A DNA stretch of 64,000 nt from the NCBI RefSeq assembly GCF_011074955.1, contig NZ_WUQJ01000004.1, positions 248,001 to 312,000 on the forward strand, in the 5' to 3' direction. The notes under the pieces are model-generated. The model saw nothing but the letters and a program-made list of their open reading frames with translations, did not search any database and was not told where the DNA came from. The position numbers were made by a program, and so were the translations under genes. Origin of the DNA: Marinobacter caseinilyticus (GTDB lineage: Bacteria > Pseudomonadota > Gammaproteobacteria > Pseudomonadales > Oleiphilaceae). The stretch's first letter is position 1. Every line of letters begins with the position of its first letter. Below, one piece after another: positions 1 through 64,000 of this stretch.

Positions 1-440
1 TTGTAGACGCCCGTCAAGCCATCACGGTTGGCAAGGCTCTGCAAGGAATCGGACTGATGCTTGAGGGTCAGGTGTGTCCTGACCCGGGCATTGACCACCG
101 TCGGGTTGAACGGTTTGCAGATGAAATCCACGGCCCCGGCTTCGAAGGCCGCCAGTTCCATTTCAGTGCTGGTATGGGCGGTAATAAAGATCACGGTGCA
201 GGCACGGGTAAGCGGGTTGCTTTTGAGCTGCCGGCATGTTTCTTCGCCGCTCATGTCCGGCATGTCCATATCGAGCAGAATAAGGTGCGGCACTTCCCGC
301 TCCGCCAGCGCAATCGCGTCACGACCATTGGTTGCAAACAGTATGTCGCCCTTATGTTTTAATTGGGCGCTGAGCAACTGAATGGTCTCGGGGTTGTCAT
401 CAACAATGAGGATGACACTTTTGGGATTTGGAATCGACAC
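1..440 (-). CDS. Response regulator, probably REC-GGDEF diguanylate cyclase (5' part only)
   Basis: The gene reads leftward and is cut by the left edge; about 146 codons are visible. The protein opens with a receiver domain: VILIVDDNPE supplies the acidic pair, LILLDMDMPDMSG the phospho-acceptor Asp, FITAHT the switch Thr region and DFICKPF the conserved Lys. After a short helix the visible part ends in RDGLTGVY, the usual opening of a GGDEF domain, so a c-di-GMP-synthesising output is likely though the GGDEF signature lies outside the window. I chose the GTG at 440, preceded by a GAGAG ribosome-binding site; a TTG one codon upstream is possible. An HD-GYP phosphodiesterase lies two genes away, so both arms of c-di-GMP turnover may be encoded nearby. 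Confidence 0.8.
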   Translation of the reverse strand, partial: MSIPNPKSVILIVDDNPETIQLLSAQLKHKGDILFATNGRDAIALAEREVPHLILLDMDMPDMSGEETCRQLKSNPLTRACTVIFITAHTSTEMELAAFEAGAVDFICKPFNPTVVNARVRTHLTLKHQSDSLQSLANRDGLTGVY

Positions 441-632
441 CAATGCTCTCTCGTTTATTGAGTGGAAGGGCTTACCAAGTGCAGCCCTGTTGCAGCGAAC
501 GATGAGCCCGCCCATTGCCTGGTTTGCTCTATTCTAGACCATACCCTGTGTGGTTCGGGGGCCCGAGCCCGACCGCCTGTCTACCCTGCGCTGTGAGTGT
601 AACGGCTTATCGGCACACGCCTCAGTGTCCCG

Positions 633-1703
633 CTACTGTGTTTTAACCTGTTCGTCCGTGACACCGTAGTTTCCCGCCAGCCAACGTACAATTTCTGCTG
701 CGCCGGGGTGCTCGTAACAAGCGTAGCGCGCTCGCAACTGGGCTTTTTTGGTGTCACTCAACCGGTCCAGACCGGCATCCTGGAGCGTCAGCAGATCGGC
801 GCCAACCGCACCGCCCAGTTCTTCGCCGAGCACGAGCTGCGAGGCCCGGGTCTGGGCCTGACCGTATTCATAGTCTGCCCCAGACCGATAACTTTCGGCC
901 AGCGTGAGTGCCGGAATGCAGCTCAGCGTGGGCTGCAGGGCCGGGTTGATGCCGTGACCCGCCAGATGGTCCCGGAGCGTCGCCGGCCGGCCGGTAAACC
1001 CGCGCAGATGCAGGAAGCGGGACATCCGTTCACCATCATTGACCGGGTAGTTATCCCACAAAAATGGCTTGCGCCGAAGTTGTTTCGCAACCCGGTCAAG
1101 GTGACCGACCGACACCTCTCTGGCGCAGACCTCTTCGCCGGTCCAGAACACCTCGACATCCGGGTCCAGCAGTTCACCGAGACGCTCTAGATAATCATCC
1201 GGGCGGCGACCAAACACCCGGTCCAATACCGGGTCATCAGAATAGTAGCTCGGGCAGGTCAGCACTCGGCTGGCGTTGCTCTGGCCTTTGGCCCAGTGAA
1301 TAATCTCCGCTTGACGGTCCGCCAGTTCGGGGCTGTCGCCACTCATGTCGTCAAACAGCAATGCCAGGTCCTCCACGCCCATCTCGTCGAAGGCGGCCAA
1401 TTTTCGGGCCAGTGCATCACGGGCGGTCTGATCGAACTGTCGGTAGGCCTCATAGGGGCTCAGGCCAACGCCAAAACGCACACCTTGAGACCGACAGAAT
1501 GCCCCAAACGCCGTCAGTGCCTTGGCCTCTGCCGGCGGATGAGGCTCCTGCCAACGACGGCGCAGGAAGACATCGGCTTTCGGGGCATACAGATAAAAAC
1601 CATAACCGTGTTGAGCCAGGAAACCGCACACTTGCTGCCGTTCCTGCCAGCTCCAGGGCTGTCCGAAAAAGCCCTCGATGATGCCAAGCTGAAAAGCCAT
1701 CAA
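633..1703 (-). CDS. Beta-N-acetylglucosaminidase domain protein (GH84 / NAGidase family)
   Basis: A 356-residue protein matching the catalytic barrel of GH84 (bacterial NagJ-like enzymes and eukaryotic O-GlcNAcase). The opening GIIEGFFGQPWSW, the Asp-Asp pair in LLFDDMSGD (Asp118 and Asp119, the expected catalytic acids), FWTGEEVC and LWDNYPVND are hallmark motifs. Known members cleave beta-linked N-acetylglucosamine using the substrate acetamido group as nucleophile. There is no signal peptide, so the enzyme should be cytoplasmic, and the usual accessory domains of secreted GH84 enzymes are absent. The substrate (muropeptide-derived sugar, glycoprotein or other) is not revealed by context. 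It lies between the response regulator and the HD-GYP gene on the same strand but separated by gaps, so it is probably transcribed alone or with the HD-GYP gene. Confidence 0.85.
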   Translation of the reverse strand: MMAFQLGIIEGFFGQPWSWQERQQVCGFLAQHGYGFYLYAPKADVFLRRRWQEPHPPAEAKALTAFGAFCRSQGVRFGVGLSPYEAYRQFDQTARDALARKLAAFDEMGVEDLALLFDDMSGDSPELADRQAEIIHWAKGQSNASRVLTCPSYYSDDPVLDRVFGRRPDDYLERLGELLDPDVEVFWTGEEVCAREVSVGHLDRVAKQLRRKPFLWDNYPVNDGERMSRFLHLRGFTGRPATLRDHLAGHGINPALQPTLSCIPALTLAESYRSGADYEYGQAQTRASQLVLGEELGGAVGADLLTLQDAGLDRLSDTKKAQLRARYACYEHPGAAEIVRWLAGNYGVTDEQVKTQ

Positions 1704-1785
1704 AACCGTCCCTGTGGCGCGTGTATTCGAGTCGTCATAAGCACTGATCCTTTCGTTTTCGTCCCGCCGCCGGCAGAGCCATCGC

Positions 1786-3003
1786 TCAACTCAACAGAGG
1801 CTGAATATCCAATTTATAGTCCACGGGATCAACAGCACGGATGATCCGGTCCTGAGTTTTTGCCGCCGCCAGATCAATGGTCTCTACCGGTATCGCCTGA
1901 CGAAAGCGGGTGTGGTACATCACCCTGACCCGCGGCAGGCGCTGATCGTGTTCGTTGGTCTCGACCACTACCGCCAGGCGACCACTGTCCAGTAACACCA
2001 GCGAACCGACCGGGTAGATACCGATGCAGCGAATAAAATGTCGCACCAGTTGGGGGTCCAGATGATCGCCGCTCCATTCCAGCAACTTTTTCAGACCCTG
2101 CGTCGGCGTCATGGCTTTATGGTAGACCCGGTCGGAGGTGATGGCGTCGTACACATCGGTAATCGCCACCATGCGGCCGTACACTGAAATCGCCGCACCC
2201 GTCAGGCCATCCGGGTAACCGGATCCATCCATCCGTTCATGGTGCTCACCAGCGGTCAGCAAGGCGATGCGACCAATGCCCGGCGTGCTGGACAACAAAT
2301 CCCGGCTGTGGCCGGCATGCTGCTTCATGATCTGAAACTCGTCCGAGTTCAGTCGACCCGGTTTGTGAAGAATCTCATCTGGCGTCAGGATCTTGCCGAT
2401 ATCGTGCAGCAGCGCACCGATCACGGTTTCCCGCATGGTCTCCCGAGACAGTTCAACCGACTTGCCGAAAATGGACATCAACACGCTGAGGTTGACGGAG
2501 TGCTGCAGCAAGTAATTGTCTTTCTGGCGAATTTTACCAAGACAGCTCAGGGCATTGTGATTTCGAAACACCGAATCGAGCAAGTCATCCGCAAGATCAC
2601 CAACCGGGTCCAGCTCCAGGGGATGCCCTTCCTTGATCTTACCCATCAATTGGCCCACCAGCGCCTGGGCCTCGCTGTGAATGGCCTGCGCCGCACCCAG
2701 TTCATCCACCACACTGACCGCATTGCGCGTGGCCATGGCCGGGGCCGCTGCGGCCGCTCTCTGCAGCAAGGCCTCATTGCGGTCCGCCACATCGGCTGCG
2801 GGCTCAGCATGGACCGCATCCAGGCCACGGTCCGTGTCGATGTAAATAAATTGGGCACCCATTTGCCGCATCTTCTCGACGGTTTCTTCGTTGCGGATGA
2901 CGCCTCGGCGATTACGGGTATTGTGCGGTATCCAATCGTTGTTCTGATCGGACACATACATTCCGACTCGCACATCATCAATGGGAACTCGTTTAATCAT
3001 CAC
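1786..3003 (-). CDS. HD-GYP domain c-di-GMP phosphodiesterase with N-terminal DUF3391
   Basis: 405 residues. The N-terminus (KRVPIDDVRVGMYVSD onward, about residues 1-130) is a DUF3391-type module usually found before HD-GYP domains. The HD-GYP core follows: the HD pair at His200-Asp201 in HDIGKI, then HHERMDGSGYP at 254-264, which carries the GYP signature. Such proteins hydrolyse cyclic di-GMP to pGpG or GMP, using a metal cluster held by these His and Asp residues. All expected ligands appear to be present, so it is probably active. A GAGTGAGTG stretch lies just before the ATG. A linker around residues 82-95 is Ala-rich. Regulation is not evident. Confidence 0.92.
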   Translation of the reverse strand: MMIKRVPIDDVRVGMYVSDQNNDWIPHNTRNRRGVIRNEETVEKMRQMGAQFIYIDTDRGLDAVHAEPAADVADRNEALLQRAAAAAPAMATRNAVSVVDELGAAQAIHSEAQALVGQLMGKIKEGHPLELDPVGDLADDLLDSVFRNHNALSCLGKIRQKDNYLLQHSVNLSVLMSIFGKSVELSRETMRETVIGALLHDIGKILTPDEILHKPGRLNSDEFQIMKQHAGHSRDLLSSTPGIGRIALLTAGEHHERMDGSGYPDGLTGAAISVYGRMVAITDVYDAITSDRVYHKAMTPTQGLKKLLEWSGDHLDPQLVRHFIRCIGIYPVGSLVLLDSGRLAVVVETNEHDQRLPRVRVMYHTRFRQAIPVETIDLAAAKTQDRIIRAVDPVDYKLDIQPLLS

Positions 3004-3162
3004 TCACTCGACGCAAGGTGGCCGTTACCTGGCCAAAAGAGGCACTCCCGTGAATGGCAGCAACCCCGATGATGAGACGGAGCCCCTGCCCCGTTGGTCA
3101 TAAAGGCAGCCAAGGGTGACCTGTGATCACCGCTGGCCGCCAGTTGTCAATCACTTCTTAGC

Positions 3163-3179
3163 TGACCGCCAGCCGGTCA
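3163..3179. promoter_or_regulatory. Perfect inverted repeat in divergent intergenic region, possible operator
   Basis: TGACCG-CCAGC-CGGTCA is a perfect 6-bp inverted repeat with a 5-base centre, located between the divergent HD-GYP gene (starts 3003) and the acyltransferase gene (starts 3265). Its spacing suits a dimeric regulator, but no regulator gene is adjacent and the role is a guess. The rest of 3004-3264 shows nothing I can name. Confidence 0.25.
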
Positions 3180-3264
3180 TTACACAATGGTATGGAAACT
3201 CACTAGGGCTGACACGCATTCGCGCCTAAACTGGGTCAGCACAAATTCTTGCCGGACCCTGACC

Positions 3265-4296
3265 ATGAACCAGCCCGCACAACGATTACAAGCACTTGAT
3301 GCGCTTCGCGGCATGGCGGCGCTGGTGGTCGTTTGTTTTCATTATATTCCCTATTACGACAAACTCTATGGTCACGGATTCACCCCCTGGTCGGTATTGT
3401 CTTTTGGTCGCTACGGCGTACACCTGTTTTTCATGCTCAGCGGGTTCGTGATTTTCATGACTCTGGAGCGCACCTCGACCGCGGGCTGGTTTGGTTTGGC
3501 GCGGGCCTTTCGGTTGCTGCCAGCACTCTGGGCCGGAATTGTGGTGACCTTTGTCTCTGTGCATCTGCTGGGGCCCGACGACCGGGCAGTCTCGTTTGTT
3601 GACGCTCTCCTGAACGTCACACTGCTGCACGAATACCTGGAGCGCCCCCACGTCGATGGTGCCTACTGGAGCCTGGTGGTGGAGGCCACGTTCTATGTCT
3701 GGATGGCGCTGCTGTTCTACACGCTCGGCAACGGTCGCGCCTTGCGGGCGGTGTTCTGGGTCTGGGTCCTGGTCAGCTACGCGGCCGTGATGATGTGGAA
3801 AGCGATCCCCGATGACTATGAATTCCTGGTGAAGGACCTGCTTTTTACCCGCTATGCGCCCTTGTTTGTCAGCGGAATGCTGATCTACCAGTGGCATCGC
3901 TATCGCCGACTCCCGTGGCCAGACCTGTTGTTGCTGGCGCTCGCGATTGGTCACTGCCTGGTGGCCTACAAAGCGCCGTTCAGTGTTTTTGTACTGGGCT
4001 GTTATGGGATTTTTGTGCTGGCGGTATCCGGCCGCCTCAACCGGCTTGCGAATCGGCCACTGCTCTGGCTGGGCAGCATCTCCTACGCCCTTTATCTGGT
4101 GCACCAGAACATTGGCTACGGTGTGATTCACTGGAGCTACGCCGCCGGTTTACCGGGCTGGGTTGGTATCGCCCTCGCGTTTGGCGTGGCCCTGGTGCTG
4201 GCAACCGCAATCCAGCGCTGGATTGAACAGCCGGCCCTGCGTTGGTTCCGCCTTAAGCGGCAGTCCCAGGTGGCAAAAACAGCGATGACATCCTGA
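3265..4296 (+). CDS. Acyltransferase 3 family membrane protein (OafA/YrhL-like)
   Basis: 343 residues from the ATG at 3265; the reading frame is open further upstream, but LDALRGMAALVVVCFHY, the usual start of the family, begins only ten residues after this Met. The family carries an N-terminal LDxLRG motif and a membrane His (in VVVCFHY) and has about ten membrane segments, visible here as repeated hydrophobic stretches such as YGVHLFFMLSGFVIF. Members transfer acetyl or other short acyl groups to O-antigen, exopolysaccharide, peptidoglycan or small molecules at the inner membrane. No glycan biosynthesis genes are adjacent, so the acceptor is unknown. The gene stands alone and converges with the glutathione S-transferase gene 17 bases downstream. 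Confidence 0.88.
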   Translation: MNQPAQRLQALDALRGMAALVVVCFHYIPYYDKLYGHGFTPWSVLSFGRYGVHLFFMLSGFVIFMTLERTSTAGWFGLARAFRLLPALWAGIVVTFVSVHLLGPDDRAVSFVDALLNVTLLHEYLERPHVDGAYWSLVVEATFYVWMALLFYTLGNGRALRAVFWVWVLVSYAAVMMWKAIPDDYEFLVKDLLFTRYAPLFVSGMLIYQWHRYRRLPWPDLLLLALAIGHCLVAYKAPFSVFVLGCYGIFVLAVSGRLNRLANRPLLWLGSISYALYLVHQNIGYGVIHWSYAAGLPGWVGIALAFGVALVLATAIQRWIEQPALRWFRLKRQSQVAKTAMTS

Positions 4297-4313
4297 CGCT
4301 CGACCGGCATCGA

Positions 4314-4967
4314 TCAGACCGGAGTGCCGGCTTCATCATTGTCGATGACTTCGGTCTCCCGCTGAGCGTCCGCCAGCCACCGTCGTACACTGGGGTGGCC
4401 CAGTAACTGCGAGACATAGGCCTGCGCTGCCTCGGATATTTCGACGTCGTAGGTTAGAAACCGCAACGCCACCGGGGCGTAGAAACAATCCGCAATGGAA
4501 AACTCACCAAACAGCCAGGGACCCTTGCCGCTGCTTGCCGCCAGGCAGTCCGACCACATGGCGTCTACCCGCGCAACATCGGCTGCGGCTGCGGCTGACA
4601 GGTCCACATGCCGGTGTGCCCGGCAGTTCATCGGCAGTGCGCTTCGTAGCCCGCTCAGACCGGCGTGAATCTCTGCACAAACGGAGCGCGCACGGGCACG
4701 CTGCGACATCTCCGCCGGCCATCCGCGGCCGTCCAGATATTGCTCCGACACATACTCGCAAATGGCCAGGGAATCCCACACGGCGAGGTCACCATCCATC
4801 AATACCGGCACCCGACGGGTCGGTGAATAACGCGCGAAACGCTGTGGCAGGCCATCCGGTGCCAACGATTCCTGAATTTCTTCAAAAGGCACATTAAACG
4901 CCGACAACAACAACCAGGGCCGTAGCGACCAGGATGAATAATTCTTGTTACCAATAACCAATTTCAT
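4314..4967 (-). CDS. Glutathione S-transferase family protein
   Basis: 217 residues from the ATG at 4967, preceded by a strong AAAGGAGT site seven bases away; an in-frame upstream extension to 5009 is less likely. The N-terminal thioredoxin-like half begins MKLVIGNKNYSSWSLRPW, where SSWSLRP gives the probable catalytic Ser region, and continues to RRVPVLMDGDLAVWDSLAICEY, the cis-Pro and the glutathione gamma-Glu-binding SxAI element. The C-terminal half is the helical GST domain, ending with AQAYVSQLLGHPSVRRWLADA. The Ala run in the middle (DLSAAAAADV) is unremarkable. Likely a cytosolic detoxification or reductase enzyme; the substrate cannot be told. It is transcribed alone, towards the acyltransferase gene. 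Confidence 0.88.
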   Translation of the reverse strand: MKLVIGNKNYSSWSLRPWLLLSAFNVPFEEIQESLAPDGLPQRFARYSPTRRVPVLMDGDLAVWDSLAICEYVSEQYLDGRGWPAEMSQRARARSVCAEIHAGLSGLRSALPMNCRAHRHVDLSAAAAADVARVDAMWSDCLAASSGKGPWLFGEFSIADCFYAPVALRFLTYDVEISEAAQAYVSQLLGHPSVRRWLADAQRETEVIDNDEAGTPV

Positions 4968-5406
4968 GAACCGCACTCCTTTGCCGCAATAGGCGATCTG
5001 GAATATCAAAAGAGGATGGATGTCAGCAGACTATAACCCAATTCCTGCGGACGCTGTGTGACCCAGGCGGCGCTTTGTCGGCTCAGGATGCCAGGCCCCT
5101 GGCCGCTGGCCGGGTAAAAAAAGCTCATCACGGATTAGCGTGGCATAACGCTCAACAGGGTCGCTGCCAACCACTCCCTGGGTCAGCACCGAGGCATTGC
5201 GCACTCTTTTGGCACGCCCCCGGTGCAGTTGCGCCATTGTGGCTCTGACCGACCCGCCCGAGGCCCCAAAAAGCCCCTGAAAGTGGCGGTGGCGCGACGA
5301 TTGCAGGGAATTGGCAGTACGCCACACCATGTGGTTCATGCACAACAGGGCCAGCCTCCGTTTCTTGCTCGGCATTACGAAGGCTGCAGGAGTGAGTGTC
5401 GTCATC
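4968..5406. other. Long gap between divergent GST gene and Anbu operon
   Basis: About 440 bases without a convincing gene. Open frames exist on both strands (for example a minus-strand frame at 5031-5420) but their translations have no recognisable family, no good ribosome-binding site and rich Arg/His/Pro content typical of shadow frames. The gap should hold the promoter of the plus-strand Anbu operon; a GCAGGAGTGAG stretch around 5384-5394 is the nearest Shine-Dalgarno-like sequence to the operon's first ATG at 5407, somewhat far away. I could not pick a convincing -35/-10 pair. Confidence 0.4.
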
Positions 5407-6850
5407 ATGAAAATACACAAACCGTCCGCTGGCGCCTACGATGAAATCTTTGACGATCAACACAACATACGTCCCCACTGCGGGGTCCTGAAGGACTGGC
5501 TGCTCAACTCCAATGAGAGCGTGATCGCCGATAAGCGCCGAGAAGCGCCGAGAAGCGGATGTATTGTTCCAGCGCCTGGGCATTACCTTCAATGTGTACG
5601 GCGAAGAGCAAGGCACCGATCGCCTGATTCCGTTTGACCTGATTCCCCGCATCATTTCCGCCAGCGAATGGCATCGCTTGCAGGCCGGACTCCGGCAGCG
5701 TGTGCAGGCACTAAACCGGTTCCTGTACGACATCTATCATGAGTACGACATCGTTCGGGCCGGACTGATTCCCGCCGAGCAGGTGTTTGCCAACGCGCAA
5801 TACCAGCCCGGCATGCAGGGGCTCAAGCTGCCTCGCAATATCTATGTGCACATCGCCGGCATCGACCTGATTCGGCACAGCGACGGCGACTACTATGTCC
5901 TGGAGGACAACCTGCGCTGCCCCAGCGGAGTCTCCTACATGCTGGAAAACCGGCGCATGATGATGCGGCTGTTTCCCACGCTGTTCGCACAGACGCCGGT
6001 ATCCCCCATCGATCATTACCCGGCTCTGTTGAGCGAAACCCTGCGGGCGTCCTCACTCAACCCGAACCCAACCGTGGTGCTGTTGTCTCCCGGGCGCTTC
6101 AACAGCGCTTATTTTGAACATGCGTTTTTAGCACGCCAGATGGGCATTGAGCTGGTCGAAGGTCCGGATTTGCTGGTGCGGAACAACAAGATCTTTATGA
6201 AGACCACGTCCGGCGCCCGCCAGATTGATGTCATCTACCGCCGCATTGACGACGACTTCCTCGACCCGCTCATTGGCAATCCAGATTCCCTGATTGGCGT
6301 CCCCGGGCTCTACGCCGCCTATCGCAGTGGCAATGTGGTCCTGGCCAATGCCATGGGCACGGGCGTTGGCGACGACAAGTCGATCTACCCGTATGTCCCG
6401 GATATGATCCGGTTCTATCTGGGCGAGGAACCCATCCTGAAAAACGTGCCGACCTGGCAATGCCGCAAGCCGGACGACCTCAAGCATGTGCTGGCCAACC
6501 TCGACAAACTGGTGGTGAAAGAAACCCAGGGCGCCGGCGGCTATGGCATGCTCATTGGCCCGGCCGCGGACCGCAAGGAGCGGGAGGCATTCCGCCACGC
6601 CATCAAGGCCAGGCCTGACAACTACATTGCCCAACCCACCCTGTGCCTGTCGTCGTGCCCCACCTTTGTGGAAAAAGGCATTGCGCCGAGGCATCTGGAC
6701 CTGAGGCCGTTCGTGTTATCCGGCAAGAAAATCCAGATGGTACCCGGCGGCTTGACCCGGGTGGCACTGCGGGAAGGTTCATTGGTGGTGAACTCATCCC
6801 AGGGTGGTGGCACCAAAGACACCTGGGTGCTGGAGGACGAAGTATGCTGA
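5407..6850 (+). pseudogene. Circularly permuted ATP-grasp protein (COG2308 type), frameshifted by a 10-bp tandem duplication
   Basis: From ATG 5407 the frame reads MKIHKPSAGAYDEIFDDQ..., the standard N-terminus of circularly permuted ATP-grasp proteins, but after VIADKRREA it runs out of frame to a stop at 5635-5637. The family sequence resumes one frame over (EADVLFQRLGITFNVYGEE...) and continues intact to 6850. The break lies in a direct repeat of AAGCGCCGAG: removing one copy restores IADKRREADVLFQRLGI and gives a 477-residue protein of normal family length. A downstream product could start at TTG 5564 or later and would lack about 52 residues. The family is predicted to form peptide or amide bonds using ATP, and here it opens the Anbu operon; its stop overlaps the alpha-E start by 7 bases. 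The lesion may be real, reversible or an assembly error. Confidence 0.9.
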
Positions 6851-7782
6851 GCCGCGCTGCCTCAAGCTTGTTCTGGATGGCCCGTTACCTTGAACGCGCC
6901 GAAAACCAGGCCCGGTTGCTGGACATCAGCCTGACCATGGCCCTGATCGACGTGCCCGAAGACCGCGAAGAACAGCTCTCGGTACCGTTGCTGGTGACGG
7001 GCAGCCAGGACACCTTCAACAGTCTGTACGACGAACTTAATCCCCAGAATCTGATCACCTTCGTGTTGCTGGACGACCGCAACCCCGGCAGCGTCTATAA
7101 TATTTTCAGGATCGCCCGGGACAACGCCCTGCAGGTCCGCGGCAACCTGTCGGCGGACGTCTGGGAAAGCATCAATCTGTCCTGGCTGGAATTCCGCGAA
7201 TTGCGTCAGCAAGGCGTGACGGAATCGTCCGCCAGCCAAGTGTTTGACTGGACCCGGGCACGTTCCCACGAATTCCGTGGCGCCGCGTACGGTACGTTGC
7301 TGCGCAATGACGCCTTCCGGTTTCTTCGGCTGGGCACCTTTATTGAGCGGGCCGACACCACCGCCCGAATGTTGAACATTCGCCAACAGCTGGCCTTGCT
7401 GCCGGAAAACGATCAGGCATCGCGGCCATTTTTCGAATGGAACGCCTTGCTGCATTCGCTGGCTGCCTATGAAGCCTACCAAACCGTTTATGGTCACAAC
7501 ATTGACCCGCTGAATGTGGCCGAGCTGCTGGTGCTGAACCCAGATGTACCACGCTCGCTGCACGCCTGCCTGCAGGCGATCGCAGAGCTTCTGGAAGCCA
7601 TCGAAGGTGACCGGGGCCGGCGCGCCAAGCGCCTGGCCACCAGCCTGTATTCCAATATCCGTTACGGCGACCGGGACTACATCGCGGAGCATGGGCTCGA
7701 CAAGTACCTGGCGGATTTCCTCACTCGAATCCAGCGCATCGCAGCACAAATTCAGAACGACTACATGGGGTGGCAGACATGA
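6844..7782 (+). CDS. Alpha-E domain protein (COG2307)
   Basis: 312 residues starting at ATG 6844, which overlaps the end of the ATP-grasp gene by 7 bases and so points to translational coupling. The N-terminus MLSRAASSLFWMARYLERAENQARLLDI is diagnostic for the alpha-E (DUF403) family, an all-helical protein almost always encoded next to a circularly permuted ATP-grasp protein. LGTFIERADTTARMLNIR in the middle repeats the ERA(E/D) pattern. The biochemical role is not established; it is thought to act together with the ATP-grasp and transglutaminase-like partners in making or processing a peptide. The gene itself is intact, unlike its upstream neighbour. Confidence 0.93.
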   Translation: MLSRAASSLFWMARYLERAENQARLLDISLTMALIDVPEDREEQLSVPLLVTGSQDTFNSLYDELNPQNLITFVLLDDRNPGSVYNIFRIARDNALQVRGNLSADVWESINLSWLEFRELRQQGVTESSASQVFDWTRARSHEFRGAAYGTLLRNDAFRFLRLGTFIERADTTARMLNIRQQLALLPENDQASRPFFEWNALLHSLAAYEAYQTVYGHNIDPLNVAELLVLNPDVPRSLHACLQAIAELLEAIEGDRGRRAKRLATSLYSNIRYGDRDYIAEHGLDKYLADFLTRIQRIAAQIQNDYMGWQT

Positions 7783-8564
7783 AGCTTCGTATTCAACATG
7801 ACACGGTCTACCGCTACGAAACCCCGGTACAGGGTGGCATCCAGTACATCCGGCTGCGGCCCCGTAACACGGCCCAACAGAAGATCCTCGACTGGACACT
7901 GACGACGCCGGGTGACGTCAGCCAGATGACCGACGGCTTTGGTAATCAAGTCACAGTCATGACACTGGATGAAGCCCTGTCGGAAATCACCCTCACCGCC
8001 GAGGGCACGGTTGAGCTGACTGGCAAGCCTCTGGCCCTCAACGACTCGGCGTTTCCGCCCCAGGTGCTCTTGCGATTCACCCGCCTGACCGAACCGGACG
8101 CAGAGCTGAAAGCCTTTGCGAAACAGTTCTCAGCCAACAAGCGCAGCCTGCTGCGGATGATGAAGCAGATCTGCGACCGGATTGCCTTTACCCCCGGCGC
8201 CACCACCGTAACCCATACGGCTGCGGAAGCCTTCCAGTTGAATGCCGGAGTATGTCAGGACCATACCCATATCTTTATCGCCTGCTGCCGCTACATTGGC
8301 GTGCCGGTGCGGTATGTCAGCGGTTATGTCCATTCACACGATGACCAACACATTGCCACTCACGCCTGGGCCGAAGCCTTTCTGGGGCAAAACTGGCACA
8401 CCTTTGATGTGGTCAACAACCTCAACGTTGCCGAGAGCCACATCAAGCTGGCGGTGGGCCTCGACTATCTGGATGCCGCCCCCGTCCGAGGTGTTCGCCG
8501 AGGCGGCGGGGTGGAAGTACTCAACACGGTGGCCCGGGTATCCAGGATGACGGACAGTCAGTAG
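7779..8564 (+). CDS. Transglutaminase-like cysteine protease domain protein
   Basis: 261 residues from the ATG at 7779, which shares an ATGA overlap with the alpha-E stop. The N-terminal part (MKLRIQHDTVYRYETPVQGG) is the beta-sandwich module common in bacterial transglutaminase-like proteins. The catalytic triad is visible: Cys159 in NAGVCQDHTH, His195 in THAWAEAF and Asp210 in WHTFDVVNN. The family is papain-fold; bacterial members are usually proteases or amidases rather than cross-linkers. Context puts it in the Anbu operon, where it may release or process a peptide made by the ATP-grasp enzyme. No signal peptide is seen, so it should be cytosolic. Confidence 0.93.
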   Translation: MKLRIQHDTVYRYETPVQGGIQYIRLRPRNTAQQKILDWTLTTPGDVSQMTDGFGNQVTVMTLDEALSEITLTAEGTVELTGKPLALNDSAFPPQVLLRFTRLTEPDAELKAFAKQFSANKRSLLRMMKQICDRIAFTPGATTVTHTAAEAFQLNAGVCQDHTHIFIACCRYIGVPVRYVSGYVHSHDDQHIATHAWAEAFLGQNWHTFDVVNNLNVAESHIKLAVGLDYLDAAPVRGVRRGGGVEVLNTVARVSRMTDSQ

Positions 8565-8664
8565 AAGTTGCAGCCCCGAGCCACAACAAACCCGTAATAT
8601 CACGATGCTTCCGGCGCATTTACCGATAGAATAGCGGCATGCCTCACCGCCGAAGGAGCCCCGA

Positions 8665-9399
8665 ATGACCTACTGTGTTGCCATGCGCCTGGCCGATGGG
8701 CTGGTGTTTGCGTCCGATACCCGCACCAATGCCGGGTTCGACCAAATCTCCACCTTCCGCAAGATGCACACCTTCAAGCAGCCGGGTGAGCGCTTGTTGA
8801 CCATCATGACCGCCGGCAATCTGGCCACCAGCCAGAGCGTGATCAGCATGCTCGAAAAACGGCTGGGCTCGGACACGCCGAATCTGTTGAATGTCACATC
8901 ATTGTTTGAGGCCGCCGAGCTGCTGGGCGAAACCCTGCGCGAGGTCGTCCGGCGGGATCACACCACGGCAGGCGAGGCCAGTCAGGTCGACTTCACCTGT
9001 TCCATGATCCTGGGCGGACAAATTCGCGGTGAAGCACCGAAACTGTTTCATATCTATCAGGAAGGCAATTTCATCGAGGCCACGCCGGAAACGCCCTACT
9101 TCCAGATTGGTGAAGCCAAATACGGCAAGCCGGTGCTGGACCGGGCACTGGGGTTCACTACGCCACTGGACCGGGCGTATCAGTGTGCCCTGATCTCTTT
9201 CGACTCAACCATGAAGAGCAATCTGTCGGTGGGCATGCCGATTGATGTGATGATTTATCGAAAGGACGATCTCGAGCCGCTCTTCAGCGCTCGCATTGAG
9301 CAGGACGACCGCTACTTCTGGGAGCTGCGGCAACAATGGAATCAAGGCATTCGCGATTTGATTGATCGGCTACCGGTGCCGGACATCAATCTGCGCTGA
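8665..9399 (+). CDS. Anbu, ancestral beta-subunit proteasome-like peptidase
   Basis: 244 residues, close to the usual Anbu length and longer than HslV. After loss of the initiator Met the protein begins with Thr, the N-terminal nucleophile, in TYCVAMRLADGLVFASDTRT; Asp18 and Lys33 (counting Met) occupy the positions of the conserved catalytic Asp and Lys of proteasomal hydrolases. A good AAGGAG site precedes the ATG. Anbu assembles into a ring- or lock-washer-like homo-oligomer; its physiological substrate is unknown. It sits 100 bases after the transglutaminase-like gene, completing the well-known set of ATP-grasp, alpha-E, transglutaminase and Anbu. In this strain the ATP-grasp member is disrupted while Anbu is intact. 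Confidence 0.93.
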   Translation: MTYCVAMRLADGLVFASDTRTNAGFDQISTFRKMHTFKQPGERLLTIMTAGNLATSQSVISMLEKRLGSDTPNLLNVTSLFEAAELLGETLREVVRRDHTTAGEASQVDFTCSMILGGQIRGEAPKLFHIYQEGNFIEATPETPYFQIGEAKYGKPVLDRALGFTTPLDRAYQCALISFDSTMKSNLSVGMPIDVMIYRKDDLEPLFSARIEQDDRYFWELRQQWNQGIRDLIDRLPVPDINLR

Positions 9400-9407
9400 G
9401 AAAACTC

Positions 9408-9442
9408 AAACGCCGTGACAACGCTGAGTGGCCACGGCGTTT
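9408..9442. terminator. Inverted repeat between convergent genes, possible bidirectional terminator
   Basis: AAACGCCGTG and CACGGCGTTT form a perfect 10-bp stem around a 15-base loop between the Anbu stop and the end of the convergent desaturase gene. The terminal AAA/TTT of the stem gives a very short U-tract in both directions. The position is right for a terminator, but the weak U-tract leaves doubt. Confidence 0.5.
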
Positions 9443-9454
9443 GCGACGGCTCGA

Positions 9455-10498
9455 CTAGTCGAAATCAAGGCCGCGCTGGTACAGAAACTCGAACGAAAAG
9501 CCTTTGCTTTTGGTGCGACGCTCAAGAATGTCCGCCAGCTTGTCCAGACGCGCAGGTACCGCCATCAACTTATCCTGAGCCTCCCGTCCGGCCGCATCCT
9601 CGGGCCGTAAGTCGGCAATACCCCATGCCTCGAGACATTCAGACACCACTTTGCGGTAATCCCGTGGGCCATAAATATCCGCCCGACGCACCACTTCCGC
9701 CATTTCAATGTACCCACCAATGGTATGACCCGGCATTGCCAGCCGCGGCATCACCTTCAGTGCCGATTCCATGGCGCGGGTCGGGTCCACTTCCAGCAAC
9801 CCGATAAAGGCATCGCGATAAAACCGGAAGTGACGCGACTCGTCTGCGGCAATGTGGCCCAGAATGCGCTGAATCTTGGGTTCGTACTTGGCGGCCAGCT
9901 TACCGGTGTTGGCATGGGCCGACTGGGTCGCACGCTCCTGCAGGCTGGTGTAGGCCAGCAACTGGTAGGGGTCGTTGTGCCATTCCGGATCAAAACCGGC
10001 TTCCAGGTATTGATACTGCAAGCGCTCAAACGCTTTCATATCAAACAGCCGGGCGTCGCGCACATAGTCGTGCAGGACACAGCCATGGCGATCCTCTTCC
10101 GCTGTCCACAGGAAGTTCCAGCGCGCCCAGGCATTGCCACTGCCCATGTAGACCGCGATCAGGCGGTGAAAATGCGGCAGACCTTCTTCGGTCAGCAGGT
10201 TCAGTGCCAACGACACTCGCACCGCATCGGGTATCCCGCGCACGCGATCAGGCAATTCCCGCAGCTCCCGCTCCTGTTCTGCCGACATTTCTTCACTGGC
10301 AGGCATGAAATCGCTGGGCATCCAGAGCTTGCGCTCTTCGATGTGCCGAGCCATGTTCCTTTCGACCAGGGGTTCCAGTGAAGCCAGCACCTCGGTCTTT
10401 GCCGGAGGTGATGTTTTCTGAGCCGATGTAATAGTAATGGCGTGCGCCTCCTGTAGCGGAATGGCGGCAAACCTTTGTCTGGGGACATGCAGGGCCAC
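9455..10498 (-). CDS. Acyl-ACP desaturase (soluble di-iron, FA_desaturase_2)
   Basis: Up to 347 residues. It has the two di-iron motifs of plant-type stearoyl-ACP desaturases: EEDRHG (about 134-139) and DESRHF (about 219-224), plus TEVLASLEPLVERN near the N-terminus, typical of the family. It should introduce a cis double bond into an acyl chain bound to ACP in the cytosol, with ferredoxin as electron donor. The start is unclear. GTG 10498 gives the longest form but has a poor ribosome site. An ideal AGGAGG (10447-10452) stands eight bases before an ATT codon at 10438-10436, which would give a 327-residue protein beginning (M)TITSAQKTS. The gene is transcribed alone. Confidence 0.9.
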   Translation of the reverse strand: MALHVPRQRFAAIPLQEAHAITITSAQKTSPPAKTEVLASLEPLVERNMARHIEERKLWMPSDFMPASEEMSAEQERELRELPDRVRGIPDAVRVSLALNLLTEEGLPHFHRLIAVYMGSGNAWARWNFLWTAEEDRHGCVLHDYVRDARLFDMKAFERLQYQYLEAGFDPEWHNDPYQLLAYTSLQERATQSAHANTGKLAAKYEPKIQRILGHIAADESRHFRFYRDAFIGLLEVDPTRAMESALKVMPRLAMPGHTIGGYIEMAEVVRRADIYGPRDYRKVVSECLEAWGIADLRPEDAAGREAQDKLMAVPARLDKLADILERRTKSKGFSFEFLYQRGLDFD

Positions 10499-10599
10499 TT
10501 ACCGCCGTGCCGGCACCCATAAAAACGTTGCCACGATGCTCTCAAGATAGTCTTATCACGACAGCCTTGCCAATTTGGGCTGTTAATAATGTCATCATG

Positions 10600-10621
10600 G
10601 GGAGCGATCAATACTGCTCCC
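10600..10621. promoter_or_regulatory. Inverted repeat between desaturase and regulator genes
   Basis: GGGAGC and GCTCCC flank a 10-base spacer upstream of the desaturase gene and downstream of the sigma-54 regulator gene. It may be an operator for the desaturase or a weak transcript end for the regulator gene. There is no U-tract. Nothing else stands out in 10499-10690. Confidence 0.2.
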
Positions 10622-10690
10622 AAACTAGCACCCCTATTCCGCCAGAGGCAAGTTACACAAAGGTGGCATTGTACTCACAAAAACCCGGCG

Positions 10691-12610
10691 TTAGCCCGGC
10701 TCCCGTTTCAATCCAAGGCGCTTGATTCGAGAGGTTAGCGTGGTCGGTTTCATGCCCAGCAAAACGGCCGCACCGTTGTCGCCAAACAACTTCCATTGAC
10801 ACTTCTCCAGTGCTTGCAGCATGTTCTGGCGAACACGCTCCTGCATCTCCTCATCGGTCACAATCAGCGCCTCAGACTCGGCGGCCAGAGTGCTTGCCGG
10901 CGGCCGGCTGTCGGCGTCCAGAGGCAAATCAAAGGTCAGGCGATCGCCGCGCGAGGTAATGACCGCGCGTTCCACCACATTCTGTAATTCCCGAATGTTG
11001 CCCGGCCACGCGTACGCCTGCAATCGACGCAGGTCAACCTGGCGCAACTTGCACTGGGTTTTCCCGAACTTCTGACTGGCCTGGCTCACCAAATGGTTGG
11101 CGAGCATGGCAATGTCATCGTCACGCTCGCGCAGCGGGGGCGAATGAATTGGAAACACGTTAAGGCGGAAGTACAGGTCTTCCCGGAACCGACTTTGCTC
11201 AATCTCCTGACGCAGGTCTTTATTGGTGGCGGCCACCACGCGCACATCCACCTGCCGGGTGCGCTCTTCGCCAACCCGCTCCAACTGGCCTTCCTGCAAC
11301 ACCCGCAAAAGCTTGCTCTGTAACTCCAGCGGAATTTCACCGACTTCGTCCAAGAACAGTGTGCCACCATTGGCCAATTCGAACCGACCAACCCGATCGC
11401 GGAACGCACCGGTGAAGGCACCCCGAATATGGCCAAAGAACTCGCTCTCGAAAAGCTCGTGCGGAATAGCGGCGCAGTTCACTCGAATCATTGGTTTGTC
11501 GCAACGCGGACTGGCTTCATGGATGGCCCGCGCGATCAGCTCCTTACCTGTGCCGGACTCGCCAGTGATCAGCACGTTGGCTTCGGTTTGCGACACCAAC
11601 TCAATCTGCTGGAAGATGCGCTTGACGGCAGGACTGTCGCCGAGGATGCCATGGTACTTCTGCTCAATCAGAAACTCTTGCTGCAGGTAGGCGTTCTCGT
11701 CTTCCAGTCGCTCCTTCAGCTCGCCGAGTTCCGACAGGGCATCGCGCAATTGCTGTTCGGTTTCAACCCGCGCGCGAATATCCCGAAACACGACGACCGC
11801 CCCGATGATGCTGCTGTCCGAGATGATCGGTGTGCTGGTGAACTCGACCGGGAACGGCGTGCCATCGTGCTTCCAGAACACCTCCTGAACACCTTCGTGC
11901 ACAACCCCATCGCGAATGGCCGCGTAGATCGGGCACTCCTCGACAGGGTAGTGTCGGCCATCCTCACGGGTATGGTGATGCACGTAGTGAATATTCTGAC
12001 CCAGGACATCGTCGTCACTGCGCCCCAGCAAGCGTTGGGCGGCGGGGTTGATAAAGGTGCACAGACCGTTGGTATCAACACAATAAATGCCATCCCCAAC
12101 CGAAGTCAGCATCAGCAGATTGTCGCGTTCGTCCTGGTGAAAGATGGACTGCAGGTGCTTCCATTCCAGCAGCCCGCCCCGGAGGATGCGGTCAGCCTCG
12201 GCCTGATCCCGGAACCGCTCGTCCGATGAGATATCCCGCATCGCCACCACCAGGTATTCGCGATTCTTGATCACCGTACGAGCACCGAACAGCTCGACTG
12301 GAATATGTTCGTCGTTGTGCAGGCGACAGGAAATCCGGTTGCTCTTGGCCCGCCCCTGAGTCAATACCTGCTCGGTAAACACAATGAGCTGCCCCAGTTC
12401 ACGGCCGTGTATCCCGGTTATCGGCATTTTGAGAATGGCCTGACGGCTGAAGCCCAACAATTCGCAGGCCGCAATATTGCAATCAATGTACTGGTTGGCC
12501 TTGGGGTCCAGCAGCATCAATGGCTCGGGGCACTGCTCGAAGGCAGCATTGCGCATCCAATAGGCCAGCTTGCCCCACTCGTCGGTCGAATCATTGGTAT
12601 CCAACATCAT
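10691..12610 (-). CDS. Sigma-54-dependent transcriptional activator with two PAS domains (Nit1C regulator)
   Basis: About 639 residues. Two PAS domains come first (roughly residues 15-130 and 165-285; LMLTSVGDGIYCVDTNG opens the second), then a short coiled coil (LSELGELKERLEDENAYLQQ), an AAA+ domain with Walker A GESGTGKE, the sigma-54-contacting loop GAFTGA and Walker B LFLDEVGE, and a C-terminal Fis-type helix-turn-helix (MKPTTLTSRIKRLGL). It should remodel sigma-54 RNA polymerase at -24/-12 promoters in response to a small-molecule or redox signal sensed by PAS. It is divergent from the nitrilase cluster, whose upstream region has a matching promoter, so it most likely activates that operon. 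GTG 12619 is an alternative start; the ATG pair at 12610/12607 follows AGGG. Confidence 0.9.
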   Translation of the reverse strand: MMLDTNDSTDEWGKLAYWMRNAAFEQCPEPLMLLDPKANQYIDCNIAACELLGFSRQAILKMPITGIHGRELGQLIVFTEQVLTQGRAKSNRISCRLHNDEHIPVELFGARTVIKNREYLVVAMRDISSDERFRDQAEADRILRGGLLEWKHLQSIFHQDERDNLLMLTSVGDGIYCVDTNGLCTFINPAAQRLLGRSDDDVLGQNIHYVHHHTREDGRHYPVEECPIYAAIRDGVVHEGVQEVFWKHDGTPFPVEFTSTPIISDSSIIGAVVVFRDIRARVETEQQLRDALSELGELKERLEDENAYLQQEFLIEQKYHGILGDSPAVKRIFQQIELVSQTEANVLITGESGTGKELIARAIHEASPRCDKPMIRVNCAAIPHELFESEFFGHIRGAFTGAFRDRVGRFELANGGTLFLDEVGEIPLELQSKLLRVLQEGQLERVGEERTRQVDVRVVAATNKDLRQEIEQSRFREDLYFRLNVFPIHSPPLRERDDDIAMLANHLVSQASQKFGKTQCKLRQVDLRRLQAYAWPGNIRELQNVVERAVITSRGDRLTFDLPLDADSRPPASTLAAESEALIVTDEEMQERVRQNMLQALEKCQWKLFGDNGAAVLLGMKPTTLTSRIKRLGLKREPG

Positions 12611-12649
12611 CACCCTCACTACTCACCTGCGTACTAGCAACCTACGCCT

Positions 12650-12667
12650 TTGCGTATTTATGCGCAA
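12650..12667. promoter_or_regulatory. Inverted repeat, possible upstream activator site 1
   Basis: TTGCG-N8-CGCAA lies between the sigma-54 activator gene and the nitrilase cluster. It shares the CGCAA half with the repeat at 12739-12753, and sits about 150 bp upstream of the -24 element, within the normal range for enhancer-like sites. Binding is inferred only. Confidence 0.35.
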
Positions 12668-12738
12668 TTGCGTTGTCTCTTTAGATACCGCTGTGGCGCC
12701 GGTCCGGATCACACCAAAATAAGTTGATGCGCCCAACA

Positions 12739-12753
12739 CCTTGTGGCGCAAGG
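12739..12753. promoter_or_regulatory. Inverted repeat, possible upstream activator site 2
   Basis: CCTTG-TGGCG-CAAGG is a perfect 5-bp inverted repeat about 50 bp upstream of the candidate -24 element. With the repeat at 12650-12667 it could be a paired enhancer for the divergent sigma-54 activator. Confidence 0.35.
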
Positions 12754-12798
12754 GTTTCGATGGGGTGCCTGTAACGATGTCCAGTGCCCGGATAAAAG

Positions 12799-12815
12799 TT
12801 GGTATGGCGCTCGCA
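12799..12815 (+). promoter_or_regulatory. Candidate sigma-54 (-24/-12) promoter of the Nit1C operon
   Basis: TTGGTATGGCGCTCGCA has the invariant GG (12801-12802) and GC (12813-12814) separated by exactly ten bases, with TTGG at the -24 side and GCA at the -12 side. The interior departs from the TTGGCACG-N4-TTGCA consensus. It stands about 80 bp before the first gene of the cluster, next to a sigma-54 activator gene, which supports the assignment. Confidence 0.6.
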
Positions 12816-12904
12816 ATACAGCATCAAGGGACATAGGCCGACACGTGCGGCCCAACCCCGTCATACCCAATCCTGAACGACACCTGAACAAGAGGAATAC
12901 CCCT

Positions 12905-13387
12905 ATGCCCGCAGTCAACAAACCCCAACATCAGGACGGCGACTTTCTGGTTGATTACGAAGAGAAAGTCTTCGAGGACGTCCAGGCCGAGCCCGGTGCC
13001 AAGGCCCTGGTCACCTTCCACACCATCGCCTTCGAGGGCTCCATCGGTTTGGTCAACCTGCTGCAAGCCAAGCGCCTCCTGCGCAAGGGCTTCGAAACCA
13101 AGATCCTGCTTTACGGACCGGGCGTCCAGCTGGGCGTTCAGCGCGGCTTCCCGAAGCTCGGTGATGAAGCCTTTCCCGGGCATCTTGCCTGCAACAACCA
13201 ACTCAAGGCCTTTATGGAAGAAGGTGGCGAAGTCTATGCCTGCCGCTTTGCCCTGCAGGCCCTGTATGGCCAGACCGAAAAAGCGTTGATTGAAGGCATT
13301 CGCCCTATTAACCCGCTGGATGTAATGGACCTTCAGCTGTTGATGGCCAAAGAAAAAGCCTTCGTGGTGCACACCTGGACCTCCTGA
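12905..13387 (+). CDS. MSMEG_0572 / Sll0783 family nitrogen-starvation protein
   Basis: 160 residues from ATG 12905 with an AAGAGGAAT ribosome site; the open frame upstream is non-coding leader. The protein ([43 protein letters not shown]) resembles the family first noted in Mycobacterium smegmatis and Synechocystis, with a DsrE-like fold by appearance. In Synechocystis Sll0783 is induced by nitrogen starvation and needed for normal polyhydroxybutyrate accumulation. Its reaction is unknown. It is the first gene of the Nit1C cluster, behind the candidate sigma-54 promoter, which suggests high induction on nitrogen limitation. Confidence 0.9.
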
Positions 13388-13438
13388 ATCCGGGCCTCAA
13401 TCTCGCACCATGAAACAGTCAGCAACATAGGGTTCACC

Positions 13439-14461
13439 ATGAGTCATGTAATCGCAGCCGCTGTCCAGTGCAGCCCGGTGCTCTACTCCCGTGAGGGCAC
13501 CGTCAATAAAATCTGCCACTGGATTGAAGACCTCGCCCGCCAAGGCGTGGAGCTTGCCGTGTTTGCGGAAACTCTGGTGCCCTATTACCCCTATTTTTCG
13601 TTTATCCAGCCGCCCTACGCCATGGGCCCACAGCACCTGCAGTTAATGCGGGAAGCGGTAACCGTGCCGTCTGCCGCAACCGAACAGATTGCCGCAGCCG
13701 CCCGGGCCGCCGGCATGGTGGTGTCAGTGGGCGTCAACGAGCGCGAGGGCGGCACCCTGTATAACACCCAGCTGTTGTTCGACGCCGATGGCTCACTGGT
13801 GCAGCGCCGGCGTAAAATCACACCGACTTACCACGAGCGCATGATTTGGGGGCAGGGTGACGGCTCCGGCCTGCATGCGGTCGACACCCGAATCGGCCGG
13901 ATCGGTTCCCTGGCGTGCTGGGAGCATTACAATCCGCTGGCTCGATACGCCCTGATGGCGGACCACGAGCAAATCCACATCGGAATGTTTCCAGGCTCTT
14001 TGGTGGGCGAGATATTTGCCGAGCAAATTGAAGTCACCATTCGCCATCACGCCCTGGAATCCGGCTGTTTCGTGGTGAACGCCACCAGCTGGTTGTCGCC
14101 GGAACAGCAACAACAGATTGCCGACGACACCGGCGGCCCTGTTTCCGGCATCAGTGGCGGATGTTTCACCGCCATTGTGTCACCGGAGGGCAAACTGCTG
14201 GGCACGCCGCTGCGCAGCGAGTCCGGCGAAGGCGCTTGCGTTGCAGAGCTTGATTTCGGCCTGATCGACAAGCGTAAACGCATGATGGATTCGGTCGGTC
14301 ACTACAGCCGGCCCGAGCTGCTCAGTTTGCTCATTGACCGCACCGCCACCCGTCACTGCCAGCCCATGGGACCACCCCATGATCCGCCGACCCAACACGC
14401 ACCCGAAACCTCCCCGCCCGACGAGCAGACCCACACCGGCTCTGAATTGAACGGCCAGTGA
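13439..14461 (+). CDS. Nit1-type nitrilase of the Nit1C cluster
   Basis: 340 residues of the carbon-nitrogen hydrolase superfamily. The catalytic triad is clear: Glu44 in [12 protein letters not shown], Lys126 in [12 protein letters not shown] and Cys160 in [14 protein letters not shown]. The sequence around the Cys ([11 protein letters not shown]) is that of true nitrilases, which hydrolyse R-CN to the acid and ammonia. In the cyanide-assimilating Pseudomonas fluorescens NCIMB 11764 a homologous Nit1C cluster is linked to growth on cyanide as nitrogen source, so HCN or a cyanide-derived or metabolite nitrile is a likely substrate. The C-terminal tail after LLIDRTA is Pro/Thr-rich and probably disordered. 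Confidence 0.93.
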
Positions 14462-14474
14462 CTGGAGCCCGACC

Positions 14475-15608
14475 ATGACCCTCAATCAGCAGCAGTTAAC
14501 CCGCATTCAAGCCCGAGGTGTGCGGTGGGACGAGCCCGACACACTCGGACTGGCCCGCATCGGCGGCGCCGGGCCTACTGACCACAAGGCCCTGACCATT
14601 GACGGCCAGACTGCCATGGTGCCGGTCTACAGTGATCAGATTGCAACATCACCGTTCAGCGCCCGGCCGGGCGAAGAGGCTGAGGAAATCCTGATCTTCG
14701 AGCATGACCGGCTGATCGGAAAAACCTCCTCACCCGGCACGCCCCGCTTCTATGGCCTGACCACCGCCGACGGCACGCCGTACTCCCACATCGCAACCCT
14801 GCACAGCCGCGACGTGCTGGCGACTACGGTATTACAAACCTGCGTGCGCTATCGCAACCGGGATACCTCCTGCCAATTCTGTGCCATTGAGGAGTCACTG
14901 AAAAACGGCACCACCACTGCCCACAAGACCCCTGCGCAGCTGGCAGAGGTGGCGCGTGCCGCGGTCGAGCTGGACGGCATCAGCCAGATGATCATGACCA
15001 CCGGCACGCCCAAAACCCTCGACCGCGGTGCCGCCGTGCTGACCGAATCCGCCGCGGCGGTCAGAGCGGTGGTCAATGTTCCAATTCAGGCGCAGTGCGA
15101 GCCGCCAGACGACGATGTCTGGTTCCAACGCATGAAGGATGCCGGTATCGACGCCCTCGGCATGCATCTGGAAGCGGTCACCGACCGGGTTCGCAAGGCC
15201 ATCATGCCCGGCAAGGCCTCTGTGCCCATCGCGCGCTACCTGTCGGCCTTTGCGGCCGCGGTGACCGTGTTCGGCCGGGGCAATGTCAGCACGTACATTC
15301 TGGCCGGGCTGGGCGATACCGAACAGGAAATTCTGGACATGTGCCTGCAGCTGACGGCGATGGGCGTTTATCCGTTTGTGGTGCCTTTCGTTCCGGTCGC
15401 CGGCACGCCCCTGGCCCACTATCCAATGCCGGATCCGGCCATGCTGGAGCGCATCTTCAAGGTGCTGGGACCCGAACTGGTGCACCGGGGCATCACCTCC
15501 GACAGCCTGAAGGCTGGCTGCGCCAAATGCGGTGCCTGCTCAACATTGAAGCACTATGAAACAGCCGAGCCAGTGACTCATCTGGAACAGGAGACAGCTC
15601 ATGACTGA
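14475..15608 (+). CDS. MSMEG_0568 family radical SAM protein
   Basis: 377 residues. The family is annotated as radical SAM, but the iron-sulfur cysteines here are spaced C-x9-C-x2-C (Cys123, Cys133, Cys136 in CVRYRNRDTSCQFC) rather than CxxxCxxC. Later elements (MIMTTGTPKTLDRG, NVSTYILAGLGD) look like the glycine-rich SAM-binding strands of a TIM-barrel radical enzyme. A second cysteine set, CAKCGAC (349, 352, 355), sits at the C-terminus and could hold an auxiliary cluster or zinc. The reaction is unknown. The gene follows the nitrilase by 13 bases and overlaps the GNAT gene by 8, so the products are made together. Confidence 0.9.
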   Translation: MTLNQQQLTRIQARGVRWDEPDTLGLARIGGAGPTDHKALTIDGQTAMVPVYSDQIATSPFSARPGEEAEEILIFEHDRLIGKTSSPGTPRFYGLTTADGTPYSHIATLHSRDVLATTVLQTCVRYRNRDTSCQFCAIEESLKNGTTTAHKTPAQLAEVARAAVELDGISQMIMTTGTPKTLDRGAAVLTESAAAVRAVVNVPIQAQCEPPDDDVWFQRMKDAGIDALGMHLEAVTDRVRKAIMPGKASVPIARYLSAFAAAVTVFGRGNVSTYILAGLGDTEQEILDMCLQLTAMGVYPFVVPFVPVAGTPLAHYPMPDPAMLERIFKVLGPELVHRGITSDSLKAGCAKCGACSTLKHYETAEPVTHLEQETAHD

Positions 15609-16146
15609 GCGCCAGTATGCGATTGATCACAGCCCCTTCGATGCGTTTCGCTCACCCGAAATACAGGTCCAGGTGGCCACAACTTCCTGGCAAAAACAGC
15701 GGTATTTTGCCCTGCGTCGGGAGGTTTTTGCCCGCGAACAGAAAATTCTGCCCCATCAGGAGCAGGACGCGGACGACTTCCGCGCCATTGCAATCATTGC
15801 CCTGGCGTCCAACTGCGGCATGAGTGACGACGTGGTCGGCGCAGTCCGGATTTACCCGGTGACCGATGCAACAAGTCATGAACAGCTGTGGTTCGGAGGT
15901 CGTCTCTGTGTCGCCGCGTCGTATCGTCGTTACCGTTCGATCGGCAAAGGCCTGATCAACGAGGCGGTCTGTCGCGCCAAAGCACTCGGCGGCACCCGGT
16001 TTCTGGCCAATGTGCAGCGCCAGAACGAGGCCTACTTTCAGGCCCTGCATTGGCACACCGTCGAGTATCTCACGGTGGCCGGCCGGCCCCACGCACGGAT
16101 GCAGGCGGACCTGTCCGCTTACCCTTTGCTGGCGCGAGGCGCATGA
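15601..16146 (+). CDS. MSMEG_0567-type GNAT N-acetyltransferase
   Basis: 181 residues; the ATG overlaps the radical SAM stop by eight bases. The GNAT fold is supported by WQKQRYFALRREVFAREQ at the front, a long beta hairpin (DDVVGAVRIYPV) and the acetyl-CoA-binding loop RYRSIGKGLINEAVCRAKALGG. The neighbouring family members in Nit1C clusters carry the same type of acetyltransferase, in some species fused to the AIR-synthase-like protein encoded next. The acceptor is unknown, possibly an amine produced by cluster enzymes. Confidence 0.88.
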   Translation: MTERQYAIDHSPFDAFRSPEIQVQVATTSWQKQRYFALRREVFAREQKILPHQEQDADDFRAIAIIALASNCGMSDDVVGAVRIYPVTDATSHEQLWFGGRLCVAASYRRYRSIGKGLINEAVCRAKALGGTRFLANVQRQNEAYFQALHWHTVEYLTVAGRPHARMQADLSAYPLLARGA

Positions 16147-17168
16147 AGTCCCTGGCCCTGCGATCGTCTGGCGGCGGCTGGGCGACCAACCGGCAGAGTG
16201 AGCTGGATGCGCTCTGCGATCAGCTCCGCGCGCTGCCGGAAATAGCCGCCAAACGGTCGATTCAGTGGGCGGCGGGTTCACGTGGTCAACGCGAGGGCCT
16301 GAGCCTGACCCAACGCTATGCCATGCCCGGTGACGACTGCGCCGCATTCAAAACCGGCGACGGTTACCAGCTGCTGGCGATGGAGGGCATGCTACCGGCA
16401 TTTGTGCAGCACGACCCGAAAGCCGCCGGCTGGTCGTCGGTGATGGTCAACGTCAGTGACATTGCCGCCATGGGCGGGCGTGCAATGGCGATTGTCAACG
16501 CCTACTGGCACAACAACCATGCCGACAGCCGGGTGCTTTTGCACCACATGAAGCGTGCTTGCGACGTGTTCGGGGTTGCGTTCGCCGGCGGCCACAGCAG
16601 CATACAGACGGGGTACACCCCCGGGCTGGCAGTGGCCATTACAGGCCACGCCAGCCATCTGCTGTCATGCTATCACCTCAAGGCTGGCCATCGCCTGTTC
16701 ATGCTCAGCGATCTCACCGGCAGTTGGCATGGCGACCTGCCTTACTGGGGCTGCACCCAGGGAAAATCACCGGAACAGATTCGCGCCCAATGGGAAGTGC
16801 CAGCCGTTTTGGCCGAGGAGGGTCTCGCCGTCGCCGCCAAGGACATCAGTAATGGCGGCGTACTCGGCACCCTCATTATGATGCTGGAGCTGACCGGTTG
16901 TGGCGCGTCTCTGGACCTCAGCGCTATTCCCCGGCCCCGGGGCGAGCTCATGCGCTGGCTGCGGGCCTTCCAGAGCTACGGCTTCCTGCTGGTGGTTGAA
17001 CCCGACAAGGTGCCTTCGCTGATTCGCTACTTCCAGCGCAGCCACCTGACCTGCCAGCCGGTAGGCTCAGTTACCGACGATGGCAAGATCCGTCTCGATC
17101 ATGCCGGAGATGAGGCCGAATTCTGGGATATACGCGACCAGCCACTCACCCACATGGGAGCAGTCTGA
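16143..17168 (+). CDS. Sll0787 family AIR synthase-like protein
   Basis: 341 residues from ATG 16143, in ATGA overlap with the GNAT gene. It resembles the PurM/SelD/ThiL/HypE superfamily of ATP-using enzymes: DDCAAFKTGDGYQLLAMEGM is the N-terminal nucleotide-binding region, VMVNVSDIAAMGGRAMAIVNAYW the dimerisation strand and AVAAKDISNGGVLGTLIMMLE the glycine-rich C-terminal element. Relatives activate an amide or carboxylate oxygen as an acyl phosphate. Its function in the Nit1C cluster is unknown; an ATP-dependent step on the nitrile or its precursor is conceivable. Confidence 0.88.
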   Translation: MKSLALRSSGGGWATNRQSELDALCDQLRALPEIAAKRSIQWAAGSRGQREGLSLTQRYAMPGDDCAAFKTGDGYQLLAMEGMLPAFVQHDPKAAGWSSVMVNVSDIAAMGGRAMAIVNAYWHNNHADSRVLLHHMKRACDVFGVAFAGGHSSIQTGYTPGLAVAITGHASHLLSCYHLKAGHRLFMLSDLTGSWHGDLPYWGCTQGKSPEQIRAQWEVPAVLAEEGLAVAAKDISNGGVLGTLIMMLELTGCGASLDLSAIPRPRGELMRWLRAFQSYGFLLVVEPDKVPSLIRYFQRSHLTCQPVGSVTDDGKIRLDHAGDEAEFWDIRDQPLTHMGAV

Positions 17169-17455
17169 TGCCTGCCGTTCATTTCAAAATCGCCTGGCCT
17201 GATGGCGAGAACCAAATCTATTACTCGCCGTCCACCGTGGTGCGCGAACATCTCAAGCCGGGTGCGCGCTATGGCCAGGCCGAGTTCCAGCACATTATTG
17301 AGGCCGCGCTCCATGCAGCCTCCGAGCGGGTACGCCAGCGTTTCGGTTACACCTGCAGCGCGGCCAGTGCCGAGCTGGATAAAATCAGCCTGAAATTGCG
17401 CCAATTGCAGGAGCAGGACATTGACGGCTCCGTCGAACTCACCGCCATCAGTTAG
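17168..17455 (+). CDS. MSMEG_0570 family nitrogen-starvation protein
   Basis: 95 residues; its ATG shares one base with the preceding stop (TGATG). The short protein begins MPAVHFKIAWPDGENQIYYSPSTVV, typical of this family found only in Nit1C clusters. It has no catalytic motif I can name and may be a small accessory or structural subunit for a neighbouring enzyme. Confidence 0.88.
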   Translation: MPAVHFKIAWPDGENQIYYSPSTVVREHLKPGARYGQAEFQHIIEAALHAASERVRQRFGYTCSAASAELDKISLKLRQLQEQDIDGSVELTAIS

Positions 17456-17467
17456 CAGGACAGCACC

Positions 17468-18727
17468 ATGACTAAAATCGACACCAAGCACGTCAGCGCC
17501 CTCATTATCGGCGCCGGCCAGGCCGGCCTCGCCATGGGCTACTGCCTGAAACAGCAGGGCATTGACTACCTGATTCTGGAAAAATCCGGCGACATCGCCC
17601 ACGCCTGGCGCGATGAACGCTGGGACAGTTTTTGCCTGGTGACCCCCAACTGGCAATGTCAGTTACCGGGTTATCCGTATCAGGGCGAGGATCCCAATGG
17701 CTTTATGGTGAAAGAGGAAATCATCGCGTACCTGGAAGGCTATTATCGCTTCTTCAAACCGCCGGTGGTGTTTCACAGCCCGGTGACCGCGCTCAGCCGC
17801 AAGGGCGATCGCTTCCATGTTCAGAGCGGCAAGCACCACTACACCAGCGACCAGGTGATCATCGCCTGCGGCGGCTACCACCAGCCCCGAATACCTCAAG
17901 CTGCCGAGGGCTTGCCCGCCCACATTCACCAGCTCCACTCCCGAGACTACAAGAACCCCGGGCAACTGCCGCCGGGGGATGTTCTGGTCGTTGGCACCGC
18001 ACAATCTGGCAGTCAGATCGCCGAGGATCTCCACCTGGAAGGCCGGAAAGTACACCTTTGCGTGGGGTCGGCACCCCGGGTTCACCGGCGCTATCGCGGT
18101 AACGATGTGGTCAACTGGCTTGATGAAATGGACTACTACGACACCACCATCGATGACCACCCCGACGGCGCCAACGCACCGCACGCGACCAATCACTATG
18201 TTACCGGCCGGGACGGCGGGCACGATATCAACCTGAGAGTATTCGCCGGCCAGGGTATGCAGTTGTACGGTCGGCTTAAGGGGGCAGGCGATGGCCAACT
18301 CGTGTTTCACGATGACCTGAAACAGAACCTCGATCATGCCGACGCCGTTGCCAAGCGCATCGCCGACGGCATTGAGGACTACATCCAGCGCAACCGTCTG
18401 GCCGCGCCGGAGGATGACAATGTTCACAGCACTTACATGCCGGAGACGGTGACCCGATTGGACCTCAGCACCACCAATATCACCTCGGTCGTGTGGGCCA
18501 CAGGTTTCCACCTGAATTACGACTGGGTTCAGTTGCCGGTGACCGACCGCGAGGGCTTTCCATTACAAAAGCGCGGGGTCAGTCCGGTCGCCGGAGTTTA
18601 TTTCCTGGGTCTGAACTGGATGAACACCTGGGGCTCTGGCCGGTTCTACCATGTCGGGCGGGACGCCGACTATCTGAGCCACACCATTGCCGAGGCCCTT
18701 GTCCAGCGGCACGCCTCCTACGCCTGA
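17468..18727 (+). CDS. MSMEG_0569 family flavin-dependent oxidoreductase
   Basis: 419 residues. The N-terminal FAD-binding motif is ALIIGAGQAGLAMGY and a second dinucleotide motif VLVVGTAQSGSQIAED marks the NADPH site, an arrangement like flavin monooxygenases (FMO, BVMO). SVVWATGFHLNYDW near the end is the usual ATG element. It would use NADPH and O2 to hydroxylate a nucleophilic N, S or C, plausibly building or oxidising the nitrogen compound that feeds the nitrilase. It is the last gene of the cluster, 12 bases after the MSMEG_0570 family gene. No clear terminator follows; a short palindrome GTGTCTG-T-CAGACAC lies at 18787-18801. Confidence 0.9.
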   Translation: MTKIDTKHVSALIIGAGQAGLAMGYCLKQQGIDYLILEKSGDIAHAWRDERWDSFCLVTPNWQCQLPGYPYQGEDPNGFMVKEEIIAYLEGYYRFFKPPVVFHSPVTALSRKGDRFHVQSGKHHYTSDQVIIACGGYHQPRIPQAAEGLPAHIHQLHSRDYKNPGQLPPGDVLVVGTAQSGSQIAEDLHLEGRKVHLCVGSAPRVHRRYRGNDVVNWLDEMDYYDTTIDDHPDGANAPHATNHYVTGRDGGHDINLRVFAGQGMQLYGRLKGAGDGQLVFHDDLKQNLDHADAVAKRIADGIEDYIQRNRLAAPEDDNVHSTYMPETVTRLDLSTTNITSVVWATGFHLNYDWVQLPVTDREGFPLQKRGVSPVAGVYFLGLNWMNTWGSGRFYHVGRDADYLSHTIAEALVQRHASYA

Positions 18728-18806
18728 AGGCTGACGACCGGCGCTTTCTGCACGACCCGGCATCGCCAGCGGCGAAGGGGCGCCGGGTGTCTGTCAGACA
18801 CAAGCG

Positions 18807-19727
18807 TCAGTACAGCTCCTCGGCGCCTTCCGGCCGGCTCTTGAAACGTTTGTGAAGCCACAGGTACTGGTCCGGGTGGGCCCGGATGGTGGTTTCAATA
18901 AAATGATTCCACGCCGCCGTGTCTTTTTGCACATCCTCGCCAAAGCCTTCCTGAATCGGGGAAAAGGCTATCTGGTAACCACCGGATTCGGTTCTGATGT
19001 GGCTGATGCAGATGATGGAGGCCCCGGATTCGCGAGCAATGTAGCTGGGTGTGGTGATGCAGCCGGCCTGCACCCCGAAAAATGGCGTATACACCTCGGT
19101 TTTGCGGCCAAAGTCCTGGTCGCAGGCGTACCAGACCTGACCGCCTTCTTTGAGAAACTGCATCATGTCCGGCAACTGCCGCTTGGTGAACGGCTGAATA
19201 TTGAAGTGTCGCCGCCGCCCTTTTTCAATGGCGCGATCCAGCACCGGGTTGTTATTGGGCCGGTACATATAACCCGGCTTGCTGAGCTGGCAGGCAATCA
19301 GTGGTAGCGCGAAATCGAGAATATTGTAGTGGCCACCAATCAACAGCACGCCCTTGCCGCGGGCCTTGGCTTCCTCCAGGTGTTCCAGGCCGATCACTTC
19401 GACACTGGCCTGGTAGGGTTCCATGTCACGCCACCACGCATGCGTGCTGGTCATAAAGCCCTGGGCACAGGACACAAAGCACCGCTCCACCAGTCGGTCC
19501 TGCTCGTCCCCACTAAGCTCCGGAAAGCAGGCCTGAATATTGGCCTTGGCCACCCGATTACGGGATTTCAGTCGGCGATTCAGAAACCGCCCGATACCCT
19601 CGCCCCAGCGCTCCTTATTGGCCATCGACAACCGGGACAGGAGGTACAACCCGAACACGCCCAACCAGGCGGGCCATAAAGCGGGGTGCCACAGAGGGCG
19701 GGAGCGCTTACTGCTTTTCTTACTCAT
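18807..19727 (-). CDS. Lipid A biosynthesis acyltransferase (LpxL/LpxM/LpxP family)
   Basis: 306 residues. The catalytic H-x4-D motif is at His133-Asp138 in GGHYNILDFAL, and an N-terminal hydrophobic segment (WLGVFGLYLLSRLSM) anchors it to the inner membrane. The family adds a secondary acyl chain to the Kdo2-lipid A precursor from acyl-ACP. GQVWYACDQDFGRKTEVYTPFFGVQAGCITTPSYIA is the typical substrate-binding stretch. Whether it is the lauroyl or the myristoyl enzyme cannot be told from sequence alone. It converges on the end of the Nit1C cluster and is divergent from the DUF4399 gene. Confidence 0.9.
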   Translation of the reverse strand: MSKKSSKRSRPLWHPALWPAWLGVFGLYLLSRLSMANKERWGEGIGRFLNRRLKSRNRVAKANIQACFPELSGDEQDRLVERCFVSCAQGFMTSTHAWWRDMEPYQASVEVIGLEHLEEAKARGKGVLLIGGHYNILDFALPLIACQLSKPGYMYRPNNNPVLDRAIEKGRRRHFNIQPFTKRQLPDMMQFLKEGGQVWYACDQDFGRKTEVYTPFFGVQAGCITTPSYIARESGASIICISHIRTESGGYQIAFSPIQEGFGEDVQKDTAAWNHFIETTIRAHPDQYLWLHKRFKSRPEGAEELY

Positions 19728-19929
19728 GGAAAGGGATCACTTGCGGCATCGAATAAAACGATCAGCCAAAGGCGCCAGCTGACCAGGCAATGGTTCGACG
19801 CTCACAGTGCCACAAATCGGCAAAAGTTAACAGATGAGTCGCGGTCAGCCGGGTCATTCCGGTGCTTGTCAGCGCCGGCAATTACGACCTATGCTGCAAC
19901 AGACAACCGGCTAAAAAGGACATGACGCC

Positions 19930-20352
19930 ATGGAACCGTCTCTGAAAACGCTCGCCGCTGTTTCACTCATTTTTTGGTCGGTTGCGGGGTTCGCAGACAC
20001 CCCCGCGCCGGAGGACGCTGCCGTTTACTTTATCTCACCGGAGGACGGTCAGACGGTCAACTCGCCCGTCACCATACGTTTTGGACTCTACGGCATGGGC
20101 GTTGCGCCCGCAGGAGTAGATCGTACCGGTACCGGGCATCACCACCTGCTGATTGACACCGACGTCCCGCTGCCGGCCGGCCGGGCGATTCCATCCGATG
20201 ACCGCCACCGACATTTTGGTGGAGGTCAGACCGAGACCCGGCTTGAGCTGGCGCCGGGGCAACATACCTTGCAGTTACTGATCGGAGATATGCATCACGT
20301 GCCCCACCAGCCGCCGGTGATGTCAGAGAAGATCACCATAACGGTCGAATGA
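19930..20352 (+). CDS. DUF4399 domain periplasmic protein
   Basis: 140 residues with an N-terminal signal peptide (hydrophobic LAAVSLIFWSVAGFADT, likely cleaved near Ala-Asp). The body has the His-rich pattern TGHHHLLIDTDVPLP, SDDRHRHFGGGQTET and IGDMHHVPHQPPV of DUF4399, a small beta-sandwich of unknown role in which the His clusters may bind metal. It is monocistronic and ends four bases from the convergent DsbA-family gene. Confidence 0.85.
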   Translation: MEPSLKTLAAVSLIFWSVAGFADTPAPEDAAVYFISPEDGQTVNSPVTIRFGLYGMGVAPAGVDRTGTGHHHLLIDTDVPLPAGRAIPSDDRHRHFGGGQTETRLELAPGQHTLQLLIGDMHHVPHQPPVMSEKITITVE

Positions 20353-20356
20353 CCGC

Positions 20357-21007
20357 TCAGTCAGCCGCCTCGCTGGCGATCTCCCGAAACGCCTCCACCA
20401 GCGTGGCCGGCTCTTGTGCACCGGCAATCATGTAGCGCCCATTGACGATGAACGCCGGCACGCCGGATACGCCCGCCTGTTTATACAGGCGCTCCTCGGC
20501 GACCACCTCATCGGCAAACTGTCCGGACGCCAGCACCTCGGCCGCCGCTTCACCCGAGAGCCCGACGGACTCCGCCGCGTCCCGCAACACCTCTCGATCA
20601 GCTGGATTCCTGGCGTGGCCAAAGTAGCTGTCAAACAAGGCCAGCTTCAGTTCGGTCTGTTTGCCCTGATCCCGCGCCCACATCAGCAGGCGATGGGCGT
20701 CAAAGGTATCCTGGGCACGGCGCTCCTGCGCTTTGTTGAAATTCAGCCCAAGCCCGGCCGCAAGCGTCATCAGGTTGGTCTGAGCGGCACGGGTATCCGC
20801 CGCACTCTGACCGTATTTATTGCACAAATGTTCTAGAATCGGTTCACCTTCCGGCGGCATATCAGGATTAAGCCGAAAGGCTTTCCACTCGATCTTGAAC
20901 GCCAATTCGCCGTCGAGTTCCGCCATCGCCTGTTCCAGGCGCTTGTACCCGATAGCGCACCAGGGGCAGGCCACATCAGACACAATGTCGATTTGCAGGG
21001 TCTTCAT
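20357..21007 (-). CDS. DsbA family oxidoreductase (FrnE-like)
   Basis: 216 residues from the ATG at 21007, which has GGAG six bases upstream; longer in-frame starts at 21019 and 21049 would overlap the upstream gene more. The thioredoxin-fold CPWC motif lies near the N-terminus (DIVSDVACPWCAIGYKRLEQ) and the cis-Pro loop is GVSGVPAFIVNGRY. FrnE-like proteins are cytoplasmic disulfide isomerase or oxidoreductase homologues; no signal peptide is present here. The gene follows the cytosine-deaminase-like gene on the same strand with 31 bases between. Confidence 0.9.
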   Translation of the reverse strand: MKTLQIDIVSDVACPWCAIGYKRLEQAMAELDGELAFKIEWKAFRLNPDMPPEGEPILEHLCNKYGQSAADTRAAQTNLMTLAAGLGLNFNKAQERRAQDTFDAHRLLMWARDQGKQTELKLALFDSYFGHARNPADREVLRDAAESVGLSGEAAAEVLASGQFADEVVAEERLYKQAGVSGVPAFIVNGRYMIAGAQEPATLVEAFREIASEAAD

Positions 21008-21038
21008 CGTCGGCTCCATTACTTGTTCACCAATGTTT

Positions 21039-21479
21039 TCATTCACCAATATCTTCGTTCCAGAGTTCGGGGCTTTGCTGGATAAATGCCGCCATCAAGG
21101 CCTGACACTGGGGATCGTTCAGCACCGTCACCTCGACGCCCCGCGACCGCACATACGCCTCCGGACCGCAAAAAGTGTGATTCTCCCCCACCACCACGTG
21201 GGGAATCCCATACAGCAGCGCCGCACCACTGCACATATCACAAGGTGACAACGTGGAGTACAGCGTGGCCCGGCGATACTCCGCCGCTTTCAACCGCCCG
21301 GCGTTTTCCAGGCAATCCATTTCGGCGTGCAGCACCGCGCTGCCCTTTTGCACCCGACGGTTGTGGCCTCGCCCCACGATCTGACCGTCCAGTACCAATA
21401 CCGAGCCAATAGGGATACCGCCTTCTGCCTGGCCTTTGCGAGCTTCGGCAATGGCGGCTTCAAGATAAGGATCACTCAC
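21039..21479 (-). CDS. Nucleoside/cytosine deaminase family protein, yeast Fcy1-type
   Basis: 146 residues from GTG 21479, which follows an AAAGGGAGG site; ATG 21497 would put that site inside the gene. The zinc motifs are HAEMD and PCDMC. The sequence resembles yeast cytosine deaminase closely: GGIPIGSVLV, GRGHNRRVQKGSAVLHAE, YSTLSPCDMCSGA, YGIPHVVVGEN and a C-terminus ending in EDIGE have direct counterparts, and they are not features of TadA. It therefore probably deaminates cytosine or a related base in pyrimidine salvage. It is followed by the DsbA-family gene. Confidence 0.88.
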   Translation of the reverse strand: MSDPYLEAAIAEARKGQAEGGIPIGSVLVLDGQIVGRGHNRRVQKGSAVLHAEMDCLENAGRLKAAEYRRATLYSTLSPCDMCSGAALLYGIPHVVVGENHTFCGPEAYVRSRGVEVTVLNDPQCQALMAAFIQQSPELWNEDIGE

Positions 21480-21536
21480 AACGCCTCCCTTTATCATGCA
21501 AACCGAAATGGGGCCCTTTCGTGGCCCCTATCAGTC

Positions 21537-21908
21537 TCAACCGAAGTGGAAGAAAGCGACTTTGTTGCCGTCCAGATCACGAACATAAGCGCCGTAAAAC
21601 TGGTTGGGAATACGCTGACCCGGCTCGCCATCGCAGGTCGCGCCCAGGTCAATGGCTTTACGGTAAAAGGTGTCCACCGCCTCTTTGGAACCCGGATGAA
21701 TCGCCACCATATTGCCATTGCCCGGATGGTTGGGCTGCCCGTCATAGGGCTTGCACACCGCCAGCATTGGCGCACCCATGCTCTTACCAACGAAGGCAAT
21801 GCGATCCATATCAAGCAATAGTTTTGCCCCCAGATCTGCCAGCAAGTCGCTGTAGAACGTTTTGGCTTTTGCCATGTCACTCACACCGATTGTCACGTAA
21901 CCAATCAT
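21537..21908 (-). CDS. VOC superfamily (glyoxalase-like) protein
   Basis: 123 residues forming one vicinal-oxygen-chelate module: MIGYVTIGVSDMAKAKTFYSDLL opens it and YGAYVRDLDGNKVAFFHFG closes it. The metal ligands of glyoxalases are only partly recognisable, so the reaction is unknown. Related proteins act in detoxification or antibiotic resistance. The gene lies alone upstream of the deaminase gene, 57 bases away. Confidence 0.88.
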   Translation of the reverse strand: MIGYVTIGVSDMAKAKTFYSDLLADLGAKLLLDMDRIAFVGKSMGAPMLAVCKPYDGQPNHPGNGNMVAIHPGSKEAVDTFYRKAIDLGATCDGEPGQRIPNQFYGAYVRDLDGNKVAFFHFG

Positions 21909-22087
21909 TCGTGGTCATCCTTATTGTCGTTAAGTTGCGGTCAGTTAAGGCCTTGAGGTATTTGATTCACTCAATGGACGAGCCAGAGCCCATCAAGACC
22001 CACCAGATATACGCCGAGCTCGCCGTATTGATCAGTATTCAGGACATGGATCGCCGAAGGCAACGGTAAATTGTAACGGCGGCCACG

Positions 22088-22420
22088 TCAGGCCGGCCGG
22101 GGAGCAAACATGATAATCGCCATGCCCACCAAGGCGACAGCGGCTCCGGTCAAGTCCCACACCGTGGGCCGGACGCCCTCCACCAGCCACAACCACAGCA
22201 AGGCGGCACCGATATACACTCCACCATAGGCCGCATAGACACGACCGGCAGCGGTGGGGTGCAGCGACAGCAGCCAGGCGAACAGCGCCAGGCTGATGGC
22301 AGCGGGTACCAGTAACCAGGCGCTTTTGCCTTCCCGAAGCCAAAGATAGGGCAGATAGCAGCCGACAATTTCGGCCACCGCGGTCACCATAAACAGCCCA
22401 AGCGTTTTCAATTCAGCCAC
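22088..22420 (-). CDS. YnfA family small membrane protein (UPF0060)
   Basis: 110 residues with four hydrophobic segments and the conserved signatures [17 protein letters not shown] and [15 protein letters not shown]. The YnfA family belongs to the small-multidrug-resistance-like drug/metabolite transporter group. Its start overlaps the end of the TauE/SafE gene by eight bases, so both are translated from one transcript. Confidence 0.92.
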
Positions 22421-23198
22421 CCCCCGTTAATCCTTTCCACAGCCCGATCCCACTGATAACCAGTAATACGGTACCCAGCAGACGAAAAAACACCGGCGTC
22501 TCGGCATTCAGCATGCGTGTATGAAAACGCAACCCAATCACGTGACCAATGGCCGCGCAGGGCAGCAACCAAAGATGATGGATTAACTGCAGATCGACCC
22601 CGGCCCAGACGAACGCCGCCATCTTGATGGTGACCAGAATAAACCAGAGCGCAAACAGCGTATCCCGCAGACGCTCCTTGGGCAGATGTTGGGCCACCAC
22701 CGCAATGATCAGCGGCGCGCCAATAAGCGACGTACCACTGATGTAGCCGCCCAGCATCAGAAAGGCGGCATCCACCACTTTGCTGTTACTCCGAAAGGGG
22801 CGGTCCAGTATGTAGGACACTGAGTACAAGCCCACAATGGAAAAGATGATCACGCTCATGACATGGGCCGGCAGGGTCAGCAAGCCAAAAACGCCGATCA
22901 ACTTGGGCACAATCATGATGGCCAGAATGCGCCACAGGTACGCCCAGTCCACGGTGCTCGGCGCCGGCCCGGAAACCTGAGCCTGGCGGTTACGGTTGTT
23001 GAGCGCAATCGTCAGCGAGGAAAACACCAGCAGGTGCACCGCAATGATCGGCAAGTACACCAGCGGCTGGTTGCTCACCAACAGCAAAAACGGCAGTGAG
23101 AGCACAGCGCCGCCAAAACCCAGGCCAGAGCGGACGAAACCACTCCAGATAAATATCAGGCCAATCAGAGCGTACTGGTAGGGCAACAGGTCGGACAT
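22413..23198 (-). CDS. TauE/SafE family (sulfite exporter-like) membrane protein
   Basis: 261 residues with about eight membrane segments. [21 protein letters not shown] at the N-terminus and [21 protein letters not shown] in the second half are the two internal repeat motifs of the family, which exports or imports small anions such as sulfite, sulfoacetate or others. Nothing nearby indicates the substrate. First gene of a two-gene unit with YnfA. Confidence 0.88.
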
Positions 23199-23382
23199 AT
23201 CTACCTTTTGTCAGGGCAACTCACAATGGGAGCTGCAAGGGTAACGGTTCACACGATGAATGGGTAATCGTGAGGGTGCCACCGGCAACCTTGGCGCCGT
23301 GACATCGAGGCTGGGTCACCGTATCCCGCAGTGAGTGGTGACTGACTTGCAAGCCGCAGGGCACCAGCGTATTCTCAAAATA

Positions 23383-23398
23383 CTGTATGTATGAACAG
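23383..23398. promoter_or_regulatory. LexA (SOS) box
   Basis: CTGT-ATGTATGA-ACAG matches the CTGT-N8-ACAG LexA consensus exactly. It ends 14 bases before the chosen start of the PA0069-family radical SAM gene, where a repressor would block transcription. The P. aeruginosa gene PA0069 is, from memory, a member of the LexA regulon, which supports the call. Confidence 0.85.
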
Positions 23399-23411
23399 TT
23401 ATGGTGAACGC

Positions 23412-24482
23412 ATGCCTCCAACCCGAACCCGCGCCACGGAAAACAATCCACACAACCGTTTTCAGCCCATCGTCACCGACCGGCACATCGACGATGACTG
23501 GTACCGGGACCCAGACGATGAGCTGAATCCCGACAGCCTGGCAACGGCAGTCATCGATGAGCAGGTTAAGACCATCATCAGCCGCAATCAATCTCCGGAC
23601 GTGCCCTTTGATCAGTCGATCAACCCCTATCGGGGCTGCGAGCACGGCTGCGTTTACTGCTTCGCACGCCCAACCCACGCCTATTGGGACATGTCGCCCG
23701 GGCTGGATTTTGAAACCCGCCTGATCGCCAAGCCCAACGCCGCCAAGCGCCTGAAAGCTGAGCTCGACAAACCCGGATACCGCTGCTCCGCCATCGCCCT
23801 TGGCGTGAACACCGACGCCTATCAACCCATTGAAAAACAACGACGGATTACCCGCCAACTGTTGGAAGTGCTGTGGGAATACCGCCATCCGGTCACCATC
23901 ATCACCAAAGGCGCGCTGATACTCAGAGATCTCGACCTGCTTTCCAGAATGGCCGCCGAGGGGTTGTGTTCCGTGCGAGTCAGCCTGACCACGCTGGACA
24001 ATGACCTGAAACGGCGGATGGAACCCCGGACAGCCGCGCCGGCCACCCGGCTTAAAATCATCCGGGAGCTCACCTCAATTGGGGTGCCGACCGGCATCAT
24101 CATGGGGCCCGTCATTCCATTTCTGAATGACCAGGAACTGGAAGCGATTCTGCGGGCAGCCGCAGGCGCCGGGGCCACCCGTGCCAGCTGGATCATGCTC
24201 AGGCTGCCCCATGAAATAGCGGACCTGTTTTCAGATTGGCTCCAGCGTCATTTTCCCGACCGGGCCCGCCATGTGATGAATCGCATCCACGACCTGCGAG
24301 GCGGCAAGGCCTATGACAGCCGTTTTGGCCAACGGATGACCGGGCAGGGCCCCTACGCTGACCTGATCCGGCAACGCTTCGATCGGGAGGCGAACTTACT
24401 CGGGCTCAACCGCCAGGCGCAGGAACCGCTGAACACCGACCTGTTTCGCCGCCCCGGTGGCGAGCAATTGTGCCTTTTATAG
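23412..24482 (+). CDS. PA0069 / Rv2578c family radical SAM protein
   Basis: 356 residues from ATG 23412. An upstream in-frame ATG at 23391 lies inside the LexA box and is therefore unlikely. The cluster motif is CEHGCVYC, within INPYRGCEHGCVYCFARPTHAY, which is family-specific. Other signatures are NTDAYQPIEKQ, TKGALILRDLDLL and GPVIPFLND. The family is distantly like spore photoproduct lyase; its substrate is unknown, but LexA control of this gene points to DNA damage repair or tolerance. It is transcribed alone. Confidence 0.92.
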   Translation: MPPTRTRATENNPHNRFQPIVTDRHIDDDWYRDPDDELNPDSLATAVIDEQVKTIISRNQSPDVPFDQSINPYRGCEHGCVYCFARPTHAYWDMSPGLDFETRLIAKPNAAKRLKAELDKPGYRCSAIALGVNTDAYQPIEKQRRITRQLLEVLWEYRHPVTIITKGALILRDLDLLSRMAAEGLCSVRVSLTTLDNDLKRRMEPRTAAPATRLKIIRELTSIGVPTGIIMGPVIPFLNDQELEAILRAAAGAGATRASWIMLRLPHEIADLFSDWLQRHFPDRARHVMNRIHDLRGGKAYDSRFGQRMTGQGPYADLIRQRFDREANLLGLNRQAQEPLNTDLFRRPGGEQLCLL

Positions 24483-24571
24483 CTATTTCCCGGCGTTTTG
24501 GGGAATCCCCGTGGGTTTGGCAAATTATCACTACCGGCGCTTGTAACAGGTCGTTTTATTACGTCTCTGCC

Positions 24572-24599
24572 TTGACGTTAATTGATCATTTTATAGACT
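24572..24599 (+). promoter_or_regulatory. Candidate sigma-70 type promoter for the CFA-synthase operon
   Basis: TTGACG (24572-24577) and TAGACT (24594-24599) are separated by 16 bases, about 110 bp before the methyltransferase ATG. The -35 is strong, the -10 fair. Alternatives with TATAGA at shorter spacing are less good. The rest of 24483-24710 holds nothing else I can support. Confidence 0.5.
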
Positions 24600-24710
24600 A
24601 AAGCGTATGCTACAGAGAGACTGTGGGCGCTGCACGCAGCCTTGTCTGCATTCGGAGCCTGCAAAGCATCGGTAGTGGGAAGCAAGTGATAGATCAGGGA
24701 GCGAATCCTC

Positions 24711-26024
24711 ATGAACCACGGCACCAGTAAAGCTGAACCTTTGCGAGAGGGTCATTCACGGCCCAACGTGCTGGAAATTCCTGCCGCAAGGCAACACGTC
24801 GATAGAGGTCCCCATTCCTATGAGCGCTGGCTGATTGCCAAGCTGCTGCGTATGACGGGTAACCCACCCCTGCGATTTCAATTGTGGAACGGTGAAATCA
24901 TTGAACCAGACGGGGCAACCGCAACCTTTACCATCCTGCTGAGCGATCCCAAGGCGCTGTATCAGCTCGTCAGCAATCCGAATATGGCATTTGGTGATCT
25001 GTACAGCAGTGGACGGCTGGAAGTGGATGGCGATCTGCCGAACCTGATGACCACGCTGTATCGCTCAATCCAGCAGGCCAAACAGAGCTGGCCCAAATGG
25101 CTGGAAGCCATCTGGCGCAACCATCACCCACGCTCGACCGGTCTCTCCGAAGCCAAGGAAAACATTCATCACCATTACGATCTGGGCAACGAGTTTTATC
25201 AGCTCTGGCTCGACCGCGCAGAAATGCAGTACACCTGTGCCTATTATGAAAGTCCGGACCTGACACTTGAACATGCGCAACTCGCCAAACTTGAGCACGT
25301 GTGCCGAAAGTTGCGGCTGCGCCCGGGCCAGGTGGTGGTCGAAGCGGGGTGTGGCTGGGGCGGACTTGCCCGTTACATGGCCAGCCAGTTCGGCGTCAAG
25401 GTACACGCTTACAACATTTCCAAAGAGCAGCTCCGCTATGCCCGTGACGCCGCCGAAAAACAGGGTCTGAGTCACCTGATCGACTACGTTGAGGACGATT
25501 ACCGCAATATCGATGGCCAGTACGATGCCTTCGTCTCCATCGGTATGCTGGAGCACGTCGGCAAGGATCACTACGCGGAGATGGCTCAGGTCATTCGACG
25601 CTCACTGAAACCCGAAGGCATGGCACTGCTCCACAGCATTGGCCGCAACCGCCCAATGCTCATGAACGCCTGGATCGAGAAGCGCATCTTCCCGGGCGCC
25701 TACCCACCCAGCATTGGTGAATTCATGGGCCTTTGCGAGAGCGGCGATTTTTCGGTACTGGACGTCGAAAACCTTCGCCTGCACTACGCCCAGACACTTG
25801 AGCACTGGATGACCCGGTTCGAACAGGCCCGGGATCAGGTAACCGAACTGTACGACGAACATTTCACTCGTGCCTGGCGGATGTACCTGGCCGGGTCGAT
25901 CGCCGCCTTCCGGGCCGGCTCTCTGCAGCTGTTCCAGGTTGTGTTCACCCACGGCGAGAATAACGCCCTGCCCCAAAACCGGCGCTATCTGTACGATTCA
26001 CCCGCTGCACCGGAGGCTCGTTGA
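24711..26024 (+). CDS. Cyclopropane-fatty-acyl-phospholipid synthase family methyltransferase
   Basis: 437 residues. The SAM-binding motif VVEAGCGWGGLARYMA and family landmarks ENIHHHYDLGNEFYQLWLD, MQYTCAYYE, AYNISKEQ and VSIGMLEHVG are all present, so the fold and chemistry fit SAM-dependent methylene or methyl addition across a cis double bond of a phospholipid acyl chain at the membrane. A GGGAG site precedes the ATG. It ends one base before the flavoprotein gene, so the two are almost certainly an operon. True cyclopropanation or methyl/methylene branching cannot be told from sequence; the paired reductase makes branching a real possibility. Confidence 0.9.
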   Translation: MNHGTSKAEPLREGHSRPNVLEIPAARQHVDRGPHSYERWLIAKLLRMTGNPPLRFQLWNGEIIEPDGATATFTILLSDPKALYQLVSNPNMAFGDLYSSGRLEVDGDLPNLMTTLYRSIQQAKQSWPKWLEAIWRNHHPRSTGLSEAKENIHHHYDLGNEFYQLWLDRAEMQYTCAYYESPDLTLEHAQLAKLEHVCRKLRLRPGQVVVEAGCGWGGLARYMASQFGVKVHAYNISKEQLRYARDAAEKQGLSHLIDYVEDDYRNIDGQYDAFVSIGMLEHVGKDHYAEMAQVIRRSLKPEGMALLHSIGRNRPMLMNAWIEKRIFPGAYPPSIGEFMGLCESGDFSVLDVENLRLHYAQTLEHWMTRFEQARDQVTELYDEHFTRAWRMYLAGSIAAFRAGSLQLFQVVFTHGENNALPQNRRYLYDSPAAPEAR

Positions 26025-26025
26025 G

Positions 26026-27150
26026 ATGGAACACTACGATGTGATGATCATTGGTGGCGGCCCTGCCGGCGCCACTCTGGCCTGGGCGCTGGAGGCCAGT
26101 GACAAGCGTATCCTGATCATCGACAAGCAGGCCTTCCCGCGCGATAAAACCTGTGCCGGCTGGGTCACGCCGGCGGTCATGGACAGTCTCAGGATTGATC
26201 GGGAGGTCTACGCCCGCAGTCATACCCTGCAGCCTATCACCGGCTTTCGGATTGGCATGATGGGGCAATCGGCGGTCGACAACGACCATGTCGACATTGT
26301 CAGCTACGGTATTCGCCGCTGTGAATTCGATGCCTACCTTCTGGACCGCGTGACGGCAGACAAGCAGCTCAGCACGCCGGTGAAGTCCGTTGAACGTATC
26401 GGCAACAGCTGGATCGTCAACGGCGAGTTCGAAGCGCCGTTATTGGTCGGTGCCGGCGGCCACTTTTGCCCGGTGGCGCACAGACTGGGCGAAGGTCCCG
26501 GTAGCCACGAGCTCGTGGTGGCCGCCAAGGAAGTGGAATTCGAAATGACCCCGGAGCAAGCAGCCGTCTGCCGCGCCAGGGGCAACGTGCCCGAGTTGTG
26601 GTTCTGCCGCGATCTGAAAGGCTACGCCTGGGTATTCCGCAAGGGTAACTACCTGAACATTGGTCTGGGCAGGGAAGACAATCACCGCCTTACGGACCAC
26701 CTCAACCGATTTGTCGACGAGATGAAACAGGACGGCCGCATTCCACCCGACCTGCCGGGACGCTTCAAGGGACACGCCTACTTGTTGTATGGCCACGCCG
26801 AACGGCCGCTTATTGATGACGGGGTTATACTGATCGGCGACGCTGCGGGCCTGGCCTACACTCAAAGTGGCGAGGGCATCCGGCCCGCGATTGAGTCCGC
26901 CCTGATCGCCGCCGAAGTCATTCAGCACGCGCCCGATATGTCCGCGCGGTGCCTACAGCGTTATGGCGAGGCCATCTCCGAGCGTTTTGGTACCCGCGCG
27001 CTGAACGAGGACTCAGGCTGGCAGATACCCGACTGGATCAAAACCCCGTTGGCCGGGGGCCTGATGCGCTCGCACTGGTTCACGCGCAAGGTGGTCACTG
27101 AAAAATGGTTCCTGCACCAGCAAGTACCGCCCCTCAAACTCGCACTGTAA
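26026..27150 (+). CDS. FAD-dependent oxidoreductase, geranylgeranyl reductase family
   Basis: 374 residues from ATG 26026, with CGGAGG upstream and one base after the CFA-synthase stop. The FAD motifs are MIIGGGPAGATLAWAL at the start and GDAAGLAYTQSGEGIRPAIESA toward the end; KTCAGWVTPAVM matches the family. Relatives (geranylgeranyl reductase, FixC) reduce isolated C=C bonds in lipids or pass electrons to quinone. Paired with a lipid methyltransferase, it could reduce a methylene intermediate to a methyl branch; this is inference. The open frame continues upstream inside the previous gene, but this start is well supported. Confidence 0.9.
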   Translation: MEHYDVMIIGGGPAGATLAWALEASDKRILIIDKQAFPRDKTCAGWVTPAVMDSLRIDREVYARSHTLQPITGFRIGMMGQSAVDNDHVDIVSYGIRRCEFDAYLLDRVTADKQLSTPVKSVERIGNSWIVNGEFEAPLLVGAGGHFCPVAHRLGEGPGSHELVVAAKEVEFEMTPEQAAVCRARGNVPELWFCRDLKGYAWVFRKGNYLNIGLGREDNHRLTDHLNRFVDEMKQDGRIPPDLPGRFKGHAYLLYGHAERPLIDDGVILIGDAAGLAYTQSGEGIRPAIESALIAAEVIQHAPDMSARCLQRYGEAISERFGTRALNEDSGWQIPDWIKTPLAGGLMRSHWFTRKVVTEKWFLHQQVPPLKLAL

Positions 27151-27159
27151 CGCTCGTCA

Positions 27160-27182
27160 AAAAACCCGGGGCAGTGCCCCGG
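27160..27182 (-). terminator. Rho-independent terminator of the choice-of-anchor lipoprotein gene
   Basis: On the minus strand CCGGGGC-ACT-GCCCCGG (7-bp stem, plus-strand 27166-27182) is followed by a run of six T before GACG. It ends the leftward lipoprotein gene. In the plus direction it has no U-tract but may still impede read-through from the flavoprotein gene. Confidence 0.8.
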
Positions 27183-27222
27183 CTTAGCCGATTAACCACC
27201 AATTCACACACACGCTTGCCTG

Positions 27223-28899
27223 TTACCTGAGCGCCGCGAGCTCAACGACGTCAATGTCATAGAGCGTGGTGGTGCCACTCACCTCATTACCAATCACCAA
27301 CATGGGATGGCCCGTGGGGCTGTCCGTCGCCGCAATAAAGGCGGCACCTTCCGGTCCCAGGTCGCCCCCCATTCCAGCTTCAACATCGGCTTGCGAGACC
27401 GTGAAGGCCCGGTTATTGAGGTACTGGACAAAAACCGGATGTTGCGGATTGGTGACGTTGTAGACCATCAACCCACCGACCCGCTCCAATCCGATAAAGG
27501 CGAACGTCTGGCCATTGATTGTACCGGTCACGACAGATTCCGGCTCTGGCCCCTTATCGTCCGACCGGCTATCGAACGAGTTTTCATCGTTGTTGCTGTT
27601 AAAGTTATCCGGTATGACCGCCGCCGTGATGCGTTCAAATTCGCTACCACTGTCAAACACCCGCGTGCCATCGGCCGCCCAAATAGCAAAGGACCGGGCG
27701 CCATAGGCATAGAGCGCGTCATACTCACACGCCAACGTCACATCGGTTGCCGGATTACTGGGGTCGCAGCCGTTGCTGACCCCCAGCGTTGACGTGACGT
27801 TCAGGCGTCCGAGGTTAGCGTCATCCTGGAGCTCGGCGGCGTTCGGAAACGCGGCGGCATCCAGTGTCAGGTCGCCGATGCGGAATTCCTCACTAAAACC
27901 GGCGTAATCGCGGGAATCACCCTCGTTGGCGGTGACGTAGTAGGTGTTACCGTTGTAGCCGTAACTGGCTATGGCGTCGGGTTGGTACATGCCCTTCACC
28001 GGCCAGTTGCGGAGCACAATGCCGCTGTCCAGGTTGCTGGCGTCCAGTTCGTTGCCAATGACGCTGTAATCCTTATAACCAAGAGGCAACACCGCGGTCA
28101 CCTCGGCCGTTGCGATATCGAGTTCGGCTACGGCGTTGTTTTCCTGCAGGGTGATCCAGGCGGTGGCGTTATCCAGCGAGACGGCGATGTATTCCGGTTC
28201 GAGGTCCTGGGCCACGGTCGCGCCCGGCCCAAACAGCCGAACCCCCTGGGCCCGTAACTCCGCAGCCTGCTCATTGAAGGCGGCAAAGCCGGCACTGGTA
28301 ACGGTAGCACCGGCGACCCCGGCGGCCAGGTCAATCACACTGACCGAGCCTTCCGGATCAATGCCGTAGTCGTCGCTGGGCTCGCCTTCGTTGGCAACCA
28401 GCAGTGTTTGACCGTTTCGGGTAAAGGTCACCATGTCAGGTAAGGCGCCAACCGTCACTTCGCCGAGCTTGCCAAGCCCCAGCGCATTGTAAAACACCAC
28501 CTTGCCATTATCGGTCTTGGTGGTTGCTTCAATCGCGACCGCCACCAGTCCACCGTAGACGGCGACGCTGTTGGCGGAGCCACCCTCGGCACTGGCATCA
28601 ATCGTATTCAGCAACACCGGCCGGGTCGGGTCCTGAATATCCAGCACATCCACGGTAACGGCTGCGGAGTTGATCACGAACAACCGTTGATTCTCACTGT
28701 CGTGGGCCACGATCTCGGCAGCCCCACCGTCAAAAACATTAGGCGTGGACTGGTAACGGCCCAGCAGATTCAGTTCGATCAGGGTGTTGCTGATACCCGG
28801 CTGACCATCAGCACCGTTTTTGCCATCCTCGGTGCATGCGGTCATGCCGAGCAGCGAGGAAACAACCGCAGCGGATAACAGTGATCTGTGAACGGTCAT
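27223..28899 (-). CDS. Choice-of-anchor I family lipoprotein (beta-propeller)
   Basis: 558 residues from ATG 28899, which has GAGGCG upstream. The N-terminus SLLSAAVVSSLLGMTAC is a lipoprotein signal with Cys at the lipobox, followed by a short Gly-rich collagen-like GKNGADGQPG linker. The body carries repeated beta-propeller-like blades (RLFVINSAAVTVDVLDIQDP, TLLVANEGEPSDDYG, FIGLERVGGLMVYNVTNP) typical of the choice-of-anchor I family, related to esterase-like phytase or alkaline phosphatase domains. Probably surface- or periplasm-facing and possibly phosphate- or metal-related, but the activity is unproven. It is monocistronic, closed by the terminator at 27160-27182. Confidence 0.85.
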   Translation of the reverse strand: MTVHRSLLSAAVVSSLLGMTACTEDGKNGADGQPGISNTLIELNLLGRYQSTPNVFDGGAAEIVAHDSENQRLFVINSAAVTVDVLDIQDPTRPVLLNTIDASAEGGSANSVAVYGGLVAVAIEATTKTDNGKVVFYNALGLGKLGEVTVGALPDMVTFTRNGQTLLVANEGEPSDDYGIDPEGSVSVIDLAAGVAGATVTSAGFAAFNEQAAELRAQGVRLFGPGATVAQDLEPEYIAVSLDNATAWITLQENNAVAELDIATAEVTAVLPLGYKDYSVIGNELDASNLDSGIVLRNWPVKGMYQPDAIASYGYNGNTYYVTANEGDSRDYAGFSEEFRIGDLTLDAAAFPNAAELQDDANLGRLNVTSTLGVSNGCDPSNPATDVTLACEYDALYAYGARSFAIWAADGTRVFDSGSEFERITAAVIPDNFNSNNDENSFDSRSDDKGPEPESVVTGTINGQTFAFIGLERVGGLMVYNVTNPQHPVFVQYLNNRAFTVSQADVEAGMGGDLGPEGAAFIAATDSPTGHPMLVIGNEVSGTTTLYDIDVVELAALR

Positions 28900-29011
28900 G
28901 AAGCGCCTCTTCGTCGTTGTGGGTCGTGGTGTTTTAACCACCACCTTAGGCAGGCGACATGACACTCACATGTCAGGTTGATGTCGGTTTTATCTCCATG
29001 GGATGGCGCAA

Positions 29012-29041
29012 AAAAATGGCGGCCCGAAGGCCGCCATTTTT
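29012..29041. terminator. Strong bidirectional terminator, UUCG tetraloop toward Dps
   Basis: AAAAATGGCGGCC-CGAA-GGCCGCCATTTTT is a 13-bp perfect stem whose ends supply U-tracts both ways. Read on the minus strand, the loop is C(UUCG)G, an exceptionally stable tetraloop, so it is oriented to end the dps transcript. Confidence 0.92.
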
Positions 29042-29073
29042 GTATCGTCTTAATTAACCGTCGTGGACGCGGT

Positions 29074-29547
29074 TTACTGCCCGAGGTAACTGCGGTACAT
29101 CCACACCAGCTTTTCCTGTTGCGAGATATAATCGCTCATCAACGCCGATGTCCCTTCGTCGTCGGCATCGCCGGCAAGATGCAGCAGTTCACGCTGTTTA
29201 CCGATCAGCTTGGCAAAGCTCTCGACAATGTTCTCGACCGCGGTCTTGCCGTCATGGACATCTTTTCTCTCCGGCACTTCGGAACGCTCGATGTAAGTGC
29301 TGTAAGCGTGCGCAGGCCGGTGCCCCAAGGTCAGAACGCGCTCAGCAACTTCGTCGATTTTCAATAACAGATCGTCGTAGAGTTCTTCAAATTTCGCGTG
29401 CAGCTCGAAGAAGTTTTCACCCTTGATGTTCCAGTGATAGCCGCGAACGTTCATGTAAAAGATCTGGTAATTGGACAGCAGATCGTTCAACGCGTCGGAC
29501 AGTTCCTGCGTTTTAACAGTATCCAACCCAATAAAATTCGTGCTCAT
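29074..29547 (-). CDS. Dps-family ferritin-like DNA-binding protein
   Basis: 157 residues. The inter-subunit ferroxidase ligands are His38 (YHWNIKGENF), His50 (ELHAKFEELYDD), Glu54, Asp65 and Glu69 in KIDEVAERV, arranged H-x11-H-x3-E-x10-D-x3-E as in Dps proteins. It should form a dodecamer that oxidises iron with hydrogen peroxide and mineralises it in the cytoplasm. It lacks the Lys-rich N-terminal tail of E. coli Dps, so DNA binding is uncertain. A palindromic site lies upstream at 29661-29688 and a strong terminator follows. A flavoprotein gene sits upstream on the same strand. Confidence 0.93.
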   Translation of the reverse strand: MSTNFIGLDTVKTQELSDALNDLLSNYQIFYMNVRGYHWNIKGENFFELHAKFEELYDDLLLKIDEVAERVLTLGHRPAHAYSTYIERSEVPERKDVHDGKTAVENIVESFAKLIGKQRELLHLAGDADDEGTSALMSDYISQQEKLVWMYRSYLGQ

Positions 29548-29660
29548 ACCTGTTCTCCTTGTGGTGAAAGACGCTTCCCAACGTCTTTGTGCAACCGATT
29601 GACGTCACTATATCGGCTGCCTCTGCAGCCGCATAGTTTAGTCGAGCAATGCCTTCGATA

Positions 29661-29688
29661 GGCTATATTTATCGATAAAATAATAGCC
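29661..29688. promoter_or_regulatory. Nested palindrome upstream of dps, possible redox or iron regulator site
   Basis: GGCTAT and ATAGCC (29661-29666, 29683-29688) enclose a perfect 12-bp palindrome TTTATCGATAAA (29668-29679). ATAG/CTAT quartets resemble parts of OxyR sites but not with the exact OxyR spacing, so I give only a candidate. It stands about 110-140 bp before the dps start. Confidence 0.4.
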
Positions 29689-29735
29689 ATAGCTTTTACA
29701 TGAAGGCACGCCAACCCCATCACTAAGCCCCGGAG

Positions 29736-31178
29736 TCAGGCGCCTGGCCCACAATCCATGCAACGCTCGATCATTTCCGGGCCAATGTGCAACTTATGGT
29801 TCAGGTCGCGCAGGGCGGTCCTTACGCCTTCTTCAATCACCGGATGGTAAAACGGCATATCGAGCATTTCACTCACCGTCATGCGCTTTTGCGCCGACCA
29901 GGCCAACAGATGACCAATGTGTTCGGCCGCCGGACCAAACATCTCAGCACCCAAAAACAGACCCGTGCCCTGTTCGCCATAGACTCGGAGCAGACCTTTG
30001 TTCTGACCAATGACCCGGCTTCGCCCCTGCCCCTTGAACGACACCTCACCTACGGCATAGCAGGCTTTGCAGCGTGCCTCGACCTGTTCAATGGTCAAGC
30101 CCACCGTGGCAATCTGGGGATGGGTAAAGACCACGCTCAGCGCCGTGCGACGTAAACCTGCTCTGACATCGGGGTAGCGTCCGGCGTTGCCTCCGGCAAT
30201 GCGCCCCTCGTCGGCAGCCTCGTGCAGCAATGGCAGATCATTGTTGGCATCCCCGGCAATGAACACCGAACGGTTACCACACTGCAGGGTGTAGGGGTCG
30301 AACAGTGGCACGCCGCTGTCGTCAAGCTGGACGTCGGCATTCTGAAGGTCGAGCTGATCGACATTGGGTCGTCGGCCCGTCGTCGCCAGTAGGTACTCAA
30401 AATGTTCCGTCTGTTCGCCGACAGCCGAATCCCTAAACGTAACGCTGACCCCCGCGTCGGTTCGTTCAATCTGCTTGACGTCGGCGTCCGGATTTAAAGG
30501 AAATTCTTCGTTAAAGATCTTCAGGGCACAAGCGCGAATACTGTCGTCACGAATCGGTCCCACCGCACCACCGACGCCAAACATGCGAACCCGAACCCCC
30601 AACCGACTTAATGCCTGTCCCAGCTCCAGACCTATCACGCCAGGGCCAAAAACGGCAACCGACGTCGGCAGGTCGTCCAGTTCGAACAGGTCGTCGTTTA
30701 CCATCAACCGGTCGCCTGCGGCCTTGAGGAAGCTGGGCAAGTGGGGCCGGGAACCGGTCGCAATCACGATTCGATCCGCTTCAATTTCCAGGCTCTTATC
30801 GACCATCAGCCGATGCGCATCCAGGAACCGGGCCGAGCCCTGGACTTTATGGGCGTCCGGAAACCCTGCCACTGACTCCAGAACAAAGCCGACAAACCGA
30901 TCGCGCTCACGCTTGACCCGCTCCATCACCGCTTTCCCGTCGATTCGAACACCGGTTGCATGTACGCCAAAAAGCTCCGCCGCCTGCACGTCATGGGCGG
31001 CCTCCGCAGCGGCAATCAGCAGCTTGCTCGGCATACAGCCCACGCGGGCGCAGGTGGTTCCATAATGCCCACCCTCAATCATGACCACGTTGTCAGTGTG
31101 ATCCCTGGCAGCGCGATATGCGCCCATTCCCGCAGTGCCAGAACCAATTATCGCCACATCCACTTTTCGCTTATCCAC
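29736..31178 (-). CDS. Dihydrolipoyl dehydrogenase-like pyridine nucleotide-disulfide oxidoreductase
   Basis: 480 residues with the FAD motif [18 protein letters not shown], redox-active pair in [15 protein letters not shown](P) motif [17 protein letters not shown] and the C-terminal [12 protein letters not shown] catalytic His-Glu. Chemistry: transfer of electrons between NAD(P)H and a dithiol. No 2-oxo acid dehydrogenase genes are nearby, so it is a stand-alone paralogue and may serve redox defence together with Dps downstream. The C-terminal tail ends in CMDCGPGA, an extra Cys pair that could be a metal site or a secondary thiol relay. A 439-base gap lies upstream. Confidence 0.9.
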
Positions 31179-31617
31179 GGTCGTTCTCCTGATTAAGACG
31201 GGGGCGTTCGGTCAGGGCCATTGAGTCATGTTCCTTGTCGACACTCTTAGTGTGATTAGTGTGATCTCGGGCCCTATCTTTGGTTCCGGGACGGCACTCC
31301 GTCTATTTGCGGTGCGGTGCCTTCGCTTGATGCGAGCATGGGCATCGCCTGTCGGGTTGATTTTTTCGCTCAGGACTTTGCGGGCCCGGAACTGCGATGA
31401 CCGTACTATAGGGGTTCGGCTTAATTAGCTAAAAATCATGTCGACCTCCCATTCCATCGTCTTTAGCTAACACCTGCACAACGGAATGGGTGCGAACCTG
31501 ACAAGACATCGTGGCGTTAGGCTTCTATGCTTACCGATCCTGGGGCGCACATAATGCGCTCTCGACTTACTGTCAACGCACCTCAACTAACCCAGGCCCA
31601 CGCAGGACACTGACTCC
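31179..31617. other. Long gap between divergent flavoprotein and LysE genes, with repeated TTAGCTAA palindrome
   Basis: No convincing gene. TTAGCTAA occurs twice (31425-31432 and 31463-31470), 38 bp apart. CCCATTCC (31448-31455) and GGAATGGG (31483-31490) form an 8-bp inverted repeat around the second copy. These may be regulator sites for the flavoprotein (minus) or LysE (plus) gene. A tandem AGTGTGATT / AGTGTGATC is also seen near 31250-31267. Short open frames here have no family match. Confidence 0.35.
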
Positions 31618-32280
31618 ATGGCAAGCTACTGGCCCGAATTTTTCACCGTCGCGGTTGTCCATTTGTTGGCGGTTGCCAGCCCAGGTCCCGACCTGGCAAT
31701 CATGATTCGGCAATCGCTGTGTCAGAGTCGGTATCACGCCCTGCTGACCGCGTCGGGTATTGGTGTCGGAATATTGGTGCACGTGACCTATTCACTGCTG
31801 GGTATCGGGTTGATCATTCAGCAGTCGCTGGTCATGTTCAGTGTCCTGAAGGTGGTGGGCGCGCTCTATCTGACCTGGATTGCCTGGCAGTGCTTGCGCT
31901 CAAAGGCCGGCGGCCTATACGTGCCGACCGAGCCAGGGCCAACACAGTCCGCCCCTGGCGCTTTTCGACTGGGGTTTTTCACCAATGCGTTGAACCCTAA
32001 AGCGACGCTGTTCTTCGTGGCGTTGTTTTCCGTTGTCATCAGCCCGGGCACTCCACTGGCCATCCAGGCCGGCTACGGTCTGTACATGGCAACGGCAACA
32101 GGTCTGTGGTTTTCGGCGGTGGCGGTTTTCTTTACGCTCCCGCACGTCCGCCGTGGGTTCGCCCGCTTTGGCCACTGGCTCGACCGGCTAATGGGCGGCG
32201 TGTTGTTACTGCTGGCGGGCCAACTGTTGTTCTCTACCCTGACCGGCGAAGCGGCGCCGGACGCGACCTCCCAGCACTGA
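31618..32280 (+). CDS. LysE family translocator (amino-acid or metabolite exporter)
   Basis: 220 residues with about six membrane segments and the family opening ASYWPEFFTVAVVHLLAVASPGPDLAIM (the SPGPD motif). GFFTNALNPKATLFFVALF is the mid-protein signature. LysE/RhtB proteins export amino acids or related compounds such as threonine, homoserine lactone or cysteine; the substrate here is unknown. It converges with the DAHP synthase gene, leaving a 7-base gap. Confidence 0.9.
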   Translation: MASYWPEFFTVAVVHLLAVASPGPDLAIMIRQSLCQSRYHALLTASGIGVGILVHVTYSLLGIGLIIQQSLVMFSVLKVVGALYLTWIAWQCLRSKAGGLYVPTEPGPTQSAPGAFRLGFFTNALNPKATLFFVALFSVVISPGTPLAIQAGYGLYMATATGLWFSAVAVFFTLPHVRRGFARFGHWLDRLMGGVLLLLAGQLLFSTLTGEAAPDATSQH

Positions 32281-32287
32281 CCCCGCG

Positions 32288-33352
32288 TCAGGCCGAGAGC
32301 TCATGCAACAAGGCTGCGGTGTCGTCCCAACCGATGCAAGGATCCGTAATCGACTGGCCGTACACCAGGTCTCCGTCATCGTTCTGGCGCCCGGGCTCGA
32401 GAAAACTTTCCAGCATCAGGCCGCGAATGGCTGCGTTCCCAGCGTCCTTCTGAGCCATAACGGAACGCGCGACTTCAAGCTGGCGCTCGGCCTGCTTGCA
32501 GGCGTTGTCGTGACTGCAGTCCACCATAATGGCCGGTGACAGGCCTGCGGAGGAGAGCGCCGATGCAGCCTGCCCGATGCTGTTCGCATCGTAATTGGTC
32601 ACGCCCCGACCGCCGCGTAACACCAGATGAGTGTCGGCATTGCCTGGGGTGGTAATCATCGCCGGCTGGCCACTCTCGGTCAGCCCCAACCGATGATGGG
32701 TGTGTGCGGCTGATTTGATGGCATTCAGAGCAACGGCCACACCGCCGTCGGTGCCGTTCTTAAACCCGACCGGCATCGGCAAGCCACTGACCATTTCCCG
32801 ATGGATCTGCGACTCAGTGGTGCGAGCGCCGATGGCGGTCCAGCTCACCAGATCCCCCAGATAGTCCATGGCCATGGGACTCAGCGCTTCGGTGGCCAAG
32901 GGTAACCCGAGCTCTGTCAGGTTAAGCAGTAAGCGGCGCGAGCGGACCAGGCCCTCATTCAAGTCTCCCGCACCAGTGCGGTCAGGGTCGTATAACAGGC
33001 CTTTCCAGCCTACGGTGGTTCTGGGTTTTTCAAGATAGGCCCGCATTACAATCAGAAACCGACCCCCAACCTCATCCGCCAATGCGGCCAATCGCTCACC
33101 ATACTCCAGCGCCGCCACTTCGTCGTGAATGGAGCAGGGCCCGACGACCACCAACGTGCGGTCGTCGTCACCGCGCACAACACGACGAACAGCTTCCCGA
33201 TGCTGGTCAATCTGTTTTGCCAGGAACGGTGCAACCGGTAACTGCTCACGAAGTTCACGGGGCGTAGGCAATAACCGCGCCTGATGGACGGCGGTGTCAG
33301 CACCAGTCGGGCCGGGGCGCTCCAGTGTCTGGGCGTTCAATGGCATGTTCAT
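32288..33352 (-). CDS. 3-Deoxy-7-phosphoheptulonate synthase, class I (DAHP synthase)
   Basis: 354 residues, the usual length of AroF/G/H-type enzymes. Diagnostic elements: VVVGPCSIHD, MRAYLEKPRTTVGWKGLLYDP, GARTTESQIHREM, GFKNGTDG, HLVLRGGRG and VDCSHDNA. It condenses phosphoenolpyruvate with erythrose 4-phosphate in the first step of aromatic amino acid biosynthesis. Which amino acid inhibits the enzyme cannot be told. Upstream lie an aromatic-rich leader peptide and an attenuator, which indicate transcriptional control by charged tRNA for Phe, Trp and Tyr. Confidence 0.93.
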   Translation of the reverse strand: MNMPLNAQTLERPGPTGADTAVHQARLLPTPRELREQLPVAPFLAKQIDQHREAVRRVVRGDDDRTLVVVGPCSIHDEVAALEYGERLAALADEVGGRFLIVMRAYLEKPRTTVGWKGLLYDPDRTGAGDLNEGLVRSRRLLLNLTELGLPLATEALSPMAMDYLGDLVSWTAIGARTTESQIHREMVSGLPMPVGFKNGTDGGVAVALNAIKSAAHTHHRLGLTESGQPAMITTPGNADTHLVLRGGRGVTNYDANSIGQAASALSSAGLSPAIMVDCSHDNACKQAERQLEVARSVMAQKDAGNAAIRGLMLESFLEPGRQNDDGDLVYGQSITDPCIGWDDTAALLHELSA

Positions 33353-33384
33353 GGATCGGTTTCCCTATTCACTCGGTCAGAATC

Positions 33385-33420
33385 AAAAAAGCCCCGGCTG
33401 GGCTACCAGTCGGGGCTTTT
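33385..33420 (-). terminator. Attenuator terminator in the DAHP synthase leader
   Basis: On the minus strand AAAAGCCCCGACTGG-TAGC-CCAGCCGGGGCTTTTTT forms a long stem with one mismatch and a U-tract, 33 bases before the DAHP synthase start. It can compete with an antiterminator in which GGCTGCCA (33437-33430) pairs with TGGTAGCC (33408-33401), part of this stem and its loop; GGCTGCC can instead pair with GGCGGCC (33457-33451). This is the usual layout of an amino-acid attenuator. Confidence 0.9.
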
Positions 33421-33483
33421 TGAGTCCGGTGGCAGCCTGGGTTTTCTCCGGGCCGCCTTCCTCGTTAATCGTTTGAAGGTATC

Positions 33484-33561
33484 TTACGGATGGCCCGGAT
33501 GCTGGCTAAAATAAAAGCCATAACCACACCACCAAAAAAACACAGCCGCCACCGAAGCCAT
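33484..33561 (-). CDS. Aromatic leader peptide controlling the DAHP synthase gene
   Basis: A short open frame in the 5' leader encodes MASVAAV-FFWWCGYGFYF-SQHPGHP (25 residues from ATG 33561), ending in TAA at 33484, 27 bases before the first hairpin arm. Eight of eleven consecutive residues are Phe, Trp or Tyr, so ribosome stalling would sense shortage of all three aromatic amino acids. In-frame ATGs at 33603 and 33618 could extend it; ATG 33618 is almost at the expected transcription start, and none has a strong ribosome site. The layout (leader, alternative hairpins, terminator, DAHP synthase) is the attenuation plan known from pheA and trp operons. Confidence 0.85.
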   Translation of the reverse strand: MASVAAVFFWWCGYGFYFSQHPGHP

Positions 33562-33625
33562 CGGCAAGCCGAAAGCTTTCAGAACATTCAATTGACAGGG
33601 CATGTGTGTCGTCTTCATGCTTTTT

Positions 33626-33653
33626 ACTATAACGCTGGTTGTCGGGTTTGCAA
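33626..33653 (-). promoter_or_regulatory. Candidate sigma-70 promoter of the DAHP synthase leader
   Basis: On the minus strand TTGCAA (33653-33648) and TATAGT (33631-33626) are 16 bases apart; transcription would start near 33619, giving a leader of about 265 bases before the DAHP synthase gene that carries the leader peptide and attenuator. Confidence 0.65.
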
Positions 33654-33705
33654 GCCTTTGTCCGTTTTTGTGATCCCCTGTCCCTGTATCTGGCTGGAAT
33701 ATTCA

Positions 33706-34479
33706 ATGAAACCGCACACGTTCTGGTTGTCACTGGTCCTTGTCTTTGCCCTGCCCGCCACCGTCTCGGCGGCGCCGGAAGCAAGAACCTACTTGCTCGA
33801 AAATCGCCCGGCCCAAGACCTCGCCCTGCAACTCCGGGACCTGTATCCCAACAGCCAGTTGGCCATCAGCAGCCATGGCCAGCAGCTGATTGTGCGGGGT
33901 GAACCCGATGTGTTGGAGGAAGTGGCGACCCTGGTTAACACCATGGATGTGGCACCGATTCAGCTCCGTGTAACGGTTCGCTCGGGCACCAGCGGTGACG
34001 GTCAGCGCCAGGGTGGCGGCGTCAGCATCACCACCAACGGTGTGGTTGTTCAGTCTCAGAATAAGGTTACCACCACTCGGCGTCTGCGGGAGCGGAATCT
34101 GGTGATGCAGGATGGCCAGTCGGCCCACATCAGTTCCGGTCAGCTTCGCGCATTGCCGGTGGCGATTGGCGGCGGACGCAACCCCGCCGTGCTATTACAG
34201 CAAGTGGCCGTGCGTAGCGGCTTTGTCGTGAGCCCACAGGTCATTTCAGACCAGTTGGTTGAATTGACTGTAATGGCGTTTGAGAACGATCCCTCACAGG
34301 ATATTCCTGGCTACGACACCGAGGCGGTGATGACCATCCGCAGGGTTGAAACCGGCCAATGGGTAGAACTGGGCAGCAGCACCACACGGCAATCGAGTCG
34401 TCAGTCTGGCAATACCTACGAGGTGGGTGGTCGCGAGAGTGACAACCAGTCGTTCGAAATCAGGGTAGAGGTTTTGTAA
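33706..34479 (+). CDS. Secretin N-domain-like (NolW-like) periplasmic protein
   Basis: 257 residues from ATG 33706; the open frame upstream is the divergent promoter region. The signal peptide is FWLSLVLVFALPATVSAAP. The next part (ARTYLLENRPAQDLALQLRDLYPNSQLAISSHGQQLIVRGEPDVLEEVATLVNTMD) resembles the NolW/secretin N1 repeat of type II/III secretin proteins. The C-terminal half (about 90-257) is beta-rich with Gly/Ser/Gln-rich loops, but has no pore-forming secretin domain. It could be a pilot-like or stand-alone surface protein. No secretion genes are nearby, and its role is unknown. Confidence 0.75.
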   Translation: MKPHTFWLSLVLVFALPATVSAAPEARTYLLENRPAQDLALQLRDLYPNSQLAISSHGQQLIVRGEPDVLEEVATLVNTMDVAPIQLRVTVRSGTSGDGQRQGGGVSITTNGVVVQSQNKVTTTRRLRERNLVMQDGQSAHISSGQLRALPVAIGGGRNPAVLLQQVAVRSGFVVSPQVISDQLVELTVMAFENDPSQDIPGYDTEAVMTIRRVETGQWVELGSSTTRQSSRQSGNTYEVGGRESDNQSFEIRVEVL

Positions 34480-34502
34480 CACGGCGCAGGGCTCACCATT
34501 GG

Positions 34503-35000
34503 TTACTTCCGGAGCAGCACCGACTTGGCTTCGTTGACTTTCGCCGCCAGGTAATCATTACCGCCCCGGTCAGGATGAATTTTCTGCATCAATCGCCGAT
34601 GGGCTGCGACCACGTCGTCAGCACTGCAGCCATCCCCAACCCCCAAAATCTCGCAAGCTTCACGCACGGACATGCCGCCACTCGCCGCAGGGGCCCGCTG
34701 CTGGCTTGCGCCGTCTGCAGGACCGCTATCCGGCTCTTTGTATTGCTGATACAGCCGGTTCAAGAACGGCAAATGGCGCACCAGCAGCGGCAATTTTCGG
34801 AGTAACGGCAGCAGCGCCGCGACCCCGGCAACCAGGACGTGAACCCGCCCTGTGAGCACCAGCAGCAGCAAAATGCCACAGAAAATGCCGACGCCCAGTT
34901 TCCAGCCCGCCGTTTTTTTCTGTTCCGGTGTCAGTCCGCCCCAGTGCTTCAACACCACAAACAGCAGCAGTGCCAACCCAAGGCCTAAAATCCATTGCAT
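34503..35000 (-). CDS. Membrane-anchored DnaJ-domain protein
   Basis: 165 residues. Two hydrophobic segments near the N-terminus (ILGLGLALLLFVVL and VGIFCGILLLLVLTG) are followed by a Lys/Gln-rich stretch and a C-terminal J domain with the HPD motif in MQKIHPDRGGNDYLAAKVNEAKSVLL, placing it among Tim14/Pam18-like J-proteins. It would stimulate DnaK at the inner membrane. Converges on the secretin-like gene 23 bases away. Confidence 0.88.
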   Translation of the reverse strand: MQWILGLGLALLLFVVLKHWGGLTPEQKKTAGWKLGVGIFCGILLLLVLTGRVHVLVAGVAALLPLLRKLPLLVRHLPFLNRLYQQYKEPDSGPADGASQQRAPAASGGMSVREACEILGVGDGCSADDVVAAHRRLMQKIHPDRGGNDYLAAKVNEAKSVLLRK

Positions 35001-35339
35001 GCGGTCATCCTTTCATACGTGATAGCCGTAACACCACAAGATTGTCACGAGTTGGCTGTTATCATGCCCAACATTGTCAGTGTTTAACATCCGTGTCATC
35101 TGGTACGTCCAATTGCCAACCAATATTGGAGCGGGCGGGCAAGCAGGCCGATGTCGGAGGCCTGCAAAAGTGTGTAGGCTGCTATCTTTTACGCTACAAT
35201 GCGGTACTTTCTGCTTCGACTCTGTTGACCCGCCTGAGCTTATTCTCCGGGCGCTCAATGCGGTTGAATCATCACCAGACGGCGGCCTTCGGGTGACACT
35301 GCTCGTTATTGACGGATATTGTTAATCAGGACCTGACTC
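35001..35339. other. Gap upstream of the RND efflux operon, with candidate operator
   Basis: No gene seen in about 340 bases. CCAATATTGG (35120-35129) is a perfect 10-bp palindrome, and TCCAAT (35108-35113) with ATTGGA (35125-35130) forms an overlapping inverted repeat, as might bind a TetR-like repressor of the pump, though none is adjacent. A TACAAT hexamer near 35195-35200 could be the -10 of the operon, without a good -35. Confidence 0.35.
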
Positions 35340-36467
35340 ATGCGCACAGCCCCTCGTTTTATTATCGTCATCATTTTTCTTGGTGTGGTTCTTGGTGGCA
35401 TTTTCGGCTACAAGTTCTACCAATTTGGCCAGATGAAAGAACAGTTCTCCCAACCTCAGCCGGCTGCCATCATCTCTGCAGTCAACGCGCAAACCGAATC
35501 CTGGCTTCCCGCCATCAAAGCAGTCGGCAGCATTGAAGCGGTGAACGGCATTCAAATCGCCAATGAAGTGCCCGGGGTGGTCGAAACCATCAATTTCGAG
35601 TCCGGTGATACGGTCAAGAAAGGCGACATGCTGATCCGCCTGAACACCGACATCGATGCAGCGGCCCTGCGCACCCGTCGTGCCGAAGCCCAATTGGCGG
35701 AACAGGAATTCAAGCGCCTGGCCGACCTGCTGCCAAAACGGGCGGTTTCCCAATCCCAGTACGATGAGTCCAAGGCCAACTTTGACGCCGCCAAAGCGCG
35801 GGTCAATGAAGCCGAAGCCCAACTGAGCAAAAAGATCATTCGCGCTCCCTTTGACGGCAAACTGGGCATCCGGATGGCGGATCAGGGAGAGTACCTGGCC
35901 ACCGGTTCCCCAATCGTTGAGATCAACATGCTGGATCCGATTTATGTGGACTACACCCTGTCGGAAAAAGACCTGGCCAGTGTACAGACCGGGTACAAGG
36001 TTGCCGTTACCGTAGCCTCGGTACGAGGTGAAACCTTCGAAGGAACGGTCAGCGCCATCAACTCATCCATCAATGCCGATACCCGAACCGTCCGAATTCG
36101 CGCGACCCTGGCCAATGCCGACAACAAACTCAAGCCCGGCATGTTCGCCACGGTCCAGACCCGTCAGCCCGAGCGGATCCAGGTCGTGACGTTGCCCCGC
36201 ACGGCCATCTCCTACAACACCTATGGCGATTACGTGTTTGCAGTCGAGCCCAATGACAACGATCAGTTAACCGTGAATCGCCGGACGGTGACCACCGGCG
36301 ACACCCGTGACGGCCGCGTGGCGATCCTCAGTGGCCTGAAAGACGGCGAACAAGTGGTGGAAAAGGGCCTGCTTCGCCTACGTGCCGGCCAAACCGTCAC
36401 CCTTCAGGAAGAGGATGCCATGGTGGGTCAAAACGACCCCAGCAAAGCGACGGAGGCGTCTGACTGA
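35340..36467 (+). CDS. RND efflux periplasmic adaptor (membrane fusion protein)
   Basis: 375 residues. An N-terminal membrane anchor (FIIVIIFLGVVLGGIFGYKF) is followed by the biotinyl-lipoyl half (GSIEAVNGIQIANEVPGVVETINFESGDTVKKG), a helical hairpin (residues about 100-160), the second lipoyl half (KKIIRAPFDGKLGIRMADQGEYL) and the beta-barrel and membrane-proximal domains. It links the inner-membrane pump to an outer-membrane channel. It lacks an obvious lipobox. The stop overlaps the permease start by one base (TGATG), so the two are cotranslated. No outer-membrane channel gene is nearby, so a shared TolC-like protein is expected. Confidence 0.92.
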   Translation: MRTAPRFIIVIIFLGVVLGGIFGYKFYQFGQMKEQFSQPQPAAIISAVNAQTESWLPAIKAVGSIEAVNGIQIANEVPGVVETINFESGDTVKKGDMLIRLNTDIDAAALRTRRAEAQLAEQEFKRLADLLPKRAVSQSQYDESKANFDAAKARVNEAEAQLSKKIIRAPFDGKLGIRMADQGEYLATGSPIVEINMLDPIYVDYTLSEKDLASVQTGYKVAVTVASVRGETFEGTVSAINSSINADTRTVRIRATLANADNKLKPGMFATVQTRQPERIQVVTLPRTAISYNTYGDYVFAVEPNDNDQLTVNRRTVTTGDTRDGRVAILSGLKDGEQVVEKGLLRLRAGQTVTLQEEDAMVGQNDPSKATEASD

Positions 36468-39400
36468 TGCGGTTCACTGACATATTCATCCACCGTCCCG
36501 TGCTGGCGACGGTGGTCAGCTTACTGATCCTGCTGCTCGGTGCCCGAGCCGCCATGGAAATGGAAATTCGCCAATACCCGGAACTGGAAAGCACCACGGT
36601 CACCGTCACCACCGCCTATCCCGGTGCCAGTTCTGACCTCATCAAGGGCTTCATCACAACTCCGCTGCAACAGGCCATGGCCGAAGCCAGTGGTATCGAC
36701 TACCTGAGTTCGACCAGTTCTCAGGGGCGCTCGACCATTGAAGCCAAGATGGAACTGAACTACGACGCCAATGCCGCACTGGCTGAAATTCAGGCCAAGG
36801 TGGCCAGCCAGCGCAATGTGTTGCCGACCGATGCCCAAGACCCGGTGATCACCTCCACCACCGGCGACTCGACGGCGCTGATGTACATCGCGTTCTACAG
36901 CGAAGAGTTGAAAGTGCCCCAGATTACCGATTACCTGACCCGGGTGGTGCAGCCCAAGCTGCAGGCGTTACCGGGGGTGGGTAAAGCCAACCTGCTGGGC
37001 CGGGTATTTGCCCTGCGGGTCTGGCTTGACCCCGAACGCTTGTCGGCCGTCGATATGACGCCCCAGGAAGTGGTTCAGGTAATGCTGCAGAACAACTACC
37101 AGGCCGCAGTCGGTAATACCAAAGGCGAATACGTCAAAATCAGCATGACCAGTGACACCGACGTCGGTGATCCCGAGCAGTTCAAGGACCTGGTGGTGAA
37201 GGAGTCGGATGGCTCGTTGATTCGGTTGCGCGACATTGCCCGTGTCGAGCTGGGGTCGGAAAACTACGACCAGCTCGCGTTGTACAAGGGCAAGCCTGCC
37301 ACCTACGTGGCCATTGAGCTGTCCCCGGGCGCCAACCCACTGACCGTTGCCCAACTGGTCAAGGCTGAGCTGCCGGACATCGAGCGTCAGTTGCCGTCTG
37401 GAATGAACGTGCGTCTGGCCTATGATGCCTCGGACTTTATCGACGACTCCATCAACGAAGTCATCAAAACCCTGATGGAAGCCCTGGTGATCGTGCTGGT
37501 GGTGGTGTTCCTGACTCTGGGCTCGCTCCGGGCGGCGATCGTGCCATCGGTGGCCGTGCCGCTGTCGCTGGTCGGCGGCGCCTTTGTCATGTTGCTGATG
37601 GGGTTCTCACTGAATTTGCTGACCCTGCTGTCGATGGTGCTTGCCATCGGGCTGGTGGTGGACGACGCCATTATTATGGTGGAAAACGTGCATCGGCATA
37701 TCGAGGCGGGTGAGTCTCGCTTCGATGCCGCAATCAATGGTGCCCGTGAAATGTCGGTACCGATCATCGCCATGACCACCACCCTGGTGGCAGTGTACGC
37801 ACCCATCGGGTTTATGGGCGGTCTGGTGGGCTCGCTGTTCACCGAGTTTGCCTTCACCCTGGCTGGCACCGTGGTGATTTCGGGGATCGTTGCCCTGACC
37901 CTCTCACCGATGCTGTCAGCTTTGGTGCTCAAGCCCCACGGTAACCCGGGCAAGTTTGAAAACCTGGTCGAGCGCACCTTTACTGGTCTGGCCAATGGCT
38001 ACAAGCGCGCTCTGACGTCCACCGTGCAGAGTATTTCTGTGGTCATTTTCTTTGCCCTGGTGGTGCTGACATCGATCTATTTCATGGTGGCCATGAGCCA
38101 GAACGAACTGGCGCCGACGGAGGACCAGGGCATTCTGTTCTATCAGGGCCTTGGCCCGCAGACCGCAACCCTGGAGTACCTGCAGGAACACGGTGACGAG
38201 GTCCAGCAACGGATGGCAACTCTGGACGGCTACAACGAGGATTTCATGATCATCGGTATCACCAGCCCCAACGCGGTCTTCGGTGGTTTCAAGATGGCAC
38301 CGTGGAGTCAGCGCGACGTGAGCCAGTTCGATGTCCAGCCCAAACTTCAGGCCGAGCTGAAACAGGTAACCGGGCTCCAGACCGCCGTATTCCCCCGGCC
38401 CTCGCTACCCGGCTCCGGTGGCGGCTTGCCGTTTCAGTTTGTCATCACTACCGGTGAGGACTATCAGCGCCTGAACGACGCCGCCGACGAATTGCTGGGC
38501 AAAGCCATGCAAAGCGGTAACTTCATGTTCCTGCAAAAATCGATTGAATTTGACCGCCCGGTTACCAAGATCAGTGTGGACCGCGATCGGGTGGCGGACC
38601 TCGGCCTCTCCATGCAGGATGTCGGCCGGGCGATGTCGAGCATGCTGGGCGGCGGCTACATCAACCGCTTCAACATGCAGGGGCGCTCGTATCAGGTTAT
38701 CCCTCAGGTGGAGCAGTCGTTCCGCCTGGATGAGCAGGCGCTCAAGGATTACTACATCCGCTCCGACAGTGGCGAGCTGGTCCCCCTGGGCAGCGTGGTC
38801 AATTTCGAGCGCGCGGTGGAGCCGTCTCAGCGAACCCAGTTCAACCAGCTCAATTCACTGACCCTGCAGGGCGTCCCCATGCCCGGCGTGGCGGCAGGTG
38901 ATGCCATGGCGTTCATGCAGCAGGCGGCGGATGAAACGCTGCCCCAGGGTTTCAGTTACGACTACACCGGGGCCACACGTCAGCTCGCGACGCAAGGCAG
39001 TGCATTGATGGTGACGTTCTTCCTGTCACTGCTGGTGATCTATCTGGTACTGGCGGCACAGTTTGAAAGCTGGCGTGACCCCTTCATCATTCTGGTCTCG
39101 GTGCCCATGTCGGTGGCCGGTGCCATGGCCTTCATCGTGCTGGGCTTCGCCACCATGAACATCTACACCCAGGTCGGTTTGATTACGCTGATTGGTGTGG
39201 TGTCCAAAAATGGCATCCTGATTGTGGAGTTTGCCAACCAGCTTCAGAAAGAACGGGGGCTCAGCAAACGCGAAGCGGTGATTGAGGCGGCCTCGATCCG
39301 GCTGCGCCCAATCATCATGACGTCGCTGGCGCTGATTTTCGCCATGGTCCCTCTACTCATCGCGGTGGGGCCAGGCGCCGAGAGCCGGTTTGCCATTGGC

Positions 39401-39547
39401 CTGACCATTACCGCCGGTCTGGGCATCGGCACCTTGTTCACCGTCTTCGTGTTGCCAGCATTCTATATCCTGCTGGGCAAACAACACGCAGCCGATACAC
39501 ACCCGGACAAGCCTGAGCCTGCTGCTCACCCAGCGCCCGCCCAGTAA
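36467..39547 (+). CDS. RND efflux permease (HAE1 family)
   Basis: 1026 residues, full length for HAE1 pumps. Characteristic features are FTDIFIHRPVLATVVSLLILLLG at the start, two large periplasmic loops, LSMVLAIGLVVDDAIIMVENVHRHIE in the fourth membrane segment with the proton-relay Asp pair (VVDDA), and GVVSKNGILIVEFANQ in the second half. It uses the proton gradient to expel drugs, solvents or lipids. Upstream adaptor and downstream terminator at 39564-39597 close the operon. Substrate range cannot be predicted. Confidence 0.93.
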   Translation: MRFTDIFIHRPVLATVVSLLILLLGARAAMEMEIRQYPELESTTVTVTTAYPGASSDLIKGFITTPLQQAMAEASGIDYLSSTSSQGRSTIEAKMELNYDANAALAEIQAKVASQRNVLPTDAQDPVITSTTGDSTALMYIAFYSEELKVPQITDYLTRVVQPKLQALPGVGKANLLGRVFALRVWLDPERLSAVDMTPQEVVQVMLQNNYQAAVGNTKGEYVKISMTSDTDVGDPEQFKDLVVKESDGSLIRLRDIARVELGSENYDQLALYKGKPATYVAIELSPGANPLTVAQLVKAELPDIERQLPSGMNVRLAYDASDFIDDSINEVIKTLMEALVIVLVVVFLTLGSLRAAIVPSVAVPLSLVGGAFVMLLMGFSLNLLTLLSMVLAIGLVVDDAIIMVENVHRHIEAGESRFDAAINGAREMSVPIIAMTTTLVAVYAPIGFMGGLVGSLFTEFAFTLAGTVVISGIVALTLSPMLSALVLKPHGNPGKFENLVERTFTGLANGYKRALTSTVQSISVVIFFALVVLTSIYFMVAMSQNELAPTEDQGILFYQGLGPQTATLEYLQEHGDEVQQRMATLDGYNEDFMIIGITSPNAVFGGFKMAPWSQRDVSQFDVQPKLQAELKQVTGLQTAVFPRPSLPGSGGGLPFQFVITTGEDYQRLNDAADELLGKAMQSGNFMFLQKSIEFDRPVTKISVDRDRVADLGLSMQDVGRAMSSMLGGGYINRFNMQGRSYQVIPQVEQSFRLDEQALKDYYIRSDSGELVPLGSVVNFERAVEPSQRTQFNQLNSLTLQGVPMPGVAAGDAMAFMQQAADETLPQGFSYDYTGATRQLATQGSALMVTFFLSLLVIYLVLAAQFESWRDPFIILVSVPMSVAGAMAFIVLGFATMNIYTQVGLITLIGVVSKNGILIVEFANQLQKERGLSKREAVIEAASIRLRPIIMTSLALIFAMVPLLIAVGPGAESRFAIGLTITAGLGIGTLFTVFVLPAFYILLGKQHAADTHPDKPEPAAHPAPAQ

Positions 39548-39563
39548 TTGTCAGGCGCGCACG

Positions 39564-39597
39564 AGCCCGGCCACCCTCCAGGTGGTCGGGCTTTTTT
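39564..39597 (+). terminator. Rho-independent terminator of the RND operon
   Basis: GCCCGGCCACC pairs with GGTGGTCGGGC (one G-T wobble) around a five-base loop, followed by six T. It lies 17 bases after the permease stop. Confidence 0.9.
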
Positions 39598-39667
39598 ATG
39601 CCCACTTCCCTATACTGATACCCGCGGCGCCTAAACCGCTTCACTCACCGAAAGGGATAATGCACCC

Positions 39668-39991
39668 GTGACCTTAAGCAGCCTGTTCTGGATTTTTTCG
39701 GTCGGTTTCCTGGTGTGGTACTGGTGGAAAGCCAAAGCCATCAAGGACTTTGTCCTGGGTGTGGCGAAAAACCACTGCAAGAAAATGGATGTGATGCTGC
39801 TGGATGACGTTGTCTATCTGCGTGGGCTTTGGTTCAAGCGCGACCGTAACGGCAGCATGAGGGTCTGGCGGCGCTTCCTGTTTGACTTCACCTCCACTGG
39901 CGAAGAACGCTATCTGGGCCGCATCATCATGCTCGGACAAACCATTGAACAAATTGAGCTGGAACCCCACCGGTACGAACGCGAGTACTAG
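39668..39991 (+). CDS. DUF3301 family membrane protein
   Basis: 107 residues starting with GTG 39668 after an AAAGGGAT site. One N-terminal membrane segment (LFWIFSVGFLVWYWW) precedes a cytosolic domain with LLDDVVYLRGLWFKRDRNGSMRVWRRFLFDFTSTGEERYLGRI, characteristic of DUF3301. Function unknown. It follows the RND terminator and is probably transcribed alone. Confidence 0.85.
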   Translation: MTLSSLFWIFSVGFLVWYWWKAKAIKDFVLGVAKNHCKKMDVMLLDDVVYLRGLWFKRDRNGSMRVWRRFLFDFTSTGEERYLGRIIMLGQTIEQIELEPHRYEREY

Positions 39992-40086
39992 CCGCGCGTA
40001 GGGTTAATGCCAGTAGACCGCTGAATCCTGCCCTGTTCCTGTGTCAACCAACCCCCTCTACAATTTGTTACCAAGCTGAAACCTGA

Positions 40087-40104
40087 CTGTCATATTGCTG
40101 TCGC
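40087..40104 (+). promoter_or_regulatory. PHO box (PhoB-binding site)
   Basis: CTGTCAT-ATTG-CTGTCGC is two 7-bp PhoB half-sites as direct repeats with an 11-bp period, one mismatch from the CTGTCAT-N4-CTGTCAT consensus. It lies 49 bases before the start of the PstS-OmpA fusion gene, suggesting phosphate-starvation control. Confidence 0.75.
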
Positions 40105-40152
40105 ATTCTATAGCCATCCCGCTCTATCTTGCCGTTTTTAATGAGGTTTCAA

Positions 40153-41478
40153 ATGCGATCAGCGTATCCTGGGCTGGGCCTTGCCTTATGCCTCCTTGGT
40201 TTTCTCACACCGCCTGTCAGTCGGGCTGCCGATGTCGAAATACACGGTTCCAACACCATTGGTGCCGCCCTCGCGCCCCTGCTGATGACCCGTTTTCTTG
40301 AAACCCGCACCGGCCAGCCGGTGTCTGCGTCCCCCACCCAGCGTGACAACGAAACCCTCCTGGTTACCAACGATCAGGGCGGCGAGATATCCGTGCTTGT
40401 AGCCGCCCACGGTTCGAGCACCGGTTTTAAAGCCCTGCAGTCCGGAACGGCCAATGTGTGGGCGTCCTCCCGGCCGGTTAAGACGGCTGAAGTCGACGCC
40501 ATGGCAGCCCGGGCCGACCTTACCGATGCCCGCAGCGAACATGTGATTGCCATTGACGGCCTTGCGATTCTGGTACACCCATCCAACCCGATCCGAAGCC
40601 TGGACATTCTCACCCTCGGTCGCGTATTTTCCGGCGCCATCCGGAACTGGGCCGAATTAGGCGGCCCCGACCGCGCCATTACCCTGTACGCCCGGGATGA
40701 CCGCTCCGGCACCTGGGACACGTTTAAGAGCCTCGTGCTGGCCAAGAGTTTCACACTGGCGCCGAAGGCTTTGCGTTACGAATCCAACGACCAACTGTCC
40801 GATGATGTCAGCCGGGACCCCGGTGGGATCGGATTCGCCGGCCTGGCATCGGTCAGAAACAGCAAACTCTTGGCGGTGTCCGATGGCAGTGCCCCGGCAC
40901 TATTGCCAAGCAGACTGACCGTGGCCAGCGAAGATTACCCCTTGGCCCGGCGGCTATTCATGTACACCGCGGGGGTCAGTGATAATCCGCTCGCCGGTGA
41001 CTTTATCGAATTCGCCCAAAGTCAGGCCGGTCAGGCGCTGGTGGCTGAATCCGGTTTTATCTCCCAGAACCCGATTGCTTTTAAGCCGGACTATGACGCT
41101 GCCGTACCGGACTCCTTCAAGACACTGACCCAGGGCTACCGCAGGCTGTCGGTCAACTTCAGGTTTTCAGAGGGACGCACCCGGCTGGATAACAAAGCAG
41201 AACGTGACCTGAGCCGGGTACAGGACTATCTGGACCAGCAAGGCAAATCCGGCCGTGACCTGATGCTGATCGGTTTTGCCGACCAGCAGAGCAACGAGTT
41301 GCGCGCCCAAATGATTTCGGAACTGAGAGCATTGTCCGTCAGCCGCGCCCTGCGCAAGCTTGGCACTGGCGTCAAGGCGCATACCGGCTACGGCCATTAC
41401 ATGACGGTGGGGTCAACGGGTGGCGACAGCGGGGCACAGCGCAATGGTCGAGTTGAAGTCTGGGTGAAAGGCCTGTAA
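40153..41478 (+). CDS. PstS-like phosphate-binding protein fused to an OmpA domain
   Basis: 441 residues from ATG 40153, which has GAGG six bases ahead; ATG 40141 and TTG 40129 are alternatives. The signal peptide is LGLALCLLGFLTPPVSRAAD. The N-terminal part is a PstS-type solute-binding domain (HGSNTIGAALAPLL, RDDRSGTWDTFKSL, DPGGIGFAG) with Ser/Thr-rich loops that hold phosphate. The C-terminal 120 residues form an OmpA peptidoglycan-binding domain (LSVNFRFSEGRTRLDNKAERDL, IGFADQQSN, NGRVEVWV). It is expected to be periplasmic and cell-wall tethered. A PHO box lies upstream, while the other pst genes are not in the window. Confidence 0.9.
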   Translation: MRSAYPGLGLALCLLGFLTPPVSRAADVEIHGSNTIGAALAPLLMTRFLETRTGQPVSASPTQRDNETLLVTNDQGGEISVLVAAHGSSTGFKALQSGTANVWASSRPVKTAEVDAMAARADLTDARSEHVIAIDGLAILVHPSNPIRSLDILTLGRVFSGAIRNWAELGGPDRAITLYARDDRSGTWDTFKSLVLAKSFTLAPKALRYESNDQLSDDVSRDPGGIGFAGLASVRNSKLLAVSDGSAPALLPSRLTVASEDYPLARRLFMYTAGVSDNPLAGDFIEFAQSQAGQALVAESGFISQNPIAFKPDYDAAVPDSFKTLTQGYRRLSVNFRFSEGRTRLDNKAERDLSRVQDYLDQQGKSGRDLMLIGFADQQSNELRAQMISELRALSVSRALRKLGTGVKAHTGYGHYMTVGSTGGDSGAQRNGRVEVWVKGL

Positions 41479-41489
41479 CGCCTGACCTG

Positions 41490-41503
41490 GGCGCCTGAGC
41501 GCC
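41490..41503. other. Short hairpin after the PstS-OmpA gene
   Basis: GGCGC-CTGA-GCGCC is a perfect 5-bp stem 11 bases after the stop. There is no U-tract, so termination is uncertain. The remaining 250 bases before the lipase gene show nothing definite beyond a TATATT near 41665 as a possible -10. Confidence 0.3.
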
Positions 41504-41760
41504 GAGGGCCGTTACGCAGCCATCGGCGCCGCGCATCGCCACCCTCCAGACATCACGCCCCGGCGCCAGGCCAACCGGCGAATAACCGACTCTGTCCTTC
41601 GTTCACCGGCCATGCGGTCCGTGAACTGTTCCTCAAAATCTCTCCTCCTCCCCCAAATGGGCGATTATATTCTGGTCCGCTTTGCCAAATACTCGTTCTC
41701 GCATTGGCGACCAGAGGCGGTCAAACCGACCCCTCGTCACAAAAACAACAGGAGTCAACC

Positions 41761-42687
41761 ATGCGTAAACTCATCACTCTCGCAGTGGTGCTGGGCAGTA
41801 TTGTGCTTGCAGCACCGACACTCAGTTACGCCGGGTATACCCAAACCCGGCACCCCATCGTGCTGGTCCATGGTGTCACCGGCTTTAACACCATTGGCGG
41901 CCTGATCAACTACTTCCACACCGTGCCATGGAACTTAGAGCGCAGTGGCGCACGGGTTTACTCTGCCAGCGTTTCCTTCGTCAACAGCAGTGAGCAACGC
42001 GGTCAGCAACTGGCCAACTACATCAACGGCCTGGGTCAGTCGAAAGTCAACATCATGGCGCACAGCCAAGGTGCGCCCACATCCCGGGTAACGGCCTCCC
42101 TGATTCCCCACAAGATTGCCTCCATCACGTCCATTGATGGCGTCAACAAAGGCTCTAAAGTGGCGGATGTTGTCCGCGGTATCGTGCCTCCCGGCAGCTA
42201 CGTCGAAGGCGGCGTTGACTCAATTGCCAACGCCCTGGGCGATCTCGTCAATGCGCTGTCGGGCAGCGACAACCCGCAAGATGGCATCGCGGCGCTGGAA
42301 ACCCTGACCACGCGCGGCACCACCGAGCTCAACGACGCCCTGGGGTGGAAAGGGGTTAACCGCTGGTCGTGTTCTGGCACCAACGAAGATGTCTGGATCA
42401 ACGGCAACAAGATCAAGTTTTTCTCCTGGACCGGCGATGCGGTCTGGACCAACTGGACCGATATTACCGACCCGTTCCTCGGTATCACATCGCTGGCGTT
42501 CGGCAACGAACCCAACGACGGCCTGGTGGGCACGTGTGCCACCAAAATGGGTAACGTCATTGGCGTCCACTATGAAATGAACCATGTGGATGCGATCAAC
42601 CACCTGTTCGGGGCACGATCCTGGCGGACCAGCCCGATATCCCTGTACCGGAGCCAGGCCAACCGCCTGAAAAATCGCGGGCTGTAA
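41761..42687 (+). CDS. Secreted triacylglycerol lipase (family I), AHSQG nucleophile motif
   Basis: 308 residues from ATG 41761 (AGGAG nine bases ahead). Signal peptide LITLAVVLGSIVLAAPTLSYA, then TRHPIVLVHGVTGFN with the oxyanion hole. The nucleophile Ser102 sits in AHSQG rather than the usual GHSQG/GHSHG. Catalytic Asp is in EPNDGLVG and His in MNHVDAINHLFG; the Cys pair in WSCSGT and VGTCATK fits the family's disulfide. It is a true lipase acting on long-chain triglycerides, folded by the downstream foldase and secreted by the type II pathway. A hairpin separates the two genes. Confidence 0.92.
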   Translation: MRKLITLAVVLGSIVLAAPTLSYAGYTQTRHPIVLVHGVTGFNTIGGLINYFHTVPWNLERSGARVYSASVSFVNSSEQRGQQLANYINGLGQSKVNIMAHSQGAPTSRVTASLIPHKIASITSIDGVNKGSKVADVVRGIVPPGSYVEGGVDSIANALGDLVNALSGSDNPQDGIAALETLTTRGTTELNDALGWKGVNRWSCSGTNEDVWINGNKIKFFSWTGDAVWTNWTDITDPFLGITSLAFGNEPNDGLVGTCATKMGNVIGVHYEMNHVDAINHLFGARSWRTSPISLYRSQANRLKNRGL

Positions 42688-42715
42688 GACCTGCGGCTAC
42701 CCGCTGTAAGGCATT

Positions 42716-42756
42716 AACCCGCCAGGGGTCGGCCCCGCTGCCGGCCCTTGGCGGTT
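42716..42756 (+). other. Long imperfect hairpin between lipase and foldase genes
   Basis: AACCCGCCAGGGGTCGGC pairs with GCCGGCCCTTGGCGGTT (bulges included) around CCCGCT. No U-tract. It may act as a partial terminator or mRNA stabiliser that keeps foldase expression below that of the lipase. Confidence 0.5.
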
Positions 42757-42784
42757 GATTTATCGACCGACAGGACCCTACGTC

Positions 42785-43891
42785 ATGGCCACCGCCCGGA
42801 ACCTGAAGAAAGCCGCGATCCCCGCTGTGGCAATCAGTGCACTCGTCATTGGTGGCGTGTGGCTGCTGCCGCTGGGAAGCCCGCCCACCATCAGCGATTC
42901 GGCCTTTCAGACGAACCCGCTGGCGTCGGCAAACAACACGGCCGCACCCGCCAGCAAGGTCGCGTCCCAGGTGCCATCGGTCACTGATCGCAACCCCCGG
43001 GCGGGCGCCCATCAAACCCCCGCCAGCCTTGGCGAACACCCCTTCGCGAATTCGCTGGCCGGTACCGACATAGACGGGCACCTAAAGGCCGATGCCAACG
43101 GCCATTTGATTGTCGACCTGGCCACCCGTGATTTTTTTGACTATTTCCTTAACACCATCGGCGAAGTTTCCGCCGAGCGCACCCTCAGTGAAATTGAAAC
43201 ATTGGCGCGGTCAAGCCTGCCGAAGGCCGCGGCCGAACAGGCTCTGGCGTTGCTGGATCAATATCTGGACTACAAGCGCCAGGCCCTGGCGCTGGGCAAT
43301 ATCGCCCTGGACCCGAGCCGCCAAAACGACCCCGGTTATCAACTCGCTATGCTCCAGCAGGCCCTGGGCGACCTCAAGCAATTGCGCAGCGCTTCCTTCA
43401 ACCCGACGACCCACGCAGCGTTCTTCGGACTTGAGGAGGCCTATGGTGACTACACACTCGCCACCATCCGTATTCAGCAGCGCGACGATTTGTCCGCCAA
43501 CGCCAAGTCGACGCTCCAGGCCTGGCATCGGCAGCAGCTGCCCGAGGTCATTCGTCAAACCGAAACTCGCCTGATGGACGAAGCCGACACGCAGGTGCAG
43601 CGCCAGGAGGCGTTAGCGGAAGCGTCCTCACCGGAAGAGGCCGGGCAACGGCTGCGCGAACTGGGCCTGGAGCCGAGCCAGGCAGACGAAGTCGTAACCT
43701 ATCTGACCGAGCGGGAACAGTTTCAGGAAGACTACGAGCACTACCGGAACGAGCTGAATCGTTTGCAGAGCGCGGGTTTGGCCGCGGACGACATCGAAAC
43801 CCGCAAAACCGAATTGCTGACCACTCATTTTAACGATGAAAAAACCCGCACCTGGGCCCGCCTGAAAGCCATCGGTTCGGATTCGCCATAA
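42785..43891 (+). CDS. Lipase secretion chaperone (foldase, Lif family)
   Basis: 368 residues from ATG 42785; the open frame upstream lies in the hairpin. An N-terminal membrane anchor (KAAIPAVAISALVIGGVWLLPLG) is followed by a Pro/Ala-rich linker and the foldase domain with the diagnostic RDFFDYFLNTIGE motif (family RxxFDYxLSxxGE). The remaining long helices (residues about 180-360) clamp the lipase in the periplasm. It is essential for folding family I lipases. It follows the lipase gene, as in Pseudomonas and Burkholderia. Confidence 0.93.
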   Translation: MATARNLKKAAIPAVAISALVIGGVWLLPLGSPPTISDSAFQTNPLASANNTAAPASKVASQVPSVTDRNPRAGAHQTPASLGEHPFANSLAGTDIDGHLKADANGHLIVDLATRDFFDYFLNTIGEVSAERTLSEIETLARSSLPKAAAEQALALLDQYLDYKRQALALGNIALDPSRQNDPGYQLAMLQQALGDLKQLRSASFNPTTHAAFFGLEEAYGDYTLATIRIQQRDDLSANAKSTLQAWHRQQLPEVIRQTETRLMDEADTQVQRQEALAEASSPEEAGQRLRELGLEPSQADEVVTYLTEREQFQEDYEHYRNELNRLQSAGLAADDIETRKTELLTTHFNDEKTRTWARLKAIGSDSP

Positions 43892-43969
43892 TGTGCAGTA
43901 ATACCACCCTCGTTGCCGGCGCTGAGCTAGACTGGGGCGACTGACTCGACCCATCCGGCCGCCATTGCC

Positions 43970-45739
43970 ATGATCATTACGCAACTCCAACAGCAAAGGG
44001 CCGCGGGTTTTCGACGGCTCCGCTTCGATGCCGGCCTCGAGCAACATTACCGAGCCGAGCGGGATCACGGATTACGTGAACGCTCGCGGCCCGTCTCCGC
44101 CAGCGCGTTGGCGCTGTTTCTGCTCTATACCCTGCTGGATGTCATCATGCTACCGCCGGAACTTGCCCGCCAGACCATGGCCGTGCGAGTGTTCTTTACT
44201 TGCCCGGTGATTGCTCTGGTATGGTGGCTGTCCTACCACAGGGTCCCCCTGACGACCTTTGTCCGGTGTTACGTGCTGGCATACATAGCCGGCGGTGTGA
44301 GTGTGGTTGCGATCATTGCCCTGGCTCGCCTGCAACCCTACCCGATGCCCTACGATGGCATTCTTCTGATGGTGATGTTCGGCTATGTGGTGATGGGCAT
44401 GCCGTTTCGTACCGCCTCGCTCGCATCCGCCCTCATTATACTGATGTACCTGATTATGGAGCTCGGTGTGGGGACCGAACCGGCGCAGCTGACGATCAAC
44501 GGATTTTTTATTGTCACCGCCAATATTACCGGCATGGTGGGTTCCTGGCTCAGTGAGTATCGCCAGCGTTCCCACTTCCTGGACCGCCAGTTGCTCGATG
44601 CCTCACGGCGCGAGGCCGAACAGGACAGCGCCCGTCAAACCCACCTGATTACGGTCGCCAGTCACGACCTGAGGCAACCACTCAATGTGATCAGCCTGAT
44701 GCTAGAGAATCTCAGCGGTGAGGGATTACCTGTTCCCCAATCGCGCCTGGTGGCCAAGCTCAAAACCTCGGTGGTGCATTTCAACGGGTTATTGGCTTCG
44801 GTGCTGGACATTTCACGAATCCGGGAAGGGATGGTGACGCCGGAGCTCAAACCCCTCGACGCCGGGTTGGCACTGCAGCAATTGATCGACACCTGCCTTG
44901 ACGACGCGACGGATCGCCAGATCACACTGACCCTGTCGCCAGTCGCCCCACACATCGGTGTGGTCGCCGACCCGCAACTGCTCCACCGTGTACTGCAGAA
45001 CCTGGTGTTCAATGGCCTCCAGCACAGCGGCGCGAAGGGTGTTGTTATTCGCGCCCGTCCGCTCGGCAAACAGGTACGTTTTGAGGTTCTGGACGATGGT
45101 CAGGGCCTTGATGAAGCAACACTGACACAGGTTTTTGATGCCTTCTTCCGCGCCGACGTCAACAACCATTTGCAGCCGCCCGGCCTTGGCCTAGGGCTCG
45201 CCATTGTCAAAGAACTGACCGAACTGATGGACGGCACCTGCGGTGTTAATTCGGAGCCTGGGCAGGGCAGTTGTTTTTGGGTCAGTTTCCCGGCTTCCGG
45301 ACAGCTCGCAGCGGACATCGGCGCCCCTGCCGTATTGTCCGGGGCCCGCAGTGACCGCTGTCAGCTGGTGGTGGTCGAAGACCATGATGACGCCCGACAC
45401 TGGCTCTGTGAAACACTCCGCAGCTGGGGCTACACCGCCTCCGCGTTCGCGACGGCCGAGCAGGCCTTGACCGAAGATCGACCGTCCAAGGCGAACATCC
45501 TGATCAGTGACCTTCACCTGCCGGGCATGTCGGGTCAGGCTCTGTTTCAGCGACTGTTCAGCGATCAGGTCCTCCGGGGCGGAATCCTGATGACCGCCGA
45601 TACCAGTCTGCCACAGGGCTTTGATTACAAGCAGCGCCTCTGGGTGTTGCACAAGCCGCTGTCGCCCATGCGGCTAAGGGCCGCGATCCTGCAATTGACC
45701 CGCTCGACAGATTGCCTCGAGGAAACCGACCTCAGTTGA
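43970..45739 (+). CDS. Hybrid sensor histidine kinase with C-terminal receiver domain
   Basis: 589 residues. Five or six membrane segments in residues 45-195 form the sensor. HisKA follows with the H box VASHDLRQPLNVISL, then HATPase with NLVFNGLQHS (N box), DDGQGLD (G1) and GLGLGLAIV (G2). The C-terminal receiver carries VVEDHDDARHWL, phospho-acceptor Asp in LISDLHLPGMSG and Lys in LHKPLSP. The ligand is unknown. It converges with a LuxR-type regulator gene 24 bases downstream on the opposite strand, a likely partner. Confidence 0.9.
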   Translation: MIITQLQQQRAAGFRRLRFDAGLEQHYRAERDHGLRERSRPVSASALALFLLYTLLDVIMLPPELARQTMAVRVFFTCPVIALVWWLSYHRVPLTTFVRCYVLAYIAGGVSVVAIIALARLQPYPMPYDGILLMVMFGYVVMGMPFRTASLASALIILMYLIMELGVGTEPAQLTINGFFIVTANITGMVGSWLSEYRQRSHFLDRQLLDASRREAEQDSARQTHLITVASHDLRQPLNVISLMLENLSGEGLPVPQSRLVAKLKTSVVHFNGLLASVLDISRIREGMVTPELKPLDAGLALQQLIDTCLDDATDRQITLTLSPVAPHIGVVADPQLLHRVLQNLVFNGLQHSGAKGVVIRARPLGKQVRFEVLDDGQGLDEATLTQVFDAFFRADVNNHLQPPGLGLGLAIVKELTELMDGTCGVNSEPGQGSCFWVSFPASGQLAADIGAPAVLSGARSDRCQLVVVEDHDDARHWLCETLRSWGYTASAFATAEQALTEDRPSKANILISDLHLPGMSGQALFQRLFSDQVLRGGILMTADTSLPQGFDYKQRLWVLHKPLSPMRLRAAILQLTRSTDCLEETDLS

Positions 45740-45763
45740 TGAAGACAACGGTCAGACAGGGCG

Positions 45764-46429
45764 CTAGAGCAAACCGAGCGATTGAGCCCTGGCAACGCAC
45801 TCGGTGCGATTGTGAACCCCGAGTTGGGTGAAGATGGCCTTGAGGTGTGTTTTGACCGTGTGTTCGGTCAGGTCCAGGGACTGGCAAATGCGCTTGTTCG
45901 GGAACCCGTCTGCCAACAAGCGTAATACGTCCAGTTGGCGGGGTGTTAATGGGTCGGGGCCTTCGGGCGTTAAGGTCAGTGACGGGTAAAATAACGAGCC
46001 GGCGCTGACGCATTGAATCATTCGGATCAGGGTTCGACGGCCCGATGATTTTGGCATAAACCCCACCGCACCTGCCGCCTTCGCGGCCCGAACCGCCGTT
46101 TCGTCTTCGCGACTTGAAATGACCACCACCGGTAGCGGCACGCCAACCTTTTCCAGTGCACGCAGCAACGACAAACCAGCTTCACCCGGCAATGTCAGAT
46201 CCAGCAGCACCAGTGTGGTATCGCCATAATCTCGCACATATTCCAGAGCTTCAGGTACCGACGCGGCATTGCCCACCGACAGCGCCAGATTTTCCTGCAT
46301 CAGGATGCCCCCCAGGCCATGGGCGAAGAACGGGTGGTCGTCCACAATCAGTACCCGGGCGAGCGGCAAATGACTGGTCGTCGGTGCACCGTGAGTATCT
46401 GCACCGTCCGCCGTTAGCGTTTCCATTGT
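45764..46429 (-). CDS. LuxR/NarL family response regulator
   Basis: 221 residues from ATG 46429; an upstream in-frame start at 46486 is less likely. The receiver domain has VLIVDDHPFFAHG, phospho-acceptor Asp in LVLLDLTLPG and Lys in GFMPKSS. The output domain is a LuxR helix-turn-helix: PLTPRQLDVLRLLADGFPNKRICQ and LTEHTVKTHLKAIFTQLGVHNRTE. It probably receives phosphate from the convergent hybrid kinase, though this is inference from adjacency. Confidence 0.9.
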   Translation of the reverse strand, partial: TMETLTADGADTHGAPTTSHLPLARVLIVDDHPFFAHGLGGILMQENLALSVGNAASVPEALEYVRDYGDTTLVLLDLTLPGEAGLSLLRALEKVGVPLPVVVISSREDETAVRAAKAAGAVGFMPKSSGRRTLIRMIQCVSAGSLFYPSLTLTPEGPDPLTPRQLDVLRLLADGFPNKRICQSLDLTEHTVKTHLKAIFTQLGVHNRTECVARAQSLGLL

Positions 46430-47050
46430 CGACTCCGCGTCAAACCTGTTTTTATTGTTGCGGTCATTCTTACTATACGCAGGCACGGCGGCTTCGGCGG
46501 TTAGTCAATTAACGCATTTGTGACTTAGTCGACAATGATTGCTTCGCCAATGACGACACCCAGACACACAGCCAGGGAGCCATCGGGCGACTCTCACTGT
46601 GCCGATGTCGACAGGACTGTGCCACCTGGCGTAACTCGGTCGGGACCGGAGCAATGCTTCCCATCATGCTTCCCACCATGACACGACGATTGGACCGTAT
46701 GCGCCTCAGCGGTTGGGTGTCCGTACCGATCACGTTCCCGTTATGGCGATTTTCCGGAGGTCCCAAGTGTTCAGGTCCGCCCCGGCCGTTGTAATTCGCT
46801 GCGCCAGCAACGCCGCTTTTTTTTTGCCACGAACGTTTCCCCGCACTGCCTGAATACACGCCGGGCGTTCGGTGACGTTTCGCGTACTTGACCGAGGCAG
46901 TATTGCCCGTCAACGCTTCAGCTTGAACATTTGACGACTTCATCAGGCGCGACGATCACTGCAGACAAGCCCATCCGTTTTGTATCATGGTCAACTGTTT
47001 AGTAGTCTTTCAGTCTCACAACCCACTGCCGCCACGCCACCGGAGCCACC
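46430..47050. other. Gap of about 620 bases without a supportable gene
   Basis: A minus-strand open frame of 144 codons (46509-46943) is present; its translation is Arg/Ser/Gly-rich without a family or signal, and its ribosome site is weak, so I do not call it. A run of nine T occurs at 46819-46827. The gap must hold the promoters of the response regulator (minus) and the acetolactate-synthase-like gene (plus), but I see no clear elements. Confidence 0.4.
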
Positions 47051-48727
47051 ATGACGTCATCGAATCACAGCAGTCCCCCCATCAAAGGCTCCGACCTTTT
47101 CGTGAAAGTGCTTGAGAACGAAGGCGTTAAGTATGTTTTTGCCGTACCCGGTGAGGAAAACCTGGACCTGCTTGAGTCCCTGCGCACCTCCAACATCGAA
47201 CTGATTCTCAACCGGCACGAGCAGGCGGCCGGTTTTATGGCGGCCACCTATGGCCGACTGACGGGCAAGGTCGGGGTCTGTATGTCCACACTCGGCCCCG
47301 GCGCAACCAACCTGGTCACGGCGGCGGCTTACGCCACCCTCGGGGCCATGCCGATGCTGATGATTTCCGGGCAGAAACCGATCAAGTCGTCCAAGCAGGG
47401 CTTGTTTCAGATTATCGATACCGTCGATCTGATGCGGCCGCTGACGAAATACACACGCCAGATCAGTAACGCCGCCACCATACCCGCCAAACTCCGGGAG
47501 GCCGTTCGACTCGCCACCGAAGAGCGCCCGGGCGCGGTCCATCTGGAGTTGCCGGAAGACATTGCCGCCGAACAGGCCGCCGGGGACGCCCACATCTTTC
47601 ACCCCAGCGATGCCCGGCGCCCGACCGCCAGTGTGAAAAGCCTGCAGCAAGCCTGTGACATGATCCTCTCTGCCAAGCACCCGTTGCTCATGATTGGCGC
47701 CGGCGCCAACCGGAAGCGGGTATCGCAGGCACTGGTTCATCTGGTCAATGCCTCAGGCATCCCATTTTTCACCACCCAGATGGGCAAGGGTGTCGTGGAT
47801 GAACGTCATCCACGCTATCTTGGCAACGCGGCGCTGTCCGCCGGCGACTTCGTTCATTGTGCGATTGACCATGCCGATCTGGTGATCAACGTCGGCCACG
47901 ACGTGGTGGAAAAACCGCCCTTTTTTATGACGCCGGGTGGCAAACAGGTCATTCACATCAACTTCAGCCCGGCCGACGTGGATCCGGTGTACTTCCCTCA
48001 GCACGAGGTGGTTGGCGACATCGCCAACAGCGTGGACTGGCTCGCGGAACACTGCGGCCAGAGTGATCACCATGATTTCAGCAATCTGATGGCGGTAAAG
48101 CTGGCAGCCGACAACCATCTGGCGGAGCGCATCCACGACGACCGCTTCCCGATCATCCCCCAGCGTATCGTGCACGATGTCCGCGAAATCATGCCAGATG
48201 ATGGCATCATTGCGCTGGATAACGGCATGTACAAGATCTGGTTTGCCCGCAACTATCCCGCTTACGACAACAACACAGTCCTGCTCGACAATGCCCTCGC
48301 ATCCATGGGCGCAGGGCTCCCCAGCGCTATGGCGGCGGCCATGCTGTATCCGCACCTCAAGGTGATGGCCATCTGTGGCGATGGCGGCTTCATGATGAAC
48401 AGCCAGGAACTGGAGACCGCCGTCCGGTTGAAACTCAATCTTGTCGTAATGATCATCAACGACAACGCCTACGGTATGATCAAGTGGAAGCAGGCCCAGG
48501 ACGATTTTCCTGAATTTGGTCTGGATTATCAAAACCCGGATTTCGTCCGATACGCCGAAGCGTATGGCGCCACCGGCCATCGCGTTCAATCCGCCGCCGA
48601 ACTCCGGCCCACGCTGGAAAAGGCCCTCGCCGCCGGCGGCATTCAACTGGTTGAGGTGCCGGTGGATTACTCTGAAAACAGGCGCGTATTCAACGAAGAG
48701 CTGAGTCAGTTAACGTGCAATCTGTAA
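47051..48727 (+). CDS. Acetolactate synthase large-subunit-like thiamine-diphosphate enzyme
   Basis: 558 residues with the three TPP-enzyme domains. The catalytic Glu is in LILNRHEQAAGFMAATYGRLTG. GAGANRKRVSQALVHLVNASGIPFFTT opens the middle domain, and GDGGFMMNSQELETAVRLKLNLVVMIINDNAYGM is the TPP/metal motif. It resembles stand-alone (catabolic, AlsS-like) acetolactate synthases, which make acetolactate from pyruvate without a regulatory subunit. No ilvN or decarboxylase gene is adjacent. Other 2-oxo acid substrates are possible. Confidence 0.88.
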   Translation: MTSSNHSSPPIKGSDLFVKVLENEGVKYVFAVPGEENLDLLESLRTSNIELILNRHEQAAGFMAATYGRLTGKVGVCMSTLGPGATNLVTAAAYATLGAMPMLMISGQKPIKSSKQGLFQIIDTVDLMRPLTKYTRQISNAATIPAKLREAVRLATEERPGAVHLELPEDIAAEQAAGDAHIFHPSDARRPTASVKSLQQACDMILSAKHPLLMIGAGANRKRVSQALVHLVNASGIPFFTTQMGKGVVDERHPRYLGNAALSAGDFVHCAIDHADLVINVGHDVVEKPPFFMTPGGKQVIHINFSPADVDPVYFPQHEVVGDIANSVDWLAEHCGQSDHHDFSNLMAVKLAADNHLAERIHDDRFPIIPQRIVHDVREIMPDDGIIALDNGMYKIWFARNYPAYDNNTVLLDNALASMGAGLPSAMAAAMLYPHLKVMAICGDGGFMMNSQELETAVRLKLNLVVMIINDNAYGMIKWKQAQDDFPEFGLDYQNPDFVRYAEAYGATGHRVQSAAELRPTLEKALAAGGIQLVEVPVDYSENRRVFNEELSQLTCNL

Positions 48728-48809
48728 CCGCAGCCCGTTGCGGCACTTTCATACTGATGTCGCACCCTGCCCGGCCTGTTACTGACCAACCGACGCACCG
48801 AGCGGCTTC

Positions 48810-49547
48810 ATGATACGCGGTATTGTTTTGTGCCTGATGTCGATGGTGACCACGACGCAGACCTGGGCGAGCGAGCCGTCCGTGCTGCGAATCGTTACCT
48901 CGGAATACCCGCCGTTCGAGTACTCCGAGAAGGGACGTATCACCGGGAAAGACACCGACACCGTTCGTGATGTCGTCATCGCCATGGGGTTCGAGCCCGA
49001 TATCCAGTTGTTGCCGTGGATTCGGGCCGAGAATCAAGCGCAACGAGGTGAAGCCGATCTGATCTATTCGCTGACCTATTCCGATCAGCGCAACCTGCAC
49101 TACTACTTCACCGACCCCATCAGTGAGGTTCGGGATGTGTTCTTTGTCCACAAGGATGCCGGTATTCAATGGCAACACCTGGACGACCTGGTCGATCTGA
49201 AAATCGGCGTATCGGCCTCTTACAGTTATGCGCCGGTCTTTATGGAGTGGCTGGAGCTCAGCGGCGTGAGAGTGACCCGGGTCAGTCACGAACAGCCGGA
49301 ACTGACCAGTTTGAAAATGCTGGCCTACCGCCGAATTGACGCCTTTATCTGCGAGCGCTCGGTTTGTGACCATCTGATCTCCCAGCACTCGGGCTTGTTG
49401 CCGGAGCTGACCAACCTGCAGGCGTTGCCGAAGTCGGTTGGTGAAGCCCGCCCCTTTCGTGCCGCCTTCTCACGCCTGGCACCCAACGCCGAAGCGCTGC
49501 GTGATGCGTTCAATCAGACACTCATGGAGCTTCGCAGCGGATCATAG
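48810..49547 (+). CDS. Orphan family-3 extracellular solute-binding protein
   Basis: 245 residues with signal peptide (IVLCLMSMVTTTQTWASEP). The core LRIVTSEYPPFEYSEKGRITGKDTDTVRDVVIAMG and KIGVSASYSYAPVFMEWL is that of amino-acid-type family-3 binding proteins. No permease or ATPase genes are adjacent, so it may serve a distant transporter or a sensor kinase. Length and the lack of a transporter resemble many orphan copies in marine gammaproteobacteria. Confidence 0.85.
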   Translation: MIRGIVLCLMSMVTTTQTWASEPSVLRIVTSEYPPFEYSEKGRITGKDTDTVRDVVIAMGFEPDIQLLPWIRAENQAQRGEADLIYSLTYSDQRNLHYYFTDPISEVRDVFFVHKDAGIQWQHLDDLVDLKIGVSASYSYAPVFMEWLELSGVRVTRVSHEQPELTSLKMLAYRRIDAFICERSVCDHLISQHSGLLPELTNLQALPKSVGEARPFRAAFSRLAPNAEALRDAFNQTLMELRSGS

Positions 49548-49654
49548 CCTCAGCACGCCATCAGGTCTTCGGCAATCCCCTACCCGAAAATTGCCAAACT
49601 CTGCGCTCGGTTTCCTATACTGACAGTGCCACTTCGCAATCATGGACCTGCCCC

Positions 49655-50950
49655 ATGGATATCCAGAACGACCACCGTTTCGCTATCAACCTGAATGTAC
49701 GCGGCATTCAGCCCTCGGCCACCCTGCGCATTAATGAGCTCAGCAACCAGCTCCGATCCGAGGGCCGTGACATCATCAAGCTGGGTTTGGGCCAGTCCCC
49801 ATTCCCGGTCCCCGACCGCGTCGTGGCGGCACTGCGTGATCACGCCCATGAAAAAGACTACCTGCCTGTCAAGGGGCTGAGGTCTTTGCGTGAGTCCATC
49901 GCCGGCTACATCAATCGCAGTGAGCGCATGCGTTGCACCTGGGAAGATGTGCTGATTGGCCCGGGCTCGAAAGAACTGCTCTTCATCCTGCAGCTGGCGT
50001 ACTACGGAGACCTCCTGATACCGCGCCCGAGCTGGGTTTCCTATGCTCCCCAGGCTCGCATCATCGGGCGCTCGGTGCACTGGCTGCCCACCCACGCGGA
50101 GAATAATTGGCAACTGACCGCTGAGGAACTGGACATCATCTGCCGGGACGACCCGTCTCGACCGCGGATACTGATCCTCAACTACCCATCCAATCCCACT
50201 GGCTGCACTTACACGGACGACCAATTGCTGGCAATCGCCAATGTGGCTCGCAAATACCGTTTGATCCTGTTGTCCGATGAAATTTATGGCGAAGTCCATT
50301 TTGAAGGGCGGCACAAATCCATTGCGCGCTACTATCCCGAAGGCACCATTATCAGTACTGGTCTGTCGAAATGGGCCGGCGCGGGCGGCTGGCGACTGGG
50401 TACGTTTATTTTCCCGGCCGAGTTGCGGCCCCTGCAGGATGCCATGGCGATTATCGCCAGTGAAACCTACACGGCCACCAGCGCACCGATCCAACACGCG
50501 GCCATCGCCGCGTTCGACGGTGGCGCAGACCTGGATGACTATCTGGTGCAATCACGACGCGTGCTGAAAGTGGTGGGGGAATATTTGCACCGTCGCCTGA
50601 TCGACATGAAGGTACCCACGCAGAAACCGGAAGGGGCGTTTTACCTGTTCCCTGATTTCTCCGCCTACCGGGACGGGTTGGCGAAGCGAGACATCAAAAC
50701 CAGCCCAGCGCTCTGCCAGGTCCTGCTGGAAGACACGGGCATTGCCATTCTTCCCGCCAGTGATTTTGGCTTTGTTCCCGACCAACTCAGTGCCCGCCTG
50801 GCCTTTGTCGACTTTGATGGCACCGCTGCATTGGCACTGGCCGGTGGTGACTATGCAGAAAAACCACTGGATGACGGTTTTATCAATGCGGCCTGCCCAC
50901 GCCTGAAACTGGCCATGGACAAGCTCGAAGCCTGGCTGGGCGAACTGTAA
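49655..50950 (+). CDS. Pyridoxal-phosphate aminotransferase, class I/II
   Basis: 431 residues. The PLP Lys lies in STGLSKWAGAGGWRLG; the Asn/Asp pair binding PLP appears in LNYPSNPTG and LLSDEIYGE. The family transaminates amino acids, typically aspartate- or aromatic-like. C-terminal residues after AGGDYAEKPL are slightly longer than usual. A strong hairpin follows the stop. Confidence 0.9.
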   Translation: MDIQNDHRFAINLNVRGIQPSATLRINELSNQLRSEGRDIIKLGLGQSPFPVPDRVVAALRDHAHEKDYLPVKGLRSLRESIAGYINRSERMRCTWEDVLIGPGSKELLFILQLAYYGDLLIPRPSWVSYAPQARIIGRSVHWLPTHAENNWQLTAEELDIICRDDPSRPRILILNYPSNPTGCTYTDDQLLAIANVARKYRLILLSDEIYGEVHFEGRHKSIARYYPEGTIISTGLSKWAGAGGWRLGTFIFPAELRPLQDAMAIIASETYTATSAPIQHAAIAAFDGGADLDDYLVQSRRVLKVVGEYLHRRLIDMKVPTQKPEGAFYLFPDFSAYRDGLAKRDIKTSPALCQVLLEDTGIAILPASDFGFVPDQLSARLAFVDFDGTAALALAGGDYAEKPLDDGFINAACPRLKLAMDKLEAWLGEL

Positions 50951-50961
50951 GACGGCCGATG

Positions 50962-50987
50962 GGGGCGACACCCTGAGGTGTCGCCCC
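50962..50987. other. Strong hairpin between aminotransferase and inositol-monophosphatase-family genes
   Basis: GGGGCGACACC-CTGA-GGTGTCGCCCC is a perfect 11-bp stem with a four-base loop, 11 bases after the aminotransferase stop and 32 before the next start. There is no U-tract. It may stabilise the upstream mRNA or attenuate transcription of the downstream gene. Confidence 0.65.
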
Positions 50988-51019
50988 GCCGGTAACCCTT
51001 CCACCCAAAGGACCATTTT

Positions 51020-51820
51020 GTGTCATTGAACGAAATCAGCCTGTTCGCGGAACAGATCGCCCGGGAAGCAGGCAAACTGGTGGCCCATGAACGCCGAACC
51101 AATACCCTGCGCACGGACTACAAGCAGCAGACCGAACTGGTGACCCACGCCGACGTCATGGCCGACACCCTGATCTCCGACGCGATCAAAGCCCGCTTCC
51201 CCGGCCACCGCATTTTGTCCGAAGAGTCAACGCCGGATAAATCGCTGGCCGAGGACATTCAGTCACCGTTGTGGATTGTGGACCCCATCGACGGCACCGT
51301 GAACTACGCCTACGGTCATCCGCAAGTTGCGGTATCCATTGCCTACGCGGAGAAAGGCCGGGTTCAGGTTGCTGTCGTCCACGCGCCGTTCAGCGAGGAG
51401 ACCTTCACCGCCATCGCGGGTAGGGGAGCCTTGCTAAATGGCCGGGCGATAAAGCATAGCGATGCTGACAGGCCGCGGGATGCCCTGTTCGCGACAGGGT
51501 TCCCCTACACCAAAGATCAACTCGCCCCCCTGATGCGGCGGTTGGACGTCATGATTCACCATTGTCGTGATTTGCGTCGGATAGGCTCGGCCGCGCTGGA
51601 TATCTGCTGGGTTGCTTGCGGTCGACTGGACGCCTATTACGAGTCCGTCAGCCCGTGGGATTTTGCCGCTGCCCGCCTCATTGCTCTGGAAGCCGGAGCC
51701 CAATGTGGGCATTTCAGTGCGGTGCCGGACGGTTATCCTGACGATCTCTGGGGGCAGGATATTCTGATCAGTGCGCCGAAACTGTTTCACGAGTTGCAGG
51801 CGTTACTCAGCAGGGCCTGA
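51020..51820 (+). CDS. Inositol-monophosphatase-family phosphatase
   Basis: 266 residues from GTG 51020 after AAAGGA. The metal-binding motifs ILSEES (Glu pair), DPIDGTVNY and WDFAAARL are present in order, as in SuhB, CysQ and histidinol-phosphatase HisN. Which substrate (inositol phosphate, PAP, or histidinol phosphate) is not decided by sequence. It may be cotranscribed with the aminotransferase and overlaps the end of the convergent binding-protein gene by 18 bases. Confidence 0.85.
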   Translation: MSLNEISLFAEQIAREAGKLVAHERRTNTLRTDYKQQTELVTHADVMADTLISDAIKARFPGHRILSEESTPDKSLAEDIQSPLWIVDPIDGTVNYAYGHPQVAVSIAYAEKGRVQVAVVHAPFSEETFTAIAGRGALLNGRAIKHSDADRPRDALFATGFPYTKDQLAPLMRRLDVMIHHCRDLRRIGSAALDICWVACGRLDAYYESVSPWDFAAARLIALEAGAQCGHFSAVPDGYPDDLWGQDILISAPKLFHELQALLSRA

Positions 51821-52639
51821 TTGTAAGGTCGATTCCAGGCCCATCACGGCCCTCTGATCGGCATAGATCGGGCTCAGCAACTGGTCCAGTTTGCCGCTGT
51901 CGCGTAGGGTCTGGAGTTCGTCATTGAAGGTCTTCATCAACTGCTCGCCGCGACCGGTCGCACGACTGAACAACAGATGCAATGGTTCGGAATGCAGTGG
52001 CCGGGGGTGGTGGGTCAGCTTGTGCCAGTATTCCTTCGGAAACAGCACGCGAATCATGCCATAGCCGACGGCCAGATCCTGCGGGTATAAGTCGATCCGG
52101 CCTCTCAGCAATAACTTGAGGTTGCGCTCGTCTTCCGCGATACGAACCACTCGTAACTGTCCCGAATGCTCAGCTTGCTCAAACGCACCGCCATAGAAAT
52201 AACCAAGCGTGGCACCAATGTTGTAGCCACTAAGGTCGTCAATGGCGGACCAGTCAAACCGGGTGTCGGTCCGGTGAAAAACCACCTGCTCTCCGGCCAC
52301 AATCGCATCGCTGCAAAGGTAGGCCTTGGCCCGCGCTTCGGAACAGTAGTAAGGCATCATGGCATCAAAATCGCCATTCGCCACGATCATGGCATTGCGA
52401 GTCCAGGGAAAGACCTGGTATTGCACATCGTAACCGGCGCGATCGAATGCAACCTTGATCACCCGCCCGAGCGGACCGTAATCGGCGCTGCCGGAATCCA
52501 CATAGGGTTGCCAGTCACCGGTCGCTATGGTCACAACCGGGCGACGATCCTTATCATCTGCGAGGACCGGAGCCGCCAGCCCCAGAATGACGGCAAACAA
52601 AGCCACTACACTTGCAGGGTCACGGAGCCAAAGAGACAT
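51803..52639 (-). CDS. Orphan family-3 extracellular solute-binding protein
   Basis: 278 residues from ATG 52639. Signal peptide: SVVALFAVILGLAAPVLADD. The core VVTIATGDWQPYVDSGSADYGPLGRVIKVAFDRAGYDVQYQVFPWTRN and YNIGATLGYFYGG is typical of family-3 binding proteins, with a tail ending in LESTLQSGPAE. No transporter genes adjoin it. It is convergent with the inositol-monophosphatase-family gene and overlaps it by 18 bases at the 3' end. Confidence 0.85.
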   Translation of the reverse strand: MSLWLRDPASVVALFAVILGLAAPVLADDKDRRPVVTIATGDWQPYVDSGSADYGPLGRVIKVAFDRAGYDVQYQVFPWTRNAMIVANGDFDAMMPYYCSEARAKAYLCSDAIVAGEQVVFHRTDTRFDWSAIDDLSGYNIGATLGYFYGGAFEQAEHSGQLRVVRIAEDERNLKLLLRGRIDLYPQDLAVGYGMIRVLFPKEYWHKLTHHPRPLHSEPLHLLFSRATGRGEQLMKTFNDELQTLRDSGKLDQLLSPIYADQRAVMGLESTLQSGPAE

Positions 52640-52685
52640 TCTTGTCCATCGCTGTCGGGTAATGAGTGAAAACGTTAAGTGGAGT

Positions 52686-53294
52686 CTAGCTGGATTCCAC
52701 GGCTTCGTCTTGCCAAACACTACCGACCGTCATCGTCCAGGCGTCGTCAAACCCGGTGCTGGGCAGTCGCTCGAATGAAGACCTTACGAAACGCTGAATG
52801 CGCCCCTCGACAAACACCATCACCCAGTCAGCACTGCGACCGGCGGAGTTCCTGGCGCGCAGGCCCTCACGCATTTCACCTTCCTTGAGGATCTGTCGCA
52901 CCTGGGTTTCAAGGCGGTCAAAAAACTGCGAAGCACGGCGCCGCAAGCCATCGTCCTCACCCACCAACGCCGCACCGGTCAGCACCCGACATAACCCGGG
53001 ATTGCGCTCACCAAACACCAACACCAAATGCACCAGTTGCCGGAGCCGGGTGCGGGCGTCGTTCTGTTCATGCAGAATGATCTGGCACCGGGAAAACACG
53101 GCGTCTTCGGCAAACTCAATCAGGCTCTCAAACATTTTCCGTTTACTGGGAAAGTGCCGATACAACGCCGCTTCGGTGACACCGACGCGCTTGGCCAGCC
53201 CCGCAGTGGTAATGCGAGCGCCGGGCTCACTTTCAAGCAAGCCGGCCAAGGCCTGAAGGATAAGATCACGGCGACTGGGTGCGGGCTGGGTCAT
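52686..53294 (-). CDS. slmA: Nucleoid occlusion factor SlmA
   Basis: 202 residues, TetR-fold. It aligns well by eye with E. coli SlmA: LILQALAGLLESEPGARITTAGLAKRVGVTEAALYRHFPSKRKMFESLIEFAEDAV is the helix-turn-helix and FGERNPGLCRVLTGAALVGEDD the first part of the dimer domain. SlmA binds specific chromosomal sites and blocks FtsZ assembly over the nucleoid. It lies 23 bases after thiG on the same strand. Confidence 0.92.
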   Translation of the reverse strand: MTQPAPSRRDLILQALAGLLESEPGARITTAGLAKRVGVTEAALYRHFPSKRKMFESLIEFAEDAVFSRCQIILHEQNDARTRLRQLVHLVLVFGERNPGLCRVLTGAALVGEDDGLRRRASQFFDRLETQVRQILKEGEMREGLRARNSAGRSADWVMVFVEGRIQRFVRSSFERLPSTGFDDAWTMTVGSVWQDEAVESS

Positions 53295-53317
53295 GGTTAC
53301 ATCGGTCCAGGGTCAAA

Positions 53318-54127
53318 TCAGAAAAACGTGCCGTCCAGAGGAGAGGATGCACTGGCATATAATTTTTTCGGCATCCGTCCCGACAAATACGCTTCGCGGC
53401 CGGACTCGATCGCCAGCCGCATGGCGCGCGCCATCCGCACCGGGTCTTTGGCCTGGGCAATGGCCGTGTTCATCAACACCCCGTCACAGCCCAACTCCAT
53501 GGCAATCGTGGCATCAGAGGCAGTGCCCACACCGGCATCGACCAACACCGGGACCTTGGCATTTTCGACAATCAGCCGGATATTGTAACGATTCTGGATA
53601 CCGAGCCCGGACCCGATCGGCGCACCCAGCGGCATCACCGCCACGCAGCCCATGTCTTCGAGGCGTTTTGCCAACAACGGGTCGTCGGAGCAATAGACCA
53701 TCACTTTGAACCCGTCACGAACCAGCTCTTCGGTCGCAATCAGGGTTTCGGTCATGTTGGGGTAAAGCGTTTTCTCTTCACCCAACACTTCCAGTTTCAC
53801 CAGGTCATGACCGTCCAGCAACTCCCGCGCCAGTCGGCAGGTCCGTACCGCGTCTTTGGCGCTGTAACAGCCCGCGGTGTTGGGCAACAGCGTGTATTGG
53901 TCCGGCGAAATCACGTCCAGTAAATTTGGCTCGTCAGGGTTCTGCCCCAGGTTGGTTCGGCGTACCGCCATGGTCACGATATTCGCCCCACTGGCTTCAA
54001 TGGCCTCGGCGGTCTCGGTCATATCGCGGTACTTACCGGTACCTACCAGCAGGCGCGATGAATAAACGTGACCCGCTATCTCAAGAGGTTTGTCTTCGGG
54101 TAATCGGTCATCTGTTGATTCGCGCAT
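53318..54127 (-). CDS. thiG: Thiazole synthase ThiG
   Basis: 269 residues. [54 protein letters not shown] (which carries the Schiff-base Lys) and [33 protein letters not shown] match the TIM-barrel thiazole synthase. It joins deoxyxylulose 5-phosphate, dehydroglycine and the ThiS thiocarboxylate to make the thiamine thiazole. thiS lies upstream on the same strand; thiF, thiO/H and other thi genes are absent from the window, and no TPP riboswitch is seen before thiS. Confidence 0.95.
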
Positions 54128-54211
54128 TCAACACCTTTGTCCTTCGAAATATCTGTTTTGGAACGACGGACGTGTGCCCGTCAGTCACGAGGGTGTGGTC
54201 GGCTGCAGAGT

Positions 54212-54415
54212 TTAGCCGCCTCCGATAGCGTGGACCACTTCGACTCGATCGCCTGGGTGGAGTTTACGGCTGCCATGTTGACTGCGGGGCACGATGTCTT
54301 CATTGACTTCAACCGCCAACCGCTTGCCTGTTATTGCCAACTGATCCAGCAGCACCGCAACGGTGGCATCGACCGGCACCTCGGCAACGGCCCCATTCAC
54401 CTGAATTTTTATCAT
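54212..54415 (-). CDS. thiS: Sulfur carrier protein ThiS
   Basis: 67 residues from ATG 54415, ending VEVVHAIGGG. The C-terminal Gly-Gly is the site of thiocarboxylation; the extra final Gly also occurs in other gammaproteobacterial homologues. MIKIQVNGAVAEVPVDATVAVLLDQLAITGKRLAVEVNEDIVPRSQH shows the ubiquitin-like fold. It donates sulfur to ThiG, encoded 84 bases downstream. The start lies just behind the DUF423 stop (54430). Confidence 0.92.
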   Translation of the reverse strand: MIKIQVNGAVAEVPVDATVAVLLDQLAITGKRLAVEVNEDIVPRSQHGSRKLHPGDRVEVVHAIGGG

Positions 54416-54429
54416 CGTATTGACTCCTG

Positions 54430-54828
54430 TCACGCTCTGGGCCGGAGGCCGGCGACGATCACCATGACCCAGCCCACCATGAAGCACAGACCGCCAGCTG
54501 GGGTAACCGGACCTAACCAAGGCTGGGTTGTAAGCACCAGCAGGTAAAGACTGCCGCTGAATAGGACCGTGCCCAAGGTGAAAAATGCCGCGGCCCACCC
54601 GAGTAACTGCCGGGACAGGTCCAGGCCCCCAAGAATCGCCACCAGCATTAACCCCAAGCCATGGTAAACCTGATAGGTCACACCGGTTTGAAAGACCGCC
54701 AGTCCTTGGGCATCGATCAGGTTTTTCAGGCCATGGGCGCCGAAAGCCCCGGCCATTACCGCAAAGAGTACCAGCACAGCGCCAACCACCAGCGGCCAGC
54801 GTAGAATTTCGCCTGAGTTAACAATCAC
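54430..54828 (-). CDS. DUF423 / YgdD family membrane protein
   Basis: 132 residues with four hydrophobic segments and the motifs GAFGAHGLKNL and TGVTYQVYHGLGLM typical of DUF423. Function unknown. Its ATG overlaps the apaH stop by 11 bases, linking it to the large minus-strand operon. Confidence 0.88.
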   Translation of the reverse strand: MIVNSGEILRWPLVVGAVLVLFAVMAGAFGAHGLKNLIDAQGLAVFQTGVTYQVYHGLGLMLVAILGGLDLSRQLLGWAAAFFTLGTVLFSGSLYLLVLTTQPWLGPVTPAGGLCFMVGWVMVIVAGLRPRA

Positions 54829-55618
54829 AGTGGGTTCGCTCCCCAGTATCCAGATTCATGACAGTCAGCGCCCCACCCCAGACACAGCCGGTATCCAAAC
54901 CGATAAACTGATCACTGGGGGTACTGCCTTCAAGCGCCGCCCAGTGGCCGAAAATGATGCGAGTCTGGTCCTGGCGCGGATAGTCAAACCAGGGCGCAAA
55001 CCCGACCGGGGCATGGTCAGCCGACTCTTTGGTGTTCAATTCCAGTGTGCCATCTTCGGCAATGAATCGCATGCGGGTGAAATAATTCGTGATCAGCCGC
55101 CAGCGCGCCATGCCGGTCCAGTCCTCGCGCCAACACTCCGGCTCGTTACCGTACATGTGGGTAAAGTATTCGACCGATGCCGGCCCCCGGATGACCGACG
55201 TCACCTCGTTGGCATAACCCAGTGCCTGTTCGACGTTCCAGATATGGGGCAGTCCGGCGTGGGCCATCAGGATGTCACGGTCGGGGTCATAGACGCACAG
55301 CGACTGCTGACGCAACCATTCGACCAGTCGATCCAGGTCGGGCGCCCGCAACAGATCACCCAGCGTGTCTTTGCCACGAGGTCTGTGACCGCCCAGTACC
55401 ACCGCCAACAAGTGCAGGTCATGGTTACCCAGCACCACCTCGGCAGCACCGTCCAGGCTTTCAATAAAACGCAGGGTCGCCAGGGATGACGGCCCTCTGT
55501 TGATCAAGTCACCGGCGACCCACAGTCGGTCTCTGGAGGCGCTGAAGCCGATGGTCGCCAGCACCTCCTGCAGACGCTCGTAACAGCCCTGGATGTCGCC
55601 TATGGCATAGTCAGTCAT
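54818..55618 (-). CDS. apaH: Symmetrical bis(5'-nucleosyl)-tetraphosphatase ApaH
   Basis: 266 residues. [27 protein letters not shown] and VLGNHDLHLLAV are the metallophosphatase motifs (GDxxG, GDxxxRG-like, GNHD). It hydrolyses diadenosine tetraphosphate to two ADP and also decaps Np4-RNA. Overlaps rsmA by eight bases. Confidence 0.95.
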   Translation of the reverse strand: MTDYAIGDIQGCYERLQEVLATIGFSASRDRLWVAGDLINRGPSSLATLRFIESLDGAAEVVLGNHDLHLLAVVLGGHRPRGKDTLGDLLRAPDLDRLVEWLRQQSLCVYDPDRDILMAHAGLPHIWNVEQALGYANEVTSVIRGPASVEYFTHMYGNEPECWREDWTGMARWRLITNYFTRMRFIAEDGTLELNTKESADHAPVGFAPWFDYPRQDQTRIIFGHWAALEGSTPSDQFIGLDTGCVWGGALTVMNLDTGERTHCDC

Positions 55619-56435
55619 CCGAACGTTCCTGCTGCGCCGGCGCGCCGGCGCTGGTCAGGGCATCGGCGATGGTGACGTAGTTCGCCAGCGTCAGGTTCTC
55701 TGGTCGCAAGCCGTCGTCTATCCCGAGGTCGTTCAGTTGCTCAGCTGAAATGAGGCTGCCCAGGGCTTTTCGCAAGGTTTTGCGTCGGGCATTGAACGCC
55801 GTCCGCACCACAGCCTGGAGCGTTTTCAGATCTTTGGCCGGATGCGGCAATGTCCTGTGCGGCACCAACCGGACAATGGCAGAATCCACCCGGGGGGACG
55901 GCCTGAAAGCTCCGGGGCCGACTTCGAACAAGGGCTGTACCTTGCAGAAGTACTGCGCCATGATGCCGAGTCGGCCATAATTGTTATCGCCGGGCACCGC
56001 CGCCAGGCGCTGAACCACCTCTTTCTGCAGCATGAAGTGCATGTCCTGCACCACTCCGGATTGGCCCAGCAGATGAAAGATCAGCGGAGTTGAAATGTTG
56101 TAGGGCAAGTTACCGACAATCCGTAACGGTTTATCGGTAACCAACTGAGCGAAGTCGAACTTGAGCGCATCACCCTCATGAATCTGGAACCCGGGGTAAT
56201 TGAAAAACTTGGTTCGCAGCACGGGAATCAAATCACGGTCCAGTTCGACAACGTGCAGGTTGGGATTCACCAACAGGATTTCTTCGGTTAAGGCGCCCAG
56301 ACCGGGGCCGATCTCCACCATGGTATCGTCCGGCTTGGCATGAATGGAACGGACGATCCGTTCGATCACACCGGCGTCGTGCAGAAAATTCTGACCAAAA
56401 CGTTTGCGGGCCTGATGCCCTTGCTTGCGACTCAC
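55611..56435 (-). CDS. rsmA: 16S rRNA dimethyladenosine transferase RsmA (KsgA)
   Basis: 274 residues. [32 protein letters not shown] (SAM site), [15 protein letters not shown] (catalytic NLPY) and [14 protein letters not shown] identify it. It dimethylates the two adjacent adenosines in helix 45 of 16S rRNA during 30S maturation. Overlaps pdxA by four bases and apaH by eight. Confidence 0.96.
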
Positions 56436-57430
56436 GATAATACTCCCTGCCGACTCAGGGCCATCTCGGCGCCCACGGCAATCGCAGTGTAAAGGCTGCC
56501 CGCATCGGCTCGACCCGTACCGGCGAGATCAAGCGCCGTACCATGGTCAACTGACGTGCGAACAATTGGCAGGCCCAGCGTGATGTTCACCGCCCGGCCA
56601 AAGCCCTGATACTTCAACACCGGCAAACCCTGATCGTGATACATCGCCAGCACGGCATCGGCGCTGTCCAGCCAGTGCGGCGTGAACAAAGTATCGGCCG
56701 GCAGCGGGCCGATCAGATCAATACCCTCCCCGCGCAGATGCTGGAGCGTGGGCTCGATGACATCGATTTCCTCGCGCCCCAAGTGCCCGCCTTCACCGGC
56801 ATGAGGGTTAAGCCCGGCCACCAGAATGCGCGGATGACGGATGCCAAAGCAGCGCTGCAGATCCTGGTTCAGGATTCGGGTCACCTGGCTCAGACGCTCC
56901 GACGTAATCGCTGCCGACACCTCTTTCAGCGGCAAATGCGTGGTCACCAACGCCACCCGCAGGTTTTCGGTGGCCAACATCATCACCACTCGTTCGACCC
57001 GGCACAGCGCCTGCAGAAACTCGGTGTGGCCACTGAATGCGATACCGGCGTCATTGATCACGCCTTTGTGGACCGGAGCGGTCACCATGCCGTCAAAGGT
57101 GCCGTCAAGGCAGCCTCGGGTGGCCGTTTCCAACGTAGCCAGTACATAGGCACTGTTACCCGTGTCCAGCACCCCGGGGGCGGCGTTGACCAGACCGTCG
57201 ACCGGAAGCACCGACAGACGGCCGGCCGCCAACGTCGCCGGAGTACCCGGCCGCCAGCGTTCCAGCACAATCGCCAACCCCAACTGATCGGCACGAGCCC
57301 TCAGCAATTCCTGACTGGCCACCACCACAAGACCGACTTCTCGGTCACCGCTGGCAACCTGAAGACACAGCTCGGGTCCAATGCCTGCCGGCTCACCGGC
57401 TGTGAGCGCCAGGGTCACGGATGCGCTCAT
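56432..57430 (-). CDS. pdxA: 4-Hydroxythreonine-4-phosphate dehydrogenase PdxA
   Basis: 332 residues. [18 protein letters not shown] at the start, [25 protein letters not shown] with metal-binding His, [14 protein letters not shown], and [42 protein letters not shown] are typical. It oxidises 4-phosphohydroxythreonine in pyridoxal phosphate synthesis. Overlaps surA and rsmA by four bases each. Confidence 0.96.
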
Positions 57431-58749
57431 GAGGTCTCGCTTTCGCCTTTGGTTTCGTTCTTGAAGTCCACGTAGGCTTCGTCACGAATTTCACGCAACC
57501 AGTTTTGCAACTCCACTTCAAACTTGCGGCGATACAGGGCTTGTCGGGCCTCGGCTTCTTTCACTTCGCCACCGATGTCCTTGTTACGACGCTCCTGAAC
57601 CTCAAGGATGTGCCAACCAAAACGCGAACGGAACGGCCCCTTCAATTCCCCAACGGCGGCTTCATTCATGGCGGTTTCAAACGCAGGCACCATTTCACCA
57701 CCGCCGATCCAGCCCAGGTTGCCGCCGTCCGAGCCGGACACCGGGTCATCCGAGTATTCCTTCGCCAGGGCGGCGAAGCTTTCACCGTTTTTGATGCGCT
57801 GCACCAGCGCTTCTATACGCGCTTCCGCCTCCGCATCCGATACGGTCTCTGTCGGCCGTATCAGGATATGGCGCACCCGGGATTGCTCCACCAATTTCTG
57901 ATCACCGCCACGTTTGTCGAGCACCGTGATGATGTGAAAACCGCTACCGCTGCGAAGCACCTCCGACGCTTCCCCTTCCGCCAGTTTGGGCGCCACATCG
58001 GACACCAGGGAAGGCAACTGATTTTCTGGCCGCCATTCCATGACGCCCCCTTCCAGGGCATTACTGGCGTCGGATTCGGCCACCGCCAGGCTCTGAAAAT
58101 CAGAACCCGAGCGAATCATCTTCAGCAGGCTGTTGGCTTTTTCCTGAGCCGCATCGACTTCGGCCTGGTTGTTGAAGTCGTCAACCGCAATCAGGATGTG
58201 GGCGAGCTGATATTCAATACCGGTGTCGCCCCGTGCGGTTGAAGCCGCCAGGAAATTCTGGACCTCCCGGTTTGTCACCCGTACCCGGTTGTCCACGTTA
58301 CGTTGCTGCACGCGGCTGAGCAGCATCTCACGACGGATCTGCTCCCGGGCGGCCCGATAACTCATGCCTTCGAGGCTGAGTTGCATCTCAAACTGCGCCA
58401 ATGTCATGTTGTTGCGGGCAGCGATGTTCTGCAGGGTATCGTTCAGTTCATTGTCGCTGATCCGCATCCCCACTCTGTTGGCCATCTGAAGCTGGATCGA
58501 GTCGGTGATCAGCTGTTCAAGGACCCGTTCGTGCAGAATGTCGCTGGGCGGCAGCCGCGTACCCTGAGCGTTGAGCCGGGACACAATGGTACTCACGCGA
58601 GCGTCCAGCTCGGACTGCAGAATCACGTCGTCGTTCACAATCGCAATAACGCGATCCAGCGGTTGTCGCTCGGCAAGAGCGGTGGATGCGCTGATCAGCG
58701 CCATCACAAAAAACAGGGCTTGTGCGCAGTGGCGCAGGGTCGCCTTCAT
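57427..58749 (-). CDS. surA: Periplasmic chaperone / peptidyl-prolyl isomerase SurA
   Basis: 440 residues from ATG 58749; an in-frame ATG at 58773 is possible. Signal peptide ([17 protein letters not shown]), N-terminal SurA domain ([22 protein letters not shown]), two parvulin domains (first around residues 170-270, second around 280-390 with [19 protein letters not shown]) and a C-terminal helix. It chaperones outer-membrane proteins, including LptD encoded just upstream. Confidence 0.95.
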
Positions 58750-58794
58750 AGTCACCTCAGTTGTAACGTGCAAAATCGATTCGAGCCCACCGCC

Positions 58795-61188
58795 TCAGTA
58801 GCGGGAACCAAACCGGCGGCGTTCTCGTTCTTCAAAACCATAAATGGCGTCAGAAATCGGATCCGACGCACCACCACTGCCGCCCAGTCCTTTCAACTGG
58901 ATCTGAAACAGTAAGCGGTTCTCAAGTTTCTGATCATCGGTCAGATAATTCTGACTGACCAATTGGACACTCCAGCAACAGTTGTTGTATTCAATGCCTG
59001 CCAGCGAACCGGCGGTTCGATCGGTTTGCGAGTCGTAAACCCACCGTCCGATCAGACTCACATTACGTGTGACCGGAAAGACGGCGCCAATATCCGATTG
59101 CTCAAACGTTCCGCGACGATAGCTGTGTCCCAGGGTCGCCAGGTACCGGTAATCCTCCGAGTGAAACACCAGCTGGCTGCGACCTTCAAGCGTCTTATGG
59201 ATGCGCGGGTCCCACAATCCGCTGGTGCGAATGTCCAAGGTTTGCAGCGGCCGCAAAACCGCCTCGCCGGCGAGCGCGGAATCGCTGCGAGCCTCGGCCC
59301 CTTCACCCGCCAGTGACACCTCCCGGGCGTCGTAATAATACACCTGACCGAGGCTCAGGCGGGCTCGCTCGGCACCGGTCACCAGATCATTAAACCGGGT
59401 GGTGACTGCCGCGGTCAGCTGATTGGCGTCGCCCACCCGGTCGCCGCCACTGAATCGGTTGCGCTTGAAAAGCTGATCAAAGCTGAATGATTTTAACGCA
59501 GTATCAAAGTCGGGGATAAAGCTTTGGTCATCGGCGTCGGCCCAGGCGTAATAGAGCCGTGGTTCCAGGGTCTGGTTATAGGGTATATCGAAAAGCTCGG
59601 ACTGACGATCAAAATACAATCCGGAATCCCACTCGAATACCGGCACCGTGCGGTCAAAACGGCCGTCGCCGAGGGTGTAATCGTCCAACTGGTAGAGTGT
59701 GTGATCGAGGGTGACCGAAGGTCGGGTGTAGCCCCAGAGGGCGCGCATTGGCAGGGCCAGCTCTGGCTGTATCCGTAATCGCTGCCCCGTCGCTCGATCC
59801 AACCCGGTCAACGCGGTGTTGTCGCGATCAAACCAGGTGTATTGCCCTTCGAACACAGTGGCCAGTGGCCCCCACTGGTTGTCGAACCCGTACAACACTT
59901 CCGGCAGCTGGTCATAAGGTTTGTCCGCCTCGGCGATGCGATCGATGATGGTTTGGAAACCATTCAGGTACGCTTCGAAAAACTGGAACCGGTCGCGGTA
60001 ACGCACGCCGCCCCGTCGCTGCAAATGGGTTTCCTGGTTGATGTCCAGACTGCGATTGAGGTCGCTCAGGTAATCATTGTCGGACACCACCGAGTAGTCA
60101 CCATAGCCCAGCCAACCCTTACCCAGATTGGCCCTGGTGGTAAAGTCCAATGCCCAGCGTTCGCCATCGGAGCCCGGCACTTCGCTCCGGTAATCCTGAT
60201 CATTACCGATGTAGCCCAATTGCAGATCCGACTGCCCGAGGGGTGACAAATAGCGCCCTTCCACCTCGTTGAACAGACCGCGACCGTGGATGTATTGCGG
60301 CGTCAGAGTGGCGTCATACTCGGGCGCTAGATTGAGGTAATAGGGTACGGACACAAAAGCGCCGCTGCCGGTATTGGAGGTGCCAAACGAGGGGTATAAA
60401 AACCCGGTTTTGCGGCGTTCATCAATGGGAAAGCTGGCGTAGGGCCAGTAAAAAACCGGTACATCCTTGATTTCGAGTCGCACGTGCTTGGCAGTGCCCA
60501 CACCTTCGGACTGATTCAGGTCAATCTCAGAGGCAACCAGCGACCAGTCGTTCTGATTGGGTGCGCAGGTGGTGAGCGTACCCTGCTGGATCGATACCCG
60601 ATCAGGTGCTGGGCGCGACAGGCTCAGAGCCGACCCGCGCATTTCGGCGCCGTGCAGCAAAAAAGTGGCGGTGTGGATGCCCAGGCGTCCGGAATCCGTG
60701 TCGTAATCCGCCTGTTCGCCGGTCAGCAGAAAGCCTTTACCCCGGCTGACAATCGGGCCCGCCAGTTCCATCTGACCACGACTCTGATCGTAACGCGCCT
60801 CAGTCCCGGTTACCGAGAACTGGCCCTGTCGCAGGCGCACATCACCTTGCAGAACCAACGTCTTATCAATTTCATAACGCGCGAACAAACCGCTGGCCTG
60901 AAGCGGCTGGCCGCCAGTCGGCCCTTCGACCAGCGACAAGTCCGCGCCACCGGCTTCGGGTTGCACGTAACCACCGCGGCAAAACACGGGCAAGTTTTCG
61001 CGTTGCGCATCGGGCAACTGGCCTCTGGGCCGCCAATCAATCTCGGCCGCCGACGGTGACTCATCCGCCCACACGGCACCGGCAGGCGCGAGCAAGCCGG
61101 CCACCAGGGCAAGTGCGCAAGCCGCGCTCCGCCCCACCCTGTGCAGACACGGCTGCGGGGTGTGCGCATTCCTGAAATGAGCTGGCAC
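58795..61188 (-). CDS. lptD: LPS assembly outer-membrane protein LptD
   Basis: 797 residues with signal peptide, an N-terminal beta-jellyroll (LptA-like, residues about 100-240) and a long C-terminal barrel. The disulfide cysteines are in the expected places: Cys70 (VFCRGGYVQP), Cys208 (TLTTCAPNQNDW) and Cys737-Cys738 (NNCCW). It translocates lipopolysaccharide to the outer leaflet with LptE. First gene of the minus-strand operon, divergent from amgK. Confidence 0.95.
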   Translation of the reverse strand: MPAHFRNAHTPQPCLHRVGRSAACALALVAGLLAPAGAVWADESPSAAEIDWRPRGQLPDAQRENLPVFCRGGYVQPEAGGADLSLVEGPTGGQPLQASGLFARYEIDKTLVLQGDVRLRQGQFSVTGTEARYDQSRGQMELAGPIVSRGKGFLLTGEQADYDTDSGRLGIHTATFLLHGAEMRGSALSLSRPAPDRVSIQQGTLTTCAPNQNDWSLVASEIDLNQSEGVGTAKHVRLEIKDVPVFYWPYASFPIDERRKTGFLYPSFGTSNTGSGAFVSVPYYLNLAPEYDATLTPQYIHGRGLFNEVEGRYLSPLGQSDLQLGYIGNDQDYRSEVPGSDGERWALDFTTRANLGKGWLGYGDYSVVSDNDYLSDLNRSLDINQETHLQRRGGVRYRDRFQFFEAYLNGFQTIIDRIAEADKPYDQLPEVLYGFDNQWGPLATVFEGQYTWFDRDNTALTGLDRATGQRLRIQPELALPMRALWGYTRPSVTLDHTLYQLDDYTLGDGRFDRTVPVFEWDSGLYFDRQSELFDIPYNQTLEPRLYYAWADADDQSFIPDFDTALKSFSFDQLFKRNRFSGGDRVGDANQLTAAVTTRFNDLVTGAERARLSLGQVYYYDAREVSLAGEGAEARSDSALAGEAVLRPLQTLDIRTSGLWDPRIHKTLEGRSQLVFHSEDYRYLATLGHSYRRGTFEQSDIGAVFPVTRNVSLIGRWVYDSQTDRTAGSLAGIEYNNCCWSVQLVSQNYLTDDQKLENRLLFQIQLKGLGGSGGASDPISDAIYGFEERERRRFGSRY

Positions 61189-61358
61189 GTTGGCTGAATC
61201 CCTGTCCCGATGAGGTGCTAGTATTAAGGACCGCCTAGTTTACACGCCGGGCTCAGGCTTGTTAACGGAAACCGTTTTTGCAAAACCCTTTTACGGGTTG
61301 TGTCGGCATCTGCTAACTTTCGTCTTTCACAGCCCCTGAGAAAGCAGCAGAGCCGTCC

Positions 61359-63090
<1,732 letters not shown>

Positions 63091-63093
63091 GCG

Positions 63094-63849
63094 ATGACAC
63101 CACTCCCCTCTGACGGCGTCCTGACCGCCCGGACGGAAACCGAGTTTTATGCACTGCTGGATAAACTCAATGCCTGCAACCATCAGGCCCATCATCTGGT
63201 TGCCCGGGGCCGCCTGCCCAGATGGTGCCTTCGCAGCCTGTTTTACTTTCTTGGCTACGTCGCAAAGGCCGAAGGTCGGGTAACTCCGGCTGACATTGAG
63301 TTCGCCGAGTCCTTAATCAAGTCCCTTCACCTTTCCAAACGCCAACGGCGCAAGGCCATTGAACAGTTTCAGCAGGGCAAACAAGCTTCGGCGCTATCAT
63401 TCTGGCGGGCCTTGCGACTCCGGATCACGCACCGGTGGTGGCCGGCACCCGCACTGCAAATTGTTTTTTGTCTGTGCCATGCCAGCCAGCTTTTGGGGCA
63501 GCCAGGCAAACCACGCCGCTATCGCTGCGAAGACGCCATCGACCACATGGGACTGCCAACTCATATTCTGGAGGAGGTACTGAACAGCTATGCGCGCAAG
63601 GTCTGGATTGCCCGGCCGGAGCTGCAACCGCTGCCCGATACCTATGAACAAGCCTGCAAATTACTGGGGGTGAGTACTCGGGAAGCCTTCGAAAAAATGA
63701 AACAGGCGTACCGCCGACGGGTATCGGAGTGCCATCCGGACAAGCTCGACCGCACCTTGGGTGAGACCGAACTGGCTTTGGCTAAAGAGCGCCTGCTGCG
63801 TTATCAGACGGCGTGGGAACTCATAAAAAGACGTCACACGGGGCGTTGA
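63094..63849 (+). CDS. DjlA-like TerB/J-domain co-chaperone lacking the membrane anchor
   Basis: 251 residues. A TerB-like helical domain (FYFLGYVAKAEGRVTPADIEFAESLIKSLHLSKRQRR, residues about 45-85) is followed by a C-terminal J domain with HPDKLD in VSECHPDKLDRTLGETE. Classical DjlA has an N-terminal membrane segment; here the N-terminus is polar. It would stimulate DnaK. The ATG is four bases after the murU stop, so it is in the same operon. Confidence 0.88.
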   Translation: MTPLPSDGVLTARTETEFYALLDKLNACNHQAHHLVARGRLPRWCLRSLFYFLGYVAKAEGRVTPADIEFAESLIKSLHLSKRQRRKAIEQFQQGKQASALSFWRALRLRITHRWWPAPALQIVFCLCHASQLLGQPGKPRRYRCEDAIDHMGLPTHILEEVLNSYARKVWIARPELQPLPDTYEQACKLLGVSTREAFEKMKQAYRRRVSECHPDKLDRTLGETELALAKERLLRYQTAWELIKRRHTGR

Positions 63850-63855
63850 AATCGC

Positions 63856-64000
63856 TCACAGATCGTTCGCCCACGCCGTAATGCGGTTCGCCAGCTGCAG
63901 AGCATCCCGGGGCAGCGGTCTCGGCGGCATTGCCACCAGCTGCTGCCGATATCGCCGAATCCCTTCCCGCTGCATCAGACTTTTTCGCGCCTGGGCAAAC
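63856..64000 (-). CDS. Unidentified gene, 3' end only
   Basis: On the minus strand the window's right end opens in a coding frame: FAQARKSLMQREGIRRYRQ, then QLVAMPPRPLPRDALQLANRI, then TAWANDL and TGA at 63858-63856. Frame and amino acid use look genuine, with a Pro-rich turn and a helical C-terminus, but I do not recognise the family. It converges with the DjlA-like gene, six bases away. Confidence 0.55.
   Translation of the reverse strand, partial: FAQARKSLMQREGIRRYRQQLVAMPPRPLPRDALQLANRITAWANDL

Follow-up and report, generated by a model that had tools for sequence, protein, structure and literature searches.

What does a short open reading frame rich in aromatic codons do between a promoter and the gene of a DAHP synthase? 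The question is raised by the minus strand of the window, by which we mean the whole 64,000-nucleotide stretch of Marinobacter caseinilyticus DNA that was analysed. Sequence comparison and folding models lead us to propose, with good confidence, that the leader is a ribosome-mediated transcription attenuator acting on DAHP synthase, and that one peptide in it would sense charged tRNA-Phe, tRNA-Trp and tRNA-Tyr together. Attenuation as such is very likely, and triple sensing is likely. The features on which the proposal is built are the following.

33626..33653, minus strand: predicted sigma-70 promoter, -35 box TTGCAA at 33653-33648 and -10 box TATAGT at 33631-33626
33484..33618, minus strand: leader peptide ORF of 44 codons plus stop, predicted to be leaderless, ATG at 33618 and TAA at 33486-33484; MKTTHMPCQLNVLKAFGLPMASVAAVFFWWCGYGFYFSQHPGHP
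33508..33540, minus strand: putative aromatic sensing codons FFWWCGYGFYF (F27-F37), assigned from masked folding and F/W/Y conservation
33488..33498, minus strand: arm 1, CCGGGCCATCC, within the last ORF codons; predicted to pair with arm 2 unless covered by the ribosome
33448..33457, minus strand: arm 2, GGCGGCCCGG; predicted partner arm 1 or arm 3
33426..33437, minus strand: arm 3, GGCTGCCACCGG; predicted partner arm 2, or arm 4 as antiterminator
33401..33413, minus strand: arm 4, CCGACTGGTAGCC, the 5' half and loop of the terminator; predicted partner arm 3
33385..33421, minus strand: intrinsic terminator hairpin AAAAAGCCCCGaCTGGtagcCCAGcCGGGGCTTTTTT, assigned from sequence and folding
32288..33352, minus strand: DAHP synthase of the AroFGH type, the regulated gene of the proposal, ATG at 33352; NCBIfam aroFGH, E 8.5e-130

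The promoter, the FFWWCGYGFYF leader, the alternative hairpins, the terminator and the DAHP synthase gene had been named in a first-pass annotation, and all are present, with coordinates correct to within a base. The annotation had also called the attenuation system complete. Attenuation by an aromatic leader is well supported, but the three RNA arms described there lack a link to translation, arm 1 being missing.

The DAHP synthase gene and its leader

The ATG of DAHP synthase lies 32 nt 3' of the terminator, and among named relatives of the enzyme the 31 best all come from Marinobacter. No such leader precedes the second DAHP synthase of the genome (L002) or four paralogs in relatives (L206, L208, L209, L211). 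A terminator of the form sought was found upstream of none of these five genes, and their upstream short ORFs carry at most 4 aromatic residues per 12, compared with 8 in the window leader. The gene on the other side of the leader promoter (33706-34479, plus strand) is divergent and points away from it; its product has a Secretin_N domain and a Pfam Secretin match below the cut-off. The protein encoded at 34503-35000 on the minus strand has a C-terminal DnaJ-like match slightly under the Pfam cut-off.

The predicted promoter agrees with the consensus at 9 of 12 positions; one such match occurs in the real sequence and a mean of 0.4 in shuffles. A 5-of-6 -10 box is found in all 118 Marinobacter leaders (TATATT in 84, TATAGT in 34), and it ends 7 nt (115 leaders) or 6 nt (3 leaders) 5' of the ATG. 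The best -35 box is mostly 18 nt 5' of the -10 box (113 of 118), and the spacing in the window is 16 nt. As the -10 box stands 6-7 nt before the ATG, the transcript would start at the A of the ATG or one base before it. A Shine-Dalgarno-like site precedes the leader ATG in 1 of the 118. We firmly predict that the leader ORF is leaderless, its ATG preceded by one transcribed base at most. The leaderless-type layout recurs at L018, L034, L037, L231, L234, L235, L237 and L238. In its place, a GGAG- or AGGA-like site stands in most of the printed leaders of the Pseudomonas and Alcanivorax types; it is absent in those of L268, L269 and L281. The leaders of L229 and L236 possess neither the leaderless-type -10 layout nor a Shine-Dalgarno site.

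For five leader peptides tried, one of them incomplete, neither Pfam nor NCBIfam returned a family above cut-off, and the two predicted proteins that match the window leader peptide are both annotated as hypothetical protein. The composition of the peptide bears on the claim that all three aromatic amino acids are sensed at once. Phe, Trp and Tyr each occur at least once in 122 of 122 distinct C-terminal 24-mers (means 3.8, 1.7 and 2.3), which were taken from 177 tabulated leaders (118 from Marinobacter and 59 others) and are related sequences, hence not independent. Under assumed residue frequencies, about 7% of random 24-mers would contain all three. The recognition patterns required aromatic motifs (WW-like; FSQ-, FSF- or YWFS-like), so the tally is partly built in. 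A listing by aromatic density alone gave the same first ORFs as the pattern search, and the L144 leader, which falls outside the recognition pattern, also has Phe, Trp and Tyr. The order of the aromatic residues differs among leaders, e.g. YWQFGFGYFYFS, FFGFSYWYWFS and FYFGYWFS. This conservation favours a triple sensor, and the sensing itself is predicted.

The N-terminal MKTTHxxCQLNVL is strongly conserved among Marinobacter leaders, third codon positions included. Codons 8-12 (33597-33583; TGT CAA TTG AAT GTT) are near-invariant in this way, at 107-118 of 118 leaders per codon. They are conserved beyond the need of the peptide and are perhaps an operator, initiation or pausing element.

A five-arm model of the proposed RNA switch

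The hairpin scheme of the first-pass annotation used three segments on the minus strand: GGCGGCC(CGG) at 33457-33448, GGCTGCCA at 33437-33430 and TGGTAGCC at 33408-33401 inside the terminator. The segments exist, but the first of them, our arm 2, starts (33457) 27 nt past the stop codon and 51 nt past the last aromatic codon, and is therefore beyond the reach of a ribosome on either. The three-arm scheme alone was rejected, as no part of it responds to the ribosome. A further segment, CCGGGCC at 33498-33492 with additional pairs to 33488, is complementary to arm 2 (33457-33448) and lies within the last codons of the ORF. We model the leader as a five-arm design with the pairings 1:2, 2:3, 3:4 and the terminator 4:5. 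Arm 4 is common to the 3:4 antiterminator and the terminator, which are thus mutually exclusive. The leader RNA of the window has a better fold than any of 200 dinucleotide shuffles (z -3.3).

In the proposed mechanism, a shortage of any aromatic charged tRNA would stall the ribosome within F27-F37, before its front edge has reached arm 1. That arm would be free to form 1:2, arm 3 would be left for arm 4, the terminator would not form and DAHP synthase would be transcribed. With all three charged tRNAs plentiful, the ribosome would reach the stop codon and cover arm 1, and 2:3 and the terminator would form.

This mechanism was modelled by masked folding of the RNA made before the 3' arm of the terminator. 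Everything up to the front edge of the ribosome was removed, and RNA behind the ribosome cannot pair; the folds describe an equilibrium without kinetics. With the edge 13 nt from the first base of the A-site codon, 10.4-11.0 expected 3:4 pairs were computed for the window with the ribosome on F27-F37 and 2.4 with the ribosome at the stop. The plateau also takes in the non-aromatic codons V26, C31, G32 and G34, and the lone F16 is outside it. Over the whole ORF of the window, fewer than 2 pairs of 3:4 are expected at codons 1-19. Moving the edge within 9-17 nt shifts the plateau by one or two codons: at 9-13 nt each of the eight F/W/Y codons in the run has at least 10.4 pairs, and at 15-17 nt Y36 or F37 falls to 6.7-8.2. 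Disruption in silico lowers the 3:4 pairs at W30 from 11.0 to 4.6 for arm 1 and to 3.5 for arm 4, so that loss of the arm missing from the three-arm scheme removes most of the computed switch.

Among 171 distinct sequences, the best aromatic stall exceeds the stop by 3 or more 3:4 pairs in 143. The 28 without such a switch are L035, L234, L281, 3 of 3 in group f43a, 7 of 10 in f43c, 2 of 18 in Pse and 13 of 115 in Marinobacter. Over the last 45 codons of 60 sequences taken from a longer list, aromatic codons show more 3:4 pairing than the others in 59. Circular shifts do as well in a mean fraction of 0.07, the fraction being 0.1 or less in 46 of the 60. As for the half-height edge of the sensing window, it falls no more than 3 codons from the last aromatic codon in 35 sequences and as far as 10 codons from it in the others. 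The fold computed with no ribosome is mixed, and for this reason the idea that the untranslated leader is ON by default was dropped.

The pairings recur among relatives. In one printed example from each of 18 groups, inspected by eye, the best duplex of the ORF tail is 1:2, the best hairpin of the spacer is mostly 2:3 and the best duplex between spacer and terminator is mostly 3:4. For the 18 groups, made by hand with up to 6 sequences each, the mean z against within-sequence shuffles is negative in all 18, from -1.4 to -5.0 for 1:2 and from -1.7 to -4.5 for 3:4; the mean shuffle fraction in the weakest groups is 0.13 (1:2) and 0.14 (3:4). When arms were swapped between groups, foreign arms often paired equally well (fraction at least equal to own 0.00-0.85 for 1:2 and 0.03-0.85 for 3:4), a test that discriminates poorly because the arm sequences are alike between groups. 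L236 offers a single case of arm 1 pairing, GCCAAGCTGCC with GGCAGTTTGGC.

Covariation was assessed against shuffles that leave the relatedness of the sequences in place. Set A1 holds 33 rows out of 36 picked at <92% identity among 109 distinct sequences; L139, L163 and L164 were excluded, and the ends of rows L034 and L037 were set by hand. The OFF structure (2:3 plus terminator) is paired in 98.8% of A1 cells, with double changes in 4 pairs (equalled in 1 of 500 shuffles) and 9 cells (0 of 500) and a covariation score reached in 0 of 500. The ON structure (1:2 plus 3:4) is paired in 91.0% of cells, a figure that falls to 46.3% or less when it is shifted by 1-3 columns. Of its measures, the 3 double-change cells alone stand out from the shuffles (22 of 500); the others are unremarkable (cells paired 95, double-change pairs 94 and covariation score 249 of 500). 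In 29 of the 33 sequences a C-A mismatch leaves one position of 1:2 unpaired. In 23 more divergent sequences, with arms assigned by script, there are 15 double-change cells in 3:4 (0 of 1000 shuffles) and 8 in 2:3 (1 of 1000). Counted by pairs with a double change, neither stands out (236 and 119 of 1000). Pair 2 of 3:4 is G-C in 13 of these sequences and A-U in 10. The 1:2 pairing fails to clear the control, with 4 double-change cells in 20 rows (104 of 1000 shuffles), 3 of the 23 rows having been excluded from this count for a bulged register.

The covariation in relatives' leaders, named as a check in the first-pass annotation, supports the predicted antiterminator 3:4, its competitor 2:3 and the terminator. 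The part of the model with the least support is arm 1, whose proposed role is based on its presence across groups, single cases (L236) and the folding test.

Occurrence in the Pseudomonadales and the P15 family

An aroFGH-type enzyme was found at E 1e-120 or better in 120 of 124 Marinobacter genomes. We examined 119 upstream regions, the window included; the 120th locus starts at a contig end. The first-pass annotation had made its reading depend on conservation of the peptide in relatives, and the leader is present in 118 of the 119 regions, 117 by pattern and L144 by eye. The only region without it, L115, has just 25 bases before the gene. Sequence comparison shows that the genus retains the peptide and its location ahead of DAHP synthase together with the complementary arms and terminator, and that other families of the order have these elements in altered sequence. 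In total 182 leaders were collected; five (L230, L280, L282, L283, L285) were missed by the terminator pattern though their terminators are visible.

A covariance model built from Marinobacter-type leaders (R1) gave some match at E 0.01 in 191 of 390 genomes and none in 199. Among the R1 loci listed outside the genus (L228-L241, n=14), 13 precede DAHP synthase and L239 does not. Seven of 20 further loci picked from the R1 and P15 lists precede DAHP synthase (L280-L283, L285-L287) and 13 do not. Among the 13 are L284, a weak hit of P15 too, and L289, where the sole match is one of 41% in another part of the locus. L239 and all of the 13 but L289 resemble ordinary terminators and were rejected as leaders.

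The Rfam family RF00627, "Pseudomonas sRNA P15", matches 6 of 12 loci tested. Across the order it has matches at E 0.01 in 49 of 390 genomes, 20 of them above the cut-off. In each of the 30 best-scoring RF00627 loci an aromatic leader ORF is present and DAHP synthase follows; 7 of 8 weaker P15 hits fetched by place agree with this, the exception being L284. R1 and P15 coincide in position in several genomes, e.g. G287, G241, G485 and G214. At the gathering cut-off of RF00627 (70 bits) there is no match in the window or L001, and at E 0.01 none in G000. The window leader is a relative of P15 by position and shared loci, not a member. P15 shares with it similar arms and terminator, the aromatic ORF and the downstream DAHP synthase, whereas most printed ORFs of the P15 type have a Shine-Dalgarno site and many of the loci have a second aromatic ORF downstream. 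P15 is probably the Pseudomonas counterpart of the leader, and we infer that its short RNA is the terminated leader.

A second short aromatic ORF that includes Trp codons (e.g. YYRYDWRFS, GRTGWRFIGGWRY) lies between the first terminator and DAHP synthase in 32 of 45 non-Marinobacter loci. It was also seen by eye at L018 and L021 and is absent in the window. This ORF could form a second stage, perhaps a translational one. In several Pseudomonas-type leaders inspected by eye (e.g. L243, L247), GGGTAT in the aromatic run is complementary, wholly or partly, to ATACC(C) just past the stop; an extra hairpin is possible in these leaders.

Known attenuators and alternative readings

The window leader shares its leader peptide, alternative hairpins and intrinsic terminator with the E. 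coli trp and pheA attenuators, in which stalling likewise leads to read-through. Each of these senses a single amino acid, and its sensing codons are inside arm 1, so that the stalled ribosome covers arm 1. In the window, the codons stand just before arm 1 and a stalled ribosome would leave it free; the scheme consequently needs one arm more than those of trp and pheA. The contrast with single-amino-acid leaders drawn in the first pass is correct for trp and pheA, but multi-residue leaders exist, among them those of ilv and thr. Another is aroR of Corynebacterium glutamicum, in which, in the parts of PMC11802643 and PMC4046766 available to us, an aromatic leader peptide precedes the DAHP synthase gene aroF and ribosome-mediated attenuation is described. 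Its run is Phe-Tyr-Phe with no Trp reported in those parts, the organism belongs to another phylum and the likeness is one of description. The uORFC-13-1 motif before Acholeplasma aroF is also alike, as an upstream ORF with one or more Phe codons, beside a terminator and before DAHP synthase; according to the accessible portion of PMC8632094, it has Phe only and a ribosome binding site, comes from another phylum and is bioinformatic.

In the open-licence literature we found no paper that describes P15, or the leader of a DAHP synthase in Pseudomonas or Marinobacter, as an attenuator for all three aromatic amino acids, and no report of the triple sensor, the leaderless start or the identity of P15. 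A term search of the main text of a genome-wide attenuator paper (PMC2965389) gave no occurrence of DAHP, aroF or aromatic. Ribosome-mediated attenuation is known as a kind, and the triple-sensing variant of the leader appears to be new.

The nearest alternative is that the attenuator effectively senses one or two amino acids, e.g. Trp and Phe, and that the other aromatic codons are historical. We regard this as possible but doubtful. The precedent is aroR, on which Tyr availability has no effect despite its Phe-Tyr-Phe run (PMC11802643, in the part available), and the departure of Y36 or F37 from the plateau at an edge of 15-17 nt points the same way. Yet all eight aromatic codons hold at edges of 9-13 nt, and the 122 distinct C-termini all keep Phe, Trp and Tyr despite the changing order, which argues for the triple sensor.

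The conserved N-terminus of the Marinobacter peptides, the filing of P15 as an sRNA and the Sinorhizobium leader peptide peTrpL, which acts in trans (PMC7298713, seen in part), would fit a role in trans for the peptide or the terminated leader RNA, with attenuation secondary. That N-terminus is not seen in Pseudomonas-type leaders, and the part common to all is the aromatic run with its arms before DAHP synthase; a main role in trans is therefore unlikely. Apart from a riboswitch proposal, we know of no described function for P15. That proposal came from synteny shared with a TPP riboswitch (PMC2527527, in the part seen), and the available part of PMC2375449 mentions P15 once, without a function. 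A metabolite-binding riboswitch before DAHP synthase is highly improbable here, as no Rfam family, and hence no described aptamer such as a T-box or riboswitch, matches the window at gathering scores. In addition, the overlapping arms come after an aromatic ORF whose conservation is at the protein level, and the computed switch tracks the aromatic codons.

Ribosome-mediated attenuation through the aromatic peptide can be extended to a wider reading, for and against which we judge the case evenly balanced. One ancestral F/W/Y ribosome sensor would have persisted across the Pseudomonadales lineages, with initiation alternating between leaderless and Shine-Dalgarno types while the core was kept. 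P15 would be its terminated leader, and the tandem second ORF would make a two-stage gate in most non-Marinobacter loci. If the proposed attenuator is real, the Pseudomonadales, much-used laboratory and industrial strains among them, would have a single named control point for the total supply of aromatic amino acids, and a function would be assigned to P15, an Rfam family filed as an sRNA. The leader would also serve as a natural test of how a ribosome in a single passage reports on three tRNAs, and of how attenuation works when the message is leaderless.
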